From contig JALGYY010000023.1 of the NCBI GenBank assembly GCA_025782575.1, positions 1 to 30,544 on the forward strand: a stretch of 30,544 nt of DNA, given 5' to 3'. Below are positions 1 to 30,544 of this stretch, piece by piece. The notes beneath the pieces are model-generated. The model was not told the DNA's origin. It was given only the letters and a program-made list of their open reading frames with translations, and did not search any database. Position 1 is the first letter of the stretch. Each line of letters starts with the position of its first letter. Made by a program: the position numbers and the translations under genes. Origin of the DNA: a bacterium. GTDB taxonomy: Bacteria > Orphanbacterota > Orphanbacteria > Orphanbacterales > Orphanbacteraceae.

Positions 1-33
1 TAGCGGTTGGAGCGGTCGACCTCTGGGCATTTG

Positions 34-65
34 GACTTCCTCCTTTCGGGTGACTGGAGGAAGTC
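34..65. terminator. Perfect 10-bp inverted repeat, possible terminator
   Basis: Bases 34-43 (GACTTCCTCC) pair perfectly with 56-65 (GGAGGAAGTC) around a 12-base loop. The hairpin lies about 45 bases past the stop of the anti-sigma gene on the minus strand, where a terminator would be expected. There is no clear T-tract on either side, so it could equally be an attenuator or operator for a gene outside the window. Confidence 0.35.
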
Positions 66-110
66 TACAGGGGGCTTAGATATTAGTAAAGATATTCATG
101 GGACATGACA

Positions 111-377
111 CTAGTTTCTGCCCGCCTGATTGATTTTCGCCCGGAGTCGCTCGGCGAGGCTCTGGTCGATCGGCGCGGCCCGGCTCAGATTCCGGCGGAA
201 CTCTCCGATGACCTTCGAAAATTCTCCGCCGAATTTCTCGCACCAGTCGCAACCGGCCAGGTGACCGTCAATCTTCTTTTTTGTACGCGGATCAATATCT
301 CCATCGACGTATTCTGAGAGATGGGCGAGCACTTCTTTGCAGCGAATTCCGGCGATGTCTCTGTCGTGTGCGCTCAT
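111..377 (-). CDS. Zinc-type anti-sigma factor (zf-HC2), soluble
   Basis: This 88-residue protein has the anti-sigma zinc-finger pattern: an early Cys (IRCKEV, residue 13) and the HxxxCxxC element HLAGCDWC around residue 40. Families with this fold bind and inactivate a partner ECF sigma factor, and zinc release or thiol oxidation often frees the sigma factor. No membrane helix is present, so it should act in the cytoplasm rather than as a transmembrane sensor. Its ATG overlaps the stop of the sigma factor gene by four bases, which indicates translational coupling and a one-to-one partnership. The partnership and redox sensing are inferred from family and position. Confidence 0.85.
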   Translation of the reverse strand: MSAHDRDIAGIRCKEVLAHLSEYVDGDIDPRTKKKIDGHLAGCDWCEKFGGEFSKVIGEFRRNLSRAAPIDQSLAERLRAKINQAGRN

Positions 378-961
378 ATGTTCAACTCTCTGAGTGCCGC
401 GGCAAGTTCGAGCCTGGCTCGATGGAGCCTGCTCTTCATCGCCGGCAGTGATAGATCCAGTACTTCAGCGGTCTCCACGCCCGAGAATCCTTCGAGCTCT
501 CTCAAGATCAGAACTTCGCGTTCCTCTGCGGATAACCGTTTCAGTCCGAGTTCGAGTATTTCGCGGTTCTCGATTCGTCGATCGAAACCGGCGGGCAACT
601 CCGCCCCCCAGCCAGCTTTCTTACCGAGTTCCTCGATCGACTCCATATCCCTCGGCTCTCCGGCGCGACGCCGGAACTGGCGAGAGGCTTTGTTGCGCGC
701 GATCGTCAGAATCCAGGCGCGCCCGCTTCGGTCACCGGAGGATCGTCTTCCATGGAATCGCCCTGCTCCCTGATAGGCGGCGAGAAACGTCTCCTGCAAG
801 CCGTCCTCTGTATCCGTCTCATTCGAAACGATGCTGCGAATCAACCGGTAGACCGCTTCCTGATGACGAAGAACGAATGTATGAAAGGCATGATTGTCAC
901 CGGCGGCCGATCGTGCCAGCAACTGTTCATCGCCTGGTGTCAGTCGGTTTTCACCGGACAT
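374..961 (-). CDS. ECF-type RNA polymerase sigma factor
   Basis: This roughly 195-residue protein has the two-domain layout of sigma-70 family ECF factors. Region 2 is around residues 35-95 (HQEAVYRLIRSI, then DTEDGLQETFLAAY, the core- and -10-binding part). Region 4 is at about residues 130-185 (LSAEEREVLILRELEGFS followed by a helix-turn-helix ending in KSRLHRAR). I chose the ATG at 961, which begins MSGENRL; an upstream in-frame TTG at 994 would add 11 residues but has no better ribosome site. Its 5' end overlaps the 3' end of the DUF2892 gene, and its 3' end overlaps the anti-sigma gene by ATGA. Its regulon cannot be read from the window. Confidence 0.9.
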   Translation of the reverse strand: MSGENRLTPGDEQLLARSAAGDNHAFHTFVLRHQEAVYRLIRSIVSNETDTEDGLQETFLAAYQGAGRFHGRRSSGDRSGRAWILTIARNKASRQFRRRAGEPRDMESIEELGKKAGWGAELPAGFDRRIENREILELGLKRLSAEEREVLILRELEGFSGVETAEVLDLSLPAMKSRLHRARLELAAALRELNI

Positions 962-1149
962 GTGCTGATCCCGAGAAGTGTGTACAAGGGACAACTCCCA
1001 AGGAGCCCTGTTAGAAGTGGAAGAAATCCCACATAGCCCCAGGCCGTCTGGGGGCCTACGAACACGATACTGAGCAACGCGATGCCCACAAGTACGCGGA
1101 TGACGCGCTCTGCGCCGTGTTCATTCTTCGTGAGGATACCAGATGCCAT
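940..1149 (-). CDS. DUF2892 (YgaP-type) small inner-membrane protein
   Basis: This 69-residue protein matches the DUF2892 pattern: an N-terminal basic stretch (AERVIRVLVG), a first hydrophobic helix (IALLSIVFVG), and a second with the family's PLLTGLLGSCPLYTLLG ending. In E. coli YgaP the same module anchors a rhodanese domain; here it stands alone. The ATG has a good ribosome site (AAGGAG seven bases upstream). Its last bases overlap the start of the ECF sigma gene, so all three genes are probably one transcript. The role is unknown; the conserved Cys-Pro may be functional, but that is only inference. Confidence 0.8.
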   Translation of the reverse strand: MASGILTKNEHGAERVIRVLVGIALLSIVFVGPQTAWGYVGFLPLLTGLLGSCPLYTLLGISTCPVKTD

Positions 1150-1315
1150 GACAACTCTCCTTAGTTTGAGTACAGAGTAACGGGACGGAATCTACCGTCT
1201 CCAAGCCTCTACTACAGAAGAGCCATGATCAGCGGGAAAGGATTCAAGGGGAATGAATCTCATAGTGATCCTGGTCTGGTGTGGGCGGGACCCCTCGCCT
1301 TCAGGCGAGAGGGGT
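1150..1315. other. Intergenic region with GC-rich hairpin and short dyad
   Basis: No gene is seen. A GC-rich imperfect hairpin at 1290-1315 (ACCCCTCGCC against GGCGAGAGGGGT, loop TTCA, 2-base bulge) begins directly after the DUF6982-like stop codon on the minus strand and may terminate that gene, although no T-tract follows. A short dyad, GACGG-N6-CCGTC (about 1183-1198), lies between this hairpin and the DUF2892 ribosome site and could be an operator; this is weak evidence. Confidence 0.35.
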
Positions 1316-1717
1316 TCAGGCTGAGGAGGTCGTGAGAAGCTTGACTTCCGTGGTCGCCTCTTTCATTACGAGTACACGGATATTGTTGCTGTTGGCGTCT
1401 GCCGGGAAGACAAAAAACGACTTTCGGGTTGGCGCATATCCGTTGGTATACCCGGTGATGAGTTCACCGTCCTTGAACCGAACCACTATCTTCTGACCCA
1501 GACCCTTCTGCTCGGCATCCTGGCAGTCGTTGTAGGTGTTGTCACCCTCGAGGTCCTTCACAAAAAAGATGGCCTTAAGGTCATCGACGGCGATTTCGGT
1601 GAGCTGATTCTTCTCGCAGTCAACGACATGGAAAGCCGGCTTCATGGGGGCGAAGTCATTTGTGGTTCCCTTGATGATCTTCCCGTCCCGAAAATGGGCC
1701 GCCACTATATTCTGCAT
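1316..1717 (-). CDS. DUF6982-like protein with two tandem repeats
   Basis: This 133-residue protein is made of two similar units. The first begins IVAAHFRDGKIIKGTTNDFAP and ends near AFHVV. The second begins IVVRFKDGELITGYTNGYAP and ends near SFFVF. Each looks like a small beta-rich module, and the sequence resembles the DUF6982 group (function unknown, sometimes found beside PilZ-like proteins). I chose the ATG at 1717 because AAAGGAG precedes it by eight bases; an upstream start at 1741 has no such site. No signal peptide or membrane segment is visible, so it should be cytoplasmic. It is a stand-alone gene between the benzoyl-CoA operon and the sigma-factor genes. Confidence 0.6.
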   Translation of the reverse strand: MQNIVAAHFRDGKIIKGTTNDFAPMKPAFHVVDCEKNQLTEIAVDDLKAIFFVKDLEGDNTYNDCQDAEQKGLGQKIVVRFKDGELITGYTNGYAPTRKSFFVFPADANSNNIRVLVMKEATTEVKLLTTSSA

Positions 1718-1887
1718 CGGTCGATCTCCTTTATATGGCATGGATTGTTATTCGGAGTATCGGCAGGGAGGGAGGGGTGCTGATGGGGCTTCGCGCCGGT
1801 CGTGGGATGGTACTCGGAACCGATTGTAAGATTAGAAGTTACGGAGCGATCCCGAGCCTCGGGCGGATCTGCGTACGAGCCGGGCCC

Positions 1888-2382
1888 TCAGTCGCCTGGC
1901 GCCGTCGGGTCAAGCTCCCGTTCCAGGCTGAGCCTCTTTGATGGCACGAACCCCTGGTTCTTGAAGAAAGAAAGCAGTTCGAAATCATCCCAGTCGACTT
2001 CCGTCCGAATGGAAGTGACCCGGAGGGCGGTCAGATTGAGTCGAAGCTGCCGCATGAGCGCTTTTCCTACGTACTGGCGGCGATGACCCGAGTGCACACC
2101 GACCGAGTCGATGGTGGCGGAGAGTTCCGCAACACCGAATTCGCCGTAGAACACCGAGCTGACCACGAACCCCGCCACGTGATCGTCGATCTCGGCAATC
2201 AGGGAAACGAGCACAGACGATTCTTTCGTCGCCCGTTCGATCAGCCGGCCGAAATACTCCTTGCGGGGGCGGCCCGTTTCGGCTTCATCGATTGCAACGA
2301 CTGCGTCGAGATCGGCCTCCGTCATAGTGCGAACCAGGACGTGGTCGGTTTCGAGAATGCCAGCTTCGTCTCTCGTTTCCAT
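1888..2382 (-). CDS. GNAT family N-acetyltransferase, last gene of the benzoyl-CoA operon
   Basis: This 164-residue protein has GNAT-fold features: the N-terminal strand-helix VRTMTEADLDAVVAIDEAE, a central strand VAGFVVSS, and the acetyl-CoA loop region VHSGHRRQYVGKALMRQL (about residues 103-120, an R-x-x-x-V-G-K variant of the Q/R-x-x-G-x-G/A loop). The ATG at 2382 is preceded by GGAGGAGATTGAG, and the gene starts 19 bases after the SDR stop, so it belongs to the operon. The substrate is unknown. In Rhodopseudomonas palustris a GNAT in the benzoate cluster, BadL, acetylates aminobenzoates and thereby relieves repression by BadM; a similar small-molecule or lysine-acetylation role is possible here but is inference. 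Confidence 0.85.
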   Translation of the reverse strand: METRDEAGILETDHVLVRTMTEADLDAVVAIDEAETGRPRKEYFGRLIERATKESSVLVSLIAEIDDHVAGFVVSSVFYGEFGVAELSATIDSVGVHSGHRRQYVGKALMRQLRLNLTALRVTSIRTEVDWDDFELLSFFKNQGFVPSKRLSLERELDPTAPGD

Positions 2383-2401
2383 CTCAATCTCCTCCGATTC
2401 C

Positions 2402-3115
2402 CTACAAATACTGTCCGCCATCCACACGGATTACCTGACCCGTGATGTGCCCGGCGCCCTCTCCGCATAAGAATGTTACCGTACCCGCAATATCCTCGGT
2501 CTCTGCAAGCCGGCCGAGAAGGGATTCCTCTTCCGCGGCGGCGAGGACCTCAGCCGGCAGCTTCTCGGTCATGGCGGTTCGAACCATGCCCGGTTCGACC
2601 ACGTTGACTCGTATTCCGAATCGGCCTGTTTCACGCGCAGCGCTCTTGGCGAGCCCGATCAATCCTGCTTTGCTCGACGCATAGGCCGCCTGGCCGAACT
2701 TGCCCCGTGCACCGTTGATCGAGCCGATCAGCACGATCGAGCCGCCGCCCCTCTCTCTCATCGCCGGAATCAGCTCTTTCATAAAGAGAAACGCGCCCCG
2801 CAGATTGACAGCATGAACGGCGTCCCAGTCCGGGGCATCCAGTTTCCAGAGGACTCTGTCACGAATGATGCCGGCCGAGTAAACTGCCGCGTCAATCCGT
2901 TCAGCGGACGAGATTGCGGCTTTGACTGCGGTAGTGACTGACCCGGGATCCCGGACGTCGCATTCCATCACCTGGCGAGCCGGATCGGCCTTCTGGTCGA
3001 GCCCGATTACATTCCATCGGTTCTTGCGCAGGGAATCGACAACAGCTGAACCGATCCCTCCGGCAGCACCGACAACGATCGCGCTTTTCCTGTATTTTTG
3101 TTCGGCCGCACTCAT
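2402..3115 (-). CDS. Short-chain dehydrogenase/reductase in benzoyl-CoA operon
   Basis: This 237-residue classical SDR has the NAD(P)-binding motif GAAGGIG at 16-22, NLRG near 104, catalytic Ser132 in LIGSING, and the YxxxK pair Tyr145/Lys149 (YASSK). The C-terminal GQVIRVDGGQYL is typical of FabG-like enzymes. The ATG overlaps the bcrD stop by four bases. Azoarcus bzd clusters also carry an SDR gene (bzdZ), so an oxidoreduction step on a cyclic or ring-opened CoA ester, such as a 3-hydroxyacyl-CoA dehydrogenase step, is plausible. Specificity cannot be deduced from the sequence. Confidence 0.88.
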   Translation of the reverse strand: MSAAEQKYRKSAIVVGAAGGIGSAVVDSLRKNRWNVIGLDQKADPARQVMECDVRDPGSVTTAVKAAISSAERIDAAVYSAGIIRDRVLWKLDAPDWDAVHAVNLRGAFLFMKELIPAMRERGGGSIVLIGSINGARGKFGQAAYASSKAGLIGLAKSAARETGRFGIRVNVVEPGMVRTAMTEKLPAEVLAAAEEESLLGRLAETEDIAGTVTFLCGEGAGHITGQVIRVDGGQYL

Positions 3116-3984
3116 GCGCTCTGCCGTTTCCGTTCGAGAACCTCGTGCCTGTATCCTCCCCAGAGAGCCGCACCGATCGCCCCGGCATGGATGGACTGAG
3201 GATCCTCTTGGATCAGCATGGGGATACCGTCTTTCTGGATCAGTTCGCGCATGGCCTGAATCAGGCCTTCATCCGCCGCCAGGCCGCCGGTAACGGCGAC
3301 GTCACACTCGGTGGCGCCGATCGCGCGAAGAAGCTTGATATACCGGCCCGCCATGGAGAGATGGATCCCCTTCAGAATATCCGAAGTGGAGATCCCGCGG
3401 CTCACCATGTTGATGACATCGGTTTCGGCGAGTACGGCGCAGATGCTGCTTACCATTTCAGGCTCTTTGGCTTCTTTGGAAAGGGGGCCGACTTCTTCGA
3501 GGGCGACTCCCAGATAGCGAGCCACGTTTTCGAGGAACTGTCCCGAACCGGACGCGCATTGTGTCGTCATTCTGTACGAAAGCACTTTGCTCCTGCCGTC
3601 GATTCGCATCGCCCTGCCGTGAAGAGCACCCACGTCGAGAACGGCACGGGAACCGGGGAGCATATAGACTGCGCCCCGCGCATGGGTGGTCATACCGAAA
3701 AAGTGACCCCGTCTGAAATGAACAAGTTCACCTTCACCCGTACTGGCCACATAGGCGAGGTCCTTCTCGCTCACCCCCGCGTCTTCGAGGACGGTATGAA
3801 AACTTTCATTTATCACCTGTTTCAAATCACGCCGGCGAATGCGTTCGGCACGGAGGGCGAGAACCTCGACATCATCCCTTTTCCACCCGCCCGCGTTCAT
3901 CCGAATGATAGCGGCCTTGACCGAACTCGTGCCGACATCGATGCCGGCTGTCAGGATTTCGGAGGAAACGGCGGTCGAAATCAT
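3112..3984 (-). CDS. bcrD: Benzoyl-CoA reductase, ATPase/activator subunit D
   Basis: This 290-residue member of the BcrA/BadF/BadG/HgdC ATPase family has the ASKHA phosphate-binding motif GIDVGTSSVK at 14-23 and a second ATP motif VLDVGALHG near 115. Its two cluster cysteines are Cys143 (TQCASGSGQF) and Cys182 (SSICAVLAETDV); in this family they bridge one [4Fe-4S] cluster across the A/D dimer interface. The A/D pair hydrolyses ATP to drive electrons to the B/C active-site subunits for ring reduction of benzoyl-CoA to the 1,5-diene. Its length is close to known BcrD/BzdQ. It overlaps bcrA and the SDR gene by ATGA at both ends. Confidence 0.92.
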   Translation of the reverse strand: MISTAVSSEILTAGIDVGTSSVKAAIIRMNAGGWKRDDVEVLALRAERIRRRDLKQVINESFHTVLEDAGVSEKDLAYVASTGEGELVHFRRGHFFGMTTHARGAVYMLPGSRAVLDVGALHGRAMRIDGRSKVLSYRMTTQCASGSGQFLENVARYLGVALEEVGPLSKEAKEPEMVSSICAVLAETDVINMVSRGISTSDILKGIHLSMAGRYIKLLRAIGATECDVAVTGGLAADEGLIQAMRELIQKDGIPMLIQEDPQSIHAGAIGAALWGGYRHEVLERKRQSA

Positions 3985-5324
3985 GCGCTCACCTCCTGGG
4001 CGGGCGCCTCTGTTCCCTGGGCGGCGAAGAGCGCCGCACCGATGGCGCCGGTGTAGATGGAATCGGGAGAGATGTTGATGGTCTTGTTGCCGTAGTTTTC
4101 TTCCACGAGATCCCGCAGGGCTTGTGTGGCGGCCGGATTCCGGGCCACCCCTCCCGTAAACGTGAACTCCTCTTCCACGCCGCCCGACCGTGCAAGAAGT
4201 GACATCGCCCGCAGGATAATCGCGCGATGAAGACCGCCGAGGATGTCCTCCCGTCTCTGGCCCGCCGCCAACCGGTCACGAAGCTCCGCGCCGGCAAAAA
4301 CTGTGCAGGTGCTGCTGATCTTGACCTTCGTTGTCGCCTTCTGCGCCAGCGGTCCTAGTTCATGCAGGGCGAGATTCATCTCGTCGGCGATGTATCCGAG
4401 ATAACGGCCGCATCCTGCAGCACAGCGGTCATTCATCTGAAAACTGGTGACAATCCCCTTCGAGTCGACCTGAATCGCTTTAGTGTCCTGTCCGCCGATA
4501 TCAAGAACAGTCGCCGTATTCGGGAACATGTAATGGGCGCCGAGACCGTGACACAGAATTTCACTCCTGATCTGTTCTTTCGGGAAGGGGAGCCGCTGGC
4601 GGCCATAGCCGGTGCCTACCGTTCCCCGCTCATAAAGTTCGGCGTCCCGTGCCTGCACGACCGCGTTCCGCAATTTATCCGCATCACCTTCCAGGTTCAA
4701 GTGGGAAGCAGCCAGAGTTTCTTCGAGTGCCGCGGTGATATTCGCGTCGAACGAGAGATCGCTCGCCGTATTCTCCACATCGAGAATGGCCGCATCATAC
4801 ACGCCGCAAAGTGTCTCGAAGTCAATTCCCTTGGGATCGCTGATCTTATTCGCCAGATCCATATATTCGGCACTTGCCAGATCGCGGAAAAAATCGCTCT
4901 TACGTTCCACACCAGTGTCGTAAAGAGCGGGCGCATTTTTCACCATCGAATCAAGGATGGTGTCGAGCGCATCGTTGAGCCCGCTCCTGTATTCGGCATG
5001 TCGAGGGGCCTCCGCTGCATGATGGAGCTCTTCGCGGAGCCGGCTGACCTGTTCCAGGTGCTGCTGCATCCTGAATCGCCGCTCCAACTCATCGAGCACG
5101 GCATTCCGGGTTTCGGACGTTTCCCAGTCGGTCCCCAGAAACCCCCCGGTCAGTGCGAATCGGGCCCGTATAAAGGCCTCGTCCCGAGCGATCGAACAGG
5201 CGACGTCGTAATTGCTCCGACTGTTGGTGATCCCTCTCCCGAGCAGTTCGTTCTTCTCGTTCAGAATCACCGCTTTTGTCGTTGTCGATCCTAGATCGAT
5301 GCCGACCGCGATCTCCATCTTCAC
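3981..5324 (-). CDS. bcrA: Benzoyl-CoA reductase, ATPase/activator subunit A
   Basis: This 447-residue protein has the same ASKHA fold as BcrD, with GIDLGSTTTK at 8-17 and VLDIGGQDTK at about 273-282. The likely [4Fe-4S] ligands are Cys301 (DRCAAGCGR) and Cys340 (SSTCTVFAG), with an extra Cys305. Residues of roughly 60-250 form the large insertion that distinguishes BcrA/BzdP/BadF from BcrD and from the shorter HgdC-type activases. Together with BcrD it forms the ATP-driven electron-transfer module of class I benzoyl-CoA reductase. It is coupled by ATGA overlaps to bcrB upstream and bcrD downstream. The length and order fit both the Thauera bcr and Azoarcus bzd types; I cannot separate these without a tree. 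Confidence 0.93.
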   Translation of the reverse strand: MKMEIAVGIDLGSTTTKAVILNEKNELLGRGITNSRSNYDVACSIARDEAFIRARFALTGGFLGTDWETSETRNAVLDELERRFRMQQHLEQVSRLREELHHAAEAPRHAEYRSGLNDALDTILDSMVKNAPALYDTGVERKSDFFRDLASAEYMDLANKISDPKGIDFETLCGVYDAAILDVENTASDLSFDANITAALEETLAASHLNLEGDADKLRNAVVQARDAELYERGTVGTGYGRQRLPFPKEQIRSEILCHGLGAHYMFPNTATVLDIGGQDTKAIQVDSKGIVTSFQMNDRCAAGCGRYLGYIADEMNLALHELGPLAQKATTKVKISSTCTVFAGAELRDRLAAGQRREDILGGLHRAIILRAMSLLARSGGVEEEFTFTGGVARNPAATQALRDLVEENYGNKTINISPDSIYTGAIGAALFAAQGTEAPAQEVSA

Positions 5325-6634
5325 GACGCCACCCCCGTCTTCCGCCTCTGCTCGAGCATCTGCAGATAACTTTCGATTCGATTCTTGATGTTCGCTGCTG
5401 AAAAATAGCGGGGATCGACGAGGTCGCTTTCAATAAATCCGCCCGGCACGCCCGTCCGTTCTTCGATCTGTCTCAGGATAAGAAGCTGTCCGGCGCTGAA
5501 GGAGTTGCAGCTCTTCACGCTGTTGATCATGAAGCCGTCCGCTTTGTATTCGTTTATGTAGTCCTGGAGAAGTTCGATTCGTGAGGGAAGTCCCAGGTTG
5601 GTGTAGCAGCCCATGCAGTAGTCGGCGAGCGTTTCGAGCGGGTGCTCGGGATCGTGCCGGAAACCGCGGTCATACAAGCCGCCCACTTTAGTGTAACTGC
5701 TGGCGACGAAGACCGCCCCCTCCTCGTAAAACATCTTCCAGAACTCGCGGAAGCTGGTCCAGTTGGGCGGCCCCTCGACAACAAGCCGGAACCGCTCCTC
5801 GGTCATCTCTCCGTCCGGCGTGATCGGTCCGAGACCGAGTCTGACTCTTTCGTCGATTTCAGCGCAAAGCGTCTTGTAATATTCGACACCCTCCGGGGTT
5901 CCGCGGAACGCGGTAAACATGGGGCCGATGTAGAACACGCCACCGAAGTAAGCGTCGATCGGGGAGGGAACGTTTTTTGCGCTCTCGATGACATGAACGA
6001 AATCGTCTTCCGCTTCGGCGGAGAGCTTCAAACTCTCCTTCAGTCGGTCTTCATCGTATTTCTGGCCGCTCACCTGCTCGAGCTTAGGGATGAGTTCGGT
6101 TTTGATCTGTTCAACGATGTAGTCGCGGTGATGCGCGTGAATCGTACCGTCCGCCTGGTAGGGGACGTGAAGCATGGCGACGGGGCAGCCGTATTCCTCC
6201 CGAAGCAGTTCGAACCACTTCATGAATGTGAAGCAGCCCGTATAGGAGAGAAGTAGCAGGTCCGGATCGGGGATCTTAGTTCCTGTCGGGCTGATATTTC
6301 CCTTCTTCATCATGCCGATGTCACACTTTACGTAGGTACAGACATCTTCGCTGTGGCCGCTCTTTTCGGCCTCGGCGATATAGCCGCCCGATAGTTTTCG
6401 CATTCCCGATTGCAGCGCGTTGATCTCGGGAAGGACGGGGAGCAGATCGAACGATCGGATCAGCTCGGTCAGGTTCCCTGGAACAAACGTATAGACTACC
6501 TTCCTTCCCTCTTTCGGAGCGCGTTCCAGCGCTTGATAATGCCCGCCGATCATCTGCTTCTGAAGGTTCATGCTCTCTTCTTTACGCACTTCGGCGATCG
6601 TGCCGGGGGAAGAGGGCTGTTTCGGATTCGTCAT
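5321..6634 (-). CDS. bcrB: Benzoyl-CoA reductase, active-site subunit B
   Basis: This 437-residue protein belongs to the 2-hydroxyglutaryl-CoA dehydratase/BcrB fold. Conserved cysteine sites for the active-site [4Fe-4S] cluster are visible at Cys99 and Cys104 (EDVCTYVKCDIG) and Cys134 (LLSYTGCFTF), with further cysteines in YCMGCYTNLGLPSR and VKSCNSFSAGQ near the C-terminus. With BcrC it forms the module that binds benzoyl-CoA and reduces the ring. I chose the ATG at 6634 because it overlaps the bcrC stop as ATGA and has GGAG upstream; the ATG at 6646 has no ribosome site. All these features match full-length BcrB/BzdO. Confidence 0.92.
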   Translation of the reverse strand: MTNPKQPSSPGTIAEVRKEESMNLQKQMIGGHYQALERAPKEGRKVVYTFVPGNLTELIRSFDLLPVLPEINALQSGMRKLSGGYIAEAEKSGHSEDVCTYVKCDIGMMKKGNISPTGTKIPDPDLLLLSYTGCFTFMKWFELLREEYGCPVAMLHVPYQADGTIHAHHRDYIVEQIKTELIPKLEQVSGQKYDEDRLKESLKLSAEAEDDFVHVIESAKNVPSPIDAYFGGVFYIGPMFTAFRGTPEGVEYYKTLCAEIDERVRLGLGPITPDGEMTEERFRLVVEGPPNWTSFREFWKMFYEEGAVFVASSYTKVGGLYDRGFRHDPEHPLETLADYCMGCYTNLGLPSRIELLQDYINEYKADGFMINSVKSCNSFSAGQLLILRQIEERTGVPGGFIESDLVDPRYFSAANIKNRIESYLQMLEQRRKTGVAS

Positions 6635-7800
6635 ACTTCGCTCCATAGTCGAATGGAATCGGAGAAGGTACCCGCCTGTTCGTGGATTACCCCGAACTGG
6701 CCCGTGTCTTCGGAATACTTGAACTGTGTATGAGAAATGCCCTCCCGGTCGAGGGCGTTTACCAGCATGGGCTGGTCCAGTAGTGCCGGATCGCAGAAGC
6801 TGGGCGCGCAGAAGATAACCCCTTCCGCTTCGTTGTCACGCACCGATTGAATGAGCGACTCTCCCTTGGCGCGCTCCGCATCGTAGCGGGAGGCGGTCGC
6901 CGTGCTGTGCTCGATGAACGCCTGGGAAAGATTCTCCATAGGCTTACCCTCTGTCGGGATTTCAGTCTCGATCCACCGATTCCCGAGGAGCAGGTCGTCG
7001 CCGACGATCCAGCAACCGGCTCGCTCAAGCGTGCGCAGAAGGCCGAGCGGCGGTTGCTCACAGAACGTACCCACAATGACGATGCGACTATGGTCCTTGT
7101 CCTCGCGATCCTCGCGGGGCGCTTCATCGAGATAGGCCCGGATCATGGCTGTATGCTCATCTGGAGGGAGGACGTTACCGGCCCGCATGACGACATAGAG
7201 TTCGGGAGTCGGAAATACCCAGGGTTGCTCGCTCCTTGCTTTGTAGAGATCGATCAGGGCTCTGCGGTTTTCGTTATACACGGCGATGCTCTTATTGAGC
7301 GCGTCGTCCGTAATCGGTTCACCTCCGAGCACCACCAGATCATCGCGGAGCGCCTCGATCTCCCGGCGCCAGAATTCGCCCCCCACGCGGGCGTCGAAAT
7401 TCTGCGGCACATCGATGTAGCGAACGTAGCGATCAGGGAAGAGGAGCTTCCACATGCCGGAGAGATTTCGGATCACATCGCAGATCGACGGGAAAAGCAT
7501 GCCGTCCAGACTGTCCAGCCGTCCAGAGAGCGCCAGTTCGATCGTGCTTCGTGGAATGTGGCAGATGTAGCTCTGAAAATAAGCGTCGCCGCGGATGATC
7601 TCCAGGCGGTCGCTCCCTCCTACAATGCCGACGGGGAGCATGCCCGCCGCATGAACGATTTCACGTGGTACATAGATCGGCATGTAGCCGATCGCTTTTC
7701 GACCGGGGTTACGGCGTTTCCAGTCCGTGACGGCCCCGAAATCGAGATCTTCATAGAGAGCGTTTGCCCGGCCGACAATTTCCTCGAGGGCGGGCCTCAC
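6631..7800 (-). CDS. bcrC: Benzoyl-CoA reductase, active-site subunit C
   Basis: This 389-residue partner of BcrB carries the family signature IGYMPIYVPREIVHAAGMLPVG (residues 37-58) and cluster-ligand candidates Cys80 (SYICHIPRST) and Cys107 (FPSICDVIRNLSG). I start it at the GTG at 7800, which overlaps the oah stop as GTGA and is preceded by GGAGAGG; this matches the coupling of the other subunits and the usual BcrC length. A GTG at 7824 would add eight low-complexity residues. The order C-B-A-D is that of the Thauera and Azoarcus operons. Confidence 0.92.
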   Translation of the reverse strand: MRPALEEIVGRANALYEDLDFGAVTDWKRRNPGRKAIGYMPIYVPREIVHAAGMLPVGIVGGSDRLEIIRGDAYFQSYICHIPRSTIELALSGRLDSLDGMLFPSICDVIRNLSGMWKLLFPDRYVRYIDVPQNFDARVGGEFWRREIEALRDDLVVLGGEPITDDALNKSIAVYNENRRALIDLYKARSEQPWVFPTPELYVVMRAGNVLPPDEHTAMIRAYLDEAPREDREDKDHSRIVIVGTFCEQPPLGLLRTLERAGCWIVGDDLLLGNRWIETEIPTEGKPMENLSQAFIEHSTATASRYDAERAKGESLIQSVRDNEAEGVIFCAPSFCDPALLDQPMLVNALDREGISHTQFKYSEDTGQFGVIHEQAGTFSDSIRLWSEV

Positions 7801-8894
7801 CCGTCCTCTCCCCGCACGGCCCACGGCGCGATCTCACGGACGAGATCCTCGTTCCAGCGTGCCCCGTCGGCGAGGCGTTGGCGGAGCAGTACAAAATCGA
7901 CTTCCCGCTCCGCCCTCGTTCCATAAGCGAATGCGCGAAATCCGGCGTTCGCCTCTGTCATCATGTTGAGCGAGAGCCAGGCGCGGTTCGTCTCTCGATT
8001 CCTGTCCCAGTGTTCCAGTTTGTGCTTACGAATACTCTCGATCGTTTTTGTGAGGCAATCGGGCATCGTATAAAGAAGCTTGGTACATAAGCGATCGATC
8101 GCCTCGTCCAGAAGCGACAGATCGGTCGTCCCCTGCTTGAAAATCTCTTTGCCTTCGGCTTTCGCTTGCCCCGTTTTCCATTCACCGAGAATCGGCCGGC
8201 CGAATTCGTCGAGATAGCGATCGGTGATGACAATCGGATTGGCTACCCAGTCACCGTTTACTTTGAGCGCCGGGACGATTTCAGATAACCCGCCGAGTCG
8301 ATAGAACTTATGGGCGCTCCATGGTTCGCAGAGCGTGCCGCTCATCATTCCGTTTTCTATGCCGACGAATAGCGGAAGAAAATCGGTGCTGCCGCCGTCA
8401 GGGGCGGAACCATGTTTCGGCCCGGCCTGGCTGAAGAGCGCGAGATCGGTGGAGAGGGAATAGTCGCATGCCATACCGATCTCCTGGCCTCCGCCGACAC
8501 GCATCCCGTTTACCCGGCAGACGACCGGCTTGTCGCAGTGCAGGATGGCGGTCACCATATCGTTGAAGAGGCGCATGTACTGGCGGTATTCTGCCGGGGC
8601 CCCCGCGTAGTAGTCGGCATACTCTTTTGTGTTGCCTCCGGTACAGAATGCGCGGTCCCCCGCGCCTGTCAGGATAACGGCGACAGCTGACCGGTCGTTA
8701 CTCGCGGCCCGGATCGCCAGGATGATCTCCTTGACCATCCCTGTCGTGTAACTGTTGAACTGTTTGGGGTTGTTGAGAGTTATCCAGAGATTACACAGTT
8801 TTTCAACCGGTTCGCCTGTCGCGGAGTACACGGGGCGCCGCTCAATCAGGATTTCCTTAGGCGACATCTCTTCAATCAGATCATGATTCTTCAT
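7797..8894 (-). CDS. oah: 6-oxocyclohex-1-ene-1-carbonyl-CoA hydrolase
   Basis: This 365-residue crotonase-fold enzyme has the oxyanion-hole segment AFCTGGNTKEY at 82-92 and the second conserved block NGMRVGGGQEIGMACDYS at 129-146. The long C-terminal part with NRAWLSLNMMTEANAGFRAF is characteristic of Oah/BzdY/BamA-type ring-cleaving hydrolases rather than ordinary enoyl-CoA hydratases. It adds water and hydrolytically opens the ring of 6-oxocyclohex-1-ene-1-carbonyl-CoA to give 3-hydroxypimelyl-CoA. It lies 32 bases after had and overlaps bcrC. It identifies the pathway as the Thauera/Azoarcus branch rather than the Rhodopseudomonas cyclohexene branch. Confidence 0.93.
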   Translation of the reverse strand: MKNHDLIEEMSPKEILIERRPVYSATGEPVEKLCNLWITLNNPKQFNSYTTGMVKEIILAIRAASNDRSAVAVILTGAGDRAFCTGGNTKEYADYYAGAPAEYRQYMRLFNDMVTAILHCDKPVVCRVNGMRVGGGQEIGMACDYSLSTDLALFSQAGPKHGSAPDGGSTDFLPLFVGIENGMMSGTLCEPWSAHKFYRLGGLSEIVPALKVNGDWVANPIVITDRYLDEFGRPILGEWKTGQAKAEGKEIFKQGTTDLSLLDEAIDRLCTKLLYTMPDCLTKTIESIRKHKLEHWDRNRETNRAWLSLNMMTEANAGFRAFAYGTRAEREVDFVLLRQRLADGARWNEDLVREIAPWAVRGEDG

Positions 8895-8926
8895 GTGGAA
8901 TTGATTCTCCTGGCGTCGAGTCTGTT

Positions 8927-9997
8927 TTATAAGGCAGGCACGAGAATCGGCCTCTTCTTGAATTCATGAGCGTGAACCGCCTGCATGATGACGGGTGCTT
9001 CATCGAGCGGTCGATGTTCCACGTAGGGACCGAGTGCGACGCGACCATCCAATACGAGTTGAAGCGCATCAGGATAGTACTCCGGAGGGCAGCCCCAGTT
9101 TCCTTCGGCCTTCGCGTCGAATGCCATGAGATTGGAAAGCCTGATTTCGACCGGTTTCGGCGTGAAACCTACAATTGCGAGATGGGAGCCGAAACCGAGC
9201 AGGGAAAACGCCGTCTGTTGCCCTTTCGGTGTGCCACTCGTTTCGAATACCTTGGTGCCGCCCGGGTTCTTCGCATGTTCCTTGAAGAACGAACGGACTG
9301 CCGCCTTGATCTCTTTCGGTCCGAGATCAGACGGATTCAGCGTGAGAGTCGCGCCATGTCGTTCGGCCAGTTCGAGCCTGGAAGGATCGATGTCGATTGC
9401 GGCGACTGCGGCTCCCATGGCGGCGGCGATTTGGACGCCGAAACCTCCTACGCCTCCCGCCCCGACGAACACCGCTACGTCACCGCTCTTCAGGCCGCTC
9501 CGCCTGATCGCTTCATAGGGGGTGGTGACAGCGTCGGCGATCACAGAAAGGTCCGGGAGCGTAATACCGTCCGGCAATGAATCGGGGACAGGGCAGAGTC
9601 CGATCGCCGGCACGACGACATGAGTGGCGAATCCGCCGTGACCGTCGTTTCCCGGCATGAACTGCGTTTTGCAGATCGACGAGCGCCCGGCCTTGCAGGC
9701 GGCACATTCGCCGCAGGGAATAACGGCAGGAACGATCACCGTCCGGCCTTCCCATTGCTCGGCGCCGGCACCACAGGCCACTACCCGGCCTGAGATTTCA
9801 TGTCCCAGAATAAGTGGTAATTCGTGACGAGTGGGTACGCCGTCGTACGCGAAGCCAAGGTCGGTGTGGCAAACGCCGCAACCGTGTACTTCGACAACGA
9901 CCTGGTCGGGGCCCGCCTGGGGAGATCCGAGATCACATTTCTCGAGGGGCTCGCCGGGGGCGACCAACTGGTACCCGTAGGCTGAGATAACAGTCAT
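8927..9997 (-). CDS. had: 6-hydroxycyclohex-1-ene-1-carbonyl-CoA dehydrogenase
   Basis: This 356-residue zinc-dependent medium-chain dehydrogenase has the catalytic zinc site Cys43 (GCGVCHTDLGF) and GHE at 65-67. Structural zinc cysteines are 95, 98, 101 and 109 (CGECAACKAGRSSIC), and the NAD-binding GAGGVGG is at 179-185. Its position directly before oah and bcrCBAD identifies it as Had/BzdX, which oxidises the 6-hydroxy intermediate to the 6-oxo substrate of Oah. I chose the ATG at 9997, preceded by AGAGAGG, over an upstream start at 10078 whose 27 extra residues look non-coding. It is the first gene of the operon. Confidence 0.9.
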   Translation of the reverse strand: MTVISAYGYQLVAPGEPLEKCDLGSPQAGPDQVVVEVHGCGVCHTDLGFAYDGVPTRHELPLILGHEISGRVVACGAGAEQWEGRTVIVPAVIPCGECAACKAGRSSICKTQFMPGNDGHGGFATHVVVPAIGLCPVPDSLPDGITLPDLSVIADAVTTPYEAIRRSGLKSGDVAVFVGAGGVGGFGVQIAAAMGAAVAAIDIDPSRLELAERHGATLTLNPSDLGPKEIKAAVRSFFKEHAKNPGGTKVFETSGTPKGQQTAFSLLGFGSHLAIVGFTPKPVEIRLSNLMAFDAKAEGNWGCPPEYYPDALQLVLDGRVALGPYVEHRPLDEAPVIMQAVHAHEFKKRPILVPAL

Positions 9998-10021
9998 ACG
10001 GTTCCAACCTCTCTGTTGAGG

Positions 10022-10069
10022 ACACCTCATACTAGCAAGCGCCGGCCGGTTCGGTAAAGCAATTAACCG
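10022..10069 (-). promoter_or_regulatory. Candidate promoter and operator of the benzoyl-CoA operon
   Basis: Reading the minus strand, an extended -10 element TGC-TAGTAT (hexamer at 10029-10034) sits about 30 bases before the had ATG, with a weak -35 (TTACCG, 10052-10057) 17 bases further up. An 18-bp imperfect palindrome, CGGTAAAGCAATTAACCG (10052-10069, six of nine base pairs match), overlaps that -35 and would be well placed for a repressor. This is pattern reading only. Confidence 0.35.
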
Positions 10070-10104
10070 TCTACTCAACCATTTGGCTGCCTCTTAAGCG
10101 CCCT

Positions 10105-10149
10105 GGCAGGCGCAAACGCTTGCCTTGTCCAGCCGGGATATTCTATTCT
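10105..10149 (+). promoter_or_regulatory. Candidate promoter with dyad upstream of STAS gene
   Basis: GGCAGGCG (10105-10112) and CGCTTGCC (10117-10124) form an almost perfect inverted repeat around CAAA. They overlap a candidate -35 TTGCCT (10120-10125), which is followed after 18 bases by TATTCT (10144-10149). The start codon of the STAS gene is 75 bases further on. The match to a sigma-70 promoter is moderate, and the dyad may be an operator or RNA stem. Confidence 0.3.
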
Positions 10150-10223
10150 GAAGTCCATCGGAGTAGGGAACAGCCTGAAGAAGGCGCCGGCAATCACCTC
10201 CCCGGGCAGAGGAGACAGCTCAA

Positions 10224-10559
10224 ATGGAGTTCGAAAAAATCGAATCTGGGGGTGCTATTGTATTCGAACTGTCCGGGTTCCTGAAGGGGAGGCCCACCGG
10301 CTACGACATGCTCGATGAGATTCGCTCTGCCTTTTCTTCGGGCACCGGAAAACTGGTGATCGACATGTCGAAAATCGAGGGGGCCGACAGCTCCGGATTG
10401 GGTGTAGTCGCTTCGATCATCACGTCCGCCGAAAACGCCGGGGCAGCTCTTGCCTTCTCCGCCGTCCCCGCCAACGTGGATAAGCTGCTCAAAATGGTCC
10501 GCCTGAACACTGTCATGAAGATCTACGGCAGCACCGACGAAAAGGCGAAGGCTCTCTGA
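10224..10559 (+). CDS. STAS-domain anti-sigma factor antagonist (SpoIIAA/RsbV-like)
   Basis: This 111-residue protein is a single STAS domain with the strand KLVIDMSKIEGADSSGLG. The DSSGLG motif (residues 55-60) contains the serine that is phosphorylated by cognate kinase/anti-sigma proteins in the SpoIIAA/RsbV family. When dephosphorylated, such proteins bind the anti-sigma kinase and release the sigma factor. No kinase or phosphatase gene is adjacent, so its partner is elsewhere. The nearby ECF anti-sigma is a zinc-finger type and is not a known target of STAS antagonists. GGAG precedes the ATG. It is divergent from the benzoyl-CoA operon and is followed by the ligase-ACP-Kbl cassette. Confidence 0.85.
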   Translation: MEFEKIESGGAIVFELSGFLKGRPTGYDMLDEIRSAFSSGTGKLVIDMSKIEGADSSGLGVVASIITSAENAGAALAFSAVPANVDKLLKMVRLNTVMKIYGSTDEKAKAL

Positions 10560-10689
10560 GGCATATCAGAGGTAGCCGGTAGTATACCGCCGAACTGCCC
10601 GGCGCTCTCGTGATCTCCCCCTTGACAGTTTTTTGCCGCTCTACGACCTTCTATCTGGTTCTATAATTCCAGAGTGGAGGTTTGACTGC

Positions 10690-12426
10690 ATGAATGAGCG
10701 TACGGCACCCCGAGGCAAAGCCAGCGGTAACAGTAATATCGGCGATATCGACGCCCGGCGCCGTGAATTCAAGTGGAATCGGGCGCGGCAGGAAGCGGGC
10801 CTCCCTGAGGGCGGACCGTTCAACATCGGATGGCTCTGTACGGATCGAATCTGCGAATCGGGCTCCGGAGAGAAGACCGCTCTCATCTGGCAGAGCTCGA
10901 CGGATGAGATCAAGCGGTTCTCGTTCGATGATCTACGCCGCTATTCGAATGCCTATGGCCGATATTTCACCGATCTCGGCCTCGACCCCGGTGATCGTGT
11001 CGCTGTTTTCATGGATCGAACCCCCGATCTTTATATCGGTTTTCTGGGCGGTCTGAAAGCGGGTCTCGTGATGCAGCCCCTCTTCTCGGCGTTCGGCGAG
11101 GAGGCGCTCGAGCAGCGCCTGAGGAACGCCGGAACCCGCGCAATCCTGACAAGCAGGAAACTCGCTTTCCGGATCCGTAAGATCCGGGATAAGTGCCCCG
11201 CGTTGGAGCATGTGATCATCATCGAGCCTGGGGACCTCCAGATGAAAGAGGGAGAGCAGGCGTTCGGGATCGCCGATGCCGAGCCGCTCGATTCGTTCAC
11301 TTGCTATGAGGCGAAAGAAGAGACTCCGTCCATTCTGCACTACACTTCCGGCACCACCGGCCAGCCGAAAGGGGCGCTCCACACACATGGATCGCTACCG
11401 GCACAGGCGCTCACCACCAAGTGGGTACTCGATCTGAAAAAAGATGACCTTTACTGGTGCACCGCTGATCCCGGCTGGGTAACCGGCACGAGTTACGGCA
11501 TTCTGGGTCCCTGGTCGCTCGGTGTGACCCAGCTCGTTCTGGACGGCGGATTCACAGTCAATCGATGGTACGAAGCGATCCAGAATCATGGTGTCACGGT
11601 CTGGTACTCGGCGCCCACGGCGATCCGGATGCTGATGAAAGAGGGTATAGAGGGGGCCGGCCAGTTTGACCTTTCGAGCCTGCGCCATCTCGCCAGCGTA
11701 GGAGAGCCGCTGAATCCCGAGGCGGTTATCTGGAGCCAGGAAGCATATGGCCGTCCGTTTCATGACACCTGGTGGCAGACGGAAACCGGCGCTATGATGG
11801 TCACCAATCTACCTGGGATGGAGATCCGACCGGGAAGCATGGGGAAGCCCTTTCCAGGGATCACCGCAGCTGTCCTGGACGAGGCGAATAAGCCGATAGA
11901 CGAACCGAACAAGCCGGGGCAACTCGCTGTCCGCCCGCCGTGGCCCTCGATCTTCCGGGCGTACTGGGAGCGGGAAGAGGCGTACAAGAGCAAGTTCGTG
12001 AACGGCTGGTATCTGACGGGCGATCAGGCCTGTATCGATGAAGACGGCTATTTCTGGTTCATGGGGCGGGATGACGACGTCATTAACACGGGGGGACATC
12101 TTGTCGGCCCCTTCGAGATCGAAAGTGCCCTTCTCGGCCACGAAGCGGTAGCGGAAAGTGCCGCCATCGGGAAGCCGGACAAAGTCAATATGGAGGTCGT
12201 CAAAGCTTTCGTCGCTCTGAAGGCCGGTTTCGAGCCGAACCGCAAACTGGAAATGTCCATCATGAACTTCATCAGAAAGAAGCTTTCCCCTCTCGCCATG
12301 CCGCAGGAGATCGAGTTCGTCGACAAGCTTCCGAAAACGCGGTCGGGGAAAATCATGCGGCGGCTCCTCCGGGCCAAGGAGTGGGGCGAGGAGGTCGGTG
12401 ATACTTCAACATTGGAAGACGACTAG
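10690..12426 (+). CDS. Acetyl-CoA synthetase-like AMP-forming acyl-CoA ligase
   Basis: This 578-residue ANL-superfamily enzyme has the phosphate-binding loop LHYTSGTTGQPKG near residue 216, WWQTETG, the hinge region YLTGDQACIDEDGYFWFMGRDDD, and the catalytic Lys554 in KTRSGKIMRR. The segment WCTADPGWVTGTSYGILGPW is typical of acetyl/propionyl-CoA synthetases (AcsA), which activate short-chain acids via an acyl-adenylate. I start it at the ATG at 10690, preceded by GTGGAGG; upstream in-frame ATG codons have no ribosome site. It is 22 bases before an acyl carrier protein gene and may load that carrier instead of, or as well as, CoA. A benzoate-CoA ligase role is less likely from the motifs but is not excluded. 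Confidence 0.85.
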   Translation: MNERTAPRGKASGNSNIGDIDARRREFKWNRARQEAGLPEGGPFNIGWLCTDRICESGSGEKTALIWQSSTDEIKRFSFDDLRRYSNAYGRYFTDLGLDPGDRVAVFMDRTPDLYIGFLGGLKAGLVMQPLFSAFGEEALEQRLRNAGTRAILTSRKLAFRIRKIRDKCPALEHVIIIEPGDLQMKEGEQAFGIADAEPLDSFTCYEAKEETPSILHYTSGTTGQPKGALHTHGSLPAQALTTKWVLDLKKDDLYWCTADPGWVTGTSYGILGPWSLGVTQLVLDGGFTVNRWYEAIQNHGVTVWYSAPTAIRMLMKEGIEGAGQFDLSSLRHLASVGEPLNPEAVIWSQEAYGRPFHDTWWQTETGAMMVTNLPGMEIRPGSMGKPFPGITAAVLDEANKPIDEPNKPGQLAVRPPWPSIFRAYWEREEAYKSKFVNGWYLTGDQACIDEDGYFWFMGRDDDVINTGGHLVGPFEIESALLGHEAVAESAAIGKPDKVNMEVVKAFVALKAGFEPNRKLEMSIMNFIRKKLSPLAMPQEIEFVDKLPKTRSGKIMRRLLRAKEWGEEVGDTSTLEDD

Positions 12427-12448
12427 GCCTGTTAAGAGGAGTAATTGA

Positions 12449-12703
12449 ATGTCATCAGAGATGAGAGATAAGATCCTCGAATTCATTCGGGATGAGTATC
12501 TGGACGACGAAGACCAGGTAATCGACGAGGGTACATCGCTTATTACGAGCGGAATCGTGGATTCATTTTCCATGGTTTCGCTGAAGAATTTTCTGGAAGA
12601 TGAATACAAGATCAGTCTGTCTGACGAGGAAGCGTCCGCGGAGGCGTTCAACACACTGAACAGCATACTGAAGCTCGTGCGGACCAAGCTCGGCTCAGAG
12701 TAG
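12449..12703 (+). CDS. Free-standing acyl carrier protein
   Basis: This 84-residue acidic protein has the phosphopantetheine attachment motif GIVDSFSM with Ser39, preceded by DEGTSLITS and followed by KNFLEDEYKISLSDEE, the expected helix II-III of an ACP. AGAGGAG precedes the ATG. It lies between an acetyl-CoA-synthetase-like gene and a Kbl-like gene with short gaps (22 and 26 bases), so the three are probably co-transcribed. It is not flanked by fatty-acid synthesis genes, so it is likely a dedicated carrier for this cassette rather than the housekeeping AcpP. Confidence 0.85.
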   Translation: MSSEMRDKILEFIRDEYLDDEDQVIDEGTSLITSGIVDSFSMVSLKNFLEDEYKISLSDEEASAEAFNTLNSILKLVRTKLGSE

Positions 12704-12729
12704 CCGCGCCCGAGGGGAGAGGTCGATTC

Positions 12730-13944
12730 ATGGCATACACCGACGCGGTACGGTCTCGATTCCGGAAGATCCTCGAAGAGGTACGCGAGGCGGGTCTCTC
12801 CAAGGACGAGCGCTATATTCGGAGTGAGCAGGGCGTGAAGATCATGGTGGAGTATCCGCGGGGATCGGAGCCGCGGGAAGTGCTGAACTTCTGCGCCAAT
12901 AACTATCTGGGGCTCTCGAGCCATCCCAAAGTAGTGGAAGCGGCGCAAACCGGTCTTCGCGAGCGGGGCTACGGGATGAGCAGTGTTCGCTTTATCTGTG
13001 GTACCCAGGACATTCACCGCGATCTCGAACGAAAAATGGCCGAGTTCCTGGGCAAAGAAGACGCGATTCTTTTTGCGAGCTGTTTCGACGCAAACGCCGC
13101 CGTGTTCGAGGTTCTCTTCGGTGAAGAGGATGTGATCATCAGTGATCGCCTGATCCATGCCAGCCTGATCGACGGCATCCGGCTCTGCTCCGCGAAGCGT
13201 GACAGTTACAAGAACGCCAACATGAAACATCTGGAGCGCAAGCTGCAGTTGTGGAAAGAGAAGGCGCGCCATATCTGTATCGTCACCGACGGCGTGTTCA
13301 GCATGGACGGTATCCTGGCCCCTCTCGATGAGATTGCGGCGCTGGCGGAAGAATACGGCGCGATCGTGCTCGTCGATGATTCTCATGCCACCGGGTTCAT
13401 GGGGAAGACCGGCCGGGGAGTGCATGAGCATTGCGGTGTGGTCGACAAGATCGACATCATCACGACTACACTCGGTAAAGCGCTCGGCGGGGCGAGCGGG
13501 GGAGTGATCGCCGGTCCGAAGGAAGTGATCGAGATGATGAGAAACCGGGGGCGGCCCTATCTGTTTAGCAACTCGGTTCCGCCGCCGATTGTCTACGGTG
13601 CCCTGGAAGTGATCGATCTGCTGAACGAAACGACCGAGCTTCGCGACAGGTTGGAAGAGAACGCCAAGCGCTTTCGAACCAGTATGGCGGAGGCCGGATT
13701 CAATCTCGTCCCCGGGGAGACGCCGATCATTCCTGTTATGCTCGGTGATGCCAAACTCGCCAATGACATGGCCCGCGAGCTTCTAGAAAAGGGGATCTAC
13801 GTAATCGGCTTCAGCCACCCTGTGGTCCCGATGGGAAAGGCGCGGATTCGCGTGCAGCTGTCAGCAGCCCATACGAATGAGGACATCGACCATGCGGTAG
13901 CGGCGTTTATTGAGGTCGGAAAGAAACTCGAGGTAATCGACTAG
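12730..13944 (+). CDS. kbl: Glycine C-acetyltransferase-like alpha-oxoamine synthase
   Basis: This 404-residue PLP enzyme closely follows the Kbl pattern: NFCANNYLGLSSHP at 53-66, GMSSVRFICGTQDIH at 82-96, VDDSHATGFMGKTGRG at 215-230, and the PLP lysine Lys250 in TTLGKALGGASGG. Kbl interconverts 2-amino-3-ketobutyrate plus CoA with glycine plus acetyl-CoA, usually paired with threonine dehydrogenase (Tdh). No tdh gene is here; instead it follows an acyl-CoA ligase and an ACP. Relatives in this fold (BioF, serine palmitoyltransferase) can take acyl-ACP donors, so condensation of an ACP-bound acyl group with an amino acid is possible. The family is certain; the in vivo reaction is open. Confidence 0.88.
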   Translation: MAYTDAVRSRFRKILEEVREAGLSKDERYIRSEQGVKIMVEYPRGSEPREVLNFCANNYLGLSSHPKVVEAAQTGLRERGYGMSSVRFICGTQDIHRDLERKMAEFLGKEDAILFASCFDANAAVFEVLFGEEDVIISDRLIHASLIDGIRLCSAKRDSYKNANMKHLERKLQLWKEKARHICIVTDGVFSMDGILAPLDEIAALAEEYGAIVLVDDSHATGFMGKTGRGVHEHCGVVDKIDIITTTLGKALGGASGGVIAGPKEVIEMMRNRGRPYLFSNSVPPPIVYGALEVIDLLNETTELRDRLEENAKRFRTSMAEAGFNLVPGETPIIPVMLGDAKLANDMARELLEKGIYVIGFSHPVVPMGKARIRVQLSAAHTNEDIDHAVAAFIEVGKKLEVID

Positions 13945-13985
13945 GCCGATCGGCCGGCTTTAGAGAAATGCGTCGGTGCCGGCGG

Positions 13986-14396
13986 TCAGCTTTGCTTGTT
14001 CTTCGCGGTCAATTCGGCGACCAGGACTTCGAGCATGTCGTGAATCGTGATGATCCCGACAAGTTGGTTCCCCCGGACGACTACCGGCAACGCGCCGATC
14101 TTCTCATTGTGCATCATGAGCGCCGCCCGTTCGATCGAATCCCCCTTGTTGATTGACTTCACACGTTTGATCATCGCATCCAGAACGATTCCCATGTCGT
14201 TCAAGTCGCCCATCGGCATGTTCTTCAGAACCCGCCTGCCGATATCCCTTTTGGAAATGATGCCTATCAGGCGGCCTTCTTCGACCACGGGGAGGTGCCG
14301 GATCTCATAGTCATGGAAGATGCGGTAGGCCTCGATAAGAGGAAGAGAGGAATCAACCGTCACTACATCGCTGGTCATCCACTTTTCAACTTTCAT
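13986..14396 (-). CDS. Two-CBS-domain protein
   Basis: This 136-residue protein consists of two CBS motifs. The first is about residues 7-58 (MTSDVVTVDSSLPLIEAYRIF, then HLPVVEEGRLIGIISKRDI). The second is about 75-128 (VKSINKGDSIERAALMM, then ALPVVVRGNQLVGIITIHDML). Such pairs bind adenosine nucleotides or similar ligands and regulate partner proteins. No catalytic domain is attached. It starts 11 bases after the Rrf2 regulator gene stops, so the two are co-transcribed. It converges with the kbl gene across 41 bases. Confidence 0.9.
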   Translation of the reverse strand: MKVEKWMTSDVVTVDSSLPLIEAYRIFHDYEIRHLPVVEEGRLIGIISKRDIGRRVLKNMPMGDLNDMGIVLDAMIKRVKSINKGDSIERAALMMHNEKIGALPVVVRGNQLVGIITIHDMLEVLVAELTAKNKQS

Positions 14397-14407
14397 TTCG
14401 ACGCTCC

Positions 14408-14842
14408 CTATCTCCCCGACTGCCGTTTCTTATGTTCCATCGTGGATGCCGCTTCGCTCAGGGTGAGATCGGCAATGGTGCTTTCAAATTCGCTGCGGAA
14501 CTTCTTCCAGGGTTCATGAAGGGCGCAGCTGACCTCGTCGCTACACTCATCGAGCCCAAGAATACAGGTGGAACTGAGGTCGAGCGGCCCGTCGACGGCC
14601 TCGACGACCTCACGAACGGTCATATCCTTGGCCGATTTGGCCAGCTCATAGCCCCCTCCGGGACCTTTCGTCGTCTTTACAAGCCCCTTGATCCGTAAAT
14701 CGTGAAGGATTTTGGAAAGAAAGGGCTTAGGGATCGTCTCGGATGCCGCAATGTCTTTTCCGAGTGTGGGCCCGAGACCGTCGTGGACCGCCAGGTAGAT
14801 CAGGGCCCGGATGGCATGTTTAGCTGTCGGAGAAAATATCAC
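14408..14842 (-). CDS. Rrf2/IscR-family transcriptional regulator
   Basis: This 144-residue protein has the Rrf2 winged helix: FSPTAKHAIRALIYLA at the start, a recognition region IPKPFLSKILHDLRIKGLVKT at 37-57 and a wing KGPGGGYELAK. Three cysteines, Cys93, Cys100 and Cys106 (C-x6-C-x5-C), are placed like the [Fe-S] ligands of IscR/NsrR, so it may sense Fe-S status, NO or redox state. The start is a GTG at 14842 with GGGAG upstream. In Rhodopseudomonas the Rrf2 protein BadM represses the benzoyl-CoA reductase operon; this makes the had-bcr operon 4-5 kb away a candidate target, which is inference. Confidence 0.88.
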   Translation of the reverse strand: MIFSPTAKHAIRALIYLAVHDGLGPTLGKDIAASETIPKPFLSKILHDLRIKGLVKTTKGPGGGYELAKSAKDMTVREVVEAVDGPLDLSSTCILGLDECSDEVSCALHEPWKKFRSEFESTIADLTLSEAASTMEHKKRQSGR

Positions 14843-14856
14843 GCCTGACTCCCAGA

Positions 14857-14919
14857 TTAAGTAATGATGAACTCGGGCTCCATTCTCTTACGGTTCACGA
14901 AATGATGCAAGTGTTCCAT
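14857..14919 (-). CDS. Candidate 20-residue small ORF before the Rrf2 gene
   Basis: Between the CoA-transferase stop and the Rrf2 start is an ATG with a good ribosome site (GAGAGGG, 7 bases upstream) and 20 codons before TAA. The peptide begins MEHLHHFVNRKR, is rich in His and basic residues, and has no recognisable family. It could be a leader peptide or chance. The start lies 17 bases after the upstream gene's stop. Confidence 0.3.
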   Translation of the reverse strand: MEHLHHFVNRKRMEPEFIIT

Positions 14920-14936
14920 GTCGGAACCCTCTCAGA

Positions 14937-16823
14937 TCATTCCTTCTCTCCCCCGTTTTCGTCGAGGCTCAGATCTTCGAATCGATCGAGATACCGAAAC
15001 ACACTCGACTCGTGGTCGTAGAATACTTCAGCGCCCAGATCACGGTGCAGCTCAATCGGCGCGTTGTTGGTCATGGCAAAGTCGCCGGTAAAGCCGACGA
15101 TGTCCTTCGTTATCGCATAATTTCGAAGAGTTTCATAGAGAAAGCGTGCGATCCCCTTACGGCGATAGCCTTCGTTAACCACGAAGGCCGTTTCCGCCAC
15201 CCGTGTTCTTTCGTTCAGAGTGTAACGGCCGATCGCGATGATGTGCTCGTAGTTTCCTTCTTCCCCGAAAACGGCAAGTGCCATCCGCTTCTTGTAGTCA
15301 AGGGTGGAAAGACGGAGGGCCTCCTCTCGAGGGAGGCTCTTCTTCGGGAATCGATATCGTCCGTAAACGGTTTCGGGATCGTGGGAGTAGAAGAACTCCA
15401 TGAGACGATCTCCGTCGGCTGCGCGAAGGGGTCGAACCAGTAAGTTCTTTCCGTGAAAGTTCTCCGTCGTCTGGAGTTCGTGGGGGTAACGCTCGGTTTC
15501 CGTGAGTACCTCCCAGTCAACCGGGACGTAGTGGCGTTTGATAGCGGAGGCACGAAGCTCCGCTCGAAAATCGGGGTGGGAGATCTCGATCAGCGCCATC
15601 GCTCGCTCCCGGATCGACTTGCCGTGCAGATACGCAACGCCGAACTCGGTGACTACATAATGAACATCCCCTCGGCTTGTCACGACGCCCGCCCCCTGAT
15701 CCAGATTCATCACGATGCGTGACAGCGTTCCGCCCCTGGCAGTGGAGGGGAGCGCAATGATCGGCTTTCCCCCTTTGCTCATCGAGGCGCCTCGTATGAA
15801 ATCGACCTGTCCGCCGATCCCGGAATAGAACTTCGATCCCATGGAATCAGCGCAAACCTGGCCGGTCAGATCGATCTGTATCGCCGAGTTGATGCTGATC
15901 AGATTGGGATTCTGCGCGATGATCACGGGTGAATTAACATATTCGGACGGGTGGAATTCGAATGCGGGGTTGTCGTCGACAAAGTCATAGAGTCTGCGCG
16001 TTCCCATGCAGAAGCTTGCAACTACCTTGCCCGGGTGGATTACCTTCCGCTTGTTTGTAATGATGCCCCGTTCAATGAGGTCGATCGCCCCGTCGCTGAA
16101 CATCTCGGTGTGAATGCCGAGATCCCGGTGATGATCCAGGAGAGAAAGCACGGCGTTTGGAATATTGCCGATACCGAGCTGCAGCGTCGCTTCGTTCGGG
16201 ACGAGTCCACGGATGTGCCGGGCGATCGCCATCGATGTGTCGTCGATTTTCTGCGAAGGGAGTTCGACAAGCGGTTCCTCGTGCTCCACAATAAGGTGAA
16301 TCTTAGATTCATGGACAAAAGTGTCACCGTGTACGCGGGGCATACAGGGGTTCACCTGGGCGACGACTATATCAGCGGTCTCGATCGCGGCGCGGACGAT
16401 GTCGGTATGAATGCCGACGCTGCAGAATCCGAACTGGTCCGGCGGGGAGACCATCACGAGCGCGACATCGAGTCGAACCTGTCCCGAGTAAAACAGCTTC
16501 GGGATCTCGCTCAGGAATATGGGCGTGAAATCCGCGCGCCCCGCGTTCACCGCTTCTCGAACATTCTTCCCAATGAAAAACGCATTATGTCGAAAACTCT
16601 TCTCATGTTCTTCGTTTACATACGAGGCGATTCCGAAGGTGAGCAGGTGGTAAAGCTCGACGTCGGAAACTTCCGGCGCACGTTTGACGAGGGATCGGAG
16701 TAGTTCCTGCGGGGCCGCGCAGCCGGATCCTACGAGAACATTTTGTCCCGATCGAACACACTGGACAGCTTCGTCCGCGGTTACGGCGCGTGAGCTGATC
16801 CGCTGATTCATGGTCGTACTCAT
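14937..16823 (-). CDS. Acetyl-CoA hydrolase/4-hydroxybutyrate CoA-transferase fused to GNAT domain
   Basis: This 628-residue protein has two parts. Residues 1-440 form a CoA-transferase of the AbfT/acetyl-CoA hydrolase family: LQLGIGNIPNAVL near 215-227, the likely catalytic Glu240 in HTEMFSDG, and SGIGGQVDFIRGA near 334-346. Residues 461-615 form a GNAT domain (LLVRPLRAADGDRLMEF, then FVVNEGYRRKGIARFLYETL with the acetyl-CoA loop). The first part would move CoA between acetate or another acid and acyl-CoA; the second may acetylate a protein or small molecule, or act as an acyl-CoA-sensing module. The start at 16823 has GGAG eight bases upstream. It lies between tyrS and the Rrf2 regulator. 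Confidence 0.87.
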   Translation of the reverse strand: MSTTMNQRISSRAVTADEAVQCVRSGQNVLVGSGCAAPQELLRSLVKRAPEVSDVELYHLLTFGIASYVNEEHEKSFRHNAFFIGKNVREAVNAGRADFTPIFLSEIPKLFYSGQVRLDVALVMVSPPDQFGFCSVGIHTDIVRAAIETADIVVAQVNPCMPRVHGDTFVHESKIHLIVEHEEPLVELPSQKIDDTSMAIARHIRGLVPNEATLQLGIGNIPNAVLSLLDHHRDLGIHTEMFSDGAIDLIERGIITNKRKVIHPGKVVASFCMGTRRLYDFVDDNPAFEFHPSEYVNSPVIIAQNPNLISINSAIQIDLTGQVCADSMGSKFYSGIGGQVDFIRGASMSKGGKPIIALPSTARGGTLSRIVMNLDQGAGVVTSRGDVHYVVTEFGVAYLHGKSIRERAMALIEISHPDFRAELRASAIKRHYVPVDWEVLTETERYPHELQTTENFHGKNLLVRPLRAADGDRLMEFFYSHDPETVYGRYRFPKKSLPREEALRLSTLDYKKRMALAVFGEEGNYEHIIAIGRYTLNERTRVAETAFVVNEGYRRKGIARFLYETLRNYAITKDIVGFTGDFAMTNNAPIELHRDLGAEVFYDHESSVFRYLDRFEDLSLDENGGEKE

Positions 16824-16939
16824 GGTGCATGCTCCGAGGGCCGAGGCCAGCTCAATCAGCGGCCGGATGAGGCCCAGTAGTTGGCCAAGTGCTTTCCTAA
16901 TAGCAAGATAAGAGCGGAGTTCCGGCGTGTCAATGGGAG

Positions 16940-18205
16940 CTATTGGAAGCGAACAAGCCGGTAGTTCTTTTTGCCCTGCCTGAGAACGAGGGCGGTGCCG
17001 GCGATGAGGTCTTCCGGTCGGATAAGCCTCTCGGCCCCTTCGACTCGGATATTATTCAGGTAGATGCCGCCCCCTTCGATGAGCCGCCGGGCGGCCCCTT
17101 TCCCCTTGGCCGCTCCCGCTTCTACGAGGAGATCGACGATATTCCAATCGTCATCGAACCTGCTTTTCAAAAGAACCGATGACGGGACATCCGCAAAGAT
17201 GTCGAGCAGCGTCCCCTCCTCGATCTCGTCAATCGCACCGCCGAACATGATCTCAGTCGCTTTTCGGGCCGCGTCCAGGCCGGACTCCCCATGGACCCGG
17301 GCGGTGACGTCGGCTGCGAGCGTCTTCTGCGCGGCCCTTTCGTGGGGCCGGTCCCTCACATCCTCTTCCATCCCCCCGATCTCGTCGAGGGTCAGAAAGG
17401 TGAACATTTTCAAAAATCGGATCACGTCCTGGTCGGGCTGGTTGATCCAGTACTGGTAAAACCGATAGGGGGAAGTGCGCTCGGCGTCGAGCCAGACATT
17501 TTCCCCTTCGCTCGTCTTGCCCAGTTTCTGTCCGGACGAATCGGTAATGAGGGGCGTGACGATTCCGTAGGCCGGCGCGCTTCGAAGGCGCCTGATCAGC
17601 TCGATCCCGGCGGTGATATTCCCCCATTGATCGCTTCCCCCCACCTGAAACCTGCAATCATGATGATCGAAAAGGTGAAGAAAGTCATAGGACTGAAGCA
17701 GCATGTAAGAGAATTCGGTGTAGGAGATTCCCGATTCGGACTCCAATCTGGATCGAACCGATTCTTTTCCCATCATCTCCCCGAGACGAAAGTACTTGCC
17801 CACGTCACGGAGAAAGTCGATGAAGCCGATCTGGCCGAACCAATCCGCGTTGTTCACTACCATCGCACCCGAATCGAGGTCCATGAAACGGCGAAACTGT
17901 TCCGATTGCGCTTCGAGATTTTCCTGAATCTTGTCGTCGGTCAGAAGGACGCGCTCTTTGGACTTTCCGGACGGGTCGCCGATCATGCCGGTGGCGCCCC
18001 CCATCAGGATGATCGGCCTATGGCCATGACGCTGAAAGTGGGCGAGCGTATGGATGCCAACCAGATTTCCCACGTGGAGGGACGGCGCGGTCGGATCGAA
18101 CCCGTCATAACAGGTGACGCGCTCCTCGGCGAGAATCCTGGGGATCTCATCCGAAGTCTTGTTCTCGACGAACCCGCGGGCGTCAAGTTCTTCGAACAGG
18201 TTCAT
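16940..18205 (-). CDS. tyrS: Tyrosyl-tRNA synthetase
   Basis: This 421-residue class Ic aminoacyl-tRNA synthetase charges tRNA-Tyr. It has the HIGH-type motif HVGN at 44-47 after YDGFDPTAPSL, the tyrosine-pocket region FQVGGSDQWGN at 187-196, the KMSKS-type motif KLGKTS at 227-232, and a C-terminal S4 RNA-binding domain (about 355-415, GAARRLIEGGGIYLNN). I chose the ATG at 18205, preceded by AGGAGG at ten bases, over an upstream start that adds 18 non-conserved residues. Housekeeping; no T-box-like leader was recognised in the 61 bases upstream. Confidence 0.95.
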   Translation of the reverse strand: MNLFEELDARGFVENKTSDEIPRILAEERVTCYDGFDPTAPSLHVGNLVGIHTLAHFQRHGHRPIILMGGATGMIGDPSGKSKERVLLTDDKIQENLEAQSEQFRRFMDLDSGAMVVNNADWFGQIGFIDFLRDVGKYFRLGEMMGKESVRSRLESESGISYTEFSYMLLQSYDFLHLFDHHDCRFQVGGSDQWGNITAGIELIRRLRSAPAYGIVTPLITDSSGQKLGKTSEGENVWLDAERTSPYRFYQYWINQPDQDVIRFLKMFTFLTLDEIGGMEEDVRDRPHERAAQKTLAADVTARVHGESGLDAARKATEIMFGGAIDEIEEGTLLDIFADVPSSVLLKSRFDDDWNIVDLLVEAGAAKGKGAARRLIEGGGIYLNNIRVEGAERLIRPEDLIAGTALVLRQGKKNYRLVRFQ

Positions 18206-18266
18206 TTGAATCGTGCCTCCTGAGTCAGCCAGCATAAGCGACCCGGCCTTGACGGACAAGTAGTGC

Positions 18267-20066
18267 TCAACTCTCAGGCACGGCGAAGAGCGCGACGCGA
18301 TCGTCCTCGTAGTACGGTCGGCCGAGCCATACCTGGAGCATCTTCCGATATTCTCTCATTCGTTTGTGCGGCACGCTTCCGGTTACTGTCGTGTGCCTCC
18401 AGTACCAGCTGGTCGCCTCGGTTTTTTCCGGCCAGTCCATCCCCGGCGGGCCGGTGCGTCGATCGCTCATGGGATCAAAGTCCTTATGAAGCACTACGTC
18501 ACCGATCCCGAGTCGTCTCATCGCTTCGACCGGCGACCCGCTCGGAATCGAATCGATTTCCGATTTCAGTCCGGTATCGGCCAGCCATCGAAACGAGGGG
18601 TCTTCCTGGACGATCAGCCCGGCGGTAGGTGGAGGGATCGACACGTAGCCGGCAACAATCGGCCGGCCGTGATGGGTCTGGTTGAACATGTAAATTGTGG
18701 ATTGACCCCCCGAGAAGAGGGGCACATCGAGAACGGCGCCGCTCGTCGCCCGCTCTTTCAAAAGATCACAAAACGCCGGTCCTGAGATCGGGGCTGTACG
18801 AATCGGTGTGGGCAGATATTCGAAAAAGAGGAGTGCGGCGAGCATGAGTCCGCCCATTCGTAACTTCGGTCCCCCTGCCAGAAACCTAGCAAGGCCCGCT
18901 CCGGCAAGAGGTGCCAGAAAGAGCGATGCCATCACCAGGAAACGATTGGGTACGCGAAGAAATCGTAGAATCGGGATCTTCTCCATCAGTGCGTAGGGGA
19001 GGGGGATACCGGTCTCCTGGCCGATTCTGATCTGGAACGCAGGTCCCATGGCGAGAACGACGAACAGAATGGAAGCGATTCCGAATGTACGCAAGGTGCC
19101 TAGCCGGGAGGCGGTGCCGAAAAGGGCGAGCACAATAAGCCCGAGACCAAGATGAGCGGTCGCCCCGCGAGGGAGGTTGTCATAGCGGCGATTCAGTTTC
19201 CGTACGCGCTCTCCGACGATCGGATGAAACACGCTCGGTGATGCGAGCGTTTCGAGGCTGGCGGAGAAAGCGGGGCGGACCTGTTTGTATCTGAATTCTC
19301 CCCGTTCGCTCGACAGCCGGAGCGCGGGGATGACCATCGGAAGAATGAGAACGACGAACAGTACGATTCCACCTGCGAGTCCGGGGAGCCAGGCGCGGAC
19401 GGGGGCATTCCCCCCCCCCCGGATCAAACGAGCGAGGCCGAGGAGGGCGATCACCAGAAACGCCTGCATCATGTAGATCAGACAGCCGTACGCCTGGAGG
19501 GCGAGAAACAGCCCTGTCGCCAGGCCGTTCTTCCACGATGGATTCCGGAACAACCTCAAAAGAAACAGCAGAAAGAAGGGCAGCAGATGTTGAGATGTCA
19601 GATTGAGATGGGAGTAGATCTGGTCCAGGTGATGGGGGAAGAACGCATAGATGAAACCGGCAAGCAGGGCGCCGGAGCGGCTCTCGATGCAATCTCTGGT
19701 GAGCAGATACATGCTCCATGCGCCGATCGGAAAAGCCAGAAAGAGAGAGAGCCCGAGCAGCAAGACGGGTGAGAAGAAATCACCCAGCGGAACCGCCCAG
19801 ATCGTATTCAGAAGAGAGAGGGTGTGAAATGAAAGGTCAGCCCCATAGGGATAAAAGAGATCGGGTGTGAAAAATGGTTGCCCGCTATCAGATGAGAACG
19901 CGTGGCCGAGCCACCAGTAGTTCCAGAGGTTCTGCCATGTATCGACCCGCGGTCCGGGGAGTACCTCGCCCAGCCGGGCTGAGAGGGGGTAAAGCAGGAT
20001 GGCGGACAGCAGAAAGTAGAATGGGAGGGCCAGGCGGTCAATCAGTCGGGAGCGATCGACTGTCAT
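18267..20066 (-). CDS. Multi-spanning membrane protein, GT-C glycosyltransferase-like
   Basis: This 599-residue protein has about 10-12 hydrophobic helices in its first two thirds, then a soluble C-terminal part from about residue 430. An early loop with DTWQNLWNYWW and FFTPDLFYPYGADLSFHTLS resembles the first extracytoplasmic loop of GT-C fold lipid-linked-sugar transferases. The soluble part has no motif I can name. Its ATG overlaps the APC permease stop by four bases. The coding strand contains 11 consecutive G (19410-19420), read as Arg-Gly-Gly-Gly in a cytoplasmic or loop segment near residue 217, where slippage would break the frame. The membrane-protein call is firm; the GT-C call is tentative. 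Confidence 0.6.
   Translation of the reverse strand: MTVDRSRLIDRLALPFYFLLSAILLYPLSARLGEVLPGPRVDTWQNLWNYWWLGHAFSSDSGQPFFTPDLFYPYGADLSFHTLSLLNTIWAVPLGDFFSPVLLLGLSLFLAFPIGAWSMYLLTRDCIESRSGALLAGFIYAFFPHHLDQIYSHLNLTSQHLLPFFLLFLLRLFRNPSWKNGLATGLFLALQAYGCLIYMMQAFLVIALLGLARLIRGGGNAPVRAWLPGLAGGIVLFVVLILPMVIPALRLSSERGEFRYKQVRPAFSASLETLASPSVFHPIVGERVRKLNRRYDNLPRGATAHLGLGLIVLALFGTASRLGTLRTFGIASILFVVLAMGPAFQIRIGQETGIPLPYALMEKIPILRFLRVPNRFLVMASLFLAPLAGAGLARFLAGGPKLRMGGLMLAALLFFEYLPTPIRTAPISGPAFCDLLKERATSGAVLDVPLFSGGQSTIYMFNQTHHGRPIVAGYVSIPPPTAGLIVQEDPSFRWLADTGLKSEIDSIPSGSPVEAMRRLGIGDVVLHKDFDPMSDRRTGPPGMDWPEKTEATSWYWRHTTVTGSVPHKRMREYRKMLQVWLGRPYYEDDRVALFAVPES
19410..19420 (-). repeat. Eleven-G homopolymer inside coding sequence
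   Basis: The plus strand has 11 consecutive C, which is poly-G on the coding strand of the GT-C-like gene. It is the longest homopolymer I noticed in the window. In frame it gives RGGGN. Loss or gain of a single G would shift into another reading frame that stays open for about 180 codons, so the truncated product would not end at once. Confidence 0.9.
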
Positions 20067-21478
20067 GATGGGTCTTCCGATTGAATGGCGTGCGCCCCCC
20101 TGCGCCGTGCCCAGACATAGATCAGAAGCGCGGCGATGATGAAGAGAAGGCCACCGCCACCCACCTTGATCTGGTAAACGATCTTGTTGGATGCGCTTTC
20201 CGGTGGGATGAGCGCGAGCAGGATTGCTCCCGCGGTAGTCAGGAACCCTACCCCTCCGAGAACGGTGGCGCCCAGCTGCCCCCCGGGTAACCGGATCGTC
20301 GATTCATCTTCCTTGATCTTCCCGTTCAGCCGGATGAGGGAGGCGAACATGTAGAGGTATGGAATGAAATAGACGACCAGGGTGGTATCGAGCAGGAGTA
20401 GATACGCTTCTTCGGCGCTTGCGCCGATAACACTCGCCGTCACGAAGATGGTAGCCGCGATCCCCTGCACCATGATCGCAATGTAAGGTGTTCCCCAGCG
20501 AGGATGGATCCGGCCGAGTGTGGGCGGGAAATAACGATCCAGCCCGCCGGCGTAGAGAATGCGCGCCGAGCCGCCGAGCCAGGCGCCGATGGCGGCGAGG
20601 CTTCCGAATGTGACAAGAAGCGCAGTCAGTTGGCCGACGCCACCGAGTCCGATCCGCTCACCCACACTCCCGATCGCCTGTATCACTCCGGTAATGACGC
20701 TCGTCTCTTCTTTCGGAAGGGCGGTCATGAGCGCCCATGTGCCGATCAGATAGACTGCGGTAATCGAAATACCGGCGATCATGACCGCCCGCGGGCCGTT
20801 CCGTCTCGGGTTTCGGATCTCTCCCCCCATGATTGAAGCGAGTTCCAGACCGGCGAATCCGAAACACATGGACGAGAAAAATGTGATCGTCTCTGAGTCG
20901 CCGAGATCGGGGAGGAGCGCAGGAAGGCTGAAGGAAGTTGCTGATCCGAAACGGAAAGCGGCGATCATGCCGAAAGTGGTGAGAAGTATCGCGGGGATCC
21001 ACGTAGCCAGTCCTCCGATATTCTGGAGCCATTTCCCGGTCTTCAGACCGATCATGCTTGTGCCGATCACGATCCATAGACTGATCAGCGAAAAAACGAG
21101 CAGATAGGTACGGCTACTCTCGAGATCGTGAGGACCGGGGCCGGTAATAAAGAGGGCGTAGCCGGCCATGGTGATCAGGACAGTTGGGAAGTAGACGACG
21201 TTGTTCGACCAGTAGCACCAGCCGGCGATAAAACCGTGGGCATCGCCGAAGGCGCGCTGGGTCCAGCGGTAGATCCCTCCTTCGTCCGGAAAGGCGGAAG
21301 TGAGTCGCATGACCGCCGCTGCCTGAGGGACGAAGAAGAGAAGAAAGGCGAGTGTCCAGAGGGTGAGTGAAGAAGGTCCTGCCTGGGCGGCCACGGCAAT
21401 CCATCGGAGACCGATGATCGCGACCACGTGAAAGAGCACGAGGTCCCGGAGTCCGAGTTCGCGTTGGAGACCGGCCAT
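20063..21478 (-). CDS. APC-family amino acid permease
   Basis: This 471-residue protein has about 12 hydrophobic segments and the APC-superfamily start: ELGLRDLVLFHVVAIIGLRW at 6-25, then TSAFPDEGGIYRWTQRAFG at 60-78, the conserved segment that lines the substrate site. A charged loop GGEIRNPRRNGPRAVM precedes a mid-protein helix, also typical. It most likely imports amino acids or related amines by proton or sodium symport or exchange; specificity cannot be told. GGAG precedes the ATG. It is the first gene of a two-gene unit with the GT-C-like protein (ATGA overlap). Confidence 0.9.
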   Translation of the reverse strand: MAGLQRELGLRDLVLFHVVAIIGLRWIAVAAQAGPSSLTLWTLAFLLFFVPQAAAVMRLTSAFPDEGGIYRWTQRAFGDAHGFIAGWCYWSNNVVYFPTVLITMAGYALFITGPGPHDLESSRTYLLVFSLISLWIVIGTSMIGLKTGKWLQNIGGLATWIPAILLTTFGMIAAFRFGSATSFSLPALLPDLGDSETITFFSSMCFGFAGLELASIMGGEIRNPRRNGPRAVMIAGISITAVYLIGTWALMTALPKEETSVITGVIQAIGSVGERIGLGGVGQLTALLVTFGSLAAIGAWLGGSARILYAGGLDRYFPPTLGRIHPRWGTPYIAIMVQGIAATIFVTASVIGASAEEAYLLLLDTTLVVYFIPYLYMFASLIRLNGKIKEDESTIRLPGGQLGATVLGGVGFLTTAGAILLALIPPESASNKIVYQIKVGGGGLLFIIAALLIYVWARRRGAHAIQSEDPS

Positions 21479-21693
21479 CGATCACTCCAGAGGTTGGAAA
21501 TTCAACGCCCATCATGAAGGTTGGATGGTAAACAGCGCAAGCGGGGAGGGTCAATAGTCGACTTTTTCCGTTGCCATCGCGACGTTCTATCTGATTCACT
21601 GTACCGAAGCACATTGACATCGTACCGGCGTCAGAATCTGAGCCGGGATTTCACGCAAATCGAGGCTGGAGACCCCCGCGGAGGTAAGATTCG

Positions 21694-22836
21694 ATGAATC
21701 GCAAGTGGAAGTGGCTGTTCATGGCTTTTGTTCTCCCTCTCCTGTTCGTGCTCGCCGCAGGTTGCGGCGATGATGACAACCCCTCCCAACCTGGCGACGA
21801 CGACGACGATAACGATGATTTTGTGGCGACCACGGAATCGGTTCTCCAGACGATGGATGATGTCATGGGGGGGCTGAACACAACGGCCGGTGAGTGTGAC
21901 CCGCTCTCTCTATTCGCCTGTGACGAAAACGAAGATGCCCTGACGTGGATGAGCGAGGTCGTTCTGTTCAGCGTCTTCTTCGGGAACCCGCTTTCCAACT
22001 TCTTCGGAACCTGGGAAGACTCGAGCCCCGATTCGGGCGGCGCCGCCGATGTGGTGCAGATTGATGCCGGGAGTCCTTCGGGGGCGATGCAGCTCAATCT
22101 TGGGGACTGCGTTCCGGTCGGCGGAGGGAAGGGTGCCGCAATCGCCGGGAATTTCACCCTGAGCGTATTTACCTTCGCACTTGATGAAGAGACAGGCGCG
22201 TTCAGTGCCGACATCGAGGGATCGGTCAACGCTACTGACGCAGGGGAGTCGATTACCTTTGATCTTTCGTCGACCGCTGTGATCGATGAGGAAGGTGAAT
22301 TGCAGGAGATGGACTTGTCCCTCACCGGGGCAGTTTGCAATCTCGCTTATTCTCTTGATCTGCAGCTGACTGATCAGAGCCAGATGGAGATGGACGGGCA
22401 CTTCGGCAGCGGTTCGGAACAGCTGAACTTCTCTGTGGTGGGGGATATCGAGGCAGAAGAGGGATGCGTTGAAACGACCTTGTGGACAGGAACTGACATG
22501 GCAACCGCCGAGTTCTACATGAATATCACCGTCTGTGACTCGGAAGAGGACTGCGTAACCGGTACGGTCAGGATCGACGGCGAGGATGTGGGCACTCTCA
22601 TGGCTGACGATTGCACTGCCGAGGAGACTGAGGTTCTGTTGGTAGTCGACGGTGAGACCATTTCTGCCGAGGAGCTCTTTGATTCAATCGAGTCTCTTTT
22701 TGATCAGCTGACCGGTCTCGGTCTGGAGGGTGGCCTGGGTGCCAAGCGAGCCCCCGGGAATGTTTCCGGACTGGCTCGCGTGATCGTCGACAATCCGGCT
22801 CTGATGATCCTCCGGGAAGCGGGAGTAAGTTTCTAG
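21694..22836 (+). CDS. Hypothetical lipoprotein with Asp-rich linker
   Basis: This 380-residue protein begins with a lipoprotein signal: basic MNRKWK, a hydrophobic core, and lipobox LAAGC with acylated Cys24. The residue after Cys is Gly, so an outer-membrane destination is likely in a Gram-negative cell. A very acidic stretch follows (DDDNP, then DDDDDNDD, residues 26-42), perhaps a flexible or calcium-binding linker. The body is rich in Asp/Glu/Thr/Ser with alternating hydrophobics (beta-rich) and has several cysteines that could form disulfides. GGAGG precedes the ATG by nine bases. I do not recognise the family. It is divergent from the APC permease and ends at a bidirectional terminator. 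Confidence 0.75.
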   Translation: MNRKWKWLFMAFVLPLLFVLAAGCGDDDNPSQPGDDDDDNDDFVATTESVLQTMDDVMGGLNTTAGECDPLSLFACDENEDALTWMSEVVLFSVFFGNPLSNFFGTWEDSSPDSGGAADVVQIDAGSPSGAMQLNLGDCVPVGGGKGAAIAGNFTLSVFTFALDEETGAFSADIEGSVNATDAGESITFDLSSTAVIDEEGELQEMDLSLTGAVCNLAYSLDLQLTDQSQMEMDGHFGSGSEQLNFSVVGDIEAEEGCVETTLWTGTDMATAEFYMNITVCDSEEDCVTGTVRIDGEDVGTLMADDCTAEETEVLLVVDGETISAEELFDSIESLFDQLTGLGLEGGLGAKRAPGNVSGLARVIVDNPALMILREAGVSF

Positions 22837-22869
22837 AGCTTTTCTGGTTCGGCGATGAGTGATAGAGTA

Positions 22870-22903
22870 AAGGGTCAGATCCCGGCGAGGGTCTGACCCT
22901 TTG
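22870..22903. terminator. Bidirectional terminator between convergent genes
   Basis: AAAGGGTCAGA (22870-22880) pairs with TCTGACCCTTT (22893-22903), extended by CCC/GGG near the loop GGCGA with one bulged T. The stem is flanked by A and T runs on both sides. It lies between the stop of the lipoprotein gene (plus) and the end of the aminotransferase pseudogene (minus), so it should serve both directions. Confidence 0.75.
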
Positions 22904-22914
22904 CACGACATGGT

Positions 22915-23744
22915 TCATGAGAGTGCGGCGGCTAACCGTTCGAGTCCGTCTTCGAGATCGGCCTTCGGAACGCCGAACCCGATCCGGAAAGCGCTCTCGA
23001 CTTCGAAGAACGAACTCATCGGACGATCGACAGCTCCGAAATCGGGGAAGGCGACAATTCCGGCATCCGGTCGGACCCACTCGAGCCTGGGTTGCCCGGC
23101 GATCCAGTCGACCAGAATCTCCCTGTTTTCCCCTGCCCGCTCGATGAATTCCCGTCGCGCCGTGATCCAGCCCGGAATCTTTGATGAAGTCCCGATAGAC
23201 TTCGTCAATCAGCAGGTCGAAGTCCTCATTCTCAGCCGTTTGGGCGAGCCAGGCCTGGTCATCGTCGGTGAGTCGGATCCCGCTCGGATTGTGGGGACCG
23301 GTCAATACGGCCATTCGGATCCCGCCGCTGATGGCCTTCAGAAACCGTTCCCGGTCGAGTCTGAAACCACTGTCGAAGCCCCGATCGAAGCGGATCGTGC
23401 GGGCGCCGAAGAAAGCGGGCACGAGACGAATCGGCTCGTAAGCCGGTTCCTCGATCAGAACCCGATCGCCCCTCTCGAGACAGGCCGCATAGGTGAGAAA
23501 GAGCCCCATGGTCGCCCCATTGACAGGAAGCACATTTTGTTCGGATAATCCGTAGGATCGGGCGATCGCCGAGCGTAATCGTGCGCTACCCCAATCGAGT
23601 CTGTCGTCGGGTAGTAGATCGTTCATGTGTAAGCCCGAATGAGGTGGGCGATATCTCGGGCATGCCGCTTGCGGACAGGTCGCACTCATCACCCCTCTCG
23701 AGATATCGATACCATTTCAGGTACTCGGGAACAGGTAGTCGCAC
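22915..23744 (-). pseudogene. Decayed class I/II aminotransferase (PLP-lysine region deleted, two frameshifts)
   Basis: Three pieces in three frames line up with one fold-type I aminotransferase. Piece 1 starts at a GTG at 23744 (CGGAGG upstream) and gives VPEYLKWYRY and SASGMPEISPTSFGL. Near 23630 the frame shifts to piece 2, NDLLPDDRLDWGSARLRSAI through LTGPHNPSGI to LLIDEVYRDFI. At about 23183 it jumps to piece 3, IPGWITARREFIERAGENRE to the stop at 22915. Between DEVYRDF and PGWITARREF a full enzyme has roughly 80-100 residues including the S-x-x-K PLP lysine; these are absent. The product cannot be active. The substrate is unknown. Confidence 0.85.
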
Positions 23745-23822
23745 GATTGTCGAACCTCCGAAAACGTTGGAATTTCAAGAAGATACCAAGGCGACGGGCC
23801 TTTCTCAATCGGGCGGTTTTAC

Positions 23823-23852
23823 TTGACCGTGAGTCGGGCTCGCCGGTACCAT
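23823..23852 (+). promoter_or_regulatory. Candidate promoter of the DUF6754 operon, possibly leaderless
   Basis: TTGACC (23823-23828) is followed after 18 bases by TACCAT (23847-23852). Transcription would start near 23859-23861, essentially at the ATG of the first operon gene (23861), which has no visible ribosome site. This fits a leaderless mRNA, but the -10 matches the consensus at only four of six positions. Confidence 0.35.
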
Positions 23853-23860
23853 CTGTCACC

Positions 23861-24376
23861 ATGAACCCTCTCACAGGTCTAACTCTCGCATGCTCCGAGC
23901 CGCGGCTTTCCGGCAGGGAAGAGGGTGGAGCTCTCCCGGATAACCACGCGCAGGAGCTTACCTGGACGGTTCATCCGGCGCGCAGGAATCCCGCTCAGGC
24001 AGTCGCGGTCGGCCTCGTCGTGATCCTCGTGCCGATCGCGATTCTCCAGGCCGGTCTCCAGCCGATTTTCGCCATTTTAGGTTTCCTCTTGCTCGCGGCA
24101 TCGCTCGGGAGCTTCTTTTTTCCTACCACGGTCCGGTTCGATGAAAACAGTGTAACCGTAAGAAGCCTATGGGGTAAGAAGCAGAGACAATGGAACCGTT
24201 TCCGCAGTTTTCGTTATGATTCCGAACATGTCAGACTCTGCACGTTCGGACATGCGACACGACTGGATCACTTTCGTGGGCTCCTTCTCCGGTTCGGTGG
24301 GAACCGGAAGCAGGTCCTCCAGTTCGTGCGGGGCAAAGTCGCCTCTCCTTCCAGGGGAGAAGCAGTCGGCTCATGA
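23861..24376 (+). CDS. Two-helix membrane protein with PH-like C-terminal domain
   Basis: This 171-residue protein has a polar N-terminus, two adjacent hydrophobic helices (about 46-66 and 68-87), and a soluble C-terminal part beginning FPTTVRFDENSVTVRSLWGKKQRQWNRF. That pattern of short strands resembles bacterial PH-like domains that follow two helices. I start it at the ATG at 23861; upstream in-frame sequence overlaps the 5' end of the opposite-strand pseudogene. There is no ribosome site. The stop overlaps the next ATG by four bases (ATGA), so it is the first gene of the operon. The function is unknown. Confidence 0.65.
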   Translation: MNPLTGLTLACSEPRLSGREEGGALPDNHAQELTWTVHPARRNPAQAVAVGLVVILVPIAILQAGLQPIFAILGFLLLAASLGSFFFPTTVRFDENSVTVRSLWGKKQRQWNRFRSFRYDSEHVRLCTFGHATRLDHFRGLLLRFGGNRKQVLQFVRGKVASPSRGEAVGS

Positions 24377-24792
24377 CATCACCGATCAAAGCACTCTTCG
24401 CCTCGTCCGGAGACGGAAAGCTCACAGATGACGAGTTCATTCTTAAAATGGCCGAGCGGGTGGTCGGTACGGGCATGTCTGTCCCGGCCGTTCTCTTTCT
24501 CGAAATGGGAAAACCTCTCTCGTACATCAGTAGTCAAGCCATGGTCTTTTTCGCGCCTATAGCAACGGCGCTCTTTCCCGGCGACGGGTACAATCGTCTT
24601 TCGCGCCTGCTCGAGGATCGAGAGAACGTGGATCGCCTCATGAGAAAAATCGAGCAACTGGAAGATGAAGGTCAAAGAAAATCCAAAGAGGCCCGAAAGA
24701 ACAGCCCGAAAAAGGGGCTGTTTTCTTTTATGCGGCGTTCGAAGCCGAAAGGTGGAGACTCCGACAGGGCCGACGACAATCGAAGCGCATGA
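24373..24792 (+). CDS. Conserved hypothetical protein of the DUF6754 operon
   Basis: This 139-residue protein has the core LTDDEFILKMAERVVGTGMSVPAVLFLEMGKPLSYISSQAMVFFAPIATALFPG, followed by LLEDRENVDRLMRKIEQLED and a basic tail rich in Lys, Arg and Ser. The central part (about 36-70) is hydrophobic enough to lie on or in the membrane; the rest looks cytoplasmic and helical. The ATG overlaps the stop of the upstream gene. I do not know a function; the phrase-like conservation of the core suggests a real family rather than a chance ORF. Confidence 0.7.
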   Translation: MTSPIKALFASSGDGKLTDDEFILKMAERVVGTGMSVPAVLFLEMGKPLSYISSQAMVFFAPIATALFPGDGYNRLSRLLEDRENVDRLMRKIEQLEDEGQRKSKEARKNSPKKGLFSFMRRSKPKGGDSDRADDNRSA

Positions 24793-24805
24793 CAAAGGAG
24801 AACCA

Positions 24806-26053
24806 GTGAAACGACGGAAAGGGCTCATGAGGATCGGTCTTCTCAGCGCCGCCCTCCTCCTCGTGCTCTCGGTCTCGGCGTTCGCGCAGGATGCCGAGCC
24901 GGCGGAAGAAGCGCCGCAGGAGGTGTATGACGCGCCTCCCGCCCCGGTGACGAACCTGATTGCCAAGGATCACGTTTATGATTCCGGCAAGGAAATCGAC
25001 ATCGAGTTTGACAGGTCTGCCGACGACGGCAGCGGCGCGGACGACGTGGAAAAGTACGAGGTCTACCGGTCTGAATCGGGTAGCGAGGAGACGCTTGTCA
25101 CGACGATCCCCGCGATGGTTTCCGGCGGCGATCGGCGTGTCATCATTGATGACAGTAACGGCGGACTGGAGAACGGAGCGGAGTACAGCTACCGGGTGCT
25201 CACGATCGACCGGGCGGGGGGGAGTTCCGAGACCAGACTTTCCGGCACAGTTTCTCCATCCGGTGAGTGGTTCGACTTCAAGAAGATCAATATGCTGGCG
25301 GCGCTCGTCATTCTTGTTTTCCTGATCAAGTTCTTCATCAGGAAGGCGCAGAGAGGCGAGGAGATTTATCTCCGCCCCGTCGCCGGTCTTCAGGCTTTTG
25401 ACGAAGCGGTCGGCCGTGCGACAGAGATGGGCAAGTCGGTGCTCTACGTGCCTGGTATCATGGATCTCGATCAGGTAGAGACGGTAGCCGGAATCATCAT
25501 CCTCGGCTATGTGTCGAAGATGACCGCCCGTTACGAAACGGATCTCGAGGTTCCGGTCTCCCGTTCGCTCGTGATGTCGAACGCACGTGAGGTGTGCAAG
25601 TCGTCTTATCTTTCCGAGGGGCGGCCCGAGCTGTTCAAAGACGACATGGTCCATTATCTGACGGACGATCAGTTCGCGTATGCGGCCGGTGTAAACGGGA
25701 TCATGCTCAGAAAGAAGCCGGCCGCCTGCTTCTATCAGGGTAAATTCTACGCCGAATCGCTCATTCTCGCTGAAACCGGGAACTCGATCGGCGCGATTCA
25801 GATTGCGGGAACGGCCTCACCTGCGCAGATCCCGTTTTTCATCACTGCCTGCGACTACACGCTGATCGGCGAGGAGTTCTTTGCCGCGAGCGCGTATCTT
25901 TCGCAGGACCCGAAGCTGGTGGGGAGTCTTAAGGGGCAGGACTGGGCGAAGGGGATCATCATGATCGCCATCGTGGTCGGCGCCCTCGTGGAGACCTTGA
26001 ATGTCCTCGGGGTGGTCACGTTCAGTCTGAAGCCGCTTCTGGCTGTCGGATAA
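24806..26053 (+). CDS. DUF6754 membrane protein with fibronectin type III-like domain
   Basis: This 415-residue protein starts at a GTG at 24806 (AAAGGAG five bases upstream). It has, in order, a signal peptide (1-27, cleaved after AFA), a fibronectin III-like beta-sandwich (about 45-152, PPAPVTNLIAKD to TRLSGTVSPSG), a membrane helix (161-178), and a domain of about 200 residues containing VLYVPGIMDLDQVETVAGI, YLTDDQFAYAAGVNGIMLRKKPAACFYQG and ITACDYTLIGEEFFAASAYLSQDP. This matches my memory of DUF6754. A last hydrophobic helix ends the protein. The FN3 part would face outside and the DUF6754 part inside. Function unknown. Confidence 0.75.
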   Translation: MKRRKGLMRIGLLSAALLLVLSVSAFAQDAEPAEEAPQEVYDAPPAPVTNLIAKDHVYDSGKEIDIEFDRSADDGSGADDVEKYEVYRSESGSEETLVTTIPAMVSGGDRRVIIDDSNGGLENGAEYSYRVLTIDRAGGSSETRLSGTVSPSGEWFDFKKINMLAALVILVFLIKFFIRKAQRGEEIYLRPVAGLQAFDEAVGRATEMGKSVLYVPGIMDLDQVETVAGIIILGYVSKMTARYETDLEVPVSRSLVMSNAREVCKSSYLSEGRPELFKDDMVHYLTDDQFAYAAGVNGIMLRKKPAACFYQGKFYAESLILAETGNSIGAIQIAGTASPAQIPFFITACDYTLIGEEFFAASAYLSQDPKLVGSLKGQDWAKGIIMIAIVVGALVETLNVLGVVTFSLKPLLAVG

Positions 26054-26065
26054 GGAGGAATCGCG

Positions 26066-26749
26066 ATGTTCTGGAAAACCCAGATACCGGTTGCGATTGT
26101 CTTCGTAGTCGGCATGCTCACACTGGTCCAGTGGTTCATACCCCACCGGCCCTTCGATCAGCTTCAGGTTCATATGACCCAGTGGTTCGACATTATCGCG
26201 GTGTTCGCCGTGATTCTGGGCGGGCTGAATCTTCTGAAGCTTCAATTCTCTAAAATCATCAACAGAAAGAAAGACTGGCAGTACGCCATCGTGACGCTTG
26301 TCGGCTTCGCCGTCATGTTCTCCTACGGCTTTTTCCGGATCGGCGTGCCGGGAGAGATCGTCATGGGAGATCATCTCCAGGCGGAAAACAGCCATTTTCG
26401 CTGGATGTTCTTCAACATATTCACGCCCCTCTCGGCGACCATGTTCGCGCTGCTCGCGTTCTTCGTCGCTTCGGCGTCCTATCGGGCGTTCCGGATTCGG
26501 AACACGGAAGCGACACTGCTGCTGGTAGCGGGCATGATTCTAATGCTCGGGCGGGTGCCGCTCGGCGCGTTACTGACCAAGAATCTCCCGTCTTTCATGC
26601 AACTTCAGAACATACAGGAGTGGATCTATCTCTGGCCGAACGTAGCGGGTGCCCGGGCGATCATGATCGGCATCGGGCTCGGCATGGTGGCCACGTCACT
26701 CCGCTTTATTCTGGGAATCGAAAAAAGCTTTCTCGGGGGGGATGAATAA
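26066..26749 (+). CDS. Six-helix membrane protein of the DUF6754 operon
   Basis: This 227-residue protein has six predicted membrane helices (about 7-25, 39-58, 72-95, 114-142, 148-169, 195-217) and short polar loops. AAGGAGG precedes the ATG. A loop with NSHFRWMFFNIFTPLSATMF stands out, as does the final loop LQNIQEWIYLWPNVAGARA. I do not recognise a transporter or enzyme motif. It ends in a TAATG overlap with the next gene, so the two are translationally coupled and probably form one complex. Confidence 0.75.
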   Translation: MFWKTQIPVAIVFVVGMLTLVQWFIPHRPFDQLQVHMTQWFDIIAVFAVILGGLNLLKLQFSKIINRKKDWQYAIVTLVGFAVMFSYGFFRIGVPGEIVMGDHLQAENSHFRWMFFNIFTPLSATMFALLAFFVASASYRAFRIRNTEATLLLVAGMILMLGRVPLGALLTKNLPSFMQLQNIQEWIYLWPNVAGARAIMIGIGLGMVATSLRFILGIEKSFLGGDE

Positions 26750-27588
26750 TGGCGAACGACAAATCCTTCCTGGAAAGACTGGGCGATCTCGATCGCCGTT
26801 GGGTATTCATAATCATCGGTCTTTCCGTCTTTATTCCTTTGCTTGTACCGCTCGGGCTGGAGGTTGTCACAACACCGACTACGGTCGATGTGTTCAACGC
26901 GATCGACTCATTGCCCGCGGGGACACGGGTGCTGATCTCGTTCGAATACGGACCGAGCACGCAGCCTGAGGTGGAGCCGATGGGAGTCGCCCTTCTCCAT
27001 CATCTGTTTCGCAAAGATTGCCGCGTAATCGCGACGGCACTCTGGCCGGACGGTCAGTTCATGTCCGCCCGCCTGTTCGAGCTGTTTGAAGCCGAGTACG
27101 ATCTGGAGTGGGGTGTGGACTATGTAAATCTCGGCTTCCGGCCCGGGGCGGAAGCAGTAATCAAGGGAATCGCCAAGGAGTTCCGGGCGAATTACAGAAC
27201 TGATCTCCGAGGCAATCTGGTGGAAGATCTGCCCATCATGGACGGAATCTACAAGGTCGCCGATGTGGACTTCATTTTCACACTGTCGGCCGGCTATCCC
27301 GGAACGGTGGAATGGATCCTGTACGCGGCTGATCCGTACAACATTCCGATGTCGAGCGGGGTTACGGCGATCCAGGTGAACGAGGTCATTCCCTACGTCG
27401 ATGCCGGGCAGTGCTACGGAATTCTTGCCGGGATGTCGGGGGCGGCGGAATACGAAACGCTCGTCAAGAAGGGTGATGCGACCAAGTTCATGGACGCGCA
27501 GTCGATCGCTCACTTTCTGATCGTGCTCTTCATCATACTCGGCAACATTTCGTACATCGTTGGCCGGCGTCGCCAACGGTCAGCATAG
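26749..27588 (+). CDS. Membrane-anchored Rossmann-like protein of the DUF6754 operon
   Basis: This 279-residue protein has a helix near each end (about 18-38 and 256-273) and a domain of about 210 residues between. The domain alternates strands and helices (TRVLISFEYGPS, CRVIATALWPDG, DYVNLGFRPGAEAVIKGI, DVDFIFTLSAGYPGTVEWILY, GQCYGILAGMSGAAEYETL), which suggests a Rossmann-like alpha/beta fold exposed on one side of the membrane. The conserved-looking GMSGAAEYE near the C-terminal helix may be a functional site. I cannot assign a reaction. It starts by TAATG overlap with the six-helix protein. Confidence 0.75.
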   Translation: MANDKSFLERLGDLDRRWVFIIIGLSVFIPLLVPLGLEVVTTPTTVDVFNAIDSLPAGTRVLISFEYGPSTQPEVEPMGVALLHHLFRKDCRVIATALWPDGQFMSARLFELFEAEYDLEWGVDYVNLGFRPGAEAVIKGIAKEFRANYRTDLRGNLVEDLPIMDGIYKVADVDFIFTLSAGYPGTVEWILYAADPYNIPMSSGVTAIQVNEVIPYVDAGQCYGILAGMSGAAEYETLVKKGDATKFMDAQSIAHFLIVLFIILGNISYIVGRRRQRSA

Positions 27589-27597
27589 GGGGTCGCC

Positions 27598-28467
27598 ATG
27601 TCGAAAGATGTATGGACAATCGTTTCGATCGTGATCGTCGCGGCCCTTTCCGCTCTCAGTGTCGCTGCGATTTCCTGGGGCATCGATAACCATGAAATTG
27701 GTTTCGGATTCTGGATCGGGTCGTTACTGACTATGGGAATCATGTCCTATTTATATGCGGATAATCCGTTCTACAAGTTTACCGAGCACCTGTTCGTGGG
27801 AGTGTCGGCGTCGTACTGGATCGCTACGTATTACTGGACCCAGATCGACACGAATCTCCTCGGCCGTCTCTTCCCTGAAAAGACATCGTTTCTGGGGATG
27901 ACGATCGACTTTTCAAGGCACGGACATGAACAGAACCTCTGGTATCTGATCCCGCTCGTGCTCGGTCTCTTCATGCTCGCTCGCCTGATTCCATCGATCG
28001 GATGGATCAGCCGGTGGTCACTCTCGTTCGTCGTCGGTCTTTACGCCGGACTTCGGAGTTACGGCTATCTGCAGTCGAATGTGATGCAGCAGGCAAAGGA
28101 GACCTTCAGGCCGATCATCATTCCAGGCGACTTCTGGGCCGGATTCAACCACCTGGTCCTGGTCGTCGGCGTTGTATCCGCTCTCCTCTACTTCTTCTTC
28201 TCGAAGGAACACAAGGGGATGTTCGGGACGATTTCACGGGTGGGGATCTTCTTCCTGATGGTCTCCTTCGGCGCCGCGTTCGGTTTCGCAGTCATGGGCC
28301 GGATTTCGCTTCTGATCGGCCGGTTCGACTTCCTGATCCGGGCGAGTACGGCTGAAAACGGATACCCGTCGATCGTAGTTACCGTCCTTATGGTCGCTAT
28401 CCTGTCCATTCTCGCCATGAAGAACAAGGGCAAGGGAGAGGACGAGGACGAGTTGTTCGAGCCGTAG
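27598..28467 (+). CDS. Multi-spanning membrane protein, last gene of the DUF6754 operon
   Basis: This 289-residue protein has about eight hydrophobic helices, starting with VWTIVSIVIVAALSALSVAA and including FYKFTEHLFVGVSASYWIATYYW, an uncommon segment with paired aromatic residues. The C-terminus is short and strongly acidic (GEDEDELFEP). GGGGG precedes the ATG and the gap to the upstream gene is nine bases. No known transporter signature is seen. With the other membrane proteins it probably makes an integral membrane complex. Confidence 0.75.
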   Translation: MSKDVWTIVSIVIVAALSALSVAAISWGIDNHEIGFGFWIGSLLTMGIMSYLYADNPFYKFTEHLFVGVSASYWIATYYWTQIDTNLLGRLFPEKTSFLGMTIDFSRHGHEQNLWYLIPLVLGLFMLARLIPSIGWISRWSLSFVVGLYAGLRSYGYLQSNVMQQAKETFRPIIIPGDFWAGFNHLVLVVGVVSALLYFFFSKEHKGMFGTISRVGIFFLMVSFGAAFGFAVMGRISLLIGRFDFLIRASTAENGYPSIVVTVLMVAILSILAMKNKGKGEDEDELFEP

Positions 28468-28547
28468 AAACAGGCGTGCTGCGTTGTAGTGTGATTGATT
28501 GGTTGGATAATCTGGTTAAGCCCCGGGGCGATTTTGATAAGACCGGC

Positions 28548-29537
28548 TTATTCCTGCGCGGCCGCCGCCTCTTCTTCCTCGGCGCTCAGGAGCGGGGAGA
28601 GGAGTTGTCCGCGCTCTTCGGGCGGCGGGTACCACTCGATCGAATCGGGCGCGGCATCGAAGCGACGGGACCGAAGCAGGAACAGAACGAGTAGTGCTTC
28701 GGCGAGGAAGCAGAGCACGCTCCCTTCCGGGCCGAAAGAGCCGCCGCTCCACCAGTCGGGGCCGGTTACGGTGGCTACGAAGGGGGAGACGGCGATCGTC
28801 TCCCCGCTCACCGGTAGCGACAGAATCCAGGAGTTCGCGAAGTTCCAGGTGATGTGCATGCCGATCGGCACCCAGAGGGACCGGGTCCGGAAATAGGCGA
28901 TACAGAGCATGAGGCCGGCCAGGCCGGTCGAGATCGCGCCGACCAGCGTCCCTCCCTCGTTGAAGAAGTGAAGAATGCCGAACGGTAGGGATAGGAGGAG
29001 GGCGGCGACTATCTTGTTCGTCCCCTCGGCGAGCGCCTGCAGCAGGAATCCGCGAAAGAGAAGTTCTTCCATGAATCCGACAGTGATAAACAGGAGGCCG
29101 TAGGTCAGAAAGCTTTTGAGTAGGGCGGAGCCGCTCAGGCCGGCAGGTTCAAGATGAAGAGATCCTGTGACCATCAGGACCAGGCCGATCGCACACATCC
29201 CAGCCGCCCCGAGAAAGAGGCCGAGACCGAACTCTTTCTGCCAGTTGGAATGGAAACCGAGGCCGAGACTGCTGATCCTGCGCCGGTCCAGATTCTTGGC
29301 GACGATAAGAGAGGCGACAAAGATCGCGATTGAGAGAAGTATGTTGAAAATAGAGACACCGATCGGGTTCAGATCTCTCAGGCTGGTTTCCCCCTCCGCT
29401 CCCTGCAGGAAGGCTTTGGTCAGCGGAACGGTACCCAGGATGATGGCAAATGCGAAGAGCCCGAACAGGCCGATAAAGAGAATGATCCGCCAGGGAATCC
29501 GAACGAGGCCATGTCGATTGTGCGTAAAAGTGTTCAT
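28548..29537 (-). CDS. CPBP family intramembrane glutamic endopeptidase
   Basis: This 329-residue multi-spanning protein has the three CPBP/Rce1 motifs: EELLFRG at 157-163 with the catalytic glutamates, GILHFFNEG with His190, and GMHITWNFANSW with His228. Family members cleave peptides inside the membrane (CAAX processing or bacteriocin self-immunity in some cases); the substrate here is unknown. The Ala-rich tail (EEEEAAAAQE) is unusual but not diagnostic. I start it at the ATG at 29537; an upstream TTG at 29576 would add 13 residues. It converges with the DUF6754 operon. Confidence 0.88.
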   Translation of the reverse strand: MNTFTHNRHGLVRIPWRIILFIGLFGLFAFAIILGTVPLTKAFLQGAEGETSLRDLNPIGVSIFNILLSIAIFVASLIVAKNLDRRRISSLGLGFHSNWQKEFGLGLFLGAAGMCAIGLVLMVTGSLHLEPAGLSGSALLKSFLTYGLLFITVGFMEELLFRGFLLQALAEGTNKIVAALLLSLPFGILHFFNEGGTLVGAISTGLAGLMLCIAYFRTRSLWVPIGMHITWNFANSWILSLPVSGETIAVSPFVATVTGPDWWSGGSFGPEGSVLCFLAEALLVLFLLRSRRFDAAPDSIEWYPPPEERGQLLSPLLSAEEEEAAAAQE

Positions 29538-29896
29538 GGTCGCCGCGATTGTAGGACCGTCGATGGAGTGAGGCAAGCAAGAACGGTGCAGGAATTGGCT
29601 TGCCTCCCGGCGTGCCCGGACTCGATTCTGAATTATTTTCGTGATTATTTTTATCTTTCAATAATATTGCTTGACACGATTTCGAGCGCGTTCGTTCGGG
29701 TTTGACGCGCCCGTCCGTCAGTATTCCCGTCAAGGGTCAGCGGCTTGGACTGCTCCGTTTGATGCTATCTCCTCGACGAAATGTTCAGATCCTTTGCCGC
29801 GAGTTCTTGCAGCGTCTCCCACGAAGCCGTAAATGGGGATGTTAGAATATCGATGGGACTTGGATCGACAAGGGTGGATGTGTGAGGGGGATTGTG
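29538..29896. other. AT-rich intergenic region
   Basis: This gap of about 360 bases holds no gene I can support. Its part at 29625-29670 is much richer in A and T than the surrounding genes and contains a candidate minus-strand promoter for the CPBP gene (separate entry). A TAGAAT at 29843-29848 is placed where a -10 element for the HNH-like gene could be, but no matching -35 is found. Confidence 0.5.
29632..29661 (-). promoter_or_regulatory. Candidate sigma-70 promoter for the CPBP protease gene
   Basis: On the minus strand TTGAAA (29656-29661) is followed after 18 bases by AATAAT (29632-29637), in an AT-rich stretch. Transcription would start near 29625, about 90 bases before the ATG at 29537. 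It is among the better consensus matches in the window. Confidence 0.5.
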
Positions 29897-30475
29897 ATGA
29901 TGACGACGAAGATGAAAACTGTACTGGCGGGGCTTTCCAATGTCGAGATCATACAAAGAGGAGACCGGGCGATCAGAAACGAACATGAGTTGACGGTTGT
30001 TCTTCTTGAATGTCTAAATGAAATTGAGAGGCGTTCCATCTATCTGAAAGAAGGCCACTCATCCCTGTTTGCCTTCTGCACCTGTCGCTGGCGCTACTCC
30101 CCATCCAAAGCGGGTCGGTATATCGCCGCTGCCAGGTGTATAGAAAAATTCCCGGCGGCGCGATCCCTTCTGGCTGGTCGCAAGATCACCATGTGTGGCC
30201 TCGCAAAGATCGCCACTCTCTTGACTGTAGAAAATTCCGAAGACCTCTTCCGGGAGGTCTCAGAAAAGAGATACGTCGAGATCGAAAAGATCGTGGCTTC
30301 CCGTCAAACCGCGCCAACCATCAGGGATTCCGTCCGGCCGATCGGCAAGAATCCGCATCAAGTAAAAAAGAAGGGCAGGGAAGATCAGGATGATCTCTTT
30401 CAGCCCGCGCAAACTTCAGATCACTCCCGCGTGAGGCTGTCCAAAAATCCAAGCGAAATCCCTGGAAAATCGTGA
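29897..30475 (+). pseudogene. N-terminal part of an HNH-endonuclease-like protein, C-terminus lost
   Basis: These 192 codons match the helical N-terminal region that precedes the nuclease domain in a widespread HNH family: LTVVLLECLNEIERRSIYLKEG, SSLFAFCTCRWRYSPSKAGRYI, RSLLAGRKITMCGLAKIATLL, EVSEKRYVEIEKIVASRQ. After about residue 180 (SDHSRV) the sequence becomes unrelated and stops at 30475, with no HNH motif. The break coincides with sequence resembling a mobile-element end (30425-30540). I therefore treat it as a disrupted gene. The ATG at 29897 has GAGGGGG six bases upstream. Confidence 0.65.
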
Positions 30476-30479
30476 GCCC

Positions 30480-30544
30480 AAGTGGCCAATTCTCGACCGC
30501 CGCCGGCGGAGGTAAATTTCTAGCCAGTGGGAACATGGACCTCT
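30480..30544. repeat. Dyad sequence at window edge, possible mobile-element end
   Basis: AGTGGCCAATTCTCGACC (about 30480-30497) and, after the 10-bp palindrome CCGCCGGCGG, the imperfect inverse GGTAAATTTCTAGCCA form a loose dyad. The TGGCCAATT...ACCGCCG wording resembles repeated end motifs of IS21-type elements. No transposase is visible before the window ends, so this is only a suggestion. Confidence 0.3.

Follow-up and report, generated by a model that had tools for sequence, protein, structure and literature searches.

A six-gene membrane operon in the window (the whole 30,544-nucleotide stretch of DNA that was analysed) very probably belongs to one system of eight genes, the other two members of which encode a MutL-type ATPase and a KOW protein. 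Genome comparison is the basis for grouping the eight genes together and for treating four of them, g3-g6, as a fixed unit capable of duplication. The system is probably a new and widely distributed machine, in which several interchangeable membrane complexes, each made of four proteins and variable in its FN3 ectodomains, share a cytosolic MutL-KOW engine, and which has no relation to ABC, ECF, Rnf/Nqr, Sec, Tol and the known secretion systems.

The operon occupies positions 23861-28467 and consists of six open reading frames on the same strand (+), with consecutive genes overlapping or separated by at most 13 bases:
g1, 23861-24376 (+): protein of about 171 residues with two hydrophobic segments followed by a C-terminal domain of about 85 residues
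g2, 24373-24792 (+): small protein of 139 residues with conserved 'FLE..KPL.F.GSQ....P' and 'E.REN.E' motifs
g3, 24806-26053 (+): signal peptide, FN3 ectodomain, TM helix, DUF6754 domain (PF20539; predicted cytosolic) and TM helix
g4, 26066-26749 (+): polytopic membrane protein with conserved 'ATMF.LLAFF.ASA.YRAFRAR..EAT' and 'LGIERS.LGG'
g5, 26749-27588 (+): N-terminal TM helix, Rossmann-like domain predicted to lie outside, and C-terminal TM helix
g6, 27598-28467 (+): polytopic membrane protein with invariant N56, E63, R235 and R242 and nearly invariant D55

The overlap of g1 and g2 is 4 bases (ATGA), g4 and g5 share one base (TAATG), and the gaps between g2 and g3, g3 and g4, and g5 and g6 are 13, 12 and 9 bases. 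The GTG at 24806, with AGGAG upstream, is most likely the start codon of g3. These coordinates confirm the one-strand operon with tight spacing and overlaps that the first-pass annotation had described. A conserved membrane operon around DUF6754 was likewise correctly recognised there, but the proposed six-gene unit lacked two members, the MutL-type ATPase and the KOW protein. Only g3 among the six proteins had a qualifying family match in Pfam (DUF6754), and none of the six had one in NCBIfam. Of the description of g1 as a two-helix PH-like protein, the two hydrophobic segments were borne out; for a PH-like domain Pfam gave no support, the matches of g1 being sub-threshold DUFs. DUF6754 and g5 each occur once in the window genome. 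On one flank of the operon, an aminotransferase class I/II gene is split over two frames at 22598-23692 (-) and 22915-23208 (-); the N-terminal half was recognised by PF00155, and what looks like the C-terminal part lies in the other frame, which suggests a frameshift or an assembly error. Downstream of g6 and convergent with the operon lies a gene for a CPBP/Rce1-like membrane protease (28548-29576, -).

The DUF6754 assignment of g3 was borne out by a Pfam score of 390.7 bits (cut-off 27; E = 3e-117). The FN3 domain was under the Pfam cut-off (E = 0.013); it was clear in the predicted structure, where VIA was the best match (Z = 12.4, 98 residues, rmsd 2.1), and a profile search returned titin FN3 (E = 2e-11), confirming the FN3 ectodomain proposed earlier. 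Long Foldseek matches of g3 were taken as spurious (rmsd >20), and the remaining ones were to FN3. Basic residues follow the first TM helix of g3, and the DUF6754 domain is predicted to lie on the inner, cytosolic side of the membrane. Residues 191-367 of g3, which comprise DUF6754, could be aligned to the Sir2 chain 1ma3 (Z = 11.0, 140 residues, rmsd 3.6), a match that is middling, of a kind general for Rossmann-like folds, and only suggestive. Among the homologues, the ectodomain varies from none (L104) to about 700 residues, with DUF6754 conserved, and some ectodomains appear by eye to contain multiple FN3-like repeats. Very long ectodomains in g3 proteins of more than 900 residues were seen in L071, L072, L089 and L090, and N-termini resembling those of lipoproteins were noted by eye in the g3 proteins of L089 and L090 and in one of L071. 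Our literature search found no paper that names DUF6754 or PF20539.

The predicted structure of g5 (mean pLDDT 96.4) contained an alpha/beta domain flanked by a helix at either terminus, in agreement with the double-anchored Rossmann-like protein of the earlier annotation. E74 and N266 were invariant in 75 aligned sequences. Foldseek returned nothing for g5 at E = 0.001 or better. The best structural neighbour was MTH777 (Z = 10.1), followed by a spread of Rossmann-like proteins, so the fold can be called Rossmann-like with no function implied; the match to the CODH/ACS epsilon subunit (Z = 8.8) was again middling and general for such folds. A DHS-like NAD-binding fold, as in Sir2 and CODH epsilon, is a candidate for both the DUF6754 and the g5 domain. 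A profile comparison of g5 with DUF6754 found no relation. Counts of K/R and D/E residues were 3.7 and 1.9 in one flank and 3.9 and 0.6 in the other, as against 16.9 and 23.9 in the domain; from this charge pattern, the flanks are predicted to be inside and the domain outside. The earlier placement of the Rossmann-like and DUF6754 domains 'on a membrane side' can therefore be divided, with the g5 domain predicted outside and, from the g3 sequence, DUF6754 predicted inside. Additional g5 copies follow a module in L078 and L079 with no extra g4, so that g5 can multiply on its own. In G066, g5 (L158:8082-10175) has a long N-terminal region of repeated short 'DWLR' motifs before the membrane part, which may be a cytosolic docking region. 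On a different contig of this genome (L160:9542-10693), g4 is followed by the beginning of a similar frame.

Both g4 and g6 are polytopic with charged residues that are invariant or nearly so. Neither matched a known family by sequence or gave a significant PDB match in profile and sequence searches; when PDB profile searches were run with g3, g4, g5, g6, KOW and MutL, FN3 was the one significant match. Most Neomarinimicrobiota loci (L009-L022) carry an insert of about 70-100 residues in g4 near window residue 95. The g1 gene adjoins g2 and, in other genomes, MutL.

Conserved gene order was assessed in 77 loci, 17 from a contig scan and 60 further ones, by profile searches for the six proteins. 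All 77 contained g3, and g4, g5, g6, g2 and g1 were detected in 74, 72, 70, 39 and 25 loci, respectively. The order g3-g4-g5-g6 was fixed in about 70 of the 77 loci, often with modules repeated in tandem in head-to-tail orientation; a single contig carried as many as three complete modules (L051), and partial further ones were present in L059. Eisenbacteria and Neomarinimicrobiota loci had the same gene order wherever the contig was long enough. The full cassette g1-g2-MutL-KOW-g3-g4-g5-g6 was contiguous in nine loci, two of which (L108 and L122) are from the same genome. The homologues were thus ordered and not scattered. Chance co-localisation was rejected on the basis of the order conserved outside the phylum and of co-occurrence. 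Outside the eight genes, no recurrent neighbour was found in the loci compared. In L136 (1875-4622), Pfam identified a gene with a bifunctional nuclease domain and a gene for a TPR/periplasmic-binding (LpoA-like) protein before g1-g2-MutL, and genes resembling this pair by sequence were present in another lineage (L140:2381-5111). A divergent operon (L156:8151-13713 and L157:4216-9718) encodes g2, a 485-residue protein in the place of MutL, a 243-residue protein in the place of DUF6754, g4, g5, g6 and an S41/PDZ protease. Its g2, g4, g5 and g6 match the system, with a large insert in g4. The 485- and 243-residue proteins had no detected match to MutL or DUF6754, so that only their position suggests equivalence to these members; KOW and DUF6754 were not detected in the two genomes.

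The two additional members were found by following the neighbours of operon homologues. In many loci, two genes between g1-g2 and g3 encode a MutL-family protein of about 600 residues and a 372-residue KOW protein. Each occurs once in the window genome, where they are adjacent on contig C39 (MutL 38570-40336, KOW 40376-41497), away from the operon contig. The KOW protein has barrel-sandwich-like repeats, a middle domain with no match and a C-terminal KOW-like segment. The system MutL matched the 450-position Pfam MutL model (PF13941) with E = 1e-125, and its motifs DCGSTTTK, DIGGATTD and GSGGVLSHAP, which correspond to ASKHA ATPase motifs, were invariant or nearly so. From its sequence, the protein appears to belong to the actin/hexokinase (ASKHA) superfamily as a long ATPase of the MutL type, which would hydrolyse ATP. 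Mean column identity across lineages was 63% for MutL and 57% for KOW. A single frame of 964-1034 residues encodes both MutL and KOW in six paralogues (L116-L121) that lie apart from the membrane module; this natural fusion suggests that the two proteins are in physical contact. In some loci, g1-g2-MutL travel together without g3.

Identity of the system MutL with GlmL was rejected by the curated NCBIfam cut-offs, as its scores were under all three (NF040745, NF040744 and TIGR01319), at 229.4 bits against 475, 212.9 against 600 and 162 against 204.05. Short GlmLs of L165, L167 and L168 passed the cut-off of their own model. In a phylogenetic tree, the long MutLs and the fusions were split from nine short GlmL-type proteins with support of 100/97; a divergent pair from G036 and G183 fell on the short-GlmL side. 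Bootstrap values for this tree had not settled, and several of its branches were long. In the loci examined, no genes for AdoCbl-dependent mutases (GlmS/GlmE or OraS/OraE) adjoined the system MutL, and g1, g2 and KOW were found there instead. Mutase genes adjoined short GlmLs in L168 and L164 (Pfam match) and in L167 and L174 (by sequence). Nine genomes contained MutL without DUF6754: seven had short frames (455-503 residues), and G093 and G279 had the long form. Six of the seven short-frame genomes were placed in the tree, all among the short GlmL-type rows, and several had adjoining mutase genes.

Of 290 genomes sampled broadly across Bacteria, 79 carried DUF6754, and 75 of these lie outside the phylum of the window. 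Carriers are spread over many poorly studied bacterial lineages. Within that phylum, 4 of 7 genomes were positive, as were 70 of 120 genomes in the phylum of G203 and 3 of 4 in that of G142; none of 14 well-known control genomes was. The named DUF6754 relatives in the contig scan were from Candidatus Eisenbacteria, Neomarinimicrobiota and one bin labelled Gemmatimonadetes, and the system was also present in genomes of about 0.9 Mb. Across the 290 genomes, the numbers with both proteins, DUF6754 only, the other only and neither were 74, 5, 1 and 210 for KOW (p = 9e-62, an overstatement because related genomes are not independent), 74, 5, 9 and 202 for MutL, 77, 2, 2 and 209 for g5, and 73, 6, 3 and 208 for g2. 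This pattern of co-occurrence spans dozens of families. The genomes with DUF6754 and without detected KOW and MutL were few (G064, G083, G223 and G260).

The 79 genomes contained 145 DUF6754 copies, with two to seven copies in 35 of them. The copy number of g5 tracked that of DUF6754 (Spearman 0.93). By contrast, g2, normally a single-copy gene and present in 73 of the 79 genomes, was single in 32 of the 35 multi-copy genomes; two others had two hits (those of G169 being adjacent pieces) and G183 had none. Full-length KOW was normally single, with extra hits mostly to fused or partial forms. The membrane module thus multiplies, and the cytosolic part (g2, KOW and usually MutL) mostly stays single. 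In a sister genome from the window's family (G003), DUF6754, KOW and MutL were missing, and a contig carried a g2-like frame with 38% identity over 102 residues. On one side of this remnant lay a frame that resembles an aminotransferase by sequence, just as an aminotransferase gene precedes g1 in the window. On the other side, after a few hundred bases, came DNA 74% identical to window positions 28705-29015, which are part of the CPBP protease gene, and no trace of g3-g6 could be recognised in between. This arrangement points to concerted loss, in a single case and a draft genome where gaps or misassembly are possible.

How might such a system work? Because GlmL is described as reactivating glutamate mutase, the system MutL may, by analogy, drive or reset its partner by means of ATP. 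This partner is most likely the membrane module, and an ATP-dependent action of MutL on it is perhaps somewhat more likely than not. MutL would hydrolyse ATP, and the KOW adaptor together with the accessory proteins g1 and g2 would relay its action through the cytosolic DUF6754 domain to the membrane module, which would thereby be driven or reset. The two polytopic subunits, g4 and g6, would form the path through the membrane. The FN3 domains would be exposed to the envelope, as would the Rossmann-like domain that g5 is predicted to place outside, and together they would determine what a given module acts on. Duplicated g3-g6 modules do differ in their FN3 ectodomains. One shared energiser would thus serve several interchangeable membrane ports, moving a substrate across or within the envelope. 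We propose ATP-driven transport of this kind as the likeliest single purpose of the machine, but only tentatively and at less than even odds: no transporter homology was found, neighbours outside the cassette are not conserved, and a few genomes have DUF6754 with neither KOW nor MutL detected.

A further point against transport is that GlmL is described as a chaperone reactivating glutamate mutase and not as a transport ATPase (PMC4682846). This description favours an alternative in which the membrane module is an enzyme that holds a nucleotide or a redox cofactor in DUF6754 and the Rossmann-like domain of g5, and MutL-KOW acts as a GlmL-like, ATP-dependent chaperone for assembly or reactivation. 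The nearest ATPase relatives (GlmL and Or-4) adjoin AdoCbl mutases, one chaperone for several enzyme copies fits the copy numbers, and the likenesses of DUF6754 to Sir2 and of g5 to the CODH/ACS epsilon subunit point in the same direction. However, neither a catalytic motif nor a cofactor site could be found, these structural matches are the middling ones described above, and an enzyme of this kind would not usually carry FN3 ectodomains; we regard an enzyme as rather unlikely. The constancy of DUF6754 beneath ectodomains of none to about 700 residues, and the combination of many modules with one cytosolic set, would also suit receptors with a common downstream partner, where FN3 and g5 would recognise a ligand or surface and DUF6754 would relay the signal to MutL-KOW. 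Two conserved polytopic proteins exceed the needs of a receptor, and no linked output domain, regulator or DNA-binding partner was found, which makes a sensory or regulatory role unlikely. Still a little less probable is a complex for building or anchoring the envelope, in which FN3 would hold envelope or surface structures and MutL-KOW would remodel them. The LpoA-like protein before g1 and the S41 protease after g6 in the divergent version speak for it, but each of these neighbours was seen in only one or a few lineages, perhaps by chance. A known anti-phage defence system was rejected, as the PADLOC models gave no match below E = 0.02 for the eight proteins.

Whatever its purpose, about one-quarter (79 of 290) of the broadly sampled bacterial genomes carry the system, with proteins strongly conserved across lineages. 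The present analysis supplies a gene context for DUF6754 and for a large MutL branch outside the curated GlmL models, and it yields a testable prediction, an ATPase acting on a membrane complex. We regard the system as probably new because no paper, PDB entry or family model for it was found and its sole relative with a described role is a distant ATPase that serves another process. Searches of the literature on DUF6754, PF20539, PF13941 and GlmL returned nothing describing it, in line with the earlier suggestion of an undescribed system, and profile searches of families and the PDB agreed with the earlier view in giving no match to a known transporter or secretion complex. The newness of g4, g6, KOW and the isolated DUF6754 is judged at the level of sequence, and a known transporter fold could still emerge.

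Among known systems, the KOW protein has a weak domain-level likeness to the barrel-sandwich domains of RnfC/NqrA and of the RNA polymerase beta' subunit and to the KOW domain of NusG/Spt5, but differs in that no iron-sulphur or SLBB domain and no redox or transcription context was detected. The system MutL is homologous to GlmL/MutL (PF13941), accessory proteins in the contexts of glutamate mutase and of ornithine degradation, and has kept the ASKHA motifs. It differs in its length (599 residues in the window genome versus about 460), in scoring under the NCBIfam cut-offs, in lying on the other side of the tree branch and in having no mutase neighbours in the loci seen. The proposed arrangement as a whole resembles the ECF transporters of group II, in which one cytosolic energiser is common to several membrane modules. 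Unlike these, the present system gave no qualifying Pfam or NCBIfam match to an ABC ATPase or TM domain in the six window proteins, no ABC ATPase match in MutL or KOW, and no EcfT or S-component homology; the shared cytosolic energiser would instead serve several membrane modules of four proteins each.
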